From: Streptosporangium saharense
GTDB lineage: Bacteria; Actinomycetota; Actinomycetes; Streptosporangiales; Streptosporangiaceae
Assembly (NCBI RefSeq): GCF_014203715.1
Contig: NZ_JACHJP010000001.1
Span: forward strand, 186,001-250,000
Direction of reading: 5' to 3'
Length of the DNA: 64,000 bases
Made by a program: the position numbers and the translations under genes. Below are positions 1 through 64,000 of this stretch, in pieces (the stretch's first letter is position 1; each line of letters begins with the position of its first letter). The notes under the pieces were generated by a model that was not told the origin of the DNA, searched no databases, and saw only the letters and a list, made by a program, of their open reading frames with translations.

Positions 1-1731
1 TTCACCAAGGCCGCCGACGTCGGCGCCGACCTGGTCGGCAAGGTCGAGCAGGGCATCCCCGAGGACGACCCGCGCAACGCCGCGACCATCGCCGACAACG
101 TGGGCGACAACGTCGGCGACTGCGCCGGTATGGCCGCCGACCTGTTCGAGTCCTACGCGGTCATGCTGGTGGCCAGCCTCATCCTCGGAAAGGTGGCCTT
201 CGGCACCGAGGGCCTGGTCTTCCCGCTGGTCGTGCCCATGATCGGTGTGCTCACCGCCATCATCGGCATCTTCACCACCGCCCCGCGCAAGGGTGACCGC
301 AACGGGATGGCGGCGATCAACAGGGGATTCTTCATCTCCGCGGCCATCTCCGCGATCCTGGTCGCCGTCGCGGCCTACCTGTACCTGCCCAGCAGCTTCT
401 CTGCGCTGAGCGGGGTCGACCCGCAGATCGCCGCGATCACCAGCGACCCCCGGCTGATCGCCATCGGCGCGGTGCTCATCGGTCTGGTGCTGGCCAGTGC
501 CATCCAGATCCTCACCGGCTACTTCACCGAGACCAACCGGCGTCCGGTCAGGGACATCGGCGAGAGCGCCCGCACCGGTCCGGCGACCGTCATCCTGTCC
601 GGCATCAGCGTCGGCCTGGAGTCGGCGGTCTACTCGGCGCTGGTCATCGGTGCCGCCGTCTACGGGGCGTTCCTGCTCGGCTTCGGCAACGTCACGATCG
701 CCCTGTTCGCGGTCGCGCTCGCCGGAACCGGTCTGCTGACCACGGTCGGCGTGATCGTGTCGATGGACACCTTCGGCCCGGTCTCCGACAACGCCCAGGG
801 CATCGCCGAGATGTCCGGCGACGTCGAGGGAGAGGGCGCCAGGGTGCTCACCTCGCTCGACGCGGTCGGCAACACCACCAAGGCCATCACCAAGGGCATC
901 GCGATCGCGACCGCCGTACTCGCCGCGACAGCCCTGTTCGGCGCGTTCAGAACCGCGATCGAGACCCAGCTCGCCTCGGCGTCGCAGGGGGTGAAGGACG
1001 CGCTCGGGTCGTTCGCCACGTTCAACCTGAGCGTCGACTCGCCGAACGTGCTCGTCGGCCTGGTCGTCGGCGCGGCGGTGGTGTTCATGTTCTCCGGCCT
1101 GGCGATCATGGCGGTCGGCAGGGCGGCGGGCCGGGTGGTCTTCGAGGTCCGCGAGCAGTTCCGCACCAAGCCGGGCATCATGGCGGGCACCGAGCTGCCC
1201 GACTACGGCAGGGTCGTGGACATCTGCACCCGTGACTCGCTGCGGGAGCTGGCCACGCCGGGTCTGCTGGCCGTACTCACGCCGATCGCCGTCGGTTTCG
1301 CCCTCGGCTACCCGTCGCTGGGCGCCTTCCTCGCCGGTGCCATCGCCTGCGGCACGCTGATGGCGGTGTTCCTGGCCAACTCGGGCGGCGCCTGGGACAA
1401 CGCGAAGAAGCTGGTCGAGGACGGTCACCACGGGGGCAAGGGGTCGGACGCCCACGAGGCGACGATCATCGGCGACACCGTCGGAGACCCGTTCAAGGAC
1501 ACCGCGGGACCGGCGATCAACCCGCTGCTCAAGGTGATGAACCTGGTGGCGCTGCTGATCGCCCCGGCCGTCGTGATCTACGCCGACAACGTCGCGCTGC
1601 GGACCGGGATCGCCCTGGTCGCGGTGGTCATCGTGGTCGGCGCCGTCGTGGTCTCCAAGCGCAGGTCGGCGAGCATTTCTCCGACCGAGGAGAACCACGT
1701 GGACCGCACGAGGGAGCCGGTCGGAAGCTGA
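1..1731 (+). CDS. hppA: Membrane H+-translocating pyrophosphatase, 5' end outside window
   Basis: Integral membrane pyrophosphatase that couples PPi hydrolysis to proton export. The frame is open from base 1, so this is the C-terminal 576 residues of a longer protein. The PPi/Mg-binding motif DNVGDNVGDC lies near codons 33-42 of the fragment. A second acidic cluster (GGAWDNAKK, then GDTVGDPFKDTAGPAINP) lies near the C-terminus, between many hydrophobic helices. The motif GNTTKA carries Lys where K+-dependent enzymes carry Ala, which marks the K+-independent subclass (family knowledge). The last residues form a charged cytosolic tail. A strong hairpin follows the stop, so the gene ends its own transcript. 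Identity is very secure; only the N-terminus is missing. Confidence 0.97.
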   Translation, partial: FTKAADVGADLVGKVEQGIPEDDPRNAATIADNVGDNVGDCAGMAADLFESYAVMLVASLILGKVAFGTEGLVFPLVVPMIGVLTAIIGIFTTAPRKGDRNGMAAINRGFFISAAISAILVAVAAYLYLPSSFSALSGVDPQIAAITSDPRLIAIGAVLIGLVLASAIQILTGYFTETNRRPVRDIGESARTGPATVILSGISVGLESAVYSALVIGAAVYGAFLLGFGNVTIALFAVALAGTGLLTTVGVIVSMDTFGPVSDNAQGIAEMSGDVEGEGARVLTSLDAVGNTTKAITKGIAIATAVLAATALFGAFRTAIETQLASASQGVKDALGSFATFNLSVDSPNVLVGLVVGAAVVFMFSGLAIMAVGRAAGRVVFEVREQFRTKPGIMAGTELPDYGRVVDICTRDSLRELATPGLLAVLTPIAVGFALGYPSLGAFLAGAIACGTLMAVFLANSGGAWDNAKKLVEDGHHGGKGSDAHEATIIGDTVGDPFKDTAGPAINPLLKVMNLVALLIAPAVVIYADNVALRTGIALVAVVIVVGAVVVSKRRSASISPTEENHVDRTREPVGS

Positions 1732-1747
1732 CGGCCGAACCGGTGTG

Positions 1748-1776
1748 AAGGGGTGCACGGTCACCGTGCACCCCTT
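1748..1776 (+). terminator. Intrinsic terminator after hppA
   Basis: A perfect 14-bp inverted repeat (AAGGGGTGCACGGT, one central base, then its complement ending in CCCCTT) starts 17 bases after the hppA stop. A short T run follows. It separates hppA from the next small operon. Confidence 0.85.
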
Positions 1777-1814
1777 TGCCGTCAAGGGGACCCCTCGGTG
1801 GAAGACTGACCCGT

Positions 1815-1919
1815 ATGGAACAGCAGCCCTCAGGAGGCAGAACGCTCGTGATCATCCTGTTGGCGATGGTCGTGGTCTTCGCGGCGATCGTCGGCCTGGC
1901 GACGTGGGCGTCGAGGTGA
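1815..1919 (+). CDS. 34-residue single-pass membrane protein upstream of sixA
   Basis: A small ATG-started frame of 34 codons. The first ten residues are polar (MEQQPSGGRT). One hydrophobic helix of about 20 residues follows (LVIILLAMVVVFAAIVGLA), and the protein ends TWASR. Its TGA overlaps the GTG start of sixA (GTGA), a typical sign of translational coupling. No strong Shine-Dalgarno is seen before the ATG. I recognise no family. It could be a membrane peptide working with SixA, or a small conserved actinobacterial protein of unknown role. The clean transmembrane pattern and the 4-bp overlap support a real gene, but codon evidence is limited at this size. Confidence 0.6.
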   Translation: MEQQPSGGRTLVIILLAMVVVFAAIVGLATWASR

Positions 1920-2389
1920 GCGGGACGCGGACGCTGGTCGTCCTCAGGCACGCGAAGGCGGCGCACGTCCCCGGTCTCGCCGACCGGGAGCGGCCCCTCA
2001 CCGATCGCGGGCGCCGCGACGCCGACCGGGTCGCGCGGACCCTCACGGACCTGGGCGTCCAGCCCGACCTGGTGCTCTGCTCGCCGTCCGTGCGGACCAG
2101 GCAGACCGCCGAGCTGGCGCTGCCGGGCGCGGACGTCGTCTACGAGTCCGAGATCTACGAGGCCTACGCCGACGAGCTGCTCGCCCTCCTGCGGCGCGGC
2201 GACCCCGAGGCCCGCACGCTGGTCCTGGTCGGGCACAACCCCGGTGTCCACGAGCTGGTCCAGCTCCTCACCACGAGAGACGACGAGGGCTTCCCGCCCG
2301 GCGCGTTCGCGGTCATCGAGACCGACGACGAGTGGTCCGGCCTCGACTCCGGGCGTGCCGTCGCGCGCTGGAGCCCGAAGGAGCAGTAG
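1916..2389 (+). CDS. sixA: SixA-type phosphohistidine phosphatase (histidine phosphatase superfamily)
   Basis: A 157-residue cytosolic protein of the histidine phosphatase (phosphoglycerate mutase-like) superfamily. The catalytic RHAK motif is at residues 11-14, with His12 as the expected phospho-acceptor. The second active-site His lies in VGHNPGVHEL in the C-terminal half. Length and layout match SixA, which removes phosphate from phosphohistidine, classically on HPt domains; the substrate here is unknown. I chose the GTG at 1916 because it sits just before LVVLRHAK and overlaps the stop of the small membrane ORF. An upstream in-frame GTG at 1745 would place the terminator hairpin inside the gene. 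The FUSC gene follows after 15 bases and may be cotranscribed. Confidence 0.85.
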   Translation: MSGTRTLVVLRHAKAAHVPGLADRERPLTDRGRRDADRVARTLTDLGVQPDLVLCSPSVRTRQTAELALPGADVVYESEIYEAYADELLALLRRGDPEARTLVLVGHNPGVHELVQLLTTRDDEGFPPGAFAVIETDDEWSGLDSGRAVARWSPKEQ

Positions 2390-2404
2390 GAAACACGGGG
2401 TGGC

Positions 2405-4492
2405 ATGCGCAGGATCGCCGGGGCGCTACGCGGTGACTTCGCGCTGGCCGCGCGTCCCGCGTGGGGGTACGGCCTGCTGTGCGCCCTGGCCATCTGCCTG
2501 CCGCTGGTCGCCGGGGTCCTCTCCGGTCACGTCCGGGAGGGCGCGGCGGCGGCCCTGGGCGGTTATCTCACCGTCTTCGGCGACGCCCCCGGCCTGCCGT
2601 ACGGCGCGCGGGCCAGGAAGCTGCTGCTCACCGCGCTGATGGCCACGCTCGGGGTGGGGCTCGGGCAGCTGATCCAGCCGTGGCCGTGGCTCGCCGCCGT
2701 CGTGATCGGCCTGGTCGCCGCGGCCGGGGCGGTCTGGCCGGTGATCAACACTCCGGCCGTGCTCGCGGTGACCCTGACCTACTTCGCCCCGATGGGGATG
2801 AGTCTGCCCGCCCGGATGGCGATCACCGTGGCGGGTGGCCTGCTGATCACGGCGCTGGTCCTGGTGCTGTGGCCGGTGCGCCGCCTCCAGCCGCTGCGCA
2901 CGGCCTTCGAGGAGGCCGGTACGGCGCTGGCGGATCTCCTGGTCGCGGCGGGACGCGCCCCGCTGTCCGACGAGAGCTGGGAGTCGCTGCGGCGCGAGGC
3001 CGTGACGACCCACGACGACGCCTCCCGGGCCTTCTCCCTCTACCGGGTCTCGCAGGAGGACGACAGGGCCCTCGAACGGCTGCTGACCACCATGGACCGG
3101 ATCTTCCGCGAGACCATCGCGCTCCGGGTGCTGCGGGTGGCCGCCGTACAGGAGGATCCGGAGGGCGAGTGGGTCGGGGTGCTCGACGAGACGACCGAGG
3201 CGCTGGCCCACGCGCTGCGGGGGGCGGTCACCCGAGGTGGCCCGGTCACGGTGCCCGAGGCTATGGACGCCGTCGGACGCTTCGCCGACCTGAACGAGGA
3301 GGTCCGCAGGGCCGCCCACGCCAGGAGGACGCCGCTGCCGGTGGCCGTACTGCTCGGGCAGATCCGCCGCTGCCTCGACCGGATCGGCACGGCGGTGCGG
3401 TCGATCTCCCAGCAGGCGGAGGAGGCGGTCGAGGTCGGCCCGCGCCTGCCCAGGTTCACCCGCCCGCGCCGCCCGGTCTTCTCCACCGGCCACCATCCGG
3501 TACGGCTCGGCCTCGCGGTGACGCTGGCGATGGCGCTGATGCTGCTGACCCACGAGCACTACGCCAAGTGGTTCGTGGTGACCGTGCTGGTCAGCCTCCG
3601 TCCCGCCTACCGTGACACGGTCGACCGGGTGACGCTGCGGGGGATCGGCACCGCGGTCGGGGCGGCGGGGGCGGCCGTCGTGCTCGCGATCGCGCCCGGC
3701 CACACCTACCTGATCGTGTTCATCGGGCTCTGCGCGCTGCTGGGGTTCGCGTTCAGGGGCGTCAGCTACGGCTACTGGACGATGTTCGCCACGCCTCTTT
3801 CGCTGATGCTGTCGGACTTCACGCTGCCGCTGGACTGGGGAGCGGCGGCGGCCAGGGTGACGCTCACGGCCGCCGGTGGGGCGCTGGCGCTGGTCTTCGC
3901 GCGGCTGCTGTGGCCCAGGGGGCACCGGGCCAGCCTGACCGGCAGGATCGTGGACACCCTCGAACGGCACGCGGCGCTGGTGCGCGCCCTGGTCGACAGG
4001 GACTCCAAGAAGGTCCTGGAGCGGGTCTCCAAGGCCTCGGAGGCGGCGCACCTGCTCGCCGACTCCCTCGACCGGCTGGACAAGGAGCCGGGGGGAAGCG
4101 CCCCGCAGCGGCTCAGGGACGCCGTGACGGCCGCCAGACGGGTGCGGGACAACGCCCTGGCGCTGCTGGCCGTACCGGCGCCGGTCGAGGAGTCGGGGCC
4201 GACGGTCGCGCTCCTGGACATGGTCGCCGACCGGCTTGAGGACGTCGCCGAGGCGGTCAGGACGGGCCGGCCACTGAAGCGGGCCGACGACTTCGACCAC
4301 GTGCTCGACGAGCTCGGCGCACACGTCGAGCGGCTCGCCGAGCGCCGTCTCGACGAGGTTGCCGAGGGGGCGGCCGACCGGATGACCGGGGTGCGCCGGG
4401 GCATCATGCACGCCGCCGCCGCACGGCCCGCCCTGAACGCGCTCGGCACCGAGGCGCTCAAACTGGCCTCGCTCACCGCCCCGCGCACCTGA
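2405..4492 (+). CDS. FUSC-family membrane protein (aromatic acid exporter-like)
   Basis: A 695-residue membrane protein with two hydrophobic blocks of several helices each, near residues 20-155 and 355-505. A soluble linker lies between them and a long charged helical C-terminal region follows. This duplicated TM-soluble-TM layout is that of the FUSC (fusaric acid resistance / AaeB-like) family, which exports aromatic or other small acids. The substrate cannot be read from sequence. The ATG at 2405 follows sixA closely on the same strand, so the two may form one transcript. The gene ends 10 bases from the convergent serB with no clear terminator between. Confidence 0.85.
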   Translation: MRRIAGALRGDFALAARPAWGYGLLCALAICLPLVAGVLSGHVREGAAAALGGYLTVFGDAPGLPYGARARKLLLTALMATLGVGLGQLIQPWPWLAAVVIGLVAAAGAVWPVINTPAVLAVTLTYFAPMGMSLPARMAITVAGGLLITALVLVLWPVRRLQPLRTAFEEAGTALADLLVAAGRAPLSDESWESLRREAVTTHDDASRAFSLYRVSQEDDRALERLLTTMDRIFRETIALRVLRVAAVQEDPEGEWVGVLDETTEALAHALRGAVTRGGPVTVPEAMDAVGRFADLNEEVRRAAHARRTPLPVAVLLGQIRRCLDRIGTAVRSISQQAEEAVEVGPRLPRFTRPRRPVFSTGHHPVRLGLAVTLAMALMLLTHEHYAKWFVVTVLVSLRPAYRDTVDRVTLRGIGTAVGAAGAAVVLAIAPGHTYLIVFIGLCALLGFAFRGVSYGYWTMFATPLSLMLSDFTLPLDWGAAAARVTLTAAGGALALVFARLLWPRGHRASLTGRIVDTLERHAALVRALVDRDSKKVLERVSKASEAAHLLADSLDRLDKEPGGSAPQRLRDAVTAARRVRDNALALLAVPAPVEESGPTVALLDMVADRLEDVAEAVRTGRPLKRADDFDHVLDELGAHVERLAERRLDEVAEGAADRMTGVRRGIMHAAAARPALNALGTEALKLASLTAPRT

Positions 4493-4502
4493 ACCGGTCG
4501 GA

Positions 4503-5720
4503 TCAGGCGGTGACGACGCCGTCCTCGGCGTCGGCGGCCTCGACCTCGGCGCGCGGGATGCCCAGCAGGTAGAGGATCGCGTCGAGGTAGGGCACGTTGA
4601 CCGCGGTGTCGGCGGCCTGGCGGACCACCGGCTTGGCGTTGAACGCGATGCCCAGCCCCGCCGCCGCGATCATGTCCAGGTCGTTGGCGCCGTCGCCGAT
4701 GGCCACGGTCTGGCTGATCGGGATGCCCGCCTCACGCGCGAAGCGCTCCAGCGCCCGCGCCTTGCCGGGACGGTCCACGATCTCGCCGATGACCCGGCCG
4801 GTGAGCAGGCCGTCGACCACCTCAAGCGTGTTGGCCGCCGAGTAGTCGATGCCGAGGTCCTCGACGAGGGCGTCGGTGAGCTGGGTGAAGCCGCCGCTGA
4901 CGATCGCGAAACGGTAGTCGAGCCGCTTGAGCGTGCGCACCAGCGTGCGGGCGCCGGGGGTCAGCACGAGCTCCTTGCGGACCTTCTCGAAGGTCTCCTC
5001 GCGCAGACCGGCCAGCAGCGCGACCCTGCGGCGCAGCGACTCGGCGAAGTCGAGCTCCCCGCGCATCGCCTCCTCGGTGACCCTGGCCACCTCCTCAAGG
5101 CAGCCCGCGTGCGCGGCCAGCAGCTCGATCACCTCGGCCTGGATGAGAGTGGAGTCCACGTCCATCACGATCAGCCGCTTGGCCCTGCGGTGCAGGCCGC
5201 TGCGCTGGACCGCGACGTCCACCTGCTGGGCCGCTGCCTCGATGGCCAGCTCGGCGCGGAGCGTGTCGGGGTCGGCCCCGGAGACCGCCAGCTCGAAGCA
5301 GGTCACCGGGTAGTTCGACAACCGTTCGATCCGGTCGATGTTGGCGCCCGCCGCGGCGATCCGGCCGGAGATGCCCGCCATCGCGGCCGGCTGCAGGGGC
5401 GAGCCGAGGACGGTCACGTGCAGCCGTCCGCGCCTGCGCTTCTCCTGCAGGTCCGAGCCGGTGGACAGCTCGACCTCAAGGCCAAGGTCCCCCGCGGTCC
5501 GCTCGACGGCGGTCCACAGGGCGCCGAGCGTGCCACCGGTCCCGGTCGGGGTGTCGCCCGCGTAGGCGACGAGGACGCCGAGGGTGAGCCTGCCGCGGAT
5601 GACGACCTGTTCGACGTCGGCGACGACTATGGGAAAGCCGGACAGGACGGAGAAGAGCCGCGAGGTTACCCCTGGGCGGTCCGGTCCGGACAACGTGATC
5701 AGAAGCGTGCGCTGGTTCAT
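4503..5720 (-). CDS. serB: Phosphoserine phosphatase with N-terminal ACT domains
   Basis: A 405-residue enzyme for the last step of L-serine synthesis (phosphoserine to serine). The HAD catalytic motif VMDVDSTL places the nucleophile Asp near residue 187 and the acid Asp at 189. Later HAD motifs are SGGFTQLTD and GDGANDLDM. About 170 residues precede the HAD domain and form two ACT-like regulatory domains (start TLLITLSGPDRPGV), as in mycobacterial SerB2, where they bind serine. It ends 10 bases from the convergent FUSC gene. The divergent OlsB-like gene starts about 115 bases from its ATG, so the gap holds both promoters. Confidence 0.95.
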   Translation of the reverse strand: MNQRTLLITLSGPDRPGVTSRLFSVLSGFPIVVADVEQVVIRGRLTLGVLVAYAGDTPTGTGGTLGALWTAVERTAGDLGLEVELSTGSDLQEKRRRGRLHVTVLGSPLQPAAMAGISGRIAAAGANIDRIERLSNYPVTCFELAVSGADPDTLRAELAIEAAAQQVDVAVQRSGLHRRAKRLIVMDVDSTLIQAEVIELLAAHAGCLEEVARVTEEAMRGELDFAESLRRRVALLAGLREETFEKVRKELVLTPGARTLVRTLKRLDYRFAIVSGGFTQLTDALVEDLGIDYSAANTLEVVDGLLTGRVIGEIVDRPGKARALERFAREAGIPISQTVAIGDGANDLDMIAAAGLGIAFNAKPVVRQAADTAVNVPYLDAILYLLGIPRAEVEAADAEDGVVTA

Positions 5721-5835
5721 CGGTATCTACGCTACTTGGCCCCCAAAACGATCGTGAATGCGGTTCATCATCCGGACGCCTGGCGTTCGCGGCGCCCTCC
5801 CGTTCCACGTCATCTGGCCCTGCCTTCATATCGTC

Positions 5836-6558
5836 ATGACGACCACACCCGCGCGGCAGCGGGCCGCCCGTTACACCGTCGGACTGGCCGGCACCGCCGC
5901 CGACATGCGGGAGGCACAACGCCTGCGTCACCAGGTGTTCGCCGAGGAGCTGGGCGCCCGGCTGGACACCCCCATAACCGGTCTCGACGTCGATCCGCTC
6001 GACGCCTACTGCGACCACCTCCTCGTACGGCACGGCGACACCGGTGAGGTCGTGGGCACCTACCGGCTGCTGTCCCCCCGCAGGGCCGACCGGCTGCACG
6101 CCGACGCGGGCTTCGACCTTCGTCCGCTGGACGGCGTCAGGGCGAGCATGGTCGAGGCGGCCAGGGCCTGTGTGCGCGCCGACCACCGCTGCGGCGCCGT
6201 GATCGGGCTGATGTGGACGGCCATCGCGCGCTACGTGGTCGCCGGGGGACACCGGTGGATCGCGGGTAGCTGCTCGGTCCCGGTCTCCGGGGTCACCGGG
6301 GTCGCCGAGATCATGCGGCGGCTCCCGCTGTGCCCTCCCGAGTACCGCGTCACCCCACGCCGCCCCTGGCGCGGGACCAGAGCACGCGGCACGGGGACGG
6401 TTCCCGCGCCGCTCAGGGGCTACGCCAGGATGGGCGCCTGGGTCTGCGGGCCGCCCGCGCACAACCCCGACCTCGGCACCGCGGACTTCTTCGTGCTGCT
6501 GTCGATGGCGAACCTGGACCCCCGGTACCGCCGGCACTTCCTGGGAGCCCCGTCATGA
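5836..6558 (+). CDS. OlsB-like N-acyltransferase (ornithine-acyl-ACP acyltransferase family)
   Basis: A 240-residue GNAT-fold acyltransferase of the OlsB / hemolysin-like family. Recognisable blocks are RLRHQVFAEELG, then CDHLLVRHGDTGEVVGTYRLL, then a MVEAARACVRADHR segment. In the ornithine-lipid pathway OlsB joins a 3-hydroxy fatty acid to the alpha-amine of ornithine to give lyso-ornithine lipid. The ATG at 5836 is preferred: 26 extra residues from an upstream ATG (5758) look unlike the family. The stop overlaps the ATG of the next acyltransferase (ATGA), which supports a two-step lipid pathway. The amino acid used (ornithine, lysine or glutamine) is not decided by the sequence. Confidence 0.75.
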   Translation: MTTTPARQRAARYTVGLAGTAADMREAQRLRHQVFAEELGARLDTPITGLDVDPLDAYCDHLLVRHGDTGEVVGTYRLLSPRRADRLHADAGFDLRPLDGVRASMVEAARACVRADHRCGAVIGLMWTAIARYVVAGGHRWIAGSCSVPVSGVTGVAEIMRRLPLCPPEYRVTPRRPWRGTRARGTGTVPAPLRGYARMGAWVCGPPAHNPDLGTADFFVLLSMANLDPRYRRHFLGAPS

Positions 6559-7418
6559 CCGCGTGGTCCCCCGAGGCGCCGTGCCGGTCGGGCACCTGCC
6601 TGACCCCGCGGGGCCCCACGGTCGCCGCGCCGCTCAGGGCGCTGCGCCTGGTGGCGTTCTCGCTGGTCGTCCTCGCGGGCGCGGTGCTCTCCCTGCCCGC
6701 CAGGCTTCTCGGTACGGCGGAGCGCGCACGGCTGGCGAGCGGCTGGTCCAGGCTCGCGCTGTGGACCCTCGGCGTCCGGATCGCGGCCAGGGCGGGCTTC
6801 GCCTTCCTCGCGGGCTCGGCGGCGGGGCTGCGCGCCCTGCCCGTCTCCGGGGTGGCGCCGTTGATCGTCTCCAACCACGTGTCGTGGCTCGACCCGCTCG
6901 TCATGATGGCCGTGGCGCCGTGCCGCGTGTTGGCCGGGCGGGAGGTGCGTGACCGGCCGCTGGTCGGGGAGCTGGCCGTCGGCGCCGGGGCGCTGCTCAT
7001 CGACGGGCGCGGGCCGTACACGCTGCCCGAGGCGGTCGCCGGGGTGGCCAGGGCGCTGGAGGAGGGCGACCCGGTCGCGGCCTTCCCCGAGGGCGCCAGG
7101 TGGTGCGGCAGGGAGATGGGGGTGTTCAGGCGCGCGGTGTTCCAGGCGGCGCTGGACGCCGGGGCGCCGGTCAGGCCGGTCGCGATGCGGTATCTGGGCC
7201 CCGGCGGGGTCCCCGCGGCGGAGGCGGCCCACGTGGGCGACGACTCGCTGGGCGCCTCGGTCCTGCGGGTGGCCGGGCTGCGCGGGCTGACCGTCGAGGT
7301 GACGCTGCTGCCCCCGGTCCAGGCCCGTGACCGCAGGGCGCTGGCGTGGGCCGCGGAGTCGTCGATCGCCTCCGTGGTGATCGCACCGACCGTTCACGGC
7401 GCCCGGGTGGCCGCCTGA
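6555..7418 (+). CDS. OlsA-like 1-acyl-glycerol-3-phosphate acyltransferase (PlsC family)
   Basis: A 287-residue membrane-associated acyltransferase. An N-terminal hydrophobic segment is followed by the catalytic HX4D motif in NHVSWLD and the downstream FPEGAR block, both hallmarks of the PlsC family. Its ATG overlaps the stop of the OlsB-like gene, so the likely role is OlsA: adding the second acyl chain to lyso-ornithine lipid. A general lysophosphatidic acid acyltransferase is the alternative. The gene ends at a hairpin shared with the convergent PASTA gene. Confidence 0.78.
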   Translation: MTAWSPEAPCRSGTCLTPRGPTVAAPLRALRLVAFSLVVLAGAVLSLPARLLGTAERARLASGWSRLALWTLGVRIAARAGFAFLAGSAAGLRALPVSGVAPLIVSNHVSWLDPLVMMAVAPCRVLAGREVRDRPLVGELAVGAGALLIDGRGPYTLPEAVAGVARALEEGDPVAAFPEGARWCGREMGVFRRAVFQAALDAGAPVRPVAMRYLGPGGVPAAEAAHVGDDSLGASVLRVAGLRGLTVEVTLLPPVQARDRRALAWAAESSIASVVIAPTVHGARVAA

Positions 7419-7425
7419 CGCCACA

Positions 7426-7442
7426 GAGCGGCTCGGCCGCTC
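7426..7442. terminator. Short hairpin between convergent OlsA-like and PASTA genes
   Basis: Perfect 7-bp stem GAGCGGC / GCCGCTC with a 3-base loop, placed between two convergent stops. It may serve both directions. No U-tract is seen. Confidence 0.5.
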
Positions 7443-7752
7443 ACGGAGCCTGGGCGGCCGCCTGATCGTCGCCGGGTAGCTCCACCGCGAGTGTGCCGGG
7501 CGGCGGGACCGGGTCGCGGGGCTCACGGACCCCACCCTCGCCGGGGTCGTGGCGCACCCACACGGTCACCGTGCCCCAGCGCTCGATCCTGCTGCCCGGG
7601 GGTGGCTGCTGGGCCACCACGACGCCGTCCATGACCGGGTGCGGGCTGTCGGGGTCCGGCCCCTGCAGGAGCACCCCGGCGTCGTGCCCGGCCAGCCAGG
7701 CGTTCAGCGCCTGGCTGCCGCGGAAGTCGGGAACCACCACGAAGTCAGTCAA
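7441..7752 (-). CDS. Solo PASTA-domain protein
   Basis: A 103-residue protein made of little more than one PASTA-like domain. It begins FVVVPDFRGSQALNAWL and runs through VVAQQPPPGSRIERWGTVTVWV, the usual valine-proline start and G-x-x-V end. A proline- and acid-rich tail of about 35 residues follows. PASTA domains normally sit on the outside of Ser/Thr kinases or penicillin-binding proteins and bind muropeptides. Here there is no signal peptide, membrane helix or kinase domain, so a cytosolic role is implied. It is divergent from the RHH-VOC-MFS cassette with about 75 bases between starts. Family call is fair; function unknown. Confidence 0.65.
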   Translation of the reverse strand: MTDFVVVPDFRGSQALNAWLAGHDAGVLLQGPDPDSPHPVMDGVVVAQQPPPGSRIERWGTVTVWVRHDPGEGGVREPRDPVPPPGTLAVELPGDDQAAAQAP

Positions 7753-7803
7753 ATCTCGTCACCCGCGTCAATCGTACGCCAGGAGAGTCGCTGTTCACTA
7801 GAT

Positions 7804-7819
7804 TGCTAGCATGCTAGCA
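7804..7819. promoter_or_regulatory. 16-bp palindrome at the start of the RHH gene: candidate operator and leaderless promoter
   Basis: TGCTAGCATGCTAGCA is a perfect palindrome and also two direct copies of TGCTAGCA, the kind of site ribbon-helix-helix dimers bind. The -10-like TAGCAT at 7815-7820 lies 7 bases before the ATG, so transcripts would be leaderless or nearly so. A protein bound here would cover the promoter. It also lies in the divergent interval with the PASTA gene. Confidence 0.65.
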
Positions 7820-7827
7820 TCGGCCAC

Positions 7828-7992
7828 ATGGGCGGCGCTGAGGTCAAGCAGTTCAACGTGTACCTGCCGGTCGAGCTGATCAAGCAGGTCAAACATCACG
7901 CGATCGAGACGGGCACGTCCCTGTCGGCGCTGGTCGCCGACGCGCTGCGCGTCTATCTCGACGCGCAGGGACCTTCGGAAGAGGAGAGATGA
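7828..7992 (+). CDS. 54-residue ribbon-helix-helix (CopG-like) regulator
   Basis: A small protein with the ribbon-helix-helix pattern: beta strand [11 protein letters not shown], helix [13 protein letters not shown], then helix [17 protein letters not shown] and a short acidic tail. Such proteins bind DNA as dimers and often repress their own operon. The ATG at 7828 has no Shine-Dalgarno but follows a -10-like element by 7 bases, which fits a leaderless start. The stop is one base before the VOC gene. A toxin-antitoxin antitoxin was considered, but the following genes are a VOC protein and an exporter, so a resistance-cassette repressor is more likely. Confidence 0.7.
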
Positions 7993-7993
7993 C

Positions 7994-8338
7994 ATGGCGA
8001 CAACCGGAGTCGAGGCGGTGTTCCTGGAGACCCACAACTGGGGAAGGGCCGCGAGGTTCCTCCAGGCGCTGGGGTTCGAGCTTGAGGTCTCCACAGGAGA
8101 CGGCTCGGGGGTGTTCCGCAACGGCGGGGGTGCCTTCCTCGTCGTCGCGGAGGTCCCCGAGGACCGCGAGCCCGGGGTCCAGGTCGCGCTGCGGGTGCCC
8201 GACGCGGACGCCTTCCACGCCGGTCCCGACGTCGAGGTGGTGACCCCGTTCGAGGACACCCACTACGGGACCAGGGAGATGACCGTCAGGGACCCCGACG
8301 GGCGGCTGTGGAGCCTGCAGGCTCCCGCGAAGGGATGA
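7994..8338 (+). CDS. VOC-superfamily protein (glyoxalase / bleomycin-resistance-like)
   Basis: A 114-residue vicinal-oxygen-chelate fold protein. The N-terminal pattern VFLETHNWGRAARFLQALGFE and the C-terminal YGTREMTVRDPDGRLWSLQ are typical. The His near residue 12 and the acidic residues near the end are possible metal ligands. Members include glyoxalases, dioxygenases and proteins that sequester bleomycin-type or other drugs. It sits between an RHH regulator and a DHA2 exporter and overlaps the exporter start by 4 bases. Drug binding or detoxification coupled to export is the natural reading, which is an inference. Confidence 0.8.
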   Translation: MATTGVEAVFLETHNWGRAARFLQALGFELEVSTGDGSGVFRNGGGAFLVVAEVPEDREPGVQVALRVPDADAFHAGPDVEVVTPFEDTHYGTREMTVRDPDGRLWSLQAPAKG

Positions 8339-9915
8339 GATCTCCCTGGGCGGTGCTGCTGACGCTCAGCCTGGGGTTCTTCATGACGCTGCTGGACCTG
8401 ACGGCCGTCAACGTCGCCATCCCCAGCATGGTCGAGGGCCTGCACGCCTCGCTCGACGAGGTGCTGTGGGTGGTCAACGTCTACGTCCTCGTCCTGGCGG
8501 CGCTGCTGATCACGTTCGGCAGGCTGGGCGACGTGCGCGGGGCCCGCGCGGTGTTCGTCGGGGGCGTGGCGCTGTTCACGGTGGCGTCCGTGCTGTGCGG
8601 CCTGTCGCAGGACCCGGCGCAGCTCATCGCCGCCAGGGCCGCGCAGGGCCTGGGCGCGGCGGCGCTGACACCCCAGACGATGTCGATCATCATCGCCACG
8701 TTCCCCGCCGAGCGCAGGGGCGCGGCGCTCGGCGTCTGGGGGGCGGTCGCGGGCGTGGCCACGGTCGCGGGGCCCACGCTCGGCGGATTCCTGGTCAGTA
8801 CGGCGGGCTGGCGCTGGATCTTCTTCGTGAACGTCCCGATCGGCGTGGCCGTCCTCGTGATGGCCGTCACCCTCGTGCCGGACGTCAGGCCCGGCACGCG
8901 CCGCAGGATGGACGTGCCGGGGGTCGTGCTCGCCACGACGGCGCTGGCGTGCCTGACCTTCGGGCTCACCGAGGGCCAGCGCTACGGCTGGAACGCCGGG
9001 ATCTGGGCGCTGCTCGGCGGGGCCGCGCTGGCGCTGGCGGTGTTCCTGGTCCACCAGGGCACCCGGCGGGACGGTGAGGCGCTGCTGCCCTTCGCGCTCT
9101 TCCGCGACCGTGACTACGCGGTCATGAGCTTCGTGGCCGCGACCGTCCAGGTCGGGATGATCGGCCTGTTCCTGCCGGTGATGATCTATCTGCAGTCGGT
9201 CCTGGGCCTCGGCGCGCTCGAAGCCGGGCTGGTCATGGCGCCCGCGATGGCGCTCTCCGCGCTCCTGTCGCCGTTCGCTGGCCGGACGGCGGACCGGATC
9301 GACGGCAGATACGTCCTGATGGCCGGTCTCAGCCTGTTCGCGGCGGGCATGGCCTGGCTGACCTGGACCATCGACGTCGGCAGGCAGTGGTGGGAGTTCC
9401 AGCCAGCCCTGGCCGTGGTCGGGACCGGCATCGGCTGCGTGTTCGGCCCGATGGTCACGGTGGCGATGCGCAACGTGGGCCCCGCGACGGCGGGGGCGGC
9501 CTCGGGGGTGCTGAACACGATCAGGCAGGTCGGCACGGTCGTCGGCAGCGCCGTGATCGGGGCGGTGCTGCAGAACCGCCTTGCCGTCTCGCTGCGGGAC
9601 GAGGCGGCGAGGCGGGCCGCCGACCTCCCGGCGAGCGTGCGGAGCGGTCTCCTGTCCGGCCTCGACGGCGGCCTGGAGATCAAGCCGCCCCCGGGGACGC
9701 CCCCGGAGCTCGCGGAGCACGTCCGGCGGGTGGCGGCCGAGACGTTCGCGCACGGTTTCGTCCACGCCGTACGGCCCGCCCTGGCGTTCCCCGTCGTGGT
9801 GATCGTGATCGGCGCCGCCGCGTGCCTCCTGGTGCGACGTTGTCGGCCCGGTGGCACATATGCCGCGACCCGGGCCGTGAGCCGTACGGGGCGGGGCGGG
9901 GTGTCGAAACGGTAA
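8335..9915 (+). CDS. MFS exporter, DHA2 (14-TM drug:H+ antiporter) family
   Basis: A 526-residue major-facilitator protein. It begins with LGFFMTLLDLTAVNVAIPSM, the DHA2 family signature (D-x-T-x-x-N-x-A-x-P) in helix 1. The loop motif FGRLGDVRGAR is motif A, and GPTLGGFL with GWRWIFFVNVPIG are motif C and its follow-on. Hydrophobic segments fit 14 helices. The ATG at 8335 overlaps the VOC stop (ATGA). A GTG at 8308 in the same frame would lengthen the overlap and is less likely. Third gene of the RHH-VOC-MFS cassette, so regulated with it. The substrate is unknown. Confidence 0.9.
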   Translation: MRSPWAVLLTLSLGFFMTLLDLTAVNVAIPSMVEGLHASLDEVLWVVNVYVLVLAALLITFGRLGDVRGARAVFVGGVALFTVASVLCGLSQDPAQLIAARAAQGLGAAALTPQTMSIIIATFPAERRGAALGVWGAVAGVATVAGPTLGGFLVSTAGWRWIFFVNVPIGVAVLVMAVTLVPDVRPGTRRRMDVPGVVLATTALACLTFGLTEGQRYGWNAGIWALLGGAALALAVFLVHQGTRRDGEALLPFALFRDRDYAVMSFVAATVQVGMIGLFLPVMIYLQSVLGLGALEAGLVMAPAMALSALLSPFAGRTADRIDGRYVLMAGLSLFAAGMAWLTWTIDVGRQWWEFQPALAVVGTGIGCVFGPMVTVAMRNVGPATAGAASGVLNTIRQVGTVVGSAVIGAVLQNRLAVSLRDEAARRAADLPASVRSGLLSGLDGGLEIKPPPGTPPELAEHVRRVAAETFAHGFVHAVRPALAFPVVVIVIGAAACLLVRRCRPGGTYAATRAVSRTGRGGVSKR

Positions 9916-10091
9916 GGGCACCCTGGCCGGTTGGGTGGTGTGGGGCTGAGGTGGCGCGGGGGACACTCGTTTCGTCACGCAGAGGAAGTGACTCATTACG
10001 TTCCGTTGACATTCGGCCGGTGGTGACCGGTGCCGTCTCCGGCGGCTGGGAGGCGGCCCGTGGGCCGCCGGCCGGGAAAGGTGATGCACCC

Positions 10092-10631
10092 GTGCGATCC
10101 ATACGCCGGATCGGAGCGCTGGCCGCCACGATTCCCATGGCGCTGCCCGTCGTAGCCATGCTGGCCCCGGCCGCCCACGCCGACCCGCCGATCTCCTACG
10201 TCGGCTCAAAGGCAAGCTCGCAGTCCTCCTCCTCGCCCTGGGCGACCACCTCGACCCGCTGGTCCACGCCGCCGAGCGCCGTCTCTCCCGACCTCGTCTC
10301 GGGAGGTCCCTCGGTGGTCCTGGTCTCCTTCGAGGCGGAGGGGCGCTGCGTCGCACCCTCGGGCGGGGGCGCCTGTGAGGTCGCGGTCGAGGTCGGCGGG
10401 CAGCGCACCCGCCCGCACGTCGGTGACGGGGGCCCCGACACCATCTGGCGGGGGAGCGACTGGGGAGCCCGCAGGCTCAGCCGTACCGTCTGCGTCCCCT
10501 ACCAGGACTCCCTGCGCGACCTGACCGTCAAGGTCCTGGCCAGGAGTTCCCCCGGCGCCAGGTTCGAGCTGCGCAACCGGCGCCTGAAGGTCGAACGCCG
10601 CGCCCAGGTGCGGGAGGACGGCTGCTCCTGA
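10092..10631 (+). CDS. Secreted protein of unknown function
   Basis: A 179-residue protein with a Sec-type signal peptide: basic VRSIRRIG, hydrophobic core ALAATIPMALPVVAML, and a likely AHA cut near residue 30. The mature part is rich in Ser, Thr and Arg and has four Cys (in GRCVAPSGGGACEV, TVCVPY and the C-terminal DGCS), which could form two disulfides. I recognise no domain. The GTG at 10092 is chosen because GGGAAAGG lies about 10 bases upstream and the signal peptide starts there. The 176-base gap before it contains a TTGACA at about 10004 without a convincing -10. Confidence 0.7.
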   Translation: MRSIRRIGALAATIPMALPVVAMLAPAAHADPPISYVGSKASSQSSSSPWATTSTRWSTPPSAVSPDLVSGGPSVVLVSFEAEGRCVAPSGGGACEVAVEVGGQRTRPHVGDGGPDTIWRGSDWGARRLSRTVCVPYQDSLRDLTVKVLARSSPGARFELRNRRLKVERRAQVREDGCS

Positions 10632-10647
10632 CCTCCGGGCGGCGTTG

Positions 10648-10697
10648 CGCACAGGTTTGCGTACGTTGTAAGTTTACGACGTACGCAAACCTGTGCG
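10648..10697. promoter_or_regulatory. 50-bp near-perfect palindrome upstream of the membrane protein/TetR pair
   Basis: Arms of 19 bp (GCACAGGTTTGCGTACGT plus one outer C:G pair) match exactly at 10648-10666 and 10679-10697. The inner bases continue the symmetry (GTAA at 10668-10671 with TTAC at 10674-10677), leaving only one mismatched pair and the two centre bases. The centre lies about 50 bases before the ATG at 10722. It is the obvious operator for the TetR encoded second in this pair; a cruciform or a terminator for the gene upstream is the alternative. Confidence 0.75.
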
Positions 10698-10721
10698 TGT
10701 GAACCGAGGGAGTGCCGCGCC

Positions 10722-11153
10722 ATGACCACCGTCGCGATCGTCGTCCCGTTCGTCTGGCTCGCCTGGCTGGTCCTGACCGAGTGGGTGCCGATGTTCCCGC
10801 TCAACGACCTGGCCCCGGGCAACCTCCGCAACCGGCTGGTCGCGGCGTCGATGAACTACCCGATCCCCCTGCTGATCGCCGGGGGAGTCGCCCTGCACCA
10901 GACCTGGTCGCTGGTCACGGCCACCGTCATCTCCGGGCTGGTCATCGTCGGACACGTCCAGAGCTGGTGGCTGCCCTACTTCGGGGTCAGCTCCGCCGCG
11001 CAGCGCGAGCTGTACCGGGCCGACTACGCCCGCACGCTGAAGATCCTGCCCACCGAGGGGCGCGACGTCGTCATCGACGTCCAGCACATGGTGGTCGGCG
11101 TGATCTCCGTGGTGATGCTGGTCACCACGCTCACCGCTACCCTGACCGCATGA
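10722..11153 (+). CDS. Small membrane protein of unknown function, cotranscribed with TetR
   Basis: A 143-residue protein with four probable membrane helices: residues about 3-22, 45-62, 65-80 and 120-140. The central loop WWLPYFGVSSAAQRELYRADY is polar. I do not recognise the family. Its stop overlaps the ATG of the TetR gene (ATGA), and both lie behind the 50-bp palindrome, so it is the most likely target of that TetR. A small multidrug-type or sensor membrane protein is possible, but nothing in the sequence settles this. Confidence 0.7.
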   Translation: MTTVAIVVPFVWLAWLVLTEWVPMFPLNDLAPGNLRNRLVAASMNYPIPLLIAGGVALHQTWSLVTATVISGLVIVGHVQSWWLPYFGVSSAAQRELYRADYARTLKILPTEGRDVVIDVQHMVVGVISVVMLVTTLTATLTA

Positions 11154-11791
11154 CCCAGACAGCCCGTCGCCGGAGCCAGGGGAGCAACCGTGGGGGCAGG
11201 CCCGCCACCCTCACCCCCGAGCGCGTCGTCGCCGCGGCTGTCGAGATCCTGGACGAAGAGGGCCTTGAGGCCCTGACCATGCGCCGTCTCGGCGCGCACC
11301 TGGGCGTGGCCGCGATGTCGCTGTACCGCCACGTCCCCAACCGTGACGCCCTGCTGGCCGAGGTCGTCACCCACCTGTTCACCGAGGCCGTGATCGAGCT
11401 GGGCCCCGCCGAGCCCTGGGACGAGGCGCTGACCCGCTTCGCCGGGGCCTACCGCGAGACGCTGCTCGCCCACCCGCACGCCGTACCCCTGCTGGCCACC
11501 CACCCCGTCGACACCGACAGGGGCCTGGCACTGCTCGCCGGGCTGCTCGGGCGCTTCGCGGCCTCGGGCGTCGGTGAGCAGGACGCCCTGACCGTGGTCC
11601 AGTCCGTCGCCGTCTACGTGCTCGGCCACGCGCTGGCCCAGGTCGGCACCCCGTCCGGTACGGCTCCCGCCCAGGCCACCACCGACCCCGCCGCGACCGC
11701 GTTCTACGACCGGTGGTTCGAGGCGGGGCTGGCGGCCATGGTCTCCGGGTTCGAGAGGCGGCTCGCCGGAGACGACCGGCCGACCAGATAG
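11150..11791 (+). CDS. TetR-family transcriptional repressor
   Basis: A 213-residue regulator. A basic N-terminal tail precedes the helix-turn-helix: RVVAAAVEILDEEGLEALTM, then RRLGAHLGVAAMSLYRHVPNRDALL, the classic TetR recognition helix. The C-terminal region resembles the tetracycline-repressor-type ligand domain. It overlaps the upstream membrane protein by 4 bases, and its stop codon lies in the left half of a terminator hairpin. Autorepression through the 50-bp palindrome upstream of the pair is likely. The ligand is unknown. Confidence 0.9.
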   Translation: MTQTARRRSQGSNRGGRPATLTPERVVAAAVEILDEEGLEALTMRRLGAHLGVAAMSLYRHVPNRDALLAEVVTHLFTEAVIELGPAEPWDEALTRFAGAYRETLLAHPHAVPLLATHPVDTDRGLALLAGLLGRFAASGVGEQDALTVVQSVAVYVLGHALAQVGTPSGTAPAQATTDPAATAFYDRWFEAGLAAMVSGFERRLAGDDRPTR

Positions 11792-11801
11792 TCGGCCGGT
11801 C
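11774..11801. terminator. Bidirectional terminator hairpin
   Basis: Perfect 11-bp stem GACCGGCCGAC / GTCGGCCGGTC with a 6-base loop, lying between the convergent TetR and DUF11 genes and including the TetR stop codon. Confidence 0.75.
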
Positions 11802-11816
11802 ATCGACTCAGGACTG

Positions 11817-13385
11817 TCAGGCCCGGGGGCCGCAGGCCGCGCAGGCGGCAGGGGCGCAGTCGGAGCAGGGCTTCGGGGGCTCGACGCAGACCTCGACGGA
11901 GTCGGAGTCGTTCGCCGGGTCGAGGTCCAGCTCGTCGCCGCTCACGGTCGCGGTGTTGGTCGTCCTGCCGGTCTCCGTCGCCTTCGCGTGGACCGTCAGG
12001 GTCGCCGTCTCCCCGCTGGGCAGGGCGCCGACCGTCCAGAGACCGGCGACCGGGTCGTAGCCCCCGGAGGAGGCCGTCGCCGAGACGAAGGTCAGCCCGG
12101 CGGGCAGCGACTCCTCGACGGTGACACCGCTGGCGTCGTTCGGGCCCGCGTTGCGGACGGACAGGCGGTAGGTGACGGTCTGCCCGACCGTCGCCCTGAC
12201 CAGGTCGGCCGACTTGACCACGCTCAGGTCGACGGCGGGGTTGACCCGGGTGACCACCTCACCGGTGGTCGAGCGCAGCTCCTGCGGTTCGTCGCCGAGC
12301 AGGTTGTCGTAGCCGACCGTGGCCTCGTTGACGATCTGACCACCGGCGGCGGCCCGCTGGACCCGCACCCGGAACTCGACGGTCGTGCCACCGGGCAGGT
12401 CGGCGGTGTTGGCCAGCCTTCCCGGCGCGCTGTCGGTGGCGCCGTCGCCCAGCAGGAAGGAGATCCTGTCGTCGCCCGGGTCGTAGGTCGCCTGGTCGTC
12501 CCCACCCTGGTCGGTCTTGGGCCCGGCGTTGGGGCCGTCAACCACGCGCAGCGAGCCGGGCACGTAGGCGGTCCCCTCGGGGATGGCGTCGGTGAGCCTG
12601 ACGTTCTCCGCGACCGCGCCGCCCTCGTTCCTCGCGGTCAGCCGGTAGGTGATCACGTCACCGACGTCGGCGGGCCCGTCGGGGACGGCGCTCTTGGTGA
12701 CGATGACGCAGGGCGCGGTGCCGAAGAAGACGTCGTCGAGGAAGTTGCCGATGCTCCGGTTGCCCCCGGCCGCCGACAGGGAGTGGAAGGCGAACCGGGT
12801 GAGCGTCTGACCCGCGGGGACGGTGTAGGTGCCGGTGTAGGTGCCCCAGGCGCCCGCGCCGTCGGACACCGTGCGCTGCCCCACGGGCGCGCCGGGAGCG
12901 CCGATCTCCAGGGCCATCGTGTCGACGCCCAGGCGTCCCCGGTGGGCCAGCCGCCAGTACAGCGTGGAGCCCGGGGTCGTCGCGTGGTCCTGGTAGAGGG
13001 TGGAGACCTGGTTGGCGTTCAGCTCGGCGAACTGCCTGCCCTCGGCGGGTACGGCGTTGGTCGGGTTCGGCGGTCCCGTCCACAGCTCGATCTGGTGGTC
13101 GGTCGCGCTGGTCAGCCAGCCGGGCACCCCGTTCAGCGAGGCGTCGGGGAAGAACCTGACCGCGCCGCCGCTGAAGGCCGGCTGCTCGAAGCCGCCGTTG
13201 ACCAGGGCGACGCGCCGGGGGCAGGCGGCGGGGACGGGGGCGGCGAGCGCGGCCTTCCCGGAGGCGGGCCGTACGGTGTCGGCACGGGTGTGAGCACCCG
13301 CGTTGGCGCTGCCGGGCAGGGTCAGGGGTACGGCCAGCATCGCGAGCGCGGCGACCGGGTAACACATCCGCCGGATGTGTCTCAT
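11817..13385 (-). CDS. Secreted DUF11-repeat protein with Cys-rich C-terminus
   Basis: A 522-residue exported protein. Residues 1-30 form a signal peptide ending near SANAGA. Residues about 55-220 look like a carbohydrate-binding-type beta domain (NGGFEQPAF..., then FAFHSLSAAGGNRSIGNFLDDVFFG). Two DUF11-like Ig-fold repeats follow, at about 230-375 (VGDVITYRLTARNEG) and 380-500 (VGQTVTYRLSVRNAGPND). The protein ends with about 20 residues rich in Cys (CSDCAPAACAACGP), not an LPXTG sorting signal. It is probably a surface or matrix protein. A good Shine-Dalgarno (GGAGAGGAAG) precedes the ATG. An orphan response regulator and a second DUF11-like protein lie just upstream on the same strand. Confidence 0.85.
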   Translation of the reverse strand: MRHIRRMCYPVAALAMLAVPLTLPGSANAGAHTRADTVRPASGKAALAAPVPAACPRRVALVNGGFEQPAFSGGAVRFFPDASLNGVPGWLTSATDHQIELWTGPPNPTNAVPAEGRQFAELNANQVSTLYQDHATTPGSTLYWRLAHRGRLGVDTMALEIGAPGAPVGQRTVSDGAGAWGTYTGTYTVPAGQTLTRFAFHSLSAAGGNRSIGNFLDDVFFGTAPCVIVTKSAVPDGPADVGDVITYRLTARNEGGAVAENVRLTDAIPEGTAYVPGSLRVVDGPNAGPKTDQGGDDQATYDPGDDRISFLLGDGATDSAPGRLANTADLPGGTTVEFRVRVQRAAAGGQIVNEATVGYDNLLGDEPQELRSTTGEVVTRVNPAVDLSVVKSADLVRATVGQTVTYRLSVRNAGPNDASGVTVEESLPAGLTFVSATASSGGYDPVAGLWTVGALPSGETATLTVHAKATETGRTTNTATVSGDELDLDPANDSDSVEVCVEPPKPCSDCAPAACAACGPRA

Positions 13386-13430
13386 TTATCGACTTCCTCT
13401 CCTGGAGCGGCGTACTGCCTTGGAGGCATC

Positions 13431-13452
13431 GGCGCCGTGTGACGACGGCGCC
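13431..13452 (-). promoter_or_regulatory. Inverted repeat in the leader of the DUF11 gene
   Basis: 8-bp arms GGCGCCGT / ACGGCGCC separated by 6 bases, about 46 bases before the DUF11 protein start. It could be an operator or a leader hairpin. The rest of the gap (13386-13555) shows only the ribosome-binding site. Confidence 0.4.
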
Positions 13453-13555
13453 GGTGCTGGAGGGCAGGCTTGCCTGAAGCCCCGGGGGGAAGGCGTGCGA
13501 CACGGGCACGCGTTCCAAGGTTTGGGAGGAGGTTGACCTGGGTAACGAGCGGGGG

Positions 13556-14236
13556 CTACCGAGGGCCCAGATAGGCGATGACGGCCGCGACCCTGCGATG
13601 GGTGTCGGGGCTGTTCTCCAGGGCCAGCTTCATGAAGATCGAGTTCACGTGTTTCTCGATCGCGGAGATCGACAGGTGCAGGGCACGGGCGATGCCGCCG
13701 TTCGACAGGCCGTGCGCCATCTCCCTGAGCACGTCCAGCTCACGCGGGGTCAGCTCGGCGGGCGGCGGGCTGTCCCTGACGCCGCGCTTGGCCAGCAGGC
13801 CCTCGACCACCTTGGGGTCGATCACCGAGCCGCCCGTGGCCACCGAGCGGATCGCGCCGAGCAGCTCGTCGATGTCGCCGACCCGGTCCTTGAGCAGGTA
13901 GGCGCGGCCCTCGGTGCCGTCCCTGAACAGGTCGAGGGCGAACAGGGCGTCGGCGAACTGGGAGAGCACCACGACCCCGATGTCCTGGGAGGCCGCCCTG
14001 ATGCGGTGGGCGGCGTCGATGCCCTCCATGCCGGGCCGTACGAGATCGGGGGAGCCGGGCATCCGGATGTCGGTCACCACCACGTCGGGCCGCAGCCGCC
14101 TGGCGGCGTCCAGCAGGTCGTCGGCGGTTCCCACGGCCGCAACCACACCGATCTCGCCCGAGGCCTCAAGCAGTCTGCGGGTGCCCTCGCGCACCAGGTA
14201 GTGGTCCTCGGCCAGGACGACCCTCAGCTCAGTCAT
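13556..14236 (-). CDS. Orphan NarL/LuxR-type response regulator
   Basis: A 226-residue two-component regulator. The receiver domain has the acidic pair in LAEDH, the phospho-acceptor Asp56 in VVVTDIRMP and a Lys in YLLKDR. A LuxR-type HTH lies at about 155-215 (LTPRELDVLREMAHGLSNGGIARALHLSISAIEKHVNSIF). Between DIRMP and the next helix the loop is longer than usual (GSPDLVRPGMEG). No histidine kinase is adjacent. It lies between two secreted DUF11-type protein genes on the same strand. The ATG at 14236 starts MTELRVVLAEDH; an upstream start would add an unlikely leader. Confidence 0.92.
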   Translation of the reverse strand: MTELRVVLAEDHYLVREGTRRLLEASGEIGVVAAVGTADDLLDAARRLRPDVVVTDIRMPGSPDLVRPGMEGIDAAHRIRAASQDIGVVVLSQFADALFALDLFRDGTEGRAYLLKDRVGDIDELLGAIRSVATGGSVIDPKVVEGLLAKRGVRDSPPPAELTPRELDVLREMAHGLSNGGIARALHLSISAIEKHVNSIFMKLALENSPDTHRRVAAVIAYLGPR

Positions 14237-14318
14237 GGGGAAATCCTGCCTGGTGGGCGGCCGTGCCGTACATGGGGCTGTCCGCACATCCGGCCGGGCA
14301 GCCCCTCGGTGACGGGGG

Positions 14319-14873
14319 TCAGCGCAGGATGCGGGTCCTGACCTTGACGTACTTCAGGTCGACACCGGCGTCGATGCCGTAGATGTTCAGGGTGTCGATG
14401 CCGCCCGCGGGGACGTCGATGGAGGCCGTGGCGAACTCGGCCGTCGCGGTGCCCCTGGCGCTTCCCCTGAGCCACACCTTCACCTTGACGCTCGCGGTCT
14501 TACCGGGCCGCAGCCTGTTGAGCAGGCAGCCGACCTCACGTCCCTTGGCCTCGCAGTAGGAGCCGGAGGGGCCGACGATCTGGACGCGGCGTGCCTGCTT
14601 GGGGACGTAACCGCCGACGTAGGCGATGTCGGTCGGCCAACTGCCGACGTTCCTGGTCTTGAGGGTGTAGACGATCGTGTCGCCCGCCCACGCGCTGCGC
14701 GGGTAGTAGGCGGTCAGCTTCAGTGGCGAGAGCGGAGGAGAGGCGAGGGCCCCCGCGGAGGCCCCCAGGGTCGCCACGGTCGGCGGCGCGGTGGCGGCGT
14801 TCGCGCTCTGCGGAACGAACAGCACTCCTGCGGCCATGGCGGTGGCGGCGAAGGCGGTGAGATGCCGGCGCAT
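14319..14873 (-). CDS. Secreted single-domain DUF11-like protein
   Basis: A 184-residue exported protein. The signal peptide is MRRHLTAFAATAMAAGVLFV with a cut near SANAA. The mature part has one DUF11-like Ig-type domain (GDTIVYTLKTRNVGS, then GCLLNRLRPGKTASVKVKV), with two Cys that may pair. The ATG at 14873 is chosen because it begins the signal peptide; upstream in-frame starts add a charged leader. The response regulator gene lies just downstream, about 80 bases away. It probably acts at the cell surface together with, or like, the larger DUF11 protein. Confidence 0.75.
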   Translation of the reverse strand: MRRHLTAFAATAMAAGVLFVPQSANAATAPPTVATLGASAGALASPPLSPLKLTAYYPRSAWAGDTIVYTLKTRNVGSWPTDIAYVGGYVPKQARRVQIVGPSGSYCEAKGREVGCLLNRLRPGKTASVKVKVWLRGSARGTATAEFATASIDVPAGGIDTLNIYGIDAGVDLKYVKVRTRILR

Positions 14874-14963
14874 TTCATACTCCAGTCGGAATAGGTGCTT
14901 GCCGGCATCAGCATGATCTGTCCCACTTGAAACCCTCTTGCGGATGACTGACTCCACCAAGGA

Positions 14964-15983
14964 TCAGCCGAGGATCAGGTGGAGGTCGCCGAACTCGTGC
15001 CAGAGGTAGCCCTCCCCGAGCGCCTCGCCGTACGACCGGGAGAGCAGGTCCTCGCCGGTGATGGCCGAGAGCATCAGCAGGTGGCTCGATCGGGGCTCGT
15101 GCAGGCCGGTGATCAGCCCGTTCACCACCCGCACTCCGGAGGAGGGGGTGACCAGGTGCGAGGTCCAGCCCCGCGCGGCCCGTAGCCCGTCCTCGGCCAG
15201 GCCCGCGGTCTCCAGGGCCCTGACCACGGTCGTGCCGACGGCGATCACCTGTCTGCCCGACGCCCGGGTGAAGGCCACCTGGCGGGCCGTGGCCTCCGGC
15301 ACCTCGAAGCGTTCCGGATAGGGCGGTTCGTCCCGTTCAGGGGAGGCGACGCCGGTGTGCAGGGTGATCGGCACGATCCCGATGCCGTGCGTCACCAGAC
15401 GGGTCACCAGCTCGGTGGTGAAGGGCCGTCCCGCACTGGGCATCTCGGCGCTGCCCGGCCGTGCCCCGAAGACGGTCTGGTAGTGCGACAGCGGCCAGTC
15501 ACGGCCCACGTAGGAGTAGCGGATCGGCACGCCGTACCGGTGCAGATAGGTGGGAACGTCACGGTCTAGTACGGCACGCCACAGCCGGGGCGTGTGCCGT
15601 TCCAGCAGCCGCAGCGTCGCACCCCCCGGCAGCGGCAGCCATTCCCCCACGGCCCCGCCCCGGTACGGCTCGCTCGCCGACTCGGGCGCGCCACGGCGGC
15701 GCAGCTCGACCAGCCACGTCCCGTCCTCATGCTCGGTGGAGAAGTGCACCGCGAGCCGGTCGAGCCGTACCGCGGCGGGCAGGGTCGCCGAGTCGTTGAC
15801 CACCAGCAGGTCGCCGGGGCGCAGCAGACCGGGCAGGTCGGTGAACCTGTGGTGACTGACCTCCCCGGTACGGCCCCGCGAGACCAGCAGCCGCACCTCG
15901 TCACGAGCCAGCCCCCGTGCCTCCGGTGGCTCGTGCGCCTCAAGCTCGGGAGGGAGCGTGAAGTCCGCGGCCAGCGCGTTCAC
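14964..15983 (-). CDS. queA: QueA-like S-adenosylmethionine:tRNA ribosyltransferase-isomerase
   Basis: A 339-residue protein matching QueA in length and motifs: N-terminal ADFTLPPELEAHEP, VVNDSATLPA, the YSYVGRDWPLSHYQTVF block, and VGTTVVRALE near the C-terminus. QueA moves the ribosyl group of SAM onto 7-deazaguanine in tRNA to make epoxyqueuosine. No other queuosine gene (tgt, queC-G) is in the window, and many actinobacteria lack the pathway, so the real substrate is uncertain. The GTG at 15983 overlaps the stop of the SDR gene (GTGA), which argues for it over a longer frame that would add about 50 Gly/Arg-rich residues. Confidence 0.85.
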   Translation of the reverse strand: MNALAADFTLPPELEAHEPPEARGLARDEVRLLVSRGRTGEVSHHRFTDLPGLLRPGDLLVVNDSATLPAAVRLDRLAVHFSTEHEDGTWLVELRRRGAPESASEPYRGGAVGEWLPLPGGATLRLLERHTPRLWRAVLDRDVPTYLHRYGVPIRYSYVGRDWPLSHYQTVFGARPGSAEMPSAGRPFTTELVTRLVTHGIGIVPITLHTGVASPERDEPPYPERFEVPEATARQVAFTRASGRQVIAVGTTVVRALETAGLAEDGLRAARGWTSHLVTPSSGVRVVNGLITGLHEPRSSHLLMLSAITGEDLLSRSYGEALGEGYLWHEFGDLHLILG

Positions 15984-16633
15984 CGGACCCCGACCCTTCC
16001 GCTCGCCGGGCGTTCCCCGATCAGCCTCAGCAGGGCCGCCGCGGCCTTCTCCGGCCCGGGAGCCGCCCCCGCCTCCTCCGCGCCGACCGCCGCCGCGAGC
16101 ATGGCCGTGTTCATCTCCCCCGGATCGACCCACCAGACCGTGACGTCCGGCTCCTCGACGGCGAGCACGTTGGAAAGCTGTTCGAGCGCGGCCTTCGTCG
16201 CCCCGTAGCCGCCCCAGCCCGGATAGGCCTCGACGGCCGCGTCCGAGGAGATGTTGACGATCGTGCCGCCGTGCCGCCTGAGCGAGGGCAGCGTCGCCTG
16301 AACCAGCGCGAGCGGCGCCAGCGTGTTGACCTGGAACAACTCCCTCAGCTCGTCGAGCGGATAGTCGGCCAGCGGCGGCATCGGACCGAGCCCCGAGGCG
16401 TTGTTGACCAGCAGGTCGAGCCCGTCCTGTACGGCGTGCGCCAGGCGTTCCCGGTGGGCCGGGTCGGCGACGTCCCCGGCCAGGGCGAGGGCGCCGAGTT
16501 CCGCGGCGACGGGGTCGAGAGCCTCCGCGCCCCGCGCGGTGAGGACGAGCCGCCAGCCGTCGGCGGCCAGCGCGCGGGCCAGCTCAAGGCCGAGACCGCG
16601 GGAGGCGCCGGTGATGAGTGCTGTCTTCGTCAT
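15980..16633 (-). CDS. Short-chain dehydrogenase/reductase
   Basis: A 217-residue classical-type SDR. The cofactor motif TGASRGLG is at residues 8-15, LVNNASG gives the NNAG-like motif, and the catalytic Ser is in IVNISSDAA. In YGATKAALEQL the YxxxK pair is present (Y-G-A-T-K). The acidic or basic residue after the glycine motif does not settle NADH against NADPH use. It is translationally coupled to the QueA-like gene and divergent from the GAF kinase, with a 14-bp palindrome between the two starts. Substrate unknown. Confidence 0.9.
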   Translation of the reverse strand: MTKTALITGASRGLGLELARALAADGWRLVLTARGAEALDPVAAELGALALAGDVADPAHRERLAHAVQDGLDLLVNNASGLGPMPPLADYPLDELRELFQVNTLAPLALVQATLPSLRRHGGTIVNISSDAAVEAYPGWGGYGATKAALEQLSNVLAVEEPDVTVWWVDPGEMNTAMLAAAVGAEEAGAAPGPEKAAAALLRLIGERPASGRVGVR

Positions 16634-16689
16634 GCCCCCGACGGTAGGAACCGGGACGTGCCGTCCACATCGGCCGAGAGCCGGGCTGA

Positions 16690-16703
16690 AGGTCCTAGGA
16701 CCT
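16690..16703. promoter_or_regulatory. 14-bp perfect palindrome, candidate response-regulator operator
   Basis: AGGTCCTAGGACCT is its own reverse complement. It lies 43 bases before the kinase GTG and 57 bases before the divergent SDR start. Its G-rich/C-rich half-sites resemble sites of NarL/DevR-type regulators, the class encoded two genes away. Confidence 0.6.
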
Positions 16704-16733
16704 GTGGCTGACCGGTTCCGTCCCGGGTGCTCG

Positions 16734-16739
16734 TAGAGT
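16734..16739 (+). promoter_or_regulatory. -10 element (TAGAGT) of the kinase operon, leaderless start
   Basis: TAGAGT ends 6 bases before the GTG at 16746. That distance is typical of leaderless transcripts in actinobacteria. No consensus -35 is seen at the usual spacing, so an activator at the palindrome upstream is plausible. Confidence 0.5.
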
Positions 16740-16745
16740 TTCAGC

Positions 16746-17876
16746 GTGGAGAGCGTGGGAGACGACAGGGACGCCGTGCTGCACGCGGTCAGCTCGGCCG
16801 TCCTGGCCGTGACCAGGCACCTGTCCGTCAGGGAGGTGCTCCAGGTCATCGTGCGTTCGGCGCGGCGGCTGCTGGACGCCCGCTACGCCGCGCTCGGGGT
16901 GCCCGACGACCAGGGGGCCTTCGCCGAGTTCGTCGCCGAGGGCATCTCGGACGAGCAGTGGGACGCGATCGGGCCGATGCCCCGCCAGCACGGCATGCTC
17001 GGCGCGATGTTGCGCGAGGGGGCGCCGGTCAGGCTTGCCGACATCCGCAAGGACCACCGCTTCGAGTACTGGCCGAGGGCGCACCCGGTGCTCAAGGACT
17101 TCCTCGGGGTGCCGATCCTCGACGGCGACGCGGTGCTGGGCATCATCTTCCTGTCCAACAAGCGCTCACCGGGCGGCTTCACCGAGGCCGACCAGGACCT
17201 GCTCACCATGTTCGCCGCGCACGCCGCGATCGCCCTCACCAACGCGCGCCTGTACGAGCGCGGCAGGGAGCTGGCGCTGGTCGAGGAGCGCACCCGGATG
17301 GCCAGGGAGCTGCACGACGCGGTCACCCAGAAGCTCTTCTCCCTCAGGCTCACCGCCCAGGCCGCCTCCTCGCTGGTGCGCCGCGACCCGGACCGGGCCC
17401 TCCACGAGCTCGAACGGGTCGAACGGCTCGCCGGGGAGGCGCTCGCCGAGCTGCGCGCGGTGATCGTCGAGCTGCGCCCCGCCGAGCTCGACCGGCACGG
17501 CCTGGCCGAGACGCTCCGCAAACACGTCCGCCTGCTCGACCGGCTGCACCCGGCGTCGTTCACCTTCGAGGAGAGACCGGTGTGCGAGCTGGACCCGGCG
17601 ACCGAGGTCGCCGTGCTGCGGGTGGCCCAGGAGGCGCTGCACAACGCCTCCCGGCACGCCAGGGCCGTCGGCGTCGCCGTACGGCTCGGCTGCGAGGGAG
17701 GCAGGGTGGTCCTTGAGGTGCGTGACGACGGGACGGGCTTCGACGTGGCAGCCGCGGCGGGCCGGGGGCTGGGCATCGCCTCGATGGAGGACCGGGCACA
17801 CGCCCTGGGCGGGAGCGTGCTCGTCAGTTCGGCCCCCGGGGAGGGGACGCTCGTGCGGATGGAGGTTCCGGTGTGA
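16746..17876 (+). CDS. GAF-domain sensor histidine kinase (HisKA_3, DevS/NreB-like)
   Basis: A 376-residue cytosolic sensor kinase. Residues about 15-170 form one GAF domain ([22 protein letters not shown] to [11 protein letters not shown]). The dimerisation helix has the phospho-acceptor His190 in [16 protein letters not shown]. The ATPase domain has the N box [11 protein letters not shown] and the G-type boxes DDGTGFD and GRGLGIASM. There is no membrane helix, so it senses a cytosolic signal; GAF kinases of this class often bind heme or redox cofactors, which I cannot show here. Its stop overlaps the start of the partner regulator (GTGA). Confidence 0.92.
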
Positions 17877-18508
17877 TCAGGGTGCTCATCGCCGACGACC
17901 ACCCGGTGGTCAGGCAGGGCCTGCGGACCTTCCTCGCCCTGCAGGACGACCTCGACGTCGTGGGGGAGGCCGCAGACGGCGAGGAGGCCGTCGAGCTGAC
18001 ACGGTCGCTCGACCCGGACGTGCTGCTGCTCGACCTGAAGATGCCTGTCCTGGACGGACACGGCACGCTGCTGCGGCTCAGGGAGCTCGGCCTGTCACCC
18101 CGGGTGCTGGTGCTGACCTCGGTCGGCGACCGTCAGGACGTCACCCCGGCCATCAGGGCGGGCGCGACCGGCTTCCTCTACAAGGACGTCGATCCCGCCG
18201 CGCTCGTCCAGGCCATCCGCGCGGTCAGCGGCGGTCAGGTGCTGCTGGCCGCCGAGGCCGCGGAGGCGATGCTGACGGCCCCCGCGAGCGTGCCGGGCTC
18301 GCCCACGCCCCCGATGACGCCGCTCACCGAGCGGGAACGCGAGGTCCTGGCGCTGATCGCCTCGGGCCGCTCGAACCGGGAGATCGCCCGCGAGCTGACC
18401 GTCGCCGAGAAGACCGTCAAGACCCACGTCTCCAACGTGCTGATGAAACTCGGCGTCCAGGACCGCACCCAGGCCGCCCTCTACGCGGTACGGCACGGCC
18501 TGGCCTGA
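17873..18508 (+). CDS. NarL-type response regulator, partner of the GAF kinase
   Basis: A 211-residue regulator with receiver residues DD (8-9), phospho-acceptor Asp54 in LLLDLKMP, and Lys in FLYKDV. A LuxR-type HTH sits at about 145-205 ([43 protein letters not shown]). The GTG start overlaps the kinase stop, so the pair is cotranscribed and equimolar synthesis is likely. It probably binds the AGGTCCTAGGACCT palindrome upstream of the operon and so also controls the divergent SDR-queA pair. It ends 6 bases before a convergent gene. Confidence 0.93.
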
Positions 18509-18514
18509 GGCGGG

Positions 18515-19234
18515 TCAGACCAGCTCGGAGATGGCGTGGTGGGCGGCCACGCGGGCCCGCCGTACGGCACGGTCGAGGGCACGCAGCGCCTGGCTCCTGA
18601 CCGCGACCTGGCCCGAGGTGAGGCCCCGCTCGTCGGCGATCCTGAGCACCGCGGTGAGCCGGGCGGCCAGGGCGGCGACGCGGTGGGCGCGGGCGGGGTA
18701 GCCGGGCGCCAGGCCGTCGTCGAGGGTCTGCGCCCGCCGGTGCCCCTGGGCGGGCCCCCCGACGCCCGTCAGCGCGTCCGTGGCGTCGCGCATCGCCATG
18801 GTCAGGGCGTGCTCCGCCTCCGCGAGGGAAGGAATGTCCGGAATGTTAACGCTGGCCGCGAGCACGCTCCAGCGCACCCCGGCGTACGATGAGCCGCGGC
18901 GGTCCCGTGCGGGGACCAAGCCCAGGCATCTTCCGGGGAAAACGGCTATCGCCGCCTGCCCGGCCTCGATCGCCGCGGAGTTGAAGGAGGGCGGTCCGGT
19001 GAGTCCGAGCGGGTCGCCCGCCACGGGAAGCGCCAGGCGCAGCGAACGCATCCCCTCGACCCTCAGGTCGGCGAGGAAGCCGCGCAGGGAAACGTCGCCC
19101 GTCTCCTCAGCGACGAGTTGGGGGCCCGCCTGCCGTTCCACACGGTCGGCGGCCTCGTCGAGGCCGACCTGTCCGGTGAGCCAGGCGTTGCCCCAGCAGA
19201 CCAAGGTGGCCGAGATCTGTGAATCAGGGTGCAC
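18515..19234 (-). CDS. Actinobacterial hypothetical protein, 239 residues
   Basis: A soluble protein with an N-terminal part that looks like a folded alpha/beta domain (LVCWGNAWLTGQVGLDEAADRV, then a GDVSLRGFLADLRVEGM segment). A helical, Ala/Arg-rich C-terminal half begins near residue 140 (AEHALTMAMRDATDALTG). No signal peptide or membrane helix is seen and I recognise no family. The start is a GTG at 19234. It is convergent with the response regulator and divergent from the ABC ATPase (66-base gap). GC-type codon use agrees with a real gene. Confidence 0.65.
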   Translation of the reverse strand: MHPDSQISATLVCWGNAWLTGQVGLDEAADRVERQAGPQLVAEETGDVSLRGFLADLRVEGMRSLRLALPVAGDPLGLTGPPSFNSAAIEAGQAAIAVFPGRCLGLVPARDRRGSSYAGVRWSVLAASVNIPDIPSLAEAEHALTMAMRDATDALTGVGGPAQGHRRAQTLDDGLAPGYPARAHRVAALAARLTAVLRIADERGLTSGQVAVRSQALRALDRAVRRARVAAHHAISELV

Positions 19235-19300
19235 CGATCCACGATATGCGCTCGCCCTGCAATAGGTTTTGTTCGAGCGATACTCAAGGAGGCGTAAGGG

Positions 19301-20095
19301 ATGGGCGGTCAGGTGCTTCGGCTACAGGACGTCACCGTCCGCAGGGACGGTGCGGCCCTGCTGCGGGACATCGACTGGACCGTTCACGAGGACGAGCGGT
19401 GGGTCGTCATCGGTCCCAACGGCGCGGGCAAGACGACGCTGCTGCAGGTCGCGGGGACGATGCTGTTCCCGGCCGAGGGCGTCGTCGAGATCCTTGGGGA
19501 ACGGCTCGGTCAGACGGACGTGTTCGACCTGCGGCCCAGGATCGGCATCGCGAGCGCCGCGCTCGCCGAGAAGGTCCCGCCGGACGAGAAGGTCATCGAC
19601 CTCGTTCTCACCGCGTCGTACGCGATCCTCGGGCGCTGGACGGAGGAGTACGACTCCAACGACGTCACCAGGGCCGTCGAGCTGATCGACCAGCTCGGCT
19701 GCGCCCACCTGATCAGGCGCCGGTTCAACACGCTGTCCGAGGGTGAGCGCAAGAGGGTGCAGATCGCCAGGGCGCTCATGCCCGACCCCGAGCTGCTGCT
19801 GCTCGACGAGCCCGCCGCGGGCCTGGACCTCGGCGGCAGGGAGGACCTGGTCCGCCGTCTCTCCACGCTGGCCAACGACCCGAAGGCGCCGACCATGGTG
19901 CTGGTCACCCACCACGTCGAGGAGGTGCCGAGCGGCTTCACCCACGCGCTGCTGCTGCGGCATGGCTCCGTCGTCGCGCAGGGGCCCATCGACCAGGTGA
20001 TGACCGCCGAGAACCTCTCGCGCACCTTCGCCGTCCCGCTGACCCTGGAACGCGGGCGCGATGACCGGTGGTATGCCCGCGCCTACCAGTTCTGA
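19301..20095 (+). CDS. Stand-alone ABC transporter ATP-binding protein
   Basis: A 264-residue ABC ATPase. Walker A is GPNGAGKTTLL near residue 46, the signature is LSEGERKRVQIARAL near 155, Walker B is LLLDEPAAGLDL, and the switch His lies in LVTHHVEEVP. The gene carries one nucleotide-binding domain and no permease; none is encoded next to it. The layout matches the ModF/YlmA-type single ATPases of actinobacteria, whose transport or non-transport role is unclear. An AAGGAGG Shine-Dalgarno lies about 10 bases before the ATG. The SPFH gene follows after 93 bases on the same strand. Confidence 0.88.
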   Translation: MGGQVLRLQDVTVRRDGAALLRDIDWTVHEDERWVVIGPNGAGKTTLLQVAGTMLFPAEGVVEILGERLGQTDVFDLRPRIGIASAALAEKVPPDEKVIDLVLTASYAILGRWTEEYDSNDVTRAVELIDQLGCAHLIRRRFNTLSEGERKRVQIARALMPDPELLLLDEPAAGLDLGGREDLVRRLSTLANDPKAPTMVLVTHHVEEVPSGFTHALLLRHGSVVAQGPIDQVMTAENLSRTFAVPLTLERGRDDRWYARAYQF

Positions 20096-20188
20096 GCTTG
20101 TTTACGCTGTTCAGGGGTCGGTAACGAGAAAACCAAATACCATTCCGAGCGAGAGAGATCCACTTGACTCGACCGTCCGGAGTGGCTC

Positions 20189-21112
20189 ATGGAAACGCTT
20201 CTTGCCGCGCTCGTCGCGGTGGCCGTCGTTGGCTTCATCCTTTTTCGGGCGATTCATATCGTTCCTCAGGCCACCGCGGGGGTCGTGGAGCGCCTCGGGC
20301 GCTACCACCGGACACTCTCCCCGGGCCTGAACTTCGTGGTCCCCTTCGTCGATCGCCTCAAGCGCACGATCGACCTGCGTGAACAGGTCGTCTCCTTCCC
20401 GCCGCAGCCCGTGGTGACCTCGGACAACCTCATCGTCTCCGTGGACACGGTCGTGCACCTGCGCGTCGCGGACCCCAAGGCCGCGACCTACGAGATCGCC
20501 GACTTCCTGGTCGGCATCGAGCAGCTCACCGTGACCACGCTGCGTAACGTGATCGGCGGCATGGAGCTCGAACAGGTGCTCGCCTCCCGCGAGGAGATCA
20601 ACACCGAACTGCGCGCCGCACTCGACGGCGCGGGCGGCTGGGGGATCAGGATCGGCAGGGTCAGGCTCAAGGCCATCCAGCCCTCCGCCGAGATCCAGGA
20701 GTCGATGGAGCGCCAGATCCGCGCCGACAGGGACAGGAAGGCAGCCCTGCTCGCGGCCGACGGCCAGAAGCAGGCGGCCATCCTCAGCGCCGAGGGGCAC
20801 AAGCAGGCCGCGGTGCTCAAGGCGCGGGGCGAGGCGGAGGCCGTGGTGCTCAGGGCGCAGGCCGACGCCGAGGCCAAGGCGGTGCGGGCCAAGGGGGAGG
20901 CGGACGCGATCGGCATGGTCTTCCGCGCGATCCACGACGGCAAGCCCGACCAGCGACTCCTGGCCTACCAGTACCTCAGGACCCTGCCCGAGATCGCGAA
21001 GGGCGACGCCAACAAGGTTTGGATCGTTCCATCCGAAATGGCCAAGGCCGTGGAGAACCTCGGCGGCCTGTTCACGGTCAGGGAGAAGAAGACCGCCGAG
21101 GAGAGCGGCTGA
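20189..21112 (+). CDS. SPFH/stomatin-family membrane protein
   Basis: A 307-residue protein with one N-terminal membrane helix (LLAALVAVAVVGFILF), then an SPFH (band 7) domain. The domain runs from GVVERLGRYHRTLSPGLNFVVPF to ERQIRADRDRKAALLAADGQ. A long Ala/Glu/Lys-rich coiled coil follows (KQAAVLKARGEAEAVVLRAQADAEAKA), as is normal for stomatin-like proteins that oligomerise into rings. These proteins organise membrane microdomains. No NfeD partner is adjacent. The start has GGAG upstream at the usual spacing. Confidence 0.92.
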   Translation: METLLAALVAVAVVGFILFRAIHIVPQATAGVVERLGRYHRTLSPGLNFVVPFVDRLKRTIDLREQVVSFPPQPVVTSDNLIVSVDTVVHLRVADPKAATYEIADFLVGIEQLTVTTLRNVIGGMELEQVLASREEINTELRAALDGAGGWGIRIGRVRLKAIQPSAEIQESMERQIRADRDRKAALLAADGQKQAAILSAEGHKQAAVLKARGEAEAVVLRAQADAEAKAVRAKGEADAIGMVFRAIHDGKPDQRLLAYQYLRTLPEIAKGDANKVWIVPSEMAKAVENLGGLFTVREKKTAEESG

Positions 21113-21128
21113 CGCCCGCCCGGGTGGC

Positions 21129-23066
21129 TCACGGCGGCAGCAGGCGGTAGACGAGGGCGACCGCGAAGAAGGCGGCCGTGGCCAGGGTGAGCAGGGTGTA
21201 GGCGATCCGGGCGGACGGCCCCCACCAGCGGGCCCGCCAGGCCAGCACCGTCGCCGGGACCATCGGTACGGCGAAGACCAGCGCGAGGGTGGCCAGGACG
21301 GGCAGTACGGCAAGGCGCGGGGGGTTCAGCGGAAGGTCGGCCATGAGGACGTTGGGATCGGCCATCAGCAGGCCGAACCCGGCGAGGAAGACCGTGGTCA
21401 GAGCCGCGCAGATCCAGGCGGTGAGGACGGCCAGCCGTGCTTCTCGCGGGCGGCGGATGGCGGCGATCAGGGGAAGAACGAGAACGGCCAGCAGGAGGGC
21501 CAGGGCGCCGGTCGCGAAGAGCGGCAGGGCCAGGCCGGGGGCCTCGTACCACGCGATCCGCTCGTAGACCTCGGCGGGAAGGGCGGAGGAGACGAGGACG
21601 CCGTCCCGGGGGAAGGAGATCCGGGCCTGGCCGCCGCGTTCGGCGAAGAGGCCCGGAGCGGTCTGGACCCAGTGCTGGACCGGCCTTTCCGGGTCGGGGG
21701 ACAGCCCGGTCGTGGTGAGGGTCCCGTCGGGGTTGGCGGTGACGGACGGGGTGGAGAACAGGGTGGCGACCTTCGTCAGGGTGGTGTGGCTGGTGCGGGC
21801 GGAGCGGTAGGAGCCCGCGTGGCGTGAGACGTCCGTGACGAGCGGCGTGAACGCGGGGGCGGCGGGCGTGGGGAAGCGCAGATCGACGATCTGACCGAGG
21901 AGCCGCTGCGCGTCCCAGGCGCCCACCCCCGAGACGCCGTCGCCGTTGAGGACGACGTAGACGCCGAACCCCTGGTCGGGCATGAGAGCCATCGCGTTGT
22001 GGTAGCCGGGGACGTCGCCGTCCTTGTAGAGGAGCCTCCTGCCGCCCCGGGGGCGTTCCTCAAGGACGTAGCCCATGCCGGGCATACGCTCGTCGGCGGT
22101 GAAGTGCCGTTCACGCATCAACCGGGAGACGGGGTCGTCCCCCAACTGGTCGATCATGTAGTTCGCCATGTCGGCGGGGGTGACGGCGGGGCCGGTCCCC
22201 GAGGGCGTCCAGGGGGCGTACTGGCCTTTCTGCTCGACGTAGCCGTCACCCTCGGGCCGGTAGCCCCGGGCGAGCCGCTTTCCGACCGCCGCGGGGTGCG
22301 GCAGGGCCGCGGTCGAACCGGTCATCCGGTGCGCGGCGAAGACGTGCTCCGCGACATGGTGGGCGTACGGCTCGCCGGAGACGATCTCCACGAGGTGGCC
22401 CGCCAGGGCGAGGGCGTAGTTGTCGTAGGCGGTCACGGTGCCCGGGGGCCGTACCCGGGGCGGCTGGCGGTCCCTGAGGCTCTCGGCGAGGGAGGGCAGC
22501 GTCGCCGGGTCCTCCTCCGCGAGGCCGACGAGGTCCTCGTCGAAGCCCGCGGTGTAGGTGAGCAGGTTCTCCAGGGTCACCGGGCGGCCCGGCCAGGTGT
22601 CCTCGATCCTGAACGAGGTCAGGTAGCGGTTGACGTCAGTATGCAGGTCGAGCTTTCCCTGCCTGACCAGGCGCAGTACGGCCTCGGCGGTGAAGACCTT
22701 GGCCAGCGAACCCGTGAGGAAGGGCGTCGTGGCATCGACGGGACGACCCGAGACCGTGTCGGCCAGGCCGTACCCCCTGCTGAGCACCGTCCTGCCGCCC
22801 TCCACGACGACGACGGCGGCACCGGGGATTTTGTCCCTGGAGAGCATGTCCGGCACGAGACGATCGAGGGCGGTGCCGAGGTCGTCGGCCCGATCCTGAG
22901 TGGCGCCGAGGTCGCCTTCCTGGCCTTGGGCTGTCGCCTGGGTGGTGCCGAGGTGGTCAACGGTCGCGCTGGGGCCGCCTGGCCGATCCTGGGCTGCCGC
23001 CTGGGCGGTGTGGGAGGTGAGGAGGACGGCCACGGAGGCGAGGAGGGCGGTTGTGGCTCTCTTCAT
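21129..23066 (-). CDS. Exported serine hydrolase (class C beta-lactamase-like) with C-terminal membrane helices
   Basis: A 645-residue protein. A signal peptide (MKRATTALLASVAVLLTSHTAQA) leads to a short Gln/Asp-rich region with near-repeats (LGTTQATAQ, LGATQDRADDLG). The beta-lactamase/DD-peptidase fold follows, with the SxxK motif in TGSLAKVF and the Tyr motif in YDNYALALAG. After about residue 500 there are five probable membrane helices to the end. This is the common actinobacterial exported serine hydrolase plan, and substrates may be peptides or esters. The ATG at 23066 is chosen for its signal peptide. It is divergent from the tandem sensor kinase. Confidence 0.88.
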   Translation of the reverse strand: MKRATTALLASVAVLLTSHTAQAAAQDRPGGPSATVDHLGTTQATAQGQEGDLGATQDRADDLGTALDRLVPDMLSRDKIPGAAVVVVEGGRTVLSRGYGLADTVSGRPVDATTPFLTGSLAKVFTAEAVLRLVRQGKLDLHTDVNRYLTSFRIEDTWPGRPVTLENLLTYTAGFDEDLVGLAEEDPATLPSLAESLRDRQPPRVRPPGTVTAYDNYALALAGHLVEIVSGEPYAHHVAEHVFAAHRMTGSTAALPHPAAVGKRLARGYRPEGDGYVEQKGQYAPWTPSGTGPAVTPADMANYMIDQLGDDPVSRLMRERHFTADERMPGMGYVLEERPRGGRRLLYKDGDVPGYHNAMALMPDQGFGVYVVLNGDGVSGVGAWDAQRLLGQIVDLRFPTPAAPAFTPLVTDVSRHAGSYRSARTSHTTLTKVATLFSTPSVTANPDGTLTTTGLSPDPERPVQHWVQTAPGLFAERGGQARISFPRDGVLVSSALPAEVYERIAWYEAPGLALPLFATGALALLLAVLVLPLIAAIRRPREARLAVLTAWICAALTTVFLAGFGLLMADPNVLMADLPLNPPRLAVLPVLATLALVFAVPMVPATVLAWRARWWGPSARIAYTLLTLATAAFFAVALVYRLLPP

Positions 23067-23125
23067 GGTCGTCAGCGTGCCGTCGCGGCCTGTCCCGGCA
23101 TCAGTGTCCGGCACCCGAGTTCGAC

Positions 23126-25183
23126 ATGGAGAATGCACGATCAGGGCATATGGTGCATAAAGTGCTGATCGTTCTGGTGGTCCTCGTCGGCGCCGCGTTC
23201 GATCCGCTCCACCCGGTGCCGAGCGCGCCGTTCGCCCTCGTCGTGGCCCTGCAGGTGCTGCACTGCCTGACGCCGTGGCGCGGCCGCTGGTCACTGGCCG
23301 TCCAGGTCCTCCTGCTGCCCTGGGCGGGACCCGCCGCGGCGGGCATGGTCGCGGCGTCGGCGCTGCTCCTCCTGCGCGGGACGGCCCGTTGGTGCCTGTT
23401 CGCCTCGGTGGTCGTCGCGGCGGCCCTGCTGGCGCCCACGACGCCGTTCGAGATCACGCTCGCGGCGCTGAACGCCGCATGCCAGGGGCTCGTCCTGTAC
23501 GGCGTGACCCGGCTCGGCGACACGCGTGCCGCCCTCCAGGCCGCCCGCGCGGAACTGGCCGCCGGGTCGGTCGCCGCGGAGCGCTCCCGGGCCGCCCGAG
23601 AGCTGGAGTCCGTCCTCGGAGGCGCCCTGTCCACGATCGCCACCCTCGCCGGACGTGGGGAGGCCGCCGGACGCGGCGAGACTGCCGGACGCGGCGAGAC
23701 TGCCGGACGCGGCGAGGCCGCCGGACGTGAAGAGGCGGTGCGGATCGCCGAGATCTCCCGGGCGACGGCGGCGCGGGCCCGTGCCGTCCCGGTAGCGGCC
23801 GAACAGGGCCCGGAGCCGGATCTCATGCCCAGGCTCGCGCTGCCGATCCTGGTCGTGGTGCACGCCGGATACCTCGTGACCTCGCTGATCTACCTCGGGG
23901 GACGCCCGGTGCTCGCGCTGGTCGCCGCGGGGATCCTCGGGCTGAACCTCTATCACGCCCTGCCCCGCCCGTACGGCGCGCGCCCCCGGCACGTCGTCTG
24001 GACGGCCTGCCCGCTGCTCCTGCTCACGGCCGTCACGCTCCTGCTTCCCGGGCAGGCCTATCCGCAGCTCGCCGGGTTCGCCGCGGCCGGGTTCCTGGTC
24101 CTCGGGCGGGCCTGGTGGCCGCTGGCCGGGGTGGTCGTGGCCGCGCTCGCGGTCGTGCTGGCCGTACGGGGCGAGGCTCCGGCGGACAACCTGTACTGGA
24201 CGTTCAACGCGGTCGCCGTCGCGGCCATGTTCCACGGGCTGGCCGTACAGACGTCGCTGGTCCTGCAGGCGAGGCAGGCGCAGCGGGCACTGGCGGCGCT
24301 GGCCGTGGCCGACGAGCGCAGGCGCATCTCCCGTGACGTCCACGACCTGCTTGGATACGGGCTCTCCGCGATCACGGTCAAGGCCGAGCTCGCCGTACGG
24401 GCGGGAGAGGAGGACGCGCGGGGGCAGCTCGGGGAGATCGCCGCCATCGCCCGCCGGTCGCTGGCCGCGCTGCGGGCCATCCCGGCCGAGCCCGATCCCC
24501 GGCTCTCGCTGGCCGCGGAGGTCGACTCGGCCCGCGCGGTCCTCCTGGCGGCGGGCGTCGAGGTCACCGTGCGCCGGGAGTCGGACAGGGACGACGCGCT
24601 GCTGGCGATCGTCCTGCGCGAGGCCGTCACCAACGTGCTGCGGCACAGCGACGCCACCCGCTGCCGCATCGAGATCACCCGGGACGGGCTGCTCGTCGTC
24701 AACGACGGCGCTCACCATGCGAAAGGATCGGGCAGCGGCACGGCCAACCTCGTCGCGCGGGTCACCGCGGTGGGAGGCACGCTGACCGCCGGGCGTGACG
24801 GCGGCGAGTATCGGCTGAGGGCGCTATATCCAGCCGTTCTCGGCGGCGATGCGGACGGCGTCGAGCCGGTTGCGCGCGTCCAGCTTGGTGACGATCGCCC
24901 CGAGGTAGTTGCGTACGGTCCCCCTGCTCAGGAACAGCTCGGCCGCGATCTCGGCCAGGTCGGCGCCCTCACCGGCCCGGCGCAGCACCTCGGCCTCGCG
25001 CGGGCTCAGCGGGTTCGGCCGCCCGGTGATGGCGGCGGCGGCCAGGCCGGGATCGACGACGGTCTCGCCCGCGCTGACCCGCCGGATCGCCTCGGCCAGC
25101 CGGGCGGGCGGCGCGTCCTTCAGCATGAAACCGCGTGCCCCGATCTCCAGCGCCCTGCGCAGGGTCTCGGGCCTGCCCGCTGA
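23126..25183 (+). CDS. Tandem membrane sensor histidine kinase with one degenerate DHp copy
   Basis: A 685-residue frame. Block 1: membrane helices (about 10-115), then ARELESVLGGALSTI, which aligns with a HisKA_3 helix but has Glu161 where His should be. A Gly/Arg/Glu repeat linker follows, then a second DHp-like helix (RIAEISRATAARARAV). Block 2: more membrane helices (about 235-385), the active helix RISRDVHDLLGYGLSAI with His406, and a DesK-type ATPase domain (VLREAVTNVLRHS). The usual kinase end falls near LRALYP (about residue 570). No stop follows, so the frame runs about 115 residues further, antisense to the convergent response regulator. An ATG at 23150 is an alternative start. Confidence 0.8.
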   Translation: MENARSGHMVHKVLIVLVVLVGAAFDPLHPVPSAPFALVVALQVLHCLTPWRGRWSLAVQVLLLPWAGPAAAGMVAASALLLLRGTARWCLFASVVVAAALLAPTTPFEITLAALNAACQGLVLYGVTRLGDTRAALQAARAELAAGSVAAERSRAARELESVLGGALSTIATLAGRGEAAGRGETAGRGETAGRGEAAGREEAVRIAEISRATAARARAVPVAAEQGPEPDLMPRLALPILVVVHAGYLVTSLIYLGGRPVLALVAAGILGLNLYHALPRPYGARPRHVVWTACPLLLLTAVTLLLPGQAYPQLAGFAAAGFLVLGRAWWPLAGVVVAALAVVLAVRGEAPADNLYWTFNAVAVAAMFHGLAVQTSLVLQARQAQRALAALAVADERRRISRDVHDLLGYGLSAITVKAELAVRAGEEDARGQLGEIAAIARRSLAALRAIPAEPDPRLSLAAEVDSARAVLLAAGVEVTVRRESDRDDALLAIVLREAVTNVLRHSDATRCRIEITRDGLLVVNDGAHHAKGSGSGTANLVARVTAVGGTLTAGRDGGEYRLRALYPAVLGGDADGVEPVARVQLGDDRPEVVAYGPPAQEQLGRDLGQVGALTGPAQHLGLARAQRVRPPGDGGGGQAGIDDGLARADPPDRLGQPGGRRVLQHETACPDLQRPAQGLGPAR
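23648..23737 (+). repeat. Five tandem 18-bp repeats inside the kinase gene
   Basis: Five consecutive units based on GCCGGACGCGGCGAGACT encode six-residue repeats of AGRGET/AGRGEA type. The three middle units are nearly identical and the outer two have diverged. They lie between the two DHp-like helices of the degenerate copy, so copy number could vary without breaking the frame. Confidence 0.85.
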
Positions 25184-25432
25184 GGTCAGCATGAGCAGCC
25201 CGCACTCCGGCGCCCGCGCCCGCAGCTCCCCGGCCGCGTCGAGTCCGTCCAGCTCGCCGGGTAGCTGGATGTCCAGCACCACCACCTCGGGGCGGAGTTC
25301 GAGCCCCAGCGTGACCGCCTCCCGTCCGGTCGCCACCTCCCCGACGACCCGCATGTCGTCCTCAAGCTCGATCAGCGCGGCCAGCGCCCCCCTGATGAGG
25401 TGCATGTCCTCGGCCAGCAGAACCCTGATCAC
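24824..25432 (-). CDS. NarL-type response regulator (DesR-like), convergent with its kinase
   Basis: A 202-residue regulator: receiver with acidic pair in LAEDM, phospho-acceptor Asp54 in VVLDIQLP, Lys in FMLKDA, and a LuxR-type HTH at about 137-195 (LSPREAEVLRRAGEGADLAEIAAELFLSRGTVRNYL). It pairs by type with the DesK-like kinase, but the two genes are convergent and overlap at their 3' ends, an unusual arrangement. The GTG at 25432 is preferred: AAGGGG lies about 5 bases upstream, and MIRVLLAED is the usual beginning. A GTG 6 bases earlier is possible. Confidence 0.92.
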   Translation of the reverse strand: MIRVLLAEDMHLIRGALAALIELEDDMRVVGEVATGREAVTLGLELRPEVVVLDIQLPGELDGLDAAGELRARAPECGLLMLTSAGRPETLRRALEIGARGFMLKDAPPARLAEAIRRVSAGETVVDPGLAAAAITGRPNPLSPREAEVLRRAGEGADLAEIAAELFLSRGTVRNYLGAIVTKLDARNRLDAVRIAAENGWI

Positions 25433-25504
25433 GGCCACCCCTTGTCATGCGCTCTTTGTCCTAATGATCCCGGTACCCCGCCGCCTGGCGGGGAGCGCTC
25501 CCCA

Positions 25505-25520
25505 CTTACCATCCGGTAAG
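25505..25520. promoter_or_regulatory. Dyad CTTACC-N4-GGTAAG upstream of the TauE gene
   Basis: A perfect 6-bp inverted repeat with a 4-base spacer, 46 bases before the permease start and about 75 bases from the divergent response regulator start. It is of the size and type bound by TetR-family dimers. No regulator is encoded next to it except the response regulator. Confidence 0.45.
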
Positions 25521-25566
25521 GCCGTGCACCGGTTACGGGCGCGAGCCGTACGAGCGAGGGAGAGGC

Positions 25567-26322
25567 ATGACGCTGTGGGAGGCGGTCGCGATCTTCGCGG
25601 CCGGAGTCGGGGCCGGGGGCATCAACGCCGTCGTCGGCTCGGGGTCGCTGATCACGTTTCCGACGATGGTCGCGGTGGGGATACCGCCGGTCGTCGCGAA
25701 CGTCTCCAACAACATCGGGCTGGTGCCGGGGTCGATGACCAGCGTGCTCGGCTACCGGGCGGAGCTGGAGGGCCAGCGGTCCCGGCTGGTCAGGCTCGGG
25801 ATCGGCTCGGTCATCGGCTCGCTCATCGGCGGCCTGCTGCTGCTCTCCCTGCCCGCCAAGACGTTCAACGTGGTGGTCCCGATCCTGATCGGCCTGTCGT
25901 GCGTGCTGGTGGTCATCCAGCCCAGGCTCAACAGGTGGCTCGCCGCCCGGCGTGAGACCGCCCACCCGCACGGCGGCCCGTGGCTGTGGCTGGGGGTGCT
26001 GGGCGCCGGGGCCTACGGCGGCTACTTCGGCGCGGCCCAGGGGGTGCTGCTCATCGGGCTGCTCGGCAGCGTTCTCGACGAGGACCTGCAGCGGGTCAAC
26101 GCCGCGAAGAACGTGCTGGCGCTGCTGGTCAACGGGACCGCGGCCCTGCTGTTCGTCGTGGTCGCCGAGGTGGACTGGCGGGCCGTGGCGCTGGTCGCGC
26201 TCGGCTCCACGATCGGCGGTTTCTTCGGCGCGAGGTTCGGCAGGAAGCTGCCCGCGTCGGTGCTGCGGGGGATCATCGTCTGCGTCGGCGTCGTGGCGAT
26301 GGTCAAGCTGATATATGCCTAA
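25567..26322 (+). CDS. TauE/SafE-family sulfite/organosulfonate permease
   Basis: A 251-residue membrane protein with about eight helices in two similar halves. The first half contains GAGGINAVVGSGSLITFPTM and the second contains GAGAYGGYFGAAQGVLLIGLL, the duplicated signature of the TauE/SafE (DUF81) family. Members export sulfite, sulfoacetate or similar anions; the substrate is not known here. The start follows a purine-rich GAGGGAGAGGC. A small unknown gene follows 29 bases after its stop. Confidence 0.9.
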   Translation: MTLWEAVAIFAAGVGAGGINAVVGSGSLITFPTMVAVGIPPVVANVSNNIGLVPGSMTSVLGYRAELEGQRSRLVRLGIGSVIGSLIGGLLLLSLPAKTFNVVVPILIGLSCVLVVIQPRLNRWLAARRETAHPHGGPWLWLGVLGAGAYGGYFGAAQGVLLIGLLGSVLDEDLQRVNAAKNVLALLVNGTAALLFVVVAEVDWRAVALVALGSTIGGFFGARFGRKLPASVLRGIIVCVGVVAMVKLIYA

Positions 26323-26351
26323 ATTCCCCTGTCAACGGGCATGAATCAGGC

Positions 26352-26579
26352 ATGAAAGGCGACCGGGTAGAGATCGTTATCGACGCGGGCGACAGTTCGC
26401 GTACCTACGAAGTCGTCGCCACCCGTGCGGGCCGTCGGGTCGAGGTGACCAACAGCCGGGGTGGCGTGGTCGAGGTGAGTGAGGTCACCCGAAGCGGTAC
26501 GGCGGTGCGCACCGCCCGCTTCATGTCCAGCAGGATCCTCGCCCTGGTCGAGCATCCGGCGGAGGACGCGGCGGCCTGA
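26352..26579 (+). CDS. 75-residue hypothetical protein
   Basis: A short soluble protein starting MKGDRVEIVIDAG, rich in beta-forming residues (TYEVVATRAGRRVEVTNSRGGVVEVSEVTRSG) with a final helix (SSRILALVEHPAED). It resembles small conserved actinobacterial proteins that I cannot name. It is close behind the TauE gene and may share its transcript. The ATG at 26352 is the only sensible start, as the frame before it belongs to the shadow of the permease gene. Confidence 0.6.
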   Translation: MKGDRVEIVIDAGDSSRTYEVVATRAGRRVEVTNSRGGVVEVSEVTRSGTAVRTARFMSSRILALVEHPAEDAAA

Positions 26580-26643
26580 CCGACCGCCGGGCCGCCCCAG
26601 CGCGGGACGGCCCGGCGTGGCCGTACAAATCCATATAAACCGG

Positions 26644-27555
26644 TTAGATCGGGGCGGGGCGGACCTGGAGCACGCCGTCACGGCGGATCCTGGTCTCGAA
26701 GTACGGCTGCGGCGCCGTGGCGGGCCCGTGGGCGACCGTGCCGTCCGTGAGGCGGAAGGCGCTGCCGTGCCACGGGCATACCACGCAGACCGTCCCCTGG
26801 TCGGAGACGAGCTGCCCCTGGTGCAGCGGCCCGGCCAGGTGGGAGCAGTGGTCGGCGAGCACGGTGACCCCCTCGCCGACCCGCAGCACGAACAGGTCGA
26901 TGTAGCCGAGGCGCCTGGCCACGGGCCGCCCCTCCGGCAGGTCCTTCAGCTCGCACAGGTCGTGCCAGCCGAGCGGGACGAGGTGGGTTACCGACTCGGC
27001 GTGGTTGGAGCCCGCCGCCTGCCGGTAGGCCAGGTGCCCCCCGAGGTAGCCGCCCGCGCCCGCCGCGCCCAGGCCCGCGAACGCCAGCAGCTTGCCGCGC
27101 CTGTCGTGCCCGGCGATCCGGAAGGCCAGGGAGCCCACGTAGAGCCCCAGGGCGGCGACGTTGGCGATGGCGTGCACGAACCCGACCCGCTGCTGCTCCC
27201 GGTGGAGTGCCGACCAGTCGGTGATCCCCGAGGCGGCGGTGGGGATGGCCCCCGCGATGCCCGTGGCGAGCACCGCCCGCGCCGCGCGGGGGTCGGCACC
27301 CGCCAGGTCGAGCACCGCGGTCGCCAGCCAGCAGCCCAGGCTGAGATCGGTGAGCGGAGGATGGAGTGGCTTGCCCGTCGGCACCCCGTGCAGCAGGTCA
27401 CGCAGCCGCCCCGGGCCGATGCGCTGCCGTACGGCCTTGGCCAGGACCCGGATGGGCCTGTCCATCCGCTCCGATCGCTCGATGCGGCCCGCGATGTCGA
27501 CCGGGGGTACGAGATGCCGGAGACTACGGCGGTTCGTTTTGACTGATTCCTTCAC
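26644..27555 (-). CDS. DUF2231 membrane domain fused to a Rieske [2Fe-2S] domain
   Basis: A 303-residue protein. Residues about 55-180 form a DUF2231-type four-helix membrane domain (GKPLHPPLTDLSLGCWL, FVHAIANVAALGLYVGSLAF). Residues about 195-300 form a Rieske domain with both cluster motifs intact: Cys237-x-His239 in DHCSH and Cys260-x-x-His263 in CPWH. The plan suggests a membrane-anchored electron carrier on one side of the membrane; the partner is unknown. This fusion is common in actinobacteria. It is followed downstream by a 64-base gap convergent with the small unknown gene. Confidence 0.9.
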   Translation of the reverse strand: MKESVKTNRRSLRHLVPPVDIAGRIERSERMDRPIRVLAKAVRQRIGPGRLRDLLHGVPTGKPLHPPLTDLSLGCWLATAVLDLAGADPRAARAVLATGIAGAIPTAASGITDWSALHREQQRVGFVHAIANVAALGLYVGSLAFRIAGHDRRGKLLAFAGLGAAGAGGYLGGHLAYRQAAGSNHAESVTHLVPLGWHDLCELKDLPEGRPVARRLGYIDLFVLRVGEGVTVLADHCSHLAGPLHQGQLVSDQGTVCVVCPWHGSAFRLTDGTVAHGPATAPQPYFETRIRRDGVLQVRPAPI

Positions 27556-27600
27556 GATCGCCCCCTTCTCAACCCAGTAGGGACCTACCCGGGAACCATG

Positions 27601-28206
27601 TCACGCACGCGCCAGGTGCCCCCGGCTGACGGACAGCTCGATGATCTCCTTGGCGTAGGTGCCGAGTGTCGGCGACCCCTCCTCGATGATCTTCACCTTC
27701 TCCAGGACCTGTTCGGCCGTCACCTTGTACAGCGACCAGGTGCCGCCGTCGTTGTGATGGTTGGCGAGGATCGGCGCGATCCTGTCGAGCGCCTTGGCGA
27801 ACTTCGCCTCCGGGGTGGCGCGCTCCTCGAACTCGTCCCACAGCGCGCGCAGCCGCTTCGCCTGGTCGTCGGGGAGCAGGCCGAAGATGCGGTCGGCGGC
27901 CTTGCGCTCGATGCCGAGCTGCGCCTCTACGGCCCCGGCGTCGTAGATGAAGGTGTCTCCGGCGTCGATCTCGACGATGTCGTGGACGAGGAGCATCGCG
28001 ACGACCTTGTCGGTGTCGGTGCCCGGTGGGGCGTGCTCGGCCATGATCATGGCCAGCATCCCGACGTACCACGAGTGCTCGGCGTCGTTCTCCCGCCGCG
28101 ACCCGTCCATGAGGGTGTTGCGGCGCACGATGCGTCTGAGCTTGTCGATCTCCATGGCGAAGGTGAGCTGGGCGTGGAGGCGATCCTGTTCTGGAGGGGT
28201 GGTCAC
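27601..28206 (-). CDS. HD-domain hydrolase (HD_3, YfbR-like nucleotidase family)
   Basis: A 201-residue soluble protein. Metal-binding residues include His in NDAEHSWYVGML and the HD pair in LLVHDIVEIDAGD, the HD_3 pattern. Family members include 5'-deoxynucleotidases of the YfbR type, so nucleotide salvage or pool cleaning is the likely role; the exact substrate cannot be read. The start at 28206 is the first ATG or GTG in frame with a good N-terminus (MTTPPEQDRLHAQLTF). It lies downstream of the katA terminator, so it is transcribed separately. Confidence 0.85.
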   Translation of the reverse strand: MTTPPEQDRLHAQLTFAMEIDKLRRIVRRNTLMDGSRRENDAEHSWYVGMLAMIMAEHAPPGTDTDKVVAMLLVHDIVEIDAGDTFIYDAGAVEAQLGIERKAADRIFGLLPDDQAKRLRALWDEFEERATPEAKFAKALDRIAPILANHHNDGGTWSLYKVTAEQVLEKVKIIEEGSPTLGTYAKEIIELSVSRGHLARA

Positions 28207-28326
28207 CCGCGCAAGCCTAGTGCGCGCCGATCCCCGTTTATCGAACGGTCAGGTGAACGTACGGGACCTGGCGTGACGACCACCCCGCTGAACAGGGGGT
28301 ACGGCCAGGCCGTACGAAAAGGCGGT

Positions 28327-28353
28327 GGGGCCCGTGTTTCGCGCACGGGCCCC
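28327..28353 (-). terminator. Intrinsic terminator after katA
   Basis: Perfect 10-bp stem GGGGCCCGTG / CACGGGCCCC with a 7-base loop, starting 8 bases after the katA stop on the minus strand. A TTTT run follows within about 10 bases. Confidence 0.8.
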
Positions 28354-28360
28354 CGCGCCG

Positions 28361-29812
28361 TCACTCGCTGATGCCGAGTCCCTGGGCGACGCCCTGGCCC
28401 AGGTCCTTGTGGATGTTGGTCCAGTACTCGACGACCCGCTTCTTCGTCTCGGCCGTCACCTCGGGGGCCGAGGCGTGGCCGACGACGTTGCTCACCAGGT
28501 GGGAGCGGTCGGTCTCGGACAGCACGTTCTCCCACAGCGCGCGCGGCTGGACGTAGTCGTCGTCCTCGCGGTGCAGGGTGTAGGCCGAACGGATGATCTC
28601 ACCGCTGACGTGGTAGTCCTCGCCCCTGAACAGCTCCGGGTCGGCCACGGGGCCGCCGGCGGTGTTGGGGGCGTAGACCGGGTCGGCCGGGTTGACGAAG
28701 GCCATCTGGCCGTCCTTGTTGTAGCTGTGGACGGGCGAGAGCGGCCGGTTGATCGGCAACTGCAGGTAGTTGGTGCCGATGCGGTAGCGGTGGGCGTCCG
28801 GGTAGGAGAACAGCCGCCCCTGGAGCATCTTGTCCGGGGAGGCGCCGATGCCGGGGACGAGGTTGGCGGGCTCGAAGCTCGACTGCTCGACCTCGGCGAA
28901 GTAGTTCTCCGGGTTCCGGTTCAGCACGAACTTGCCGATCGTGATCTCGGGGTAGTCGGAGTGCGGCCACACCTTGGTCAGGTCGAACGGGTTGAACCGG
29001 TAGTCGGCGGCGTCCTCGAACGGCATGACCTGGACGTTGACCGTCCAGGACGGATGGTCGCCGTTCCTGATCGCCGTCTGCAGGTCGCGGATGTGGTGGT
29101 CGGCGTCCTGCGCGATGATCGCGCCCGCCTCGGCGTCGGTGAGGTTCTTGATGCCCTGGTCGGTCTTGAAGTGGTACTTGATCCAGAACTTCTCACCGGC
29201 CGCGTTGTACCACAGGAACGTGTGCGAGCCGAAGCCGTGCATGTGCCGCCAGGAGGCCGGGGTGCCCCGGTCGGTCATCAGGAAGGTGACCTGGTGGGCG
29301 CTCTCCGGGGAGAGCGTCCAGAAGTCCCACTGGATGTTGTGGTCGCGGAGGTTGGTGTCCGCGCGGCGCTTCTGGCTGTGGATGAAGTCGGAGAACTTCT
29401 GCGGGTCGCGAATGAAGAAGATCGGCGTGTTGTTGCCGACGATGTCGTAGTTGCCCTCTTCGGTATAGAACTTGATCGCGAAGCCACGCGGGTCACGCTG
29501 GGTGTCGGGGCTGCCGAGTTCCCCGGCGACCGAGGAGAAGCGCAGGAAGAGCGGGGTCTCCTTGCCCTTCTGGAACAGTCCGGCCTTGGTGTACTGGCTG
29601 ACGTCCTCGGTGATCTGAAGGATGCCGTGGGCGCCACCACCCTTGGCGTGGACCACCCGCTCGGGAACGCGTTCCCGGTTGAAGTGGGCCATCTTCTGGA
29701 TCAGGTAGTGGTCCTGCAGCAGCAGGGGCCCATTCGGTCCGACGGACTGGGAGTGCTCGTCACTGGGGGCGGGAATTCCGGCATCGGTCGTGGTTGTGGG
29801 CCTGGTGCTCAT
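28361..29812 (-). CDS. katA: Monofunctional heme catalase
   Basis: A 483-residue typical small-subunit clade catalase. The distal His lies in RVVHAKGGGA, the catalytic Asn in VGNNTPIFF, and the proximal heme-ligand Tyr in RLFSYPDAHRYRIG. Length fits the small-subunit type without the C-terminal flavodoxin-like domain. It is encoded 21 bases after furA, so it is its operon partner, and it is probably derepressed by peroxide when the Fur-type protein is oxidised (family knowledge). A strong terminator follows. Confidence 0.96.
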   Translation of the reverse strand: MSTRPTTTTDAGIPAPSDEHSQSVGPNGPLLLQDHYLIQKMAHFNRERVPERVVHAKGGGAHGILQITEDVSQYTKAGLFQKGKETPLFLRFSSVAGELGSPDTQRDPRGFAIKFYTEEGNYDIVGNNTPIFFIRDPQKFSDFIHSQKRRADTNLRDHNIQWDFWTLSPESAHQVTFLMTDRGTPASWRHMHGFGSHTFLWYNAAGEKFWIKYHFKTDQGIKNLTDAEAGAIIAQDADHHIRDLQTAIRNGDHPSWTVNVQVMPFEDAADYRFNPFDLTKVWPHSDYPEITIGKFVLNRNPENYFAEVEQSSFEPANLVPGIGASPDKMLQGRLFSYPDAHRYRIGTNYLQLPINRPLSPVHSYNKDGQMAFVNPADPVYAPNTAGGPVADPELFRGEDYHVSGEIIRSAYTLHREDDDYVQPRALWENVLSETDRSHLVSNVVGHASAPEVTAETKKRVVEYWTNIHKDLGQGVAQGLGISE

Positions 29813-29833
29813 GATCGGTCCTCCGGGTTCTCT

Positions 29834-30253
29834 TCATCGAGCATCTTCGGAACGACACTCGGGACACACGCCCCAATAGATGACGTCCGCCTCGTCGACC
29901 AGGTATCCGGCGTTCGAGGCGGGGTCGAGGCACGGGGCGTGTCCGACAGCGCAGTCAACGTCGGCGACCCGCCCGCACCGCCTGCAGACGAGGTGGTGAT
30001 GGTTGTCACCGACCCGCGTCTCGTATCGGGCGGGGCTGCCGGCCGGTTCGATCCGGCGCAGGAGCCCCTCGCGATGCAACGCGTGAAGGGAGTCGTAAAC
30101 GGCTTGCAGGGAGACATGACCCACTCGCTCCCGTACGCCACGGTGGACGGCTTCCACGTCGAGGTGGTCGCCCTCCCGTACGGTCTGCATGATCGCCAGA
30201 CGTGCCGCGGTCACCCGTAGGCCCGCCTGTCGAAGCCGGTCTTCGTCCTCCAT
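29834..30253 (-). CDS. furA: Fur-family peroxide-responsive regulator (FurA/CatR-like)
   Basis: A 139-residue Fur/PerR-type repressor. A winged helix at the N-terminus (LRVTAARLAIMQTV, VSLQAVYDSLHAL) is followed by the dimerisation and metal domain with NHHHLVCRRCG and a final CPEC, the structural zinc cysteines. The HHH stretch and the Asp residues (VADVD) fit the regulatory metal site of PerR/CatR. It precedes katA, which it most likely controls together with itself. A dyad operator lies 24-51 bases before its ATG. Confidence 0.92.
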   Translation of the reverse strand: MEDEDRLRQAGLRVTAARLAIMQTVREGDHLDVEAVHRGVRERVGHVSLQAVYDSLHALHREGLLRRIEPAGSPARYETRVGDNHHHLVCRRCGRVADVDCAVGHAPCLDPASNAGYLVDEADVIYWGVCPECRSEDAR

Positions 30254-30276
30254 GTCCCCACGCTATGTACTAAACC

Positions 30277-30304
30277 GGAATGATTCAACCAATTGACGCA
30301 TTCC
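30277..30304. promoter_or_regulatory. 28-bp interrupted dyad upstream of furA-katA: candidate FurA/CatR operator
   Basis: GGAATG-N2-TCAA-N4-TTGA-N2-CATTCC is symmetric in all fixed positions. It lies in the divergent interval between furA and the CapA-like gene, where an autoregulatory Fur-type box is expected. Confidence 0.65.
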
Positions 30305-30377
30305 ATTTTGTCTGCTTCGAGTCATCACGGCCTGCCTGTTCCCCATCGAGACGACGGGGTGGCATCCTCGGATAGCG

Positions 30378-31490
30378 ATGGACACGTATATCCCCCGCCG
30401 CCTCGCCGTGGCCGCGGTCGCCTCCGCCTTCGCCCTCATCGGTACGGCCTGCTCGGCGGCCGAGTCAGCCACCCCGGGATCCGCCGGCAGCACACCCGAC
30501 GTCGTCGAGAAACCGGCCTCCTCTCCCGCGGCCGATCCGACGGCCGAGCCCGAGCGCGGGCCGTACACCATCTCCTTCGGGGGAGACGTGCACTTCGAGG
30601 GGGTGCTGCGCACCAGGCTCAACGCCAACCCGAGGACCGCGCTCGGCCCGATCGCCAAGGTGCTCGGCGCCGCCGACCTGGCGATGGTGAACCTGGAGAC
30701 CGCGATCACCACGGGCGGGACCCCCGCGCCCGGCAAGCAGTACACCTTCCGTGCCCCGGCCAGCGCGCTGACCGCGCTGCGGGCCGCGGGGGTCGATGTG
30801 GCGTCCATGGCCAACAACCACGGCATGGACTACATGCAGAGCGGTTTGACCGACACGCTGGCCGCGATCAAACGTTCCAAGTTCCCCGTCGTTGGCATCG
30901 GCAGGAACGCCGACGAGGCCTACAAGCCGTGGCGGACCACGGTGAACGGCAACCGGGTGGCCATCATCGGCGCCACCCAGGTGCTCGACTCCGAGTTCAT
31001 CCAGGCGTGGACCGCCACCGACAGGCAGGGCGGCCTGGCCTCCGCCAAGAACGAGGCACGGCTGCTGCAGGAGGTGCGCAGGGCACGCAGGAACTCCGAC
31101 ACCGTGATCGTCCACCTGCACTGGGGCACCGAGCTGCAGAAATGCCCGAACGAGGCCCAGCGCGCCCTGGCCCCCAAGCTCGTCGCGGCGGGCGCGGACG
31201 TCGTGGTCGGCGGCCACGCGCACATCCTGCTCGGCAGCGGTTACCTCGGTAAGGGCTACGTCAACTACGGCATGGGCAACTTCGTCTTCTACAACTGGGG
31301 CCCGGAGACCGGCAGGACCGGCGTCCTGACCCTGACGATCAACGGGCGCAGGGTGCTCAAGGACCGCTGGACCCCAGCGACCATCCAGGGCGGAGTGCCG
31401 GTCCCGGTGACCGGGACGAGCGGGCAGCAGGCGCTGGCGAGCTGGAAGTCGCTGCGCGGCTGCACGGGCCTGACGCCGAGGCCGAGCTGA
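30378..31490 (+). CDS. CapA-family protein (poly-gamma-glutamate synthesis-like metallophosphatase fold), exported
   Basis: A 370-residue exported protein. A signal peptide (RRLAVAAVASAFALIGTAC) ends in a Cys that may be lipidated, though the lipobox is weak. A Ser/Pro-rich linker follows, then the CapA/PGA_cap fold: FGGDVHF, NLETAI, ANNHGMDY, HLHWGTE, GGHAHIL and GNFVFYN. These match the conserved metal-binding motifs of calcineurin-like CapA proteins. Real poly-glutamate synthesis is doubtful, since no capB or capC is present. It is divergent from furA. Confidence 0.9.
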   Translation: MDTYIPRRLAVAAVASAFALIGTACSAAESATPGSAGSTPDVVEKPASSPAADPTAEPERGPYTISFGGDVHFEGVLRTRLNANPRTALGPIAKVLGAADLAMVNLETAITTGGTPAPGKQYTFRAPASALTALRAAGVDVASMANNHGMDYMQSGLTDTLAAIKRSKFPVVGIGRNADEAYKPWRTTVNGNRVAIIGATQVLDSEFIQAWTATDRQGGLASAKNEARLLQEVRRARRNSDTVIVHLHWGTELQKCPNEAQRALAPKLVAAGADVVVGGHAHILLGSGYLGKGYVNYGMGNFVFYNWGPETGRTGVLTLTINGRRVLKDRWTPATIQGGVPVPVTGTSGQQALASWKSLRGCTGLTPRPS

Positions 31491-31498
31491 TCCGGGGA

Positions 31499-31521
31499 TT
31501 GACAACACCCATACGGGGTGT
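31499..31521 (+). promoter_or_regulatory. -35 box with adjoining dyad: likely TetR autoregulatory site
   Basis: TTGACA at 31499-31504 is followed directly by ACACCC-N5-GGGTGT (31505-31521), a perfect dyad filling the space where RNA polymerase needs the -10 spacer. The site lies 75 bases before the TetR ATG. The -10 is not clear. Confidence 0.5.
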
Positions 31522-31595
31522 ACGGGGAAAATCATGCGATTGACAGAGAGAACCTGACCGGAAGGGGGACGGGCGGGCAAGATGGGTGGGTGACC

Positions 31596-32234
31596 ATGCC
31601 TGCCGAGGAGACATGTGAAGCTCCGCTGCGGCGCCAGCCGTCCCAGCGGCGCAGCGCACGCCGTGTCGAGAGGATGCTCGACGCCTGTGCCCAACTGCTG
31701 GACGAGATCGGATACGAGGCGCTGTCGACCACCAGGATCGCCGAACGCGCGGGTGTCGCGATCGGTTCGATCTACCAGTTCTTCCCCGACAAGCGGGCCA
31801 TCACCCAGGCGGTGACCAGGCGCCATGTCGAGCGGTTCGTCTCCCGCGTCGGCAGGCGCTTCCTGTCGGAGGACTACGGCGGCTGGTGGGACGCCGTCGA
31901 CGCGATCATCGACGAGTACGTGGACATGCACAGGACCGTTCCAGGTTTCCGTGTCCTGCACTTCGGCGACGTCGTCGGCCTCAACCTGCTCGACGGGGTC
32001 TCCGACAGCAACACGGTGATCGCGGGCAGACTGCGCGGCCTCCTGCTCCAGGAGTACGGCCTGGCCGACAGTGAGGAGCTCGACCTGGCCATCCTCGTCG
32101 CGGTCGAGGCCGGGGACGCGGTGCTCAAGCTGGCCTTCCGGCGCGATCCCGAGGGCGCCCCCGAGATCGTCGACGAGGCGAAACGCCTGATCAGGGGCTA
32201 TCTGAACCGTCAGTTCGCCGGGGCCTCCGCCTGA
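31596..32234 (+). CDS. TetR-family regulator
   Basis: A 212-residue regulator. An N-terminal basic region (RRQPSQRRSARRVERML) leads into the TetR HTH: DACAQLLDEIGYEALSTTRIAERAGVAIGSIYQFFPDKRAI. The remaining helices form the ligand and dimerisation domain. I take the ATG at 31596; a GTG at 31590 in the same frame is equally possible. The gene stands alone, so it likely represses itself through the dyad upstream and regulates a distant target. Its 3' end overlaps the next, convergent gene by about 25 bases. Confidence 0.9.
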   Translation: MPAEETCEAPLRRQPSQRRSARRVERMLDACAQLLDEIGYEALSTTRIAERAGVAIGSIYQFFPDKRAITQAVTRRHVERFVSRVGRRFLSEDYGGWWDAVDAIIDEYVDMHRTVPGFRVLHFGDVVGLNLLDGVSDSNTVIAGRLRGLLLQEYGLADSEELDLAILVAVEAGDAVLKLAFRRDPEGAPEIVDEAKRLIRGYLNRQFAGASA

Positions 32235-32674
32235 GAGGAACCGGTGACCGAGCCGCCGGCGGGGGCGTCGGTCGCGGGCCTCTCAGGGGTCGCCGCGCAC
32301 AGACGCTCCTGCCGCTGCTTGCGCCGCTGCTCACGTTTGGTGGCCTCGGAGGTCTCCGCGGAGGCGGACACGTGGGCTCCGGAGGCGGCCCCCACGCCGC
32401 TGGCGAGCGTCCCGGACCCTCGCTTGCCCGCCTGCGGGCGCGGCTTGATGTCGCACGGCGTCATGCCCGGCACGGCGACCGTCTCGTTGCGGGCCCAGAC
32501 CGGTGCGGTGAGGAGCTGTTCCTGACGTATCCGGCTCTCCAGGGAGACAAGCTCCCTGTGCGCCCGTTCGACGGCGTCCATCCTCGCGGACAGGTATCCG
32601 GCACACCCCGGAACGATCACGGAGAGTCCCGCGAGGAAGGTCAGAGTGAAGGTCGTCTGCTTGGACATGCCCAT
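32210..32674 (-). CDS. Membrane-anchored hypothetical protein, 154 residues
   Basis: A protein with one N-terminal membrane helix (TTFTLTFLAGLSVIVPGCAG), a helical stretch with coiled-coil character (MDAVERAHRELVSLESRIRQEQ), then a basic, Ala/Ser-rich tail (SEATKREQRRKQRQE). No family is recognised. The start is either ATG at 32674 or the one at 32668, two codons on. It overlaps the end of the TetR gene tail to tail and is divergent from the TPR-like gene. It is likely a small surface or membrane protein. Confidence 0.55.
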   Translation of the reverse strand: MGMSKQTTFTLTFLAGLSVIVPGCAGYLSARMDAVERAHRELVSLESRIRQEQLLTAPVWARNETVAVPGMTPCDIKPRPQAGKRGSGTLASGVGAASGAHVSASAETSEATKREQRRKQRQERLCAATPERPATDAPAGGSVTGSSQAEAPAN

Positions 32675-32837
32675 CGCAGCCCCTCCGAACATAACGCTCC
32701 ACGAGCAGGAGACGCCTGCCATATGCCCGCTTTCCTGGCGAAACACGCGCTTGGTAGTCAATCGTTTACAACTGGTGGATGAAGGAATACCTGCCGTTGT
32801 GCGGACGAAACCAAGCGCCGCTCGCTACTCTCGCGAT

Positions 32838-33377
32838 GTGGCGCATGTGACACGTGGGCAACTTGATCGGTTGCTTGAGCAGGCACTTTTGGCCGACGAT
32901 CACGGAGACCTCGCCCGGCGGTTGGAAGCGCTGGCCGAGGAGTACGTGTCCGGGGAGATCTCGCGGGCCGCGATCCTGGTGCTCGCCGCCGAGGAGTGGC
33001 GGCAGGCCGGGCAGCCGGCCCACGCCCTCGTCTGCTTCCAGCGGGCCGTCGACGACGGCGGGGAGGTGAGCGTCGATCCGAGGGCGGGCATCGCCGACAC
33101 CCTCTTCGAGCTCGAACGGCCGGACGAGGCACGGCAGGTCATCGAGACCATCAGGAGCGAGGGCGGGGTGACGGCCGCGACGGCCCTCACGGTCGCCGAG
33201 ACGCTCGTCGCCTACGGCGATCTGCGGCAGGCGCATCTGTGGGCCACGGAAGGGGCGCACAGGGCGGTGCGGGACAGCGGGGAGCACACGGCCCTGCTCC
33301 GGGCCCGCTATCGCATCAGGGTGGATCTGGGGCTTCCCGAGGACGAGCTGGACGCTCTCCTCGACGCCTCACGCTGA
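32838..33377 (+). CDS. TPR-like helical repeat protein
   Basis: A 179-residue all-helical protein. Helix pairs such as DLARRLEALAEEYVSGEISRAA, AGQPAHALVCFQRAVDDGG and ADTLFELERPDEARQVIETI have the tetratricopeptide repeat spacing. These proteins act as scaffolds, and the partner is unknown. The start is a GTG at 32838 or the second GTG at 32847, both after the divergent gap; I see no strong Shine-Dalgarno. An ATG about 190 bases earlier in frame would produce a leader unlike the rest. It is convergent with the next secreted-protein gene, with a hairpin between. Confidence 0.65.
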   Translation: MAHVTRGQLDRLLEQALLADDHGDLARRLEALAEEYVSGEISRAAILVLAAEEWRQAGQPAHALVCFQRAVDDGGEVSVDPRAGIADTLFELERPDEARQVIETIRSEGGVTAATALTVAETLVAYGDLRQAHLWATEGAHRAVRDSGEHTALLRARYRIRVDLGLPEDELDALLDASR

Positions 33378-33381
33378 GGTC

Positions 33382-33416
33382 GGGCCGTGGTCCCCGCGCA
33401 GGGAGAGCCACGGCCC
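33382..33416. terminator. Bidirectional hairpin between convergent genes
   Basis: 9-bp perfect stem GGGCCGTGG / CCACGGCCC with a 17-base loop, located 4 bases after the TPR gene stop and 5 bases before the next convergent stop. Confidence 0.6.
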
Positions 33417-33421
33417 ACGGG

Positions 33422-34210
33422 TCATCCCAGGCCGCCCAGGCCCAGGAGCGGCAGCAGCATCCCCAGCGGGGACAGCGGGGGCTTCGACGCGGGCTTCGCC
33501 GGCCTCGTCGGAGCCGAGGGCCGGGACGCGGGCGGCTGGGCGTAGGGCGGGGCGTACGGCGGCTGCTCGGCCGCGGGCGGACGCTCCTCGCCGATCTCCC
33601 GCACCGAGGCGGGACGGGGCAGCGGCGTCAGGTCGTAGGGGTTCTCCCGGCCGTAGCTCTCCGGCGGCGCGGGAACCGAGGCGGACTGCGGGTAGCCGCC
33701 CGTGACGTTCTTGCGCGTCTCGCCGACGGCCACGCCGTAGGTGGGCGCGTTCGCGAGACGGTCGGCCCAGTCGCCCTCGGCGACGCTGATGAGCTGGGAC
33801 TGGGTGTGGGTGGACTCGTTGGCGTTCCTGGCGAACTTGCTGTACTTCGGATCCATGATGCCCTCGGCGGCGGCGAACTCGTTCACCACGCCGAAGATGC
33901 TCTCGGCGAACCGGAGGGCGTTCGCCGTCTGGGGCTTCATGGCCTCGTCCACGACCCGCAGCGGGGCCCTGCCGGCCGCGAAGCCGTTGGCGACGATGTC
34001 CCGCTGCGCGTCGAGATACTCGTTGGCTCCGTCGCAGACGGTCGGTGCGGCCCCGGGTGCCTGCAGAAGGCAGGGCACCACCGCGTCCACCGAGGCCGAG
34101 GCCGAGGCGGCCGCCGGAAGTCCGAATCCGGCCGCGAGTCCGCCGACGAGGGCGGTGGTGAGCACCGCCCTCGCGAGGATCCCGCGGGTCTTGCGTGACC
34201 CGTTCGACAT
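33422..34210 (-). CDS. Secreted protein with Pro-rich tail, 262 residues
   Basis: An exported protein: signal peptide of the form MSNGSRKTRG then a hydrophobic core (ILARAVLTTALVGGLAAGFGL) with a likely cut near ASASA. The mature N-terminal half has a folded region (LLQAPGAAPTVCDGANEYLDAQ, then helices). The C-terminal third is rich in Pro and Ala (PPAAEQPPYAPPYAQPP) and ends with a hydrophobic stretch (LGMLLPLLGLGG), possibly membrane- or wall-associated. No family is recognised. It lies downstream of clpB on the same strand after 88 bases and is probably not part of the heat-shock operon. Confidence 0.7.
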   Translation of the reverse strand: MSNGSRKTRGILARAVLTTALVGGLAAGFGLPAAASASASVDAVVPCLLQAPGAAPTVCDGANEYLDAQRDIVANGFAAGRAPLRVVDEAMKPQTANALRFAESIFGVVNEFAAAEGIMDPKYSKFARNANESTHTQSQLISVAEGDWADRLANAPTYGVAVGETRKNVTGGYPQSASVPAPPESYGRENPYDLTPLPRPASVREIGEERPPAAEQPPYAPPYAQPPASRPSAPTRPAKPASKPPLSPLGMLLPLLGLGGLG

Positions 34211-34298
34211 GCTCGTCTCCCTGTTACGTTCGGTTGTCGGAAGAATGCTGAAAGTAACAGGAAGAGGCGGGCGCCGAGAGCGTTTGGTCCGATGCTGG

Positions 34299-36884
<2,586 letters not shown>

Positions 36885-36967
36885 GGTTGTCTGCCTCGCT
36901 CCGTTCGGCGGCTACGGCGCCGGTGGGGCCGGCGCGATGATGTCCCCCCGGCCTTCGAGTTGGAGTG

Positions 36968-37315
36968 TCAGGCGGGTGGCAGTTGGTACTGGATGAGGGC
37001 GCGGATCATGGCCATCTCCGCGCGCAGGCGGTGGTTCTCGTCGCGCAGGCGGAGCGCCTCGGTCTCCAGCGCCAGGATGCGCTTGATGCCCGCGAGGTTG
37101 ATGCCCTCCTCCTGGGAGAGCCGTTGCACCTCGCGCAGCATGACGATGTCGCGCGTCGAGTACAGGCGACCGCGCCCCGCCGTACGGCCCGGGCTGACCA
37201 GGCCGAGACGGTCGTACTGGCGCAGGGTCTGGGGGTGGAGGCCCGACAGCTGGGCCGCCACCGAGATCACGTAGACCGGGGTGTCGTCAGACAGGTCGAA
37301 GTAGTTGGCGTCCAT
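36968..37315 (-). CDS. hspR: HspR heat-shock repressor (MerR family)
   Basis: A 115-residue MerR-type repressor. The HTH runs over VYVISVAAQLSGLHPQTLRQYDRLGLVSP, followed by the wing region GRLYSTRDIVMLREVQRLS. A helical C-terminus ends with a coiled coil (ALETEALRLRDENHRLRAEM). HspR binds HAIR sites (CTTGAGT-N7-ACTCAAG) and DnaK acts as its corepressor (known in Streptomyces). It is the fourth gene of dnaK-grpE-dnaJ-hspR and begins 2 bases after dnaJ ends, so it is autoregulated. The HAIR sites upstream of dnaK are the expected targets. Confidence 0.96.
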   Translation of the reverse strand: MDANYFDLSDDTPVYVISVAAQLSGLHPQTLRQYDRLGLVSPGRTAGRGRLYSTRDIVMLREVQRLSQEEGINLAGIKRILALETEALRLRDENHRLRAEMAMIRALIQYQLPPA

Positions 37316-37317
37316 GG

Positions 37318-38514
37318 CTACTCGCTTCTGGCCAGTTCGATGAGCTCGGCTCTCGGGTCACCACCCGCCGTCGCCTCACGGAAGTCCTCAAGGGCCCCCC
37401 TGGCCTTGTCCTCCAGATGTTGCGGCACCAGGACCTCGACCGTGACGAGCAGGTCGCCCTTCGTGCCGTCCTTGCGGGCCACGCCCCTGCCCCGCACCCG
37501 GAAGGTGCGGCCGTTGGGGGTGCCCTCGGGGATGCGCAGCGTGACCGGCAGCCCCTTCAGGATCGGCACCTTGATCTCGGCCCCGAGCGCCGCCTCGGTG
37601 AAGGTGACGGGCACCGTGATCGTCAGATTCTCGCCGGTCCTGCCGAAGACGGGATGCGGCTTGACGTGGATCTGGACGTAGAGGTCGCCCGCGGGACCGC
37701 CGTTCTCGCCCGGCGCGCCCTTGGCCTTGATCTTGATGCGCTGTCCGTCGCCGACCCCCGCCGGGATGCGCGCCTGGATCGTGCGGGTGCTCTTGCCCCG
37801 CCCGCTGCCCTCGCAGACCTCGCACGGGTTGTCGACCAGCAGCCCCCTGCCCTTGCAGTCGCGGCAGGGCTCGGAGAAGGCGAAGTTGCCGAGGTTCCTG
37901 CTGGCGGCCCCGGTGCCCTCGCAGGTCGGGCAGACCCTCGGGGTCGTCCCGGCCTTGGCCCCCGTGCCCGCGCACGCCGTACAGGCCGAGGAACTGGTCA
38001 GACGGAGCGAGACCGTGGTCCCCTCGACGGCCTCGCCGAAGGAGAGCGTGACCTCGGACTCGATGTCCTGGCCACGCCGCGCCCTCGTGGTCGCCCCCCC
38101 GGCGCGGGTGGTCGTGCCGCCGCCCCGGTTGAAGATGCCGCCGAAGATGTCGCCGATGCCACCCCCGCCCGTGCCGCCCTGGTGGGTGCCTCCGAACAGG
38201 TCTCCCAGGTCGAAGGGGAACCCACCGCTCCCGCTCCGCGAGGCCCCCCCGGTCCCCGCGTAGCCGCCGAGTCCCGATCCGAACAGCGTCCGCGCCTCGT
38301 CGTACTCCTTGCGGCGCTTGGTGTCGGACAGGATGTCGTAGGCCTCGGAGACCTCCTTGAACTTGGCCTCGGTCTCCGTGCTGCCCTGGTTGGCGTCCGG
38401 GTGGTACTGCCTGGCCAGCTTCCGGTACGCCTTCTTGATCTCTTCGGCGGTGGCGGTCTTGGGCACACCAAGGACGGCGTAGTAGTCCTTCTCCAGGTAG
38501 TCCTTGGTGCTCAT
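37318..38514 (-). CDS. dnaJ: DnaJ co-chaperone
   Basis: A 398-residue type I Hsp40. The J domain occupies about residues 8-75 with YHPDAN (the HPD motif that activates DnaK), followed by a Gly/Ser-rich region. The zinc-finger domain has four CxxCxGxG modules: [24 protein letters not shown] and CEVCEGSG. The C-terminal substrate domain follows. It lies third in the dnaK operon, 34 bases after grpE and 2 bases before hspR. Confidence 0.97.
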
Positions 38515-38548
38515 CTCAGTTCCTTTTCAGATCTCAGATACGGGGGGT

Positions 38549-39142
38549 TCAGCTGTCGCTCGCGACAGGCTCTTCTTCGGGCTCGGCGACGGAGACCCGC
38601 GCGGGGCGGAGCACACGGTCGCCGATTCGGTAACCGGGCTGCAGGATCTCCACGCAGGTCGGCTCGGTGACTTCGGGGGAGTAGCTGTGCATGAGGGCCT
38701 CGTGCACCGTCGGGTCGAAGGGCTCACCCTTGGTTCCGAAGGCGCTCAATCCCAGCTTGCCCGTCGCGGCCTCAAGAGACTCGCTCACCTTGGCGAAACC
38801 GCCGGTGAGCTCGCCGTGGTCGCGTGCCCTGCCGATGTCGTCGAGAACGGGCAGCAGCTCGGTCAGCACACCGGCCACGGCCTGTTCCTTGATCGTCGTC
38901 CTGTCCCGATCGACCCGCTTGCGGTAGTTGGAGTACTCCGCCTGGAGACGCTGCAGGTCGGCGGTGCGCTCGGCGAGCTGGGTCGCCAGCTCGGCCGAGG
39001 CCAGGTCGGAGACCGCCGCGGCCTGCTCGTCCTGCCTGTCCGTCTCCCTGTCCGCCGCGCGCGCCTGCCCCGTCTCGGGGTCGATCTTGCGGTTGTCGCG
39101 GATCACCGGCTCCTGCTCGGAACCGTTCTCACGCGTGCTCAC
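38549..39142 (-). CDS. grpE: GrpE nucleotide exchange factor
   Basis: A 197-residue nucleotide-exchange factor for DnaK. A disordered acidic N-terminus (STRENGSEQEPVIRDN) is followed by a long helix (LATQLAERTADLQRLQAEYSNYRKRVDRDR) and the beta domain (PFDPTVHEALMHSYSPEVTEPTCVEILQPGYRI). The GTG at 39142 gives the expected size; a longer frame exists upstream but would overlap dnaK. It lies second in the operon, 25 bases after dnaK. Confidence 0.96.
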   Translation of the reverse strand: MSTRENGSEQEPVIRDNRKIDPETGQARAADRETDRQDEQAAAVSDLASAELATQLAERTADLQRLQAEYSNYRKRVDRDRTTIKEQAVAGVLTELLPVLDDIGRARDHGELTGGFAKVSESLEAATGKLGLSAFGTKGEPFDPTVHEALMHSYSPEVTEPTCVEILQPGYRIGDRVLRPARVSVAEPEEEPVASDS

Positions 39143-39167
39143 GCTCTTGCTCCCCTCGGCTCCGACG

Positions 39168-41781
<2,614 letters not shown>

Positions 41782-41789
<8 letters not shown>

Positions 41790-42903
41790 GATCACCCTAC
41801 TGGCGTCCCACCTGCCCGACGCGCCGCCCCCCGCCCCCGAGGTCGTCGCCCGCGCCAGGGCGCGCCTGAGGGATCCCGGATCCCGTACGGCCAGGCCCGG
41901 ACCGCGGAGGTGGACTCCGATGGCCGGACTGGCCACCGCGACCGCGACCGTCGCGGTCGCCGTGGCGGTCACGGTCGTGGTGGCCAACCTGGGCGACGCC
42001 GTACCGCAGACCGTGGCGACCCCGCTGAAGGGAAAGCAGCTCCTCCTGGCCATCGCGGACAGGGCAGAGAAGGCCCCCGTGGAGACCGGTGCCTACTGGC
42101 GGCGCCGGTCGGTCGTCGGGGCTCTCTTCCCGGTGGACGCCGTCTCCAGCGGAGTCGTGATCAACACCTACGACATCACGCTCTGGGCGCCACGGGAGTC
42201 CGGTGATCCCGCCCTCGCCAGCTCCAAAATGGAGCGCAAACGCTCCCTGACCCTGCCGTCGGGGAAGGCGCGCGAGCCGTGGGACCCGGCGAAGAAGTAC
42301 GACTACATGCTGGGCAGCGAGCCGAACCGGTGCGAGTACTCCTGGAAGGTCGAGCGGAAGGGGGTCCTGTACGACCGCAGGGCTGCCGAGCTGACCTTCG
42401 CCGACCTGGAGGCGCTACCGACGGATCCGGCCGCGCTGCTCGAACGGCTGAGGGCAGTGTGGACCGACCGGCCCAACGTGTCACCGGCCCCCGGGAGGGC
42501 GGGGCGTGGGGAGGTGCCCAAGGACGCGAAGGAGGAGCAGTACCTGAGCCTCGCGGCGGTCTCGCTGCTGAATCTGCCGAGTCCACCCGCCCTGCGGGCC
42601 GCGGCGCTGCGGATCCTCGCCGACCGGCCGGGCACCGAGGTGGTCGGGGAGGTTGTCGACGCGCTCGGCCGTACCGAGGTGGCGGTGCGGGTCAACGCCG
42701 ACCCGCCCTCCGAGACCGACTACCAGGTCATGGTCGATCCCAGGACGGGGGAGCTGGCGGGGAGCCGGAGCACCGCGGTGACGGACCGCGGCGGCCTGCC
42801 CCGGGGTACGGTGCTCGACTACGCCGCCTACGCCGAGCAGGGCTGGACCGATGAACGGCCCGCCCGGCCCGGCGGGTGTAAGCGGGTTTCGAACATCCCC
42901 TGA
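41782..42903 (+). CDS. CU044_5270-family membrane protein, sigma-factor partner
   Basis: A 373-residue protein with a short cytosolic N-terminus (EITLLASHLPDAPPPAPEVVARARARL), one membrane helix near residues 50-70 (AGLATATATVAVAVAVTVVVANL) and a large outer domain (KKYDYMLGSEPNRCEYSWKVERKGVLYDRRAAELTF and further). This is the CU044_5270 family, usually encoded right after an ECF sigma and thought to act as its anti-sigma or sensor. It overlaps the sigma gene by 8 bases. Confidence 0.85.
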
Positions 42904-42909
42904 CGGGGG

Positions 42910-43434
42910 TCAGTTACCAGGCGTGGCGGTGGGCTTGGGCTTCGGCTTGGGTTTGGCGCCGTCCACGAGTTTGCGGTGGGCGAGGGGGGTCTTGAGCTTG
43001 ACGGTCGTCACCTTCTTGATGGCGATGTCGATGCAGACCGGGTTCTGGATCTTGCTGCTCTGGCCCTCCCAGAGGGTGACGGTCACCTGCTTGGAGGTCT
43101 GCTTGACGCTCACCCGGTCGAGCACCGCGCAGGGCTCGACGCCGGACCACCAGACGACCCGCAGGCTCTTACCGTCCTTCGACGGCTTGGCGGAGAGCCA
43201 GGCGACCTTGCGCGGGCCGATGGTGTGGCCCTCGGGCTTGACCGGCTTGGGGCCGCCCCTGCCGGTCGGTTCGACCCTGGGGGCGACGGTACGGCTCACC
43301 GCCAGGGAGGGGACGGTGCCACCCGTGGCGCGCGTCGGGGCTTCGGCGCCGGTGGCGTTCTGGGAGCTCTGGGTACCGCAGGCCGCCGTCAGCAGCAGGC
43401 CCCCGGCCAGGACGGGGATCACGATCCTACGCAT
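42910..43434 (-). CDS. Putative lipoprotein with Lys/Pro tail
   Basis: A 174-residue exported protein with a signal peptide (RRIVIPVLAGGLLLTAACG) and a Cys that fits a lipobox. A Gly/Thr/Pro-rich linker follows, then a beta-rich domain (LRVVWWSGVEPCAVLDRVSVKQTSKQVTVTLWEGQ). Its two Cys may pair. The protein ends KPKPKPKPTATPGN. No family is recognised. Its stop is 6 bases from the convergent CU044_5270 gene, and it is divergent from proC. Confidence 0.7.
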   Translation of the reverse strand: MRRIVIPVLAGGLLLTAACGTQSSQNATGAEAPTRATGGTVPSLAVSRTVAPRVEPTGRGGPKPVKPEGHTIGPRKVAWLSAKPSKDGKSLRVVWWSGVEPCAVLDRVSVKQTSKQVTVTLWEGQSSKIQNPVCIDIAIKKVTTVKLKTPLAHRKLVDGAKPKPKPKPTATPGN

Positions 43435-43520
43435 ACTCCTGTCAACGGATCGCGGCGCCGTACGGTTCAAAGGTGCCCTTAGGCTGGTCATCCGCTTCTC
43501 CTCATGCAAGGTGCTTCGAC

Positions 43521-44315
43521 GTGATCGCGATTCTGGGAACCGGGAAGATGGGCGAGGCCCTGCTCTCGGGGCTGCTGCGGGCCGGGTTCGAGCCGGACGA
43601 GGTGCTGGCGACGGCGCGCCGCCCCGAGCGGGCCGCCGATCTCGGCAAGCGGTACGGCGTGCGGGTCGTGACCAACGCCGAGGCCGCCAGGAGCGCCGGG
43701 ACGATCATCCTTGCGGTCAAGCCGCAGGACATGGGCTCCCTGCTTACCGAGATCGCCCCGCACGTCGCCGCCGACCGCCTGGTGATCTCGGCCGCCGCGG
43801 GCATCACGACCTCCTTCGTCGAGTCTCGGCTTGAGGCCGACGTCCCGGTCGTGCGGGTCATGTCCAACACCCCGGTGCTGGTGGACGAGGCGATGAGCGT
43901 GATCTCCGCGGGCGCCCACGCCGGGGAGGAGCATCTGCGCCTGGCCGAGGACCTGCTGCGGCCCGTCGGCAAGGTGCTGCGCATCCCCGAGTCGCAGCAG
44001 GACGCCGCGACCGCGCTGTCCGGCAGCGGCCCCGCCTACTTCTTCTATCTCGTCGAGGCCATGGTGGACGCGGGCATCCTGCTCGGCATGCCCCGCGCCG
44101 CCGCGCTCGACATGGTCACCCAGTCGATCGTCGGCGCGGCCATCATGCTCCGTGACTCCGGCGAGCACCCGGTGATCCTCCGCGAGGCCGTCACCTCGCC
44201 GGGCGGCACGACCATCGCGGCCATCGCCGAGCTCGAACGGCACAGCGTCCGCGCGGCCTTCCTGGCCGCCATCGAGGCCGCCAGGGACCGCAGCCGCCAG
44301 CTCGCCGGTGGGTGA
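43521..44315 (+). CDS. proC: Pyrroline-5-carboxylate reductase
   Basis: A 264-residue enzyme of the last step of proline synthesis (P5C to proline with NAD(P)H). The Rossmann start is IAILGTGKMGEALLSGL, the NAD-binding loop includes ILAVKPQDM, and the C-terminal signature is GSGPAYFFYLVEAM with SPGGTTIAA. Length is typical. The start is the GTG at 43521. It stands alone here, divergent from a lipoprotein gene. Confidence 0.95.
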   Translation: MIAILGTGKMGEALLSGLLRAGFEPDEVLATARRPERAADLGKRYGVRVVTNAEAARSAGTIILAVKPQDMGSLLTEIAPHVAADRLVISAAAGITTSFVESRLEADVPVVRVMSNTPVLVDEAMSVISAGAHAGEEHLRLAEDLLRPVGKVLRIPESQQDAATALSGSGPAYFFYLVEAMVDAGILLGMPRAAALDMVTQSIVGAAIMLRDSGEHPVILREAVTSPGGTTIAAIAELERHSVRAAFLAAIEAARDRSRQLAGG

Positions 44316-44394
44316 TCCCCCCTTAGCCAGTTAAGTTTCCTTTTCATGCCATAAGCGGCATCATTTCCACGAGGTTCCGGGGGAGTGATGTGTG

Positions 44395-45645
44395 ATGGGC
44401 GGGCGTGCCGTACGAGCCGATGACCAGGGGAGACGGGAGCTGCCCGCGGTCTGGTCACGGAGCTTCGCCCTCTTCTTCACCGCCCGCTCGGTCTCCATGC
44501 TCGGCAGCGCGATGGTGCCGATCGCCACGGCGCTCGGTGTGGGCGGGCTGGGGTACGGCCCGACAGGGGTGGGGCTGGCGCTGGCCGCATGGATGGGGCC
44601 GGTCGCGCTGCTGATCCTGTTCGGCGGGGTCTTCGCCGACCGGTTCACCCCGCGCCGCATGATGGTCGGCGCCGACACGGTCAGGGTGGTGACCCAGGCG
44701 CTGCTGGCCTCGCTGTTCGTCTTCGGCACGCCCCGGCTGTGGCAGATCCTCGTCATCTCCGCGATCAACGGCGCCGCCGCCGCCATGTACCAGCCGGGGG
44801 TCGCGAGCACGGTCCCCAGGGTGGCCGGGGACGTGCAGCGGGCCAACGCCACCCTGCGCGTCTCCGAGTCGATCATGATGCTGGTCGGGCCTGGGGTCGC
44901 GGGGGCCGTGGCGGGCTTCGTCAACGTCGGGGTGGTCTTCGCGATCGACGCGGTGGGGTTCGCGGTCAGCGCCACCTGCCTGCTGCTGATGCGGCTGCCT
45001 CCCGGTCCCCGGCTCGTCACCGAGGGGGCGATGTGGCGCGACCTGCGCGGCGGCTGGCAGGAGTTCCGCTCCAGGACCTGGATGTGGTCGGTGATCCTGG
45101 TCTGGATCATCTTCGGCGCCACCCTGTTCGGCCCGCTGATCCCGCTGGGCTCGGTGCTGGTCAGCGCCAGGCTCGGGGAGCAGGGGTACGGCCTCGTCAT
45201 GTCCGCCTCCGGCGCGGGCACGATCCTGGGCGGGCTGCTCGCGATGCGGGTACGGCCCGCGCGACCGCTGATGGCCGGGGCGATCGGCATGTTCGGCTTC
45301 GCCCTCGAACCGCTGACGATCGCGACCGGCATGCCGCTGGAGATCCTGATGGCCGGGCACGTGGTCGGTGGCGCGGGCTGGGCGTTCTGGTCGGTCATGT
45401 GGGCCACGAGCATCCAGACTCAGGTGCCGCCGGAGGCGCTCAACCGGGTCACCGCCTACGAGGTCGGCGGCTCGACGCTGGCCGTACCGGTGGGGCAGGT
45501 CCTCGCCGGTCCGCTCGCCGAGGCCTTCGGCGCGCGGGAGACGCTGACCGTCTCCACGGTGGTCGCGGTGTGCGGCTGCGCCTGCCTGCTGCTGGTGCCC
45601 GCGGTCAGAAGACTGCGCAGGGTCACCGGCGCGGTCACCGCGTGA
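44395..45645 (+). CDS. MFS exporter, EntS-like (MFS_3)
   Basis: A 416-residue membrane protein with about twelve helices. The start SRSFALFFTARSVSMLGSAMVPIAT and the loop GGVFADRFTPRRMM (motif A) mark the MFS_3 group, whose members include enterobactin exporters. The substrate is unknown and no siderophore genes are close. The ATG at 44395 follows GGGGGAG. A GTG one codon earlier is possible. Confidence 0.9.
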   Translation: MGGRAVRADDQGRRELPAVWSRSFALFFTARSVSMLGSAMVPIATALGVGGLGYGPTGVGLALAAWMGPVALLILFGGVFADRFTPRRMMVGADTVRVVTQALLASLFVFGTPRLWQILVISAINGAAAAMYQPGVASTVPRVAGDVQRANATLRVSESIMMLVGPGVAGAVAGFVNVGVVFAIDAVGFAVSATCLLLMRLPPGPRLVTEGAMWRDLRGGWQEFRSRTWMWSVILVWIIFGATLFGPLIPLGSVLVSARLGEQGYGLVMSASGAGTILGGLLAMRVRPARPLMAGAIGMFGFALEPLTIATGMPLEILMAGHVVGGAGWAFWSVMWATSIQTQVPPEALNRVTAYEVGGSTLAVPVGQVLAGPLAEAFGARETLTVSTVVAVCGCACLLLVPAVRRLRRVTGAVTA

Positions 45646-45747
45646 GACCGGATGGGTCTGTGCGTCTGCACGTGCGGTAACGTCGGCCGGGGTGGGGGCC
45701 GTACCGGAACGCCTGTCTCCCGCGCACGATCGAACAGGGGAGGGCGC

Positions 45748-46911
45748 ATGAGCCGATCCGTGCGGGTCGTCTGGGACGATGCGCTCACCGGATACGACTT
45801 CGGACCGGGGCACCCGCTCGCGCCCGTCCGGGTCGAGCTGACCATGGCGCTGGCCAGGGAGCTGGGCGTGCTCGACGCCGTCGAGGTGGCAGGCTGCGTG
45901 CCCGCGACCGACGACGAGCTGGCGCTGGTCCACGGGCGCGGCTACATCGAGGCCGTCAGACGCGCCTCCGTCACCGGCAGACCCTACAGGGCCCACGGGC
46001 TCGGCACCGAGGACACCCCCTCCTTCGTCGGGGTGCACGAGGCCTCCGCGCTGATCACCGGCGCCACCCTCGCCGCGGCCCGCGCCGTCTGGTACGGCGA
46101 GGCCGAGCACGCGGTCAACGTCGCGGGAGGGCTGCACCACGCGATGCCCGACGCGGCGAGCGGGTTCTGCGTCTACAACGACCCCGCGGTGGCGATCGCC
46201 TGGCTGCTGGCCCAGGGGGCTACCCGGGTCGCCTACGTGGACGTGGACGTGCACCACGGCGACGGGGTGCAGACCGCCTTCTACGACGACCCCAGGGTTC
46301 TGACGATCAGCCTGCACGAGAGCCCCCGCACGCTCTTCCCGGGGACGGGCTTCCCCGACGAGCGCGGGGCCGAGGGGACGGCGGTCAACGTCGCGCTGCC
46401 CGCCGGGTGCGGGGACGTCGGCTGGCTGCGGGCCTTCGGCGCGGTCGTGCCGCCGCTGCTGCGGGAGTTCGCCCCCGAGGTCCTGGTCACCCAGCACGGC
46501 TGCGACAGCCACGCCCTCGACCCGCTGGCCCACCTCATGCTCAGCCTGGACGGCCAGCGTGCCGCCTACGCCGCGCTGCACGAGCTGGCCCACGAGACGG
46601 CGGGCGGGCGCTGGGTGGTGACCGGGGGCGGAGGCTACGAGCTGGTGCGGGTGGTGCCCAGGGCGTGGACCCACCTGATCGCCGAGGTCTCCGGCCAGCC
46701 GCTCGACCCGGAGACCGAGACGCCCCACGAGTGGCGGCGGTTCGTCGCCGAGCGGACGGGGGAGACGGCGCCGCTCACACTGACCGACGGCAGAAAACCG
46801 GAATTTCGTGATTTTTCTGCTGGTTATGACCCAGCAGACCCGATCGACAGGGCCATCATGGCGACGAGGAAGGCGATCTTCCCCTTCCACGGGCTGGACC
46901 CCCTCCCGTGA
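45748..46911 (+). CDS. Histone deacetylase-family (AcuC-like) hydrolase
   Basis: A 387-residue zinc hydrolase of the HDAC/AcuC superfamily. Motifs are GLHHAMPDAASGFCVYND (catalytic His pair), VDVDVHHGDGVQ (zinc Asp and His) and GGGGYEL near the C-terminus. Bacterial members deacetylate proteins such as acetyl-CoA synthetase or small amides. The partner substrate is unknown. The ATG at 45748 follows GGGGAGGGC, a good Shine-Dalgarno. The next gene is 48 bases downstream on the same strand and may be cotranscribed. Confidence 0.92.
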   Translation: MSRSVRVVWDDALTGYDFGPGHPLAPVRVELTMALARELGVLDAVEVAGCVPATDDELALVHGRGYIEAVRRASVTGRPYRAHGLGTEDTPSFVGVHEASALITGATLAAARAVWYGEAEHAVNVAGGLHHAMPDAASGFCVYNDPAVAIAWLLAQGATRVAYVDVDVHHGDGVQTAFYDDPRVLTISLHESPRTLFPGTGFPDERGAEGTAVNVALPAGCGDVGWLRAFGAVVPPLLREFAPEVLVTQHGCDSHALDPLAHLMLSLDGQRAAYAALHELAHETAGGRWVVTGGGGYELVRVVPRAWTHLIAEVSGQPLDPETETPHEWRRFVAERTGETAPLTLTDGRKPEFRDFSAGYDPADPIDRAIMATRKAIFPFHGLDPLP

Positions 46912-46959
46912 CGGTTCCGCGACGCTGGAAAGACACGCCACGACAGGGAGGAAGGGCCG

Positions 46960-47739
46960 ATGACGCGTGAGGACCTCCGCGCCCACCTGGTCCGCACCCG
47001 CATCGCCGGGGACGTGGACACCAGCAGGGAGAACAACCTCGACCACTACCGGGCGCTGGCGGAGCGGGAGCCGTACCACCTGTTCGGGCTGAGGCCGGAG
47101 GGCAACTGGGACGAGCGGGACGTCCTGGAGCTGATGGCCAAGTCCGCGGGGGTCGTGGCCGACCCCGGTCACAGGTTCGGCCAGGACACCATCGACCCGG
47201 ACCTGACGATCGACGCCGTCGAAGCGATGGGGGACACGATCGCCGGGGCGCTGCGGGTCGGTTCGCCGAGGGTGCTGATCGCCACCGGCCACCCCACCGG
47301 GCTGCTGGCCGTACATCTCGTGCTGGCCAGGTTGCTTGAGGAGCACGGGGCGGAGCTGCTCAGCCCCGCCGAGGGGTGGTCCTACCGCAACCCGAGGACC
47401 GGCAGGAAGAACGAGATCCGCTATGTGGGCGGCGTCGGCATGGCCGCCGACCGGGGCAACCTCATCCACACCCACGACTCGGTCCTCATGAGGGCCATGC
47501 TCGCCGAACTCGGCGAGGAGCGTCCCGACCTGGTGATCGCCGACCACGGCTGGGCCGGGGCGGCCGGGGAGGCGGGCGTTCTCACGGTCGGATTCGCCGA
47601 CAGCAACGACCCCGCGCTCTTCGTCGGCGAGGCCGAGGGGAAGATCGCGGTGACCGTCCCGCTCGACGACAACGTGCTACCGCGCCATTACGCTCCGCTG
47701 ACGAATCATCTCGTCGAGAGGGTCGTACGGGCTCTCTGA
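46960..47739 (+). CDS. Conserved actinobacterial phosphatase-like protein
   Basis: A 259-residue soluble protein of a family seen across actinobacteria and often labelled phosphatase. Conserved blocks are TRIAGDVDTSRENNLDHY near the N-terminus, ATGHPTGLLAVH in the middle, and ADHGWAGAAGEAGV followed by GFADSNDPALF near the C-terminus. The clustered His and Asp residues suggest a metal-dependent hydrolase, but activity is not shown. An AGGGAGGAAGG Shine-Dalgarno lies upstream. It precedes a low-GC gap and the HTH gene. Confidence 0.7.
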   Translation: MTREDLRAHLVRTRIAGDVDTSRENNLDHYRALAEREPYHLFGLRPEGNWDERDVLELMAKSAGVVADPGHRFGQDTIDPDLTIDAVEAMGDTIAGALRVGSPRVLIATGHPTGLLAVHLVLARLLEEHGAELLSPAEGWSYRNPRTGRKNEIRYVGGVGMAADRGNLIHTHDSVLMRAMLAELGEERPDLVIADHGWAGAAGEAGVLTVGFADSNDPALFVGEAEGKIAVTVPLDDNVLPRHYAPLTNHLVERVVRAL

Positions 47740-48060
47740 GGCGGGCGTTGCGCGAATCGGTTCGTCCCTTACGTGCTTTTCGCGCCTGCATTCCATCTGC
47801 CTCGCCGCCCGTTTACCGATTTTTTGGTTGTTGTGGGCCACGCTGAGAGAAGACAGTTGGTCCGTTCCAAGATCGGAAAGAGGGGTGTGGTCCGGCTGCT
47901 GGCCAGCGTTTTCTTCCGTTTCGCTGACGTGGGGCTGCGAGGACTGAGACAGTGGGGGGTTTGCACACTCGGAGTCCCGACTTACGCTGACGGCAGTACA
48001 CGTGCGTGAGCAATGGCACCAGTGGGGATAACCCGGAAACACGTGCGGAAGAGGCGTCCG
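47740..48060. other. 321-base gap with locally lower GC, promoter for the HTH gene
   Basis: The stretch at about 47,800-47,900 (with runs such as GATTTTTTGGTTGTTG) is clearly poorer in GC than its surroundings. Frames across it (78 codons on +, 65-68 on -) have unusual codon use and no Shine-Dalgarno, so I do not call them genes. The 3' part holds the HTH promoter. Confidence 0.5.
47961..47988 (+). promoter_or_regulatory. Promoter of the HTH gene
   Basis: TTGCAC, 16 bases, then TACGCT, a fair match to a vegetative actinobacterial promoter, ending 72 bases before the HTH start. Confidence 0.5.
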
Positions 48061-48264
48061 ATGGGTGCAGGCGAAAGACCTCTCAGTGAGGTGAAGTTCC
48101 TGACCGTGGCCGAAGTGGCCACTGTCATGAGGGTGTCCAAGATGACGGTGTACCGACTCGTGCATTCGGGCGAGCTGCCGGCCATCCGGGTCGGCCGATC
48201 CTTCAGAGTGCCTGAGCAGGCGGTCCACGACTATCTCAGGGATGCCTACATCGAGGCTGGTTGA
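48061..48264 (+). CDS. Excisionase-type HTH DNA-binding protein
   Basis: A 67-residue protein whose core is the MerR/excisionase HTH: KFLTVAEVATVMRVSKMTVYRLVHSGELPAIRVGRSFRVPEQAVHDYL. It is the actinobacterial protein usually found beside bS22 in this gene order. I start at the ATG at 48061 because GGAAGAGG sits 6-7 bases before it and the N-terminus (MGAGERPLSEV) matches what I know of relatives. An ATG 48 bases earlier has no Shine-Dalgarno. Target genes are unknown. Confidence 0.88.
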   Translation: MGAGERPLSEVKFLTVAEVATVMRVSKMTVYRLVHSGELPAIRVGRSFRVPEQAVHDYLRDAYIEAG

Positions 48265-48563
48265 AGCGGTGCGAGCCTGACGAGCGAGTCGGGCGGACGG
48301 GGTCCTGGGTGATCCGGCCGCCGGGCGAGCGAGACGGGCGAACGGCCGACGGGTTCCGGTCCTCCGGGTGAGACCGGAGGCGGGAACCCGGCCTTCAGCC
48401 TTCGAGACGGCTGTGGGGTAGCGACGTGCGCGTCACGTCGTGAGTTCCGGTACCCGGGATCCCCCCAGGGGGCGATCTACCATGGATCGCCGGTAGTCTG
48501 TTGAGCCGGTGTGCTCGCGCGCACCGGTCTGACAAACTCGGCTACCAGCTACCTGGGGGTCCC

Positions 48564-48662
48564 GTGGGCTCTGTGATCAAGAAGCGCCGTAAGCGCATGG
48601 CGAAGAAGAAGCACCGTAAGCTGCTCAAGAAGACCCGCATCCAGCGGCGTAACAAGAAGTAG
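48564..48662 (+). CDS. Ribosomal protein bS22 (AURKAIP1/COX24-type), 32 residues
   Basis: A 32-residue, very basic protein (Val/Gly/Ser start, then [14 protein letters not shown] and [13 protein letters not shown]). It matches bS22, the extra small-subunit protein of actinobacterial ribosomes (known from mycobacteria). It starts at GTG, and GGGGGT lies upstream. The 299-base gap before it (48265-48563) holds imperfect GC-rich inverted repeats and a possible TAGTCT -10, but I can place no clear promoter. The epimerase gene follows after 23 bases. Confidence 0.92.
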
Positions 48663-48685
48663 CGACGCGGATCTGCGAGGCGCCG

Positions 48686-49681
48686 ATGACCCAGACCGTG
48701 CTTGTCACCGGGGTCTCGCGCCACATCGGCGCCCGAGTGGCGAGCGTTCTCGCGGCTGACCCGGCCATCGACCGGGTCATCGGAGTGGACACGGTGCCGC
48801 CGCCCTCGCTCTCACGTGATGGCGGCGTACCTTCCGACCGGGTCGAGTTCGTCCGTGTCGATCTGCGCAGCCCCGACATCGCCCAGGTGATCGCGGCCGC
48901 CGACGTCGACACTGTGGTCCACATGAGCCTGGTCAGCGCTCCCCCGAGGAGTGGCGGCAGAGCCCTCATGAAAGAGCACAACGTCATCGGCACCATGCAG
49001 CTACTCGGTGCCTGTCAGCGGTCCGCGACGGTCCGTCGCGTCGTCATCCGCTCGACAACGGCGGTCTACGGATCCTCCCCGCACGACCCCGCGGTCTTCG
49101 CCGAGGACACCGAGCCCGGCGAGCACCCGGGTCACGGCTACGCCAAGGACGCCTGTGAGGTCGAGGGCTACGTCCGCGGCTTCGCCAGACGACGCGCGGA
49201 CGTGGCCGTCTCGATGCTCAGGTTCGCCAACTTCATGGGACCGGGCATCGACTCGCCACTGACGCGTTACCTCTCCCAGCCGGTCCTGCCGACCGTGCTC
49301 GGCTTCGACCCCCGGCTGCAGTTCGTCCACGAGGGCGACGCCGTCGAGGTCCTCAGACGGATGGCGACCGAGGACCACCCCGGCACGTTCAACGTGGCCG
49401 GGGACGGGGTGCTGCTGCTGTCGCAGTGCGCCCGCAGGGCGGGCATCGCGGCGCTGCCCCTTCCCGCACCGGCCTTCCGGCTCATGGGAGACCTCGTGGG
49501 CGACCTGGTCAGGGGCGTGGGCTTCACCGGCTACTCCGCTTACTCCGCCGAGCAGGTGCGCCTGATGCGCTACGGCCGCGTGGTCGACACCACCAGGCTC
49601 GCCACGGCCCTCGGCTGGCGGCCCAAATACTCGACAGCCGCGGCCTTCGACTCACGCTTCGCGACGGCGGCCCGACGGTGA
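48686..49681 (+). CDS. NAD-dependent epimerase/dehydratase (extended SDR-like)
   Basis: A 331-residue protein with the N-terminal cofactor motif VTGVSRHIG at about 6-14 and an NAD-binding Asp loop (VIGVDTV). An extended-SDR layout follows, with STTAVYGSSP. The usual Tyr-x-x-x-Lys pair is not clear (YAKDA instead), so catalysis may differ or be absent. The substrate may be a sugar or lipid. Its stop overlaps the GTG of the acyltransferase, so both act in one operon. Confidence 0.8.
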   Translation: MTQTVLVTGVSRHIGARVASVLAADPAIDRVIGVDTVPPPSLSRDGGVPSDRVEFVRVDLRSPDIAQVIAAADVDTVVHMSLVSAPPRSGGRALMKEHNVIGTMQLLGACQRSATVRRVVIRSTTAVYGSSPHDPAVFAEDTEPGEHPGHGYAKDACEVEGYVRGFARRRADVAVSMLRFANFMGPGIDSPLTRYLSQPVLPTVLGFDPRLQFVHEGDAVEVLRRMATEDHPGTFNVAGDGVLLLSQCARRAGIAALPLPAPAFRLMGDLVGDLVRGVGFTGYSAYSAEQVRLMRYGRVVDTTRLATALGWRPKYSTAAAFDSRFATAARR

Positions 49682-50520
49682 GCGGGACGGCCTCCGAGCT
49701 GCTGGACTTCCTGCGCCGCCGTGTCACCGGGCAGTACGACGTCGACGAGTTCGGCTTCGACCCCGAGCTGACCGACAAGGTGCTGCTCGAACTCATCCGC
49801 CCGCTGTACCGGCACTGGTTCCGCGTCGAGACCGTCGGGATGGACAACGTCCCCGGCGACTCCGGCGCCCTGGTCGTGGCCAACCACTCGGGCACGGTCC
49901 CCCTCGACGCGCTCATGCTCCAGGTGGCGTTGCACGACGACCACCCGCGGCGCCGTGCCGTACGGCTGCTCGGGGCCGATCTGGTCTACCAGCTTCCCGT
50001 GCTCGGGCACCTGTCCCGCAAGACCGGGCACACCCTGGCCTGCCGGGAGGACGCCGACCGGCTGCTGCGCAAGGGCGAGCTGGTCGGGGTCTTCCCCGAG
50101 GGGTTCAAGGGCGTGGGCAAGCCGTTCTCCGAGCGTTACCGGCTGCAGCGCTTCGGCCGTGGCGGCTTCGTCGCCTCGGCCATCAGGGCGGGGGTGCCGA
50201 TCATCCCCTGCGCGATCGTGGGGGCCGAGGAGATCTACCCCAAGATCGGCGATCTGCGCTTCCTGGCCAGGGCTCTCGGCCTGCCGTACCTCCCGGTCAC
50301 GCCGTTCTTCCCCTGGCTCGGTCCGCTGGGGCTGGTGCCGCTGCCGTCCAAGTGGGTGATCGGCTTCGGCGAGCCCATCAGGACCGACGAGTTCACCCCC
50401 TCGGACGCCGACGACCCCATGCTGGTGTTCAACCTCACCGACCAGGTCCGCGAGGTCATCCAGCAGCAGCTGAACGAGCTGCGCCTGCGGCGGGGACACG
50501 CCTTCCCGCCGCTCTTCTGA
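49678..50520 (+). CDS. PlsC-family lysophospholipid acyltransferase
   Basis: A 280-residue acyltransferase with the HX4D motif in NHSGTVPLD and the acceptor motif FPEGFKGVG. The family adds acyl chains to glycerol phosphate or similar lipids. The GTG start overlaps the epimerase stop (GTGA). No predicted membrane helix is obvious, so it may bind the membrane peripherally. It is convergent with the HAD gene after 3 bases. Confidence 0.88.
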   Translation: MSGTASELLDFLRRRVTGQYDVDEFGFDPELTDKVLLELIRPLYRHWFRVETVGMDNVPGDSGALVVANHSGTVPLDALMLQVALHDDHPRRRAVRLLGADLVYQLPVLGHLSRKTGHTLACREDADRLLRKGELVGVFPEGFKGVGKPFSERYRLQRFGRGGFVASAIRAGVPIIPCAIVGAEEIYPKIGDLRFLARALGLPYLPVTPFFPWLGPLGLVPLPSKWVIGFGEPIRTDEFTPSDADDPMLVFNLTDQVREVIQQQLNELRLRRGHAFPPLF

Positions 50521-50523
50521 AGG

Positions 50524-51390
50524 TCACCGGGAGCGGTAGAACCGGCGCAGGGCGACGGCCGCGGCCACCCCGCCCGCGACCGCCCCGACGCCCGCGGCGA
50601 TGGGCAGCCCGATCATGGTCGCCTTACGGCCGGTACGGAAGTCCCTGACGTCCCAGCCGTTCTCCCTGGCGTACTCACGCAGCTCGGCGTCCGGGTTGAT
50701 CGCGGTCGCGTGGCCGACGAGCGACAGCAGCGGCAGGTCGTTGGCCGAGTCGCTGTAGGCCGAGCAGCGGCTCAGGTCGAGACCCTCCCTGCGGGCCAGC
50801 GCCCGTACGGCCTCGGCCTTGGCGGGGCCGTGGAGCAGGTCGCCGACCAGCCGCCCGGTGTAGACGCCGTCCTCGGTCTCGGCGACCGTGCCCAGGGCGC
50901 CGGTCAGGCCGAGGCGCTGGGCGATGACCCGGGCCAGCTCGACCGGGGTCGCGGTGACCAGCCACACGCGCCTTCCGGCGTCCAGGTGGCTCTGTGCCAG
51001 CGCGCGGGTGCCCGCCCAGATGCGGTCGGCCATCACCTCGTCGTAGATCTCCTCGCCGAGCCTGACGATCTCCTCGACCTTGCTGCCCGCCACGAAGGCC
51101 AGCGCGGTCTCCCTGGCCTTGGCGATGTGCTCGGGGTTCTCGTCGCCGCGCACGCGGAAGATGACCTGGCCGAGGGCGAACCTGACGAGGTCCCTGGTCG
51201 TGAACAGGCCGCGCGAGGCAAGCCCCCTGGCGAAGTGGTAGATGGAGGCGCCGCGCATCATCGTGTTGTCGACGTCGAAGAAGGCGGCCGAGGACGGGTC
51301 GGGCTCAACCATCGGCATGGCCACCGCCGCCGCGGCCGCCACCTCTCCGGCCATCCGAGATTCGTCCCGCCGTCGTAGTAGCCGCCTCAT
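50524..51390 (-). CDS. HAD-IB family hydrolase (SerB/CicA-like)
   Basis: A 288-residue phosphatase-fold protein. Motif I is FFDVDNTMM (D-x-D-N-T), the conserved Lys region includes [12 protein letters not shown], and motif IV is [10 protein letters not shown]. The N-terminus adds about 35 basic and Ala-rich residues and the C-terminus a membrane-like stretch ([21 protein letters not shown]), so it may be membrane-bound. Substrates of this group range from phosphoserine to lipid phosphates. It lies in the bldN neighbourhood. Confidence 0.85.
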
Positions 51391-51438
51391 AGCCCCTCAG
51401 CTTAACCGCGTACGTACGCCGAGCCGGTGTGCCGCTCT

Positions 51439-52164
51439 CTACTCTCTGGTGACGGGTTGTGAGGAATCGGGCTGGGTCAGCCCGTCGATGTAGTCGAGGT
51501 AGCCGTTGGCCCTGCGGCGGTCGTTCTCGTCCATCTTGGGGAGCATGATCTGGATCTGGTCGCGCTGCTTCTGGACGAAGCGCCTGAGCTGCCCGGTGCT
51601 CCTGCCGCTGCGGCGCTCGACCCGGGTGAGGGAGGTGACCGCGGAGCGGGTGGTGTCCTCCATGTCCTTGAGGGTCTCGTCGATCAGGCCGCTCTCCCGC
51701 TCGGTCGCGCCCAGCAGCTCCTCGACCTCGTGGGCGCGTGTCTCGGCGTAGCCGAAGGAGCGGTCGGCCCGTTCGGCGTCGTTGGTGCTCAGGTGGAAGA
51801 GCGTGCTCTCGGCCGCGCGCTTGAGCGGGTAGAGGGCGTCGCCCGGCATCGACCGGTAGGTCCCCACGCCTCCGCCGACCAGCGCGCCCGCCAGCGCCAG
51901 GCTGACCACCTGGGGCACCAGTGTCGTACGGCGCCGCCGCACGGGGGCGCTCGCGGTCTCCGGGACCGGGTCCGGGGGCAGGTCCTCCTGCTCGGCGACG
52001 GTCACCTCGGCGGCGGTCATCTCGGTGACGGTCATGAGGCGTTCGCGCAGCTCGGCGCGGAACTCGGGCCTGGGGTCGCCGCCCATGTCGGCACCGAGCC
52101 TGGACACGCGGTCCTGGATGCGTGTCCGCGATCTGCGTGAGATGCCGGGCAGCCACTTACCCAT
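51439..52164 (-). CDS. rsbN: RsbN-like anti-sigma factor (DUF5667)
   Basis: A 241-residue protein. The N-terminal cytosolic region (about 100 residues, rich in Arg, Asp and Glu) would bind a sigma factor. One membrane helix follows near residues 100-120 (LVPQVVSLALAGALVGGGV). The outer part has a helical domain (ALYPLKRAAESTLFHLSTNDAERADRSFGYAETRAHEVEELL). This matches RsbN, the anti-sigma of BldN, by gene position and domain type. The ATG at 52164 is preferred to a GTG 14 codons earlier. Confidence 0.85.
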   Translation of the reverse strand: MGKWLPGISRRSRTRIQDRVSRLGADMGGDPRPEFRAELRERLMTVTEMTAAEVTVAEQEDLPPDPVPETASAPVRRRRTTLVPQVVSLALAGALVGGGVGTYRSMPGDALYPLKRAAESTLFHLSTNDAERADRSFGYAETRAHEVEELLGATERESGLIDETLKDMEDTTRSAVTSLTRVERRSGRSTGQLRRFVQKQRDQIQIMLPKMDENDRRRANGYLDYIDGLTQPDSSQPVTRE

Positions 52165-52261
52165 GAACGCTCCCTGCCGCCCCCAGGTCATGATCCGTCT
52201 GTGCACTTGCCTAACGACAGCCCCGCGTGCCAGGTTACGCGATCCCCTGCCATCGGCACGG

Positions 52262-52906
52262 TCAGCCGAGGTCCGAGGGCAGCGCCCGCGCGAGCGCCCG
52301 GATGGCGCGGAACTGCAGGGCCTTGATCGCCCCGCTCTTCTTTCCCATGACGAGAGCGGTCTCCGCGAGGGACATTCCGTGCAGGAACCGCAGGACCACG
52401 CACTCCTGCTGTTCGGGGCCGAGGGCGCGCACCGCGCTGAGCACCCGGTCGTTGATCATGGCGGTGACGACGGCGTTCTCCGGGATGTGCGGGCCGTCGA
52501 GGGGGACGTCGAACACCTGGGCGGTCGAGACCTCAAGGCGGTATCTCCCCGACTTGAAGTGATCGGCGACCAGGTTCCTGGCGATGGTCACGAGCCAGGC
52601 CCCGAAGTCACGGCCCTGCCAGGTGAAGTCGGCGATTCGGCGCAGTGCCCTCAGGAAGGTCTCGCTGGTGAGATCCTCGGCCAGCGGGTGGGAGCCGACC
52701 CGGAAGTAGACGTAGCGGTAGACCAGGTCCAGATAGCGGTCGTAGAGCGTGCCAAAGGCGTCCGTGTCCCCGGTCTTGGCACGCAGAACAAGCCTCCGGA
52801 GTTCCTCCGAGGCGTCCTCGCGTGTGGCGAGCTCATTACTGCGGGCAGGCTGGGTCACCCCGGTGGTCGTGGGGAGGGGCCCGGCGAACGGCCACGTGTC
52901 TGGCAT
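52262..52906 (-). CDS. bldN: BldN-family developmental ECF sigma factor
   Basis: A 214-residue ECF sigma of the BldN group, which in Streptomyces directs genes for aerial growth. About 28 residues precede region 2, like the pro-sequence of BldN. Region 2 contains LYDRYLDLVYRYVYFRVGSHPLAEDLTSETFLRALRRI, and region 4 contains VVLRFLHGMSLAETALVMGKKSGAIKALQFRAIRAL. The rsbN-like gene lies directly downstream, the expected sigma/anti-sigma order. The promoter and a BldD-like box lie upstream. Confidence 0.92.
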   Translation of the reverse strand: MPDTWPFAGPLPTTTGVTQPARSNELATREDASEELRRLVLRAKTGDTDAFGTLYDRYLDLVYRYVYFRVGSHPLAEDLTSETFLRALRRIADFTWQGRDFGAWLVTIARNLVADHFKSGRYRLEVSTAQVFDVPLDGPHIPENAVVTAMINDRVLSAVRALGPEQQECVVLRFLHGMSLAETALVMGKKSGAIKALQFRAIRALARALPSDLG

Positions 52907-52945
52907 CCGGTATCCCTTGGGGGAGGGGGCACGGCGTGCTCGAAC

Positions 52946-52975
52946 ACTCTAGGAAAACATCCTGAAATTCCACAA
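52946..52975 (-). promoter_or_regulatory. bldN promoter
   Basis: On the minus strand, TTGTGG (52970-52975), 18 bases, then TAGAGT (52946-52951), about 40 bases before the bldN ATG. Both hexamers fit vegetative actinobacterial promoters. Confidence 0.6.
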
Positions 52976-52991
52976 TCCACTGGGCAATGTC

Positions 52992-53006
52992 GTGACTGCG
53001 GGTAAT
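52992..53006. promoter_or_regulatory. BldD-like box upstream of bldN
   Basis: GTGACTGCGGGTAAT matches 8 of 10 fixed positions of the BldD box (nTnACnCAGnGTnAn). BldD represses bldN in Streptomyces. It lies 17 bases upstream of the -35 element. Confidence 0.4.
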
Positions 53007-53109
53007 CGATCGATACGGTAGGGCGCCGGTGGTTTCGTACCGATCCGGGCAGCCCGTCATCAGTTCGGCTACCGGTTAGGGGGTAATGTCCGGCAGCATT
53101 GGAGGCACC

Positions 53110-54867
53110 ATGAATCTCCTCGTCGCTGTCATCGCGTTCGCCGGGGCGCTGCTCGCGGTCATCGCCACAGTCGCTCTCATCAGCCGGATCCGGGACGAAC
53201 GCAAGGGATGGCTGATCGCCTGGAGCCTCACGACGGCGACGCTGGGGGTATCACTCGGAGTAATCGGAACCGGTTGCATCATTGGATTTGGGGCGACCAC
53301 ATTCCGCGTTTTCCAGCTTTCCGGATCATTGCTCGCCCCGCTCTGGATGGCCGTCGGAGTGGTTCAGCTCATCGGTCGCGGGTCGGCGGGAAGATTCGCC
53401 TCCTGGCTGCTCGGAGTGGCGTTCACCATCGTCGGAACGGTCATCATGATCTCCGACCGGGTGGACCTGGTGCAGGAGTTCACCACCAGCCTGCCGCCGG
53501 GCAGCCGCCACTGGGACGTCTTCCCCGCCTACCTGCTCTGGGTGACGCACGCGGGCGCCGCGCTCGTCCTGCTCGGCGGTCTGATCTTCGCGGTACTGCG
53601 CCGCAACGGCGACGACTACGACGCCGACAACCTGCACGCGATGCTCGTGCTCGGCCCCGTCGGGCTGGCCATGATCGGGGGGGTCAGCTTCTCGGTCCCC
53701 GGGATGTTCACGATCGTCCTGCTCGCCGTCACCGGCGCCGCCGTCTGGTACGTCGTGCTCCGCCCGCTGGCACCGTACGAGGACGAGGACGAGGAGGAGC
53801 CGGTGGAGGAGGCACGGCGCGAGGTAGCACCCGCGGGCCGCAGGGCCGCGCCGGAGCAGCCGCCCTTCCAGGACGTCCAGGTCGCCGGGCGCCGGGCCGT
53901 ACCCGAGGATTCGGCACGCCGTTCCGGTCTGGGTGATCTGGTGGCCGAATATCGGGCGGGCGAGCGGGAGGCCGACTACGCGGCGCACACGCGTCAGGCG
54001 CCGCTCCCCGCGAACACGCCGCCAGTGCCGCCAGCGGGGCCCGTGGGGAACGAGGCGTTCGGCGGGCCCGCGACGGGCATGTTCATGGCCGGTGACTACG
54101 TCATGCCGCCGACGGGCGGCGCCCACGCTCCCCAGCAGCCGGTGAACGGCCAGTTCGGCATGACCTCCGGCGGCCCGGCCACCGGGGAGTACGACATCCC
54201 GACCAACGAGTACAGCAGGCGCGGCGGCAGGCGGGCCAAACCCGCCGACCCCGCGCTGGGGCCCGTCACGGGCGAGTTCGCCGCCGACCCTCTGCGCGGC
54301 GGCAGGCACAACGGCCTCACCCCCATGCCCGCGGACCAGGCCTTCGGGCCCCCGCACCCCCCCGCGCCCCTCCAGGAGCCCCCGAGGGCCCCCAGGCACG
54401 GTCAGGTGCCCGAGCAGCCGCAGGCGGGCGTTCCCGCCTTCGGGGTGTACGGCCAGCCGCCCATGGCCGCCCCGGAGACCGGAGCCATGTATCCCGGCGC
54501 CAGGCCCGAACAGGGCGGCGGCGGAGGCCGTCCCTCCCCGGGCATCTTCGGGCTGCTGACCGTGTTCACCATCCTCGACGGCACCGGCGAGAGGTTCGAC
54601 CGGCTGGCCGAGGAGACGCTCGAAGCCGTCCGCCGCACCGAGCCGGACACGCTGATCTACGCCTGTCACTCGGTGAAGTCGGCCCCGCTGCAGCGCATCG
54701 TCTACGAGCTCTACCGCGACGAGGTGGCCTACGCCGAACACCAGCGGCAGCCCCACGTCGAGCGCTTCGTCGCCGAGCGGCAGGCCATGGTGCTCGCGAC
54801 GAACGTGATCGAACTCACGGTCAACGCCGCGAAGGTCGTGCCGCTGCCCACGGCGTTCAGGATCTGA
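53110..54867 (+). CDS. Polytopic membrane protein with C-terminal ABM domain
   Basis: A 585-residue protein. Residues 1-220 hold about six membrane helices (LLVAVIAFAGALLAVIATVAL; FTIVLLAVTGAAVWYVVL). A long Pro/Gly/Ala-rich acidic linker follows (about 225-470). Residues about 480-580 form an antibiotic biosynthesis monooxygenase (ABM) type domain (FGLLTVFTILDGTGERFDRLAEET, RIVYELYRDEVAYAEHQRQPHVERF). GGAGG lies 5 bases before the ATG at 53110, which decides this start over one 24 bases earlier. Such a membrane-ABM fusion is unusual. It is divergent from bldN across 203 bases and may belong to the same regulon. Confidence 0.75.
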   Translation: MNLLVAVIAFAGALLAVIATVALISRIRDERKGWLIAWSLTTATLGVSLGVIGTGCIIGFGATTFRVFQLSGSLLAPLWMAVGVVQLIGRGSAGRFASWLLGVAFTIVGTVIMISDRVDLVQEFTTSLPPGSRHWDVFPAYLLWVTHAGAALVLLGGLIFAVLRRNGDDYDADNLHAMLVLGPVGLAMIGGVSFSVPGMFTIVLLAVTGAAVWYVVLRPLAPYEDEDEEEPVEEARREVAPAGRRAAPEQPPFQDVQVAGRRAVPEDSARRSGLGDLVAEYRAGEREADYAAHTRQAPLPANTPPVPPAGPVGNEAFGGPATGMFMAGDYVMPPTGGAHAPQQPVNGQFGMTSGGPATGEYDIPTNEYSRRGGRRAKPADPALGPVTGEFAADPLRGGRHNGLTPMPADQAFGPPHPPAPLQEPPRAPRHGQVPEQPQAGVPAFGVYGQPPMAAPETGAMYPGARPEQGGGGGRPSPGIFGLLTVFTILDGTGERFDRLAEETLEAVRRTEPDTLIYACHSVKSAPLQRIVYELYRDEVAYAEHQRQPHVERFVAERQAMVLATNVIELTVNAAKVVPLPTAFRI

Positions 54868-54870
54868 GGG

Positions 54871-55119
54871 TCAGCGGGCCAGCGCGGCGCGCAGACGACC
54901 CTCGTCGACCCGCCAGAAGTCGTGCTGGACGCCGTCGATCAGGGTGACCGGGATCATCTCCCAGTACTTCGCCTGGTCCTCCTCGGAGAGCGTGATGTCA
55001 CGCTCCTCCCAGGGAACGCCCAGCTCCGCCGCCACGCGGCCTATCACCGCCCGCGCGTCGTCGCACAGGTGACAGCCGGGCTTGCCGTACAGCGTGATGC
55101 GGTGGTCCTGCGGTGCCAT
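54871..55119 (-). CDS. Glutaredoxin-like thioredoxin-fold protein
   Basis: An 82-residue thioredoxin-fold protein with an active CxxC in GCHLC (Cys16, Cys19) and the cis-Pro loop IPVTLIDG. It is a DUF836-type glutaredoxin. Role: thiol-disulfide exchange, partner unknown. It is convergent with the ABM fusion gene after 3 bases and divergent from rex, a redox repressor, which fits a redox context. Confidence 0.88.
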   Translation of the reverse strand: MAPQDHRITLYGKPGCHLCDDARAVIGRVAAELGVPWEERDITLSEEDQAKYWEMIPVTLIDGVQHDFWRVDEGRLRAALAR

Positions 55120-55227
55120 GCCGTCACGCTAGCCCAGGGCGAGGCCGGTCCCGGCACGTGGGGGACAGGAGAGCAACCTGGGAGTTCTCGTCTCCCGCCG
55201 CCGTGACCGACACTGGGAAGACCCACT

Positions 55228-55245
55228 TTGTGCACCGGTTCACAA
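55228..55245. promoter_or_regulatory. Rex operator (ROP) at the rex-hem promoter
   Basis: TTGTGCACCGGTTCACAA matches the Rex consensus TTGTGAANNNNTTCACAA with one change. Its first hexamer TTGTGC doubles as the -35, with TAACCT (55252-55257) as the -10 after 18 bases. Rex bound here would block its own promoter. Confidence 0.9.
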
Positions 55246-55251
55246 AGGGAC

Positions 55252-55257
55252 TAACCT
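55252..55257 (+). promoter_or_regulatory. -10 box (TAACCT) of the rex-hem operon
   Basis: TAACCT lies 18 bases after the TTGTGC that starts the Rex operator, and about 76 bases before the rex GTG. Confidence 0.6.
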
Positions 55258-55265
55258 GAAAGACA

Positions 55266-55337
55266 GTGGCCTCACCTCGTCATCCGTCGCGTCCGGGCCG
55301 CGCCGGCCGCCTGTCCCCCTGGAGCTCCGGCACGTGA
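55266..55337 (+). CDS. Possible 23-residue leader ORF overlapping rex
   Basis: GTG at 55266 opens a 23-codon frame ([20 protein letters not shown]...) whose TGA overlaps the rex GTG. It begins within 10 bases of the -10, so a leaderless start is possible. It could couple or control rex translation, or be chance. Confidence 0.3.
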   Translation: MASPRHPSRPGRAGRLSPWSSGT

Positions 55338-56041
55338 TTCGCCGTCTTTCCCAAGCTCGTGAACGTGGCATCCCCGAGGCGACCGTCGCCCGGTTGCCGC
55401 TCTATCTGCGAGCGCTCAACGGCATGGCCGAGCGGGGCCTTGCGACCGTGAGCTCGGAGGACCTGGCCGTCGCCGCGGGAGTCAACTCGGCCAAGCTCCG
55501 CAAGGACCTGTCACACCTGGGTTCCTACGGCACCCGCGGGGTAGGCTACGACGTCGAGTACCTCATCTACCAGATCTCCCGTGAACTGGGTCTGACCCAG
55601 GACTGGGCGGTCGCGATCGTCGGGGTGGGCAACCTCGGGCGCGCGCTCGCCAACTACGGAGGGTTCGTCTCCAGGGGGTTCAGGGTCGCCGCGCTCCTGG
55701 ACGCCGACCCGGAGGTGGTGGGTGACCACATCGCGGGCCTGACCGTGGAGCACGTCGACGAGTTGGAGGCCGTCATCAGGCGGCGGGCCGTGTCGATCGT
55801 GGTGCTCGCGACTCCCGGCGCGGCCGCGCAGCAACTGGCCGACAGGGTCATCGCCGCAGGTGTGACCAGCATTCTGAACTTCGCTCCGGTCGTACTCGCT
55901 GTACCCGAAGGCGTCGATATCCGTAAAGTCGACCTATCCATTGAACTGCAGATCCTCGCGTTCCACGAACAACGTAAGACGGATCGGATGACTGGGGGGC
56001 CCGCGATGGCCGAGGAGTGGCCCGAGGCGGTGGACTTGTGA
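55334..56041 (+). CDS. rex: Rex redox-sensing repressor
   Basis: A 235-residue regulator that senses NADH/NAD+. A winged helix (GIPEATVARLPLYLRALNGM, SAKLRKDLSHLGSYGTRGVGYDVEYL) is followed by a Rossmann domain with GVGNLGRALANYGGF. NADH binding releases Rex from DNA (family knowledge). The GTG at 55334 is the only start before GIPEATVARLP. It heads rex-hemA-hemC-hemD as in Streptomyces and sits behind its own operator. It thus links respiration state to heme synthesis. Confidence 0.97.
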   Translation: MIRRLSQARERGIPEATVARLPLYLRALNGMAERGLATVSSEDLAVAAGVNSAKLRKDLSHLGSYGTRGVGYDVEYLIYQISRELGLTQDWAVAIVGVGNLGRALANYGGFVSRGFRVAALLDADPEVVGDHIAGLTVEHVDELEAVIRRRAVSIVVLATPGAAAQQLADRVIAAGVTSILNFAPVVLAVPEGVDIRKVDLSIELQILAFHEQRKTDRMTGGPAMAEEWPEAVDL

Positions 56042-56111
56042 ACGACAGAGCCCGAAGGCACGACGTCTCCCGTCGGGGGACCACGGGTTCGCCACGACCC
56101 GGGGAGGCCCG

Positions 56112-57434
56112 ATGAGCGTCCTCGTCGTCGGTCTGAGTCACAGGACCGCCCCCGTCGCCCTGCTCGAACAGGTCTCCGTCTCCGGTGACGCCCTGGTCAA
56201 GCTGCTGCACGACGTGCAGCAGGACGCCCGGGTCGCCGAGGCCATGGTCGTCTCGACCTGCAACCGGGTCGAGGTCTACGTCGTCGTCGACCGCTTCCAC
56301 GCGGCCGTCAACGCGATCTCCGAGCTGCTCGCCGTGCACTCCGGCGTCGCCATGGAGCGGCTGATCGGCCACCTGTACGTCCACTACGAGGACCGGGCGG
56401 TCGAGCACCTGTTCTCCGTCGGCTCCGGGCTCGACTCGATGGTCCTGGGCGAGGGGCAGATCCTCGGCCAGATCCGCTCGGCGCTCAAGCTCGCCCAGGA
56501 GCAGGGCACCGTCGGCTCCACGCTCAACGAGCTGGTCCAGCAGACCCTGCGGGTCGGCAAGCGCTCCCACACCGAGACCGGTATCGACAGGGCGGGCGCC
56601 TCCCTCGTCGGCGTCGGCCTCACCCTCGCCGAGCGCACCCTCGGCCCCATCCAGGGCAGGCGCGCCCTGGTCGTCGGCGCGGGCTCGATGAGCGCCCTGT
56701 CCGCCGCGACCCTCCAGCGCTCCGGCGTCACCGACATCGTGATCGTCAACCGCACCCACGAGCGCGCCGTACGGCTGGCGCAGACGGTCGGCGGCAGGGC
56801 CGCCAGGTTCGACGACCTGGCCGCCGAGCTGGCCGAGGCCGACCTGGTGATCTCGTGCACCGGCGCCACCGACGTGGTCGTCACCGCCGACATGGTCCCC
56901 GCCAGGCAGATGTTCGTGCTGGACCTCGCGCTGCCCCACGACGTCGATCCGGCGGTACGGCGCCTGCCCGGCGTCACCCTCGTGGACCTGGAGTCGATGC
57001 AGGACGGCGACATCGACGCCGAGACCGACGACGGCGGACGGGCCGAGGCGGTCGTCGCCGTCCGCGAGATCGTCGCCCAGGAGGTCGCGGCCTACCTGTC
57101 GGCCGAGCGCGCCGCGCGGGTCACCCCGACCGTGGTCGCGCTGCGCAGCAAGGCCGCCGACGTGGTCGAGGCCGAGCTGGGACGGCTCGCCTCCCGGGTG
57201 CCCAGCCTCGACGGGCGGGTCCGCGACGAGGTCGCGCAGACGGTCAGGCGCGTGGTCGACAAGCTGCTCCACGAGCCCACCGTGCGTGTCAAACAGCTCG
57301 CCGAGTCTCCGGCAGGCGATCATTATGCGGAGGCACTGCGCGAGCTGTTCAATCTTGACCCGAAGGTGCCCGACGCGGTGAGACGGGTCGAATCGGTGGA
57401 AACGGAGACGAGCAAGAAGGAGGTGGGCAGATGA
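56112..57434 (+). CDS. hemA: Glutamyl-tRNA reductase
   Basis: A 440-residue enzyme for the first committed step of the C5 pathway: glutamyl-tRNA to glutamate-1-semialdehyde, using NADPH. The catalytic Cys is in VVSTCNRVEVYVV near residue 50. The NADPH domain has VGAGSMSALSA and the C-terminal helical domain aids dimerisation. GGGGAGG lies just before the ATG. It lies second after rex and its stop overlaps hemC by 4 bases. Confidence 0.97.
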   Translation: MSVLVVGLSHRTAPVALLEQVSVSGDALVKLLHDVQQDARVAEAMVVSTCNRVEVYVVVDRFHAAVNAISELLAVHSGVAMERLIGHLYVHYEDRAVEHLFSVGSGLDSMVLGEGQILGQIRSALKLAQEQGTVGSTLNELVQQTLRVGKRSHTETGIDRAGASLVGVGLTLAERTLGPIQGRRALVVGAGSMSALSAATLQRSGVTDIVIVNRTHERAVRLAQTVGGRAARFDDLAAELAEADLVISCTGATDVVVTADMVPARQMFVLDLALPHDVDPAVRRLPGVTLVDLESMQDGDIDAETDDGGRAEAVVAVREIVAQEVAAYLSAERAARVTPTVVALRSKAADVVEAELGRLASRVPSLDGRVRDEVAQTVRRVVDKLLHEPTVRVKQLAESPAGDHYAEALRELFNLDPKVPDAVRRVESVETETSKKEVGR

Positions 57435-58351
57435 GCGACACGGTTCCTCCGCTGAGGATGGGGACGCGGCGCAGTCTGATGGCGACGACCCAGTCGGGCC
57501 TGGTCGCCGCCCGCCTCACCGAGCTGACCGGCCGCGCCGTCGAACTGGTCGGCGTCACCACCTTCGGTGACGTGACCAAGGCCAACCTCACCCAGCTCGG
57601 CGGGACCGGCGTCTTCGTCAGCGCGCTGCGCGACAAGCTCATCGAGGGTGAGATCGACTTCGCGGTCCACTCGCTGAAGGACCTGCCGACCACGCCGGAC
57701 CCGCGCATCGTCATCGCCGCCATCCCGCCCCGCGACGACCCCAGGGACGCCCTGGTCGGTCCCGCCAAGCTGGCCGATCTGCCGCCGGGCTCCAAGATCG
57801 GCACCGGCTCCCCGCGCCGGGTCTCCCAGCTGCGGATCCTCCGCCCCGACCTGGAGTACGTCGCGATCCGCGGCAACGCGGAGACCCGCATCGGCAAGGT
57901 CACCTCGGGCGAGCTGCAGGGCATCGTCCTGGCCGCCGCGGGGCTCGGGCGTCTCAAGCGCGAGGCGGAGATCGCCCAGGTCTTCGAGGTCGAGGAGATG
58001 CTCCCGGCCCCCGGGCAGGGCGCGCTGGCCGTCGAGTGCCGCGCCGACCGTCCCGACCTCGTCGAGTTCCTGAGCGTGCTCGACGACGCCGCAACCCGCG
58101 CCGCGGTCACCGCGGAGCGCGCGGTGCTCGCCGCTCTTGAGGCGGGGTGCGCGGCCCCGGTCGGCGCCTACTCCGCGGAGCGCGGGCACGAACTGTTCCT
58201 TACCGCCGCTGTCGTCGCCGTGGACGGCAGCCGAGCGGTACGCAAGTCCGCCGCCGGGACCTCTTCGGCGCCCATGGATCTCGGTCGCGACCTCGCGGCC
58301 GAGATGATCGCCGAAGGGGCAGGCACGTTGATAGGGGAGCGAGCACATTGA
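57431..58351 (+). CDS. hemC: Hydroxymethylbilane synthase (porphobilinogen deaminase)
   Basis: A 306-residue enzyme that joins four porphobilinogens into hydroxymethylbilane. Signatures are RRSLMATTQSGLVAARL, VHSLKDLPT, GTGSPRRVSQLRI and GQGALAVECR. The dipyrromethane-cofactor Cys lies in EAGCAAPVGAYS. The ATG overlaps hemA by 4 bases and the stop overlaps the TTG start of hemD. Confidence 0.97.
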   Translation: MSDTVPPLRMGTRRSLMATTQSGLVAARLTELTGRAVELVGVTTFGDVTKANLTQLGGTGVFVSALRDKLIEGEIDFAVHSLKDLPTTPDPRIVIAAIPPRDDPRDALVGPAKLADLPPGSKIGTGSPRRVSQLRILRPDLEYVAIRGNAETRIGKVTSGELQGIVLAAAGLGRLKREAEIAQVFEVEEMLPAPGQGALAVECRADRPDLVEFLSVLDDAATRAAVTAERAVLAALEAGCAAPVGAYSAERGHELFLTAAVVAVDGSRAVRKSAAGTSSAPMDLGRDLAAEMIAEGAGTLIGERAH

Positions 58352-59928
58352 GCTCCGGAAGTACCACCTTCGAGCGCTCCGCCGGGTTCGTCGCCTTCGT
58401 GGGCGCAGGACCGGGTGACGAGGGCCTGCTCACGCTTCGCGGCGCCGACCTGCTCTCGAAGGCCGACGTCGTCGTGCTCGATCGGGAGCCGTACGGCACG
58501 CTGCTGCGCCACTGCCGGGAGAACGTCGAGGTCGTCGACACCGCGAACGAGGAGGCCGTCTCACTGCGAGCCGTCACCGCGGCCAAGGCGGGCCGCGACG
58601 TCGTGCGCCTGTGCGCTGGCGACCCGATGTTCTTCTCCTCGATCACCGAGGAGGTCGCGGCCTGCGCCAAGGCCGAGGTGGACTTCGAGATCGTCCCCGG
58701 CGTGCCAGCGGCGACCGCGGTCCTCACCTACGCGGGCATTCCCGCCGCGGTCTCCGTGCCCGAGTTCCGGGTCGTGGACGCCACCCAGGTCGAGGACTGG
58801 TCGGCGCACGCGGCCGGCGCGGGCACCCTGGTGATCTACAACGGCCTCTCCCAGGCCGCCGCGATCGGCAAGGCACTCATCGCCGCGGGCCGCCCCGACT
58901 CGACGCAGGTCGCGATCAGCGGTTCGGGCACGACCACCGAGCAGTACACCGTGGTGACGACGCTCGGCAGGATCGCGCCCGACCTCAAGCACGCCGGGAT
59001 GGCCGAGCCCGCGCTGATCGTGGTCGGCGAGGCGGTCGGCATGCGGGAGCGCCTGTCGTGGTTCGAGACCAAGCCGCTGTTCGGCTGGCGGGTGCTCGTG
59101 CCCAGGACCAAGGAGCAGTCGGCCGGGCTCGTCGAGCAGCTCCGCTCCTACGGCGCGGTGCCGGAGGAGGTCCCCACGATCTCCGTCGAGCCGCCCCGCA
59201 CGCCGCAGCAGATGGACCGGGCGATCAAGGGCCTGGTCACGGGCCGCTACGAGTGGGTGGCCTTCACCAGCGCCAACGCGGTCAAGGCCGTGCGGGAGAA
59301 GTTCGAGGAGTACGGCCTCGACGCCAGGGCCTTCGCCGGGCTCAAGGTCGCCGCCGTCGGCGAGGCCACCGCGCGGGCCCTGGTGAGCTTCGGGGTCAAG
59401 CCCGACCTGATGCCCTCGGGCGAGCAGTCGTCTGAGGGACTCGTCGCGGAGTGGCCACCGTACGACTCGATGCTCGACCCGATCAACCGGGTCCTGCTGC
59501 CGCGCGCGGACATCGCCACGGAGACCCTCGTGGCCGGGCTGACCGAGCTGGGCTGGGAGTGCGACGACGTGACCGCCTACCGGACGGTCAGGGCGGCGCC
59601 GCCGCCCGCGCCGACCCGGGAGGCGATCAAGAGCGGTGGCTTCGACGCGGTGATGTTCACCTCGTCGAGCACCGTGCGCAACCTTGTGGGCATCGCGGGC
59701 AAGCCGCACAACGTCACGGTCATCGCCGTGATCGGCCCGCAGACCGCGAGGACCGCCGAGGAGTTCGGGCTCAGGGTGGACGTCATGGCCGACAAGCCCT
59801 CCGCCTCCGCCCTCGCCTCGGCACTGGCCGAGTACGGCGCCAAGCAGCGGCAGGCGGCCGTCGCCGCGGGGGACGTCCCCCGCAGGCCCTCCCAGACGAG
59901 GCGGGGGGCCAGGCGCCGCGCCAAGTAA
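58348..59928 (+). CDS. hemD: Uroporphyrinogen-III methyltransferase / uroporphyrinogen-III synthase fusion
   Basis: A 526-residue two-domain protein. Residues about 10-250 are a SUMT-type methyltransferase (VAFVGAGPGDEGLLTLRGADLLS, SGSGTTTEQYTVVTTLGRI). Residues about 250-500 are the HemD synthase (GWRVLVPRTKEQSAGLVEQL, VTAYRTVRA). Together they close hydroxymethylbilane to uro'gen III and methylate it toward siroheme or cobalamin. The start is a TTG overlapping the hemC stop (TTGA); no ATG or GTG lies near. Confidence 0.93.
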   Translation: MSSGSTTFERSAGFVAFVGAGPGDEGLLTLRGADLLSKADVVVLDREPYGTLLRHCRENVEVVDTANEEAVSLRAVTAAKAGRDVVRLCAGDPMFFSSITEEVAACAKAEVDFEIVPGVPAATAVLTYAGIPAAVSVPEFRVVDATQVEDWSAHAAGAGTLVIYNGLSQAAAIGKALIAAGRPDSTQVAISGSGTTTEQYTVVTTLGRIAPDLKHAGMAEPALIVVGEAVGMRERLSWFETKPLFGWRVLVPRTKEQSAGLVEQLRSYGAVPEEVPTISVEPPRTPQQMDRAIKGLVTGRYEWVAFTSANAVKAVREKFEEYGLDARAFAGLKVAAVGEATARALVSFGVKPDLMPSGEQSSEGLVAEWPPYDSMLDPINRVLLPRADIATETLVAGLTELGWECDDVTAYRTVRAAPPPAPTREAIKSGGFDAVMFTSSSTVRNLVGIAGKPHNVTVIAVIGPQTARTAEEFGLRVDVMADKPSASALASALAEYGAKQRQAAVAAGDVPRRPSQTRRGARRRAK

Positions 59929-59946
59929 CCTGAAGAACGGCAGGCA

Positions 59947-59985
59947 CGGGTGCCACGCGGCAGGAGGTCGGCGCGTCGGCACCCG
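59947..59985 (+). terminator. Strong hairpin between hemD and hemB
   Basis: A 13-bp stem with one bulged C (CGGGTGCC-ACGCG / CGCGT-C-GGCACCCG) around a 12-base loop, 19 bases after the hemD stop. No U run follows, so it may be a processing or pausing element rather than a true terminator. Confidence 0.6.
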
Positions 59986-60074
59986 GGAAGACGTTGACCA
60001 ACCGAACACGTCCCCCGGCTCCTCTCACCTCCTTGCGGTGCCGTGTGCCGTTGCCGGGGGGAGGGGGAGAGACC

Positions 60075-61061
60075 ATGACCGCCCAGTTCCCTGTCGCGCG
60101 CCCACGCAGGCTCCGCCGTACGGCGGCGATGCGCCGGATGGTCGCGGGAACCCGCCTGCACCCGTCCGAGCTGGTGCTGCCGGTGTTCGTCAAGGAAGGC
60201 ATCGACGAGCCAAGCCCGGTGACCTCCATGCCCGGTGTCCTGCAGCACACCCGTGACTCCCTGCTCAAGGCCGCCAACGAGGCGGCGCAGGCGGGGGTCG
60301 GCGGCCTGATCCTGTTCGGCGTGCCCGAGGTGAAGGACGCCAGGGGCTCGGCCGCCGACGACCCCGAGGGCATCGTCCAGCGCGCGGTCGCCGACCTGGT
60401 CGCCGAGGTCGGTGACGCGCTGGTCGTGATGACCGACACCTGCCTGGACGAGTTCACCGACCACGGCCACTGCGGCGTCCTGACCCCGGACGGGGAGGTC
60501 GACAACGACGTCACCCTTGAGCGTTACGCCGCCGCCGCGGTCGCCCAGGCCAGGGCCGGGTCCCAGGTCATCGCGCCAAGCGGCATGATGGACGGCCAGG
60601 TCGCCGCGATCCGCGCCGCCCTGGACGCCGACGGCTTCGAGCAGATCCCGATCCTGGCCTACTCGGTCAAGTACGCCTCGGCGTTCTACGGCCCCTTCAG
60701 GGAGGCCGCCGAGTGCGCGCCGCAGTTTGGCGACCGCAACGCCTACCAGCAGGACGGGGCTGGCCCGGTCGGGGAGGCGCTGCGCGAGGTGCGTCTCGAC
60801 CTGGAGGAGGGGGCCGACGCCGTGATGGTCAAGCCCGCCCTCGCCTACCTCGACATCCTGCGCCAGGTGCGCGACCTGGTCGACGTCCCGGTGGCCGCCT
60901 ACCAGGTCAGCGGCGAGTACTCCATGATCGAGGCCGCCGCGGCGAACGGCTGGATCGACCGGGACCGCGCCATCATGGAGTCCCTGGTCGCGATCCGCAG
61001 GGCGGGGGCCGACATGATCCTCACCTACTGGGCGACCGAGGTGGCCAGAAAGCTGGGCTGA
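60075..61061 (+). CDS. hemB: Delta-aminolevulinic acid dehydratase (porphobilinogen synthase)
   Basis: A 328-residue enzyme joining two aminolevulinates into porphobilinogen. The Schiff-base Lys is in [11 protein letters not shown], a second active Lys region is [13 protein letters not shown], and the metal motif is [14 protein letters not shown]. In that motif the first and third Cys of zinc enzymes are present but the middle one is Asp, a mix of Zn and Mg types. GGGGGAG precedes the ATG at 60075. It is separated from hemD by a hairpin. Confidence 0.96.
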
Positions 61062-61127
61062 CCTGGTGTGACGACAGGCACGTGGTGAGAACCGGGGGTT
61101 TGTCGCTTGCGGATGGGGTCTGTGCGT

Positions 61128-61133
61128 TAGAGT
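61128..61133 (+). promoter_or_regulatory. Possible -10 (TAGAGT) for the Prim-Pol gene
   Basis: TAGAGT about 130 bases before the ATG at 61264, with no clear -35. The rest of the 202-base gap after hemB shows nothing else. Confidence 0.35.
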
Positions 61134-61263
61134 GCGAGGACCGGTGCGGATGTGTCCCAGGTGGTGTAGACCCTGGCTGTCTGACTTCTTGTGCTGATCG
61201 ACCGAACGCGGGCATGTCATCGCATCCGAGGACATGCGGGACGCGCGGACGACGGAGGACACG

Positions 61264-61902
61264 ATGGTGGGGGTACCGCTGACTCGTCGCGGCAAACGAC
61301 GCGCTCATCCGAAACAGACGGTCGCCTCCGTGCTGGAGTACGCCGCCCTCGGCTGGCCGAGCTGTCCCGGGGCGCGGCCGCTGAACAGCGGTTCCCGCGC
61401 CTGCTCGTGCGACCGCATCGGCTGCCCCGACGCCGGTGCCCACCCGCTCTCCCGCGCCTGGCAGATGCAGGCGACCACCGACCCCGCCCTGCTGAGCCAC
61501 TGGTGGCAACGGGACCCGGAGGCGAACGTGATCCTCCCCACGGGCCGGGTCTTCGACGTCTTCGACGTGCCACTCGCCTCCGGCCTGGCCGCCTTCGCGA
61601 ACATGGACTCCGCCGGAACCGCCCAGGGCCCGGTCGCCGCCAACGGTGACCGGGTCCTGTTCTATGTGGCCACCCGCAACACCTCCGAGGACGAGGACGA
61701 GTGGTGGTCCTGCCCCCTGGACTACGGGCCCTCGACGATCGAGGAGATGCCGGGCCTGCGCTGGCACTGCCGCGACAGCTACGTCCTGGCCCCACCCTCC
61801 CTGCTGGCAACAGGCAAACCCGCCACCTGGCTCCGCCCTCCGGATGGTCGACCGCTTCCTGATCCTCTGCTGGTGCTGGAGCAACTGGCTGATACCTGCT
61901 GA
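61264..61902 (+). CDS. Stand-alone Prim-Pol-type (bifunctional DNA primase/polymerase) domain protein
   Basis: A 212-residue protein matching the N-terminal Prim-Pol domain (VLEYAALGWPSCPGARPLNSG, HPLSRAWQMQATTD, FDVFDVPLASG, LLATGKPATWLRPP). True enzymes have a D-x-D metal site. Here the matching strand reads FDVFDVP, so activity is doubtful. The four Cys near CSCDRIGCPDAG may bind zinc. It has no helicase or primase C-domain. GGAGG lies 5 bases before the ATG at 61264. It sits between hemB and hemL, and its role in the heme cluster is unknown. Confidence 0.75.
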   Translation: MVGVPLTRRGKRRAHPKQTVASVLEYAALGWPSCPGARPLNSGSRACSCDRIGCPDAGAHPLSRAWQMQATTDPALLSHWWQRDPEANVILPTGRVFDVFDVPLASGLAAFANMDSAGTAQGPVAANGDRVLFYVATRNTSEDEDEWWSCPLDYGPSTIEEMPGLRWHCRDSYVLAPPSLLATGKPATWLRPPDGRPLPDPLLVLEQLADTC

Positions 61903-61922
61903 TTTGCGACGCCTGGCGGCGT

Positions 61923-62015
61923 CGCGGGCTTGGGCGCTTCGGGTCGGCTCCTTCCCTCGTCACTCGTCCGCTTCGCTCCCTCGCTCCTCAGTCCAGTCGC
62001 CGACGCGCCCAAGCC
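61923..62015 (+). repeat. 93-bp inverted repeat, copy A
   Basis: Begins CGCGGGCTTGGGCGC and ends CGCGCCCAAGCC. The ends are themselves inverted (GGCTTGGGCGC / GCGCCCAAGCC). It matches copy B (reverse strand) at 89 of 93 bases and lies 20 bases after the Prim-Pol stop. The rest of the gap to hemL is GC-rich without a clear gene. Confidence 0.85.
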
Positions 62016-62149
62016 GACACTCTTCACTCACGGCACCGGTACCCCCAACTCCTCACGCACGGCGCCGGGGCGCGGAGCCAGGTTTCGATGGGCCCTTCCA
62101 CGAGGGTTTTCCGGGGTGGCCCTGAGGCCGGGGGTGGGGTTTGCGTCGT

Positions 62150-62155
62150 TACGCT
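62150..62155 (+). promoter_or_regulatory. -10 (TACGCT) of hemL, leaderless start
   Basis: TACGCT ends 6 bases before the GTG start of hemL, so the transcript would be leaderless. No clear Shine-Dalgarno is present apart from GGGGG directly at the start. Confidence 0.45.
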
Positions 62156-62161
62156 GGGGGC

Positions 62162-63457
62162 GTGAGCCTTACTGAGAAGTCCGAGGACCTGTTCGCCCGT
62201 GCCCGCGAGATCGTCCCTGGAGGGGTGAACTCTCCCGTCCGCGCCTTCGGTGCCGTCGGTGGGACGCCCCGGTTCATGGCCTCGGGGCAGGGGCCGTACA
62301 TCACGGACGTGGACGGCAACCGCTACGTCGATCTGGTCTGCTCCTGGGGGCCGATGATCCTCGGGCACCGGCACCCGGCCGTGGTCGAGGCCCTGCAGGA
62401 CGCGCTCGCCGCCGGAACCTCGTTCGGTACGGCCACGCCCGGCGAGGTCGCGCTCGCCGAGGAGATCGTCTCCCGTGTCGCCCCGGTGGAGAAGGTCCGG
62501 CTCGTCAGCTCGGGCACCGAGGCCACGATGTCCGCCGTACGGCTGGCACGGGGGTTCACCGGCCGGGCGAAGATCGTCAAGTTCGCCGGGTGCTACCACG
62601 GCCACGTGGACGCGCTGCTCGCCTCCGCCGGGTCGGGACTGGTGACCTTCGGGCTGCCCGACACCCCCGGCGTCACCGGAGCGTCGGCCGCCGACACGGT
62701 CGTGCTGCCCTACAACTCGGTCGAGGCCGTGACCGAGGCATTCCGGGAGTTCGGCGACGAGATCGCGTGTGTGATCACCGAGGCGTGCCCGGCCAACATG
62801 GGCGTCGTTCCTCCGCTGGACGGCTTCAACGCCAAACTGCGTGAGCTGTGCACCGCCCACGGAGCCCTGCTGATCCTCGACGAGGTGCTCACCGGCTTCC
62901 GGGTCACCGAGGCCGGGTGGTACGGCCACGACCCGGTCGAGGCCGACCTGATGACCTTCGGCAAGGTCATGGGCGGTGGCCTGCCCGCCGCGGCCTTCGG
63001 AGGACGTGCCGACGTGATGGCCAACCTCGCCCCCGAGGGGCCGGTCTACCAGGCGGGCACCCTGTCGGGGAACCCGCTGGCCTGCGCGGCGGGCCTGGCC
63101 ACGCTGCTCGCCTGCGACGAGGAGGTCTACGACCGGGTCGACGCCGCCGCCCTGATCATCGGCCGCGCCGCCTCCGACGCTCTGGCGGCGGCCGGGGTGC
63201 CGCACCGCCTGCAGCGCGCGGGCAGCCTGTTCTCCATCTTCTTCACCGAGGACCGGGTCGCCGACTTCGCCGGGGCGCAGAGCCAGAACACCGCCGCCTA
63301 CCGGGCGTTCTTCCACGGCATGCTCGACCAGGGCGTCTACCTGCCCCCTTCGGCCTACGAGGCGTGGTTCCTCTCCTCGGCCCACGACGACGAGGCCCTC
63401 TCCCAGGTAGCGGAAGCCCTCCCCACAGCCGCCAAAGCCGCCGCCCAAGCTTTCTGA
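62162..63457 (+). CDS. hemL: Glutamate-1-semialdehyde 2,1-aminomutase
   Basis: A 431-residue PLP enzyme making 5-aminolevulinate from glutamate-1-semialdehyde. Motifs are [45 protein letters not shown], the PLP-binding Lys in [18 protein letters not shown], and [12 protein letters not shown]. The GTG start at 62162 is chosen; a -10 element sits just ahead. It completes the C5 route with hemA and hemB in this cluster and is flanked on both sides by copies of the 93-bp repeat. Confidence 0.97.
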
Positions 63458-63470
63458 CCATGAAGAACCC

Positions 63471-63563
63471 GGCTTGGGCGCGTCGGCGACTGGACTGAGG
63501 AGCGAGGGAGCGAAGCGGAGGAGCGACGAGGGAAGGAGCCGACCTGAGGCGCCCAAGCCCGCG
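63471..63563 (-). repeat. 93-bp inverted repeat, copy B
   Basis: Reverse complement of copy A with four single-base differences (positions 16, 19, 40 and 44 of the repeat). It starts 13 bases after the hemL stop and ends 28 bases before the Uma2 stop. Relative to the Uma2 gene it has the same orientation and place that copy A has relative to the Prim-Pol gene: just downstream of a stop. Confidence 0.85.
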
Positions 63564-63591
63564 CTGCCGAAGGTGGCGCAAAGGGGCGCGG

Positions 63592-64000
63592 CTAGTCGAT
63601 GGGGAAGGGGACCGGGACGGTCAGGTGGCCGTGGTGGATGCCGGTGAGGCCGTAGGCGCCGGTGGCGGGGTCGAGTTCGTAGACGTAGACGACGGCTTTG
63701 CCGTCGTTGTTCTCCACCCGCCAGAAGTGCCTGATGCCCGCCTCGGCGTACCGGAACGGCTTGGTCTTGCGGTCGCGGTCCTCTGACTCGGGAGAGACGA
63801 TCTCGACGACGAGACGCACTTCGTCGGGGGTGTAGAACGTCCGCTCGTCGTCGTCGGCCGCGACGGTGTCGATGACGACGATGTCGGGACAGGGACGTGT
63901 CCGATGCCCGAGCTTGACGTCCATCTGGTCCACCGCTGAGAGGGACTCCGGAGCCTGTTCGTCGAGCGCCGCAGTGAGGCGACGGATCATGCGCTGGTGG
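63592..64000 (-). CDS. Uma2-family PD-(D/E)XK-type protein, N-terminus outside window
   Basis: The visible 136 codons cover most of a Uma2 (DUF820) domain: HQRMIRRLTAALDEQ, then PDIVVIDTVAAD, VRLVVEIVSPESEDRDRKTKPFRYAEAGIRHFWRV. The E-I-V-S and K-x-x-x-Y residues fit the nuclease-like core of this family. The frame stays open to the window end, so the true start lies beyond base 64000. Its function is unknown. It ends 28 bases from repeat copy B. Confidence 0.85.
   Translation of the reverse strand, partial: HQRMIRRLTAALDEQAPESLSAVDQMDVKLGHRTRPCPDIVVIDTVAADDDERTFYTPDEVRLVVEIVSPESEDRDRKTKPFRYAEAGIRHFWRVENNDGKAVVYVYELDPATGAYGLTGIHHGHLTVPVPFPID

Follow-up and report, generated by a model that had tools for sequence, protein, structure and literature searches.

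As judged from its sequence, the sensor kinase described here joins a pseudokinase to an active kinase in one chain, and our data support this reading, which the first-pass annotation had proposed. The 685-aa ORF lies at 23126-25183 on the forward strand of the window, the 64,000-nucleotide stretch of Streptosporangium saharense DNA that was analysed, and encodes a tandem sensor kinase of two blocks, block 1 followed by block 2. We think it fairly probable that block 1 is a pseudokinase sensor that tunes block 2 in cis, an arrangement that may provide two-signal sensing in a single polypeptide. A pseudo-histidine kinase is described, in part of the text of PMC12632262 (citing Collins and Childers 2021), as a histidine kinase homologue without one or more histidine kinase functions, and by its profile matches and motifs block 1, homologous to these kinases and lacking kinase functions, is a protein of this kind.

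Block 1 repeats the plan of block 2, membrane helices followed by a helix pair, as had been noticed in the first reading, and two similar arrays are present in an AlphaFold model of moderate confidence (monomer, window with six named orthologues; pLDDT 75, pTM 0.53). In this model about six membrane helices of block 1 (23162-23515; residues 2-12, 22-36, 42-55, 57-70, 74-90 and the start of 95-173) precede a DHp-like hairpin, placed by profiles and model at 23516-23785 (the helix ending at residue 173 and helix 180-208), and the hairpin 95-173/180-208 leads into block 2. No ATPase domain intervenes, in agreement with the first-pass annotation, since the modelled hairpin is followed after 14 residues by the first helix of block 2. 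Pfam HisKA_3 gave no match to block 1 at E up to 10 in the window or in six named orthologues, and Pfam and NCBIfam searches with block 1 alone returned nothing useful. A TM-DHp-CA profile matched block 1 at iE 3e-19, a score to be read in the knowledge that the seeds include block 2 of tandem chains and that membrane segments can raise scores; because both may inflate it, a DHp-only profile was built from 27 single-block kinases. With this profile the window block 1 scored 28.7 bits against 7.4 for the best shuffle (26 x 40 shuffles, of which 950 scored at all), and all 26 first blocks tried from chains with the window layout, here termed class B, reached at least 15.8 bits. When the last membrane helix was trimmed, the window block retained 23.8 bits against 9.2 for the best shuffle, and 24 of the 26 first blocks scored at least 16.3 bits, with L058 and L107 (11.5 and 9.7) barely above controls. 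In the other direction, a block 1 profile from four orthologues retrieved block 2 of the same chains, for example at E 4.8e-14 in G005. We conclude that block 1 is, on these profile comparisons, a true DHp relative and a diverged copy of a membrane-plus-DHp unit. The concern that block 1 might prove unrelated to HisKA_3 is borne out to the extent that Pfam is indeed silent, but DHp kinship is evident from the more sensitive profiles, from the fixed spacing and from the tree, and comparison with orthologues shows that block 1 is not an unrelated linker. A search of PDB sequences with the block 1 profile gave DesK H188E as its best match, which at E 0.19 was too weak to serve as evidence of homology and was discounted.

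Block 2, by its motifs, is a HisKA_3 or DesK-type histidine kinase. Its membrane helices (23828-24232, from the model) are followed by the last membrane helix, signalling helix and DHp (24179-24478, from Pfam and the model), which match Pfam HisKA_3 at E 9.3e-11 and contain the phospho-acceptor His406 (codon 24341-24343) and the next Asp within RDVHDLLGYG. The ATPase domain (24509-24832) is placed by its motifs, by the DesK profile match and by VIA-align of the model; it carries the N-box as TNVLRH, DxG as NDG and G2 as GSGTAN, and Pfam HATPase_c stays below its cut-off there (14.6 of 26.4 bits). The label DesK-type, given to block 2 at first reading, is right, because a profile of the chain matches solved DesK (3gig) at E 2e-29 over profile residues 357-551, and every catalytic motif is present. 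In the AlphaFold model block 2 consists of a long helix (340-413) and a return helix (416-439), and then the ATPase domain; Foldseek and VIA-align on the whole model probed essentially this block, above all its ATPase domain, and were uninformative for block 1. At H+5 of block 2 (24356-24358), the place of the DesK phosphatase Gln193, the window has Tyr, as do 17 of 26 class-B second blocks, in contrast to His in 22 of the 25 second blocks of class A, a sister layout with a complete but degenerate first kinase.

Homology, conservation and gene order are shown at the level of sequence, and the phospho-acceptor position of block 1 was compared across orthologues. Glu161 (23606-23608) and His406 were found where the first-pass annotation had put them; numbered from the GTG start discussed below, they are residues 149 and 394. 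In 23 core orthologues, window included, position 0 of block 1 is never His and is acidic in 21, with 12 Glu, 9 Asp, 1 Gln and 1 Ala, so that the H-to-E change sought in homologues recurs in about half of them. The first 17 of these blocks have E 9, D 6, Q 1 and A 1, and six orthologues added after the pattern had been noticed are all acidic (E 3, D 3), two of them (L119 and L124) with a frame break further on. Around this position all 17 core first blocks have ERxR (-9, -8, -6), G+4 and L+7, and L-1, L+3 and S+8 are almost as constant. The residues at 0 (His), +1 (Asp) and +5 are altered; as the spacing is fixed across core first blocks, the loss of His is not an alignment shift. Position H+5 of block 1 is Ser, Thr, Gly or Asp, and not Gln or His. 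Outside the core, the site was read in ten class-B chains, six with R, Q or G and four with His. In these four (L103, L106, L105 and L114) the first block has no ATPase domain, and block 2 might in principle phosphorylate its His.

The mechanism that we favour draws on DesK. According to part of the text of PMC5231405, the DesK H188E variant is called phosphomimetic and was used to trap the complex of the phosphotransfer state, H188 is buried and bonded to the dimer mate in the phosphatase state, the kinase switches as its first DHp helix rotates and its second shifts, and the DHp is the surface on which the regulator docks. DesK of Bacillus subtilis is a HisKA_3 thermosensor kinase with a single module, to which the window chain adds a dead copy in front; its H+5 is Gln193 where block 2 of the window has Tyr, and its H188E variant carries the same His-to-Glu change as Glu161. 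We infer by analogy that block 1 dimerises, transmits a signal and bears a phosphomimetic residue. Block 1 would sense through its own membrane helices and dimerise via its hairpin. The second hairpin helix would relay its rotational state to the membrane helix with which block 2 begins, and so set the balance between kinase and phosphatase activity in block 2. The acidic residue in place of His would act as a built-in phosphomimetic, since two acidic residues facing each other would make the buried packing of the phosphatase-like DesK state unfavourable and keep the hairpin exposed. This phosphomimetic reading of the site could be a coincidence, because acidic residues are common on the block 1 helix, among them those at positions -2 and -7; the R, Q, G and His found at the site in class-B chains outside the core also speak against it.

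Among other explanations, one that has perhaps a modest chance of being correct takes block 1 as a second membrane sensor whose hairpin is merely a mechanical connector, the acidic residue having no special role. It draws on the lower dN/dS of the block 1 membrane part than of its DHp in four of eight class-B pairs, and on the class-B chains outside the core, which tolerate R, Q, G or H in place of the acidic residue. Against it, the site is acidic in 21 of 23 core orthologues while neighbouring positions vary, and ERxR and G+4 are unchanged in all 17 first blocks that were compared. That block 1 is instead a decaying relic without function seems unlikely to us. Its catalytic residues and an ATPase domain have been lost and the window copy has undergone an 18-nt repeat expansion, and in the two window pairs the dN/dS of the block 1 DHp (0.45 and 0.58) exceeds that of the block 2 DHp (0.25 and 0.26). 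Against this, block 1 is retained across genera and families with its acidic site conserved, and its NG86 dN/dS is below 1 in all eight class-B pairs (0.16-0.45 for the membrane part, 0.20-0.58 for the DHp), in the range of block 2, although these pairs share members and NG86 is crude at about 73% GC. As dN/dS is below 1 and within the block 2 range, block 1 does not look to be freely decaying. Ratios near or above 1 occurred with tiny dS in some class-A and very close pairs (1.89 for the block 2 membrane part of L033/L035, 0.93 for the block 1 DHp of L092/L095), and the block 2 membrane part of L048/L039 gave 1.02, all of which are uninformative. The repeat itself (23647-23727, 4.5 copies of an 18-nt unit) lengthens the loop of the window's block 1 hairpin and is absent from four co-aligned orthologues. 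Frame breaks within or after the first block in L031, L052, L119 and L124 may represent either sequencing error or decay.

Docking of the response regulator on block 1, which would then be a decoy or a phosphatase or relay surface, we regard as improbable, and slightly more so than decay. The DHp is the docking surface in DesK (in part of PMC5231405), S+8 is kept in 15 of 17 first blocks, and the His kept in block 1 of L103, L106, L105 and L114 would permit relay there. The contacts argue otherwise: the equivalent of DesK Leu200 (H+12) is Val in 16/16 second blocks, and in the 17 first blocks it is Ala, Gly, Thr, Asp or Arg, with Ala or Gly in 13, which makes docking on block 1 unlikely; H+13 Lys is replaced by Leu in 16/17, and H+5 is neither Gln nor His. 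Finally, a chance resemblance of an unrelated helical linker would agree with the failure of Pfam HisKA_3 to detect block 1, but profile scores far above shuffles, retrieval of block 2 by the block 1 profile and the existence of intermediates with a whole degenerate kinase leave it next to no credibility.

The reading of block 1 as a cis-acting pseudokinase can be set among its relatives. The class-B layout is present in Microtetraspora fusca, Streptosporangium canum, Nonomuraea dietziae, two Actinoallomurus species and Nocardiopsis potens, that is, across five named genera of related actinomycetes, and also in further genomes of the window's family. Among 200 sampled genomes of this family, 14 have a match to the class-B first-block profile at E<=1e-60, and 44 have class-A first-block matches at E<=1e-80 (45 loci, part of them read residue by residue); these cut-offs are our own, and with 11-14 candidates scored per genome the counts may be low. 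In the first kinase of class A, His is replaced by Asn (15) or Ser (11) in all 26 tree rows and the N-box Asn by E (16), D (7) or G (3) in 26 rows, only 12 of the 26 still have the G2 Gly, and the DxG Asp is kept in all 25 rows aligned there; the second block has His in 25 of 25 rows. Seven of ten class-A first blocks match Pfam HisKA_3 at E up to 10. One class-A first kinase, when modelled, has an ATPase-like fold with a pLDDT of about 82-91 that falls to 67 at residues 301-310; as the alignment was made of active relatives, this gives weak support for the fold. Other tandems differ again: L075 (the same locus as L059) has all motifs in both kinases, and L084, L087, L088 and L091 have the reverse polarity, with an intact first kinase and Asn or Gln for His in the second, which in L087 also has no ATPase domain. 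The chains form a graded series, from two intact kinases through a dead but whole first kinase to a hairpin only.

A tree of 152 blocks places the first blocks of class A, the second blocks of class A and the core first blocks of class B in well-supported groups of their own, and the reverse-polarity chains with most of the doubly intact ones form a separate group with support of 99. As to a duplication common to classes A and B, their first blocks are grouped together weakly (SH-aLRT 83; 72/75 in another tree). Long branches meet in these trees, and AU tests rejected none of three alternative histories (p 0.31-0.43). The two blocks may have arisen by one internal duplication or by fusion of neighbouring paralogues, between which the AU tests do not separate. 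Pairs of kinases in the same frame, split by a single stop codon, are present in L110 (403-3252), L112 (278-2896) and L113 (1-3006; all in kinase-strand coordinates); these abutting pairs resemble an unfused forerunner, and the upstream kinase of L113 has Asn at the His position.

Pseudokinases that act on other kinases are familiar from several systems. In JAK-type tandems of eukaryotes a degenerate copy precedes an active copy in one chain, which for the window kinase is an analogy only, as fold and chemistry are unrelated. DivL of Caulobacter has Tyr in place of His; it is a separate protein with PAS domains that acts on CckA in trans, does not belong to HisKA_3 and keeps an ATPase-like domain, and RocA of group A Streptococcus, unlike the window's block 1 a separate protein, belongs to a different kinase class. 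As described in part of PMC4211667, DivL is a pseudo-histidine kinase that, like block 1 in our proposal, is derived from a kinase and regulates another kinase, and in part of PMC7380576 RocA is a pseudokinase that tunes the active kinase CovS. Pseudo-histidine kinases are therefore already known, and what would be new here is the cis fusion ahead of an active HisKA_3 kinase; one open-licence library, preprints excluded, yielded no description of HisKA_3 tandems with the pseudokinase ahead of the kinase. The His is missing in 56 of 16,025 HisKA_3 domains (0.3%), according to part of PMC12632262. Class-B first blocks are probably uncounted in surveys of this kind, as Pfam detected none of the seven tried and they would escape surveys based on it. 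More tentatively, and with the odds in our view somewhat against it in this full form, the Streptosporangiales may repeatedly have built cis pseudokinase-kinase chains in which either copy of a duplicated DesK-type kinase could die. In one class only a hairpin would be left of the dead copy, and a natural phosphomimetic residue, nearly fixed there, would determine which state the active kinase adopts. If this is true, these chains are a bacterial histidine-kinase counterpart of pseudokinase-kinase tandems, with a first block invisible to Pfam-based surveys. The graded series of chains makes the regulation of a live module by a dead one testable within a single polypeptide, and window-type chains offer a setting in which one regulator and a likely target gene adjoin the kinase.

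The regulator is a convergent NarL/LuxR-type response regulator (Response_reg and GerE by Pfam; 24824-25438, reverse strand), and the putative target is a divergent PF00144 serine hydrolase of the beta-lactamase family (21129-23066, reverse strand), in which visual inspection suggested a signal peptide and membrane segments near the C-terminus. Block 2 would phosphorylate the regulator, which would probably control the hydrolase and the kinase itself via conserved promoter boxes. The convergent regulator is present at 15 of 16 core class-B loci compared and was not found at L056 within the stretch compared. Of the 16 other core loci, 13 have a homologue of the hydrolase beside the kinase; 12 of these homologues are divergent and the one in L056 lies on the kinase strand, and none was found beside the kinase in L042, L055 or L058; PF00144 was assigned by Pfam to the window and L040 copies, and the others were recognised by homology to the window copy. 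Among the other genes around the window kinase, those for TauE, Band 7 and Rieske proteins had no counterpart beside orthologues, and the ABC ATPase gene had only distant ones there (27-31% in L042 and L043), a comparison that is a fair test only at the six 12.5-kb loci, most other stretches being short. In Actinoallomurus spadix (L043 5974-12232) a class-B and a class-A tandem kinase are adjacent, each with its own convergent regulator.

Two conserved boxes occupy the divergent promoter of the window (23102-23137), reading CAGTGYC, 17 nt and RTGNAGAAYGCA on the forward strand. Of 17 sequences, the window among them, 13 carry the pair with at most 2 mismatches, as scored on the same 17 from which the pattern was derived; the spacing is 17 nt in 12 of these and 16 nt in L048. 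In L046 and L052 the first box alone is well preserved, and L056 and L058 have neither. A scan of the window genome that allowed up to 2 mismatches hit the pattern at this site only, the reversed control also giving 1 hit, and no further site pointing to a wider regulon was found in this genome. The first-pass annotation had begun the kinase at ATG 23126, which sits inside the second box, whereas the conserved start lies elsewhere; translation probably starts at GTG 23162, which is conserved among orthologues. A -10-like TATAAT or TAAAAT lies shortly upstream of the GTG in several of them, and this closeness suggests that the kinase transcript is leaderless.

The part of the kinase common to orthologues thus runs from this GTG to the position of the orthologous stop codon (23162-24883). 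Codon 24881-24883 is CAG in the window and TAG, the orthologous stop, in eight aligned relatives with a 60-nt overlap, and the frame therefore continues for 300 nt to 25183, antisense to the regulator gene. Locus comparison marks the residues after about 585 (the last 100 or so; 24884-25183) as read-through from the antisense strand of the response regulator. The 3' overlap between kinase and regulator is 60 nt in eight loci and 81 nt in three, three have none, and in the window it reaches 360 nt.
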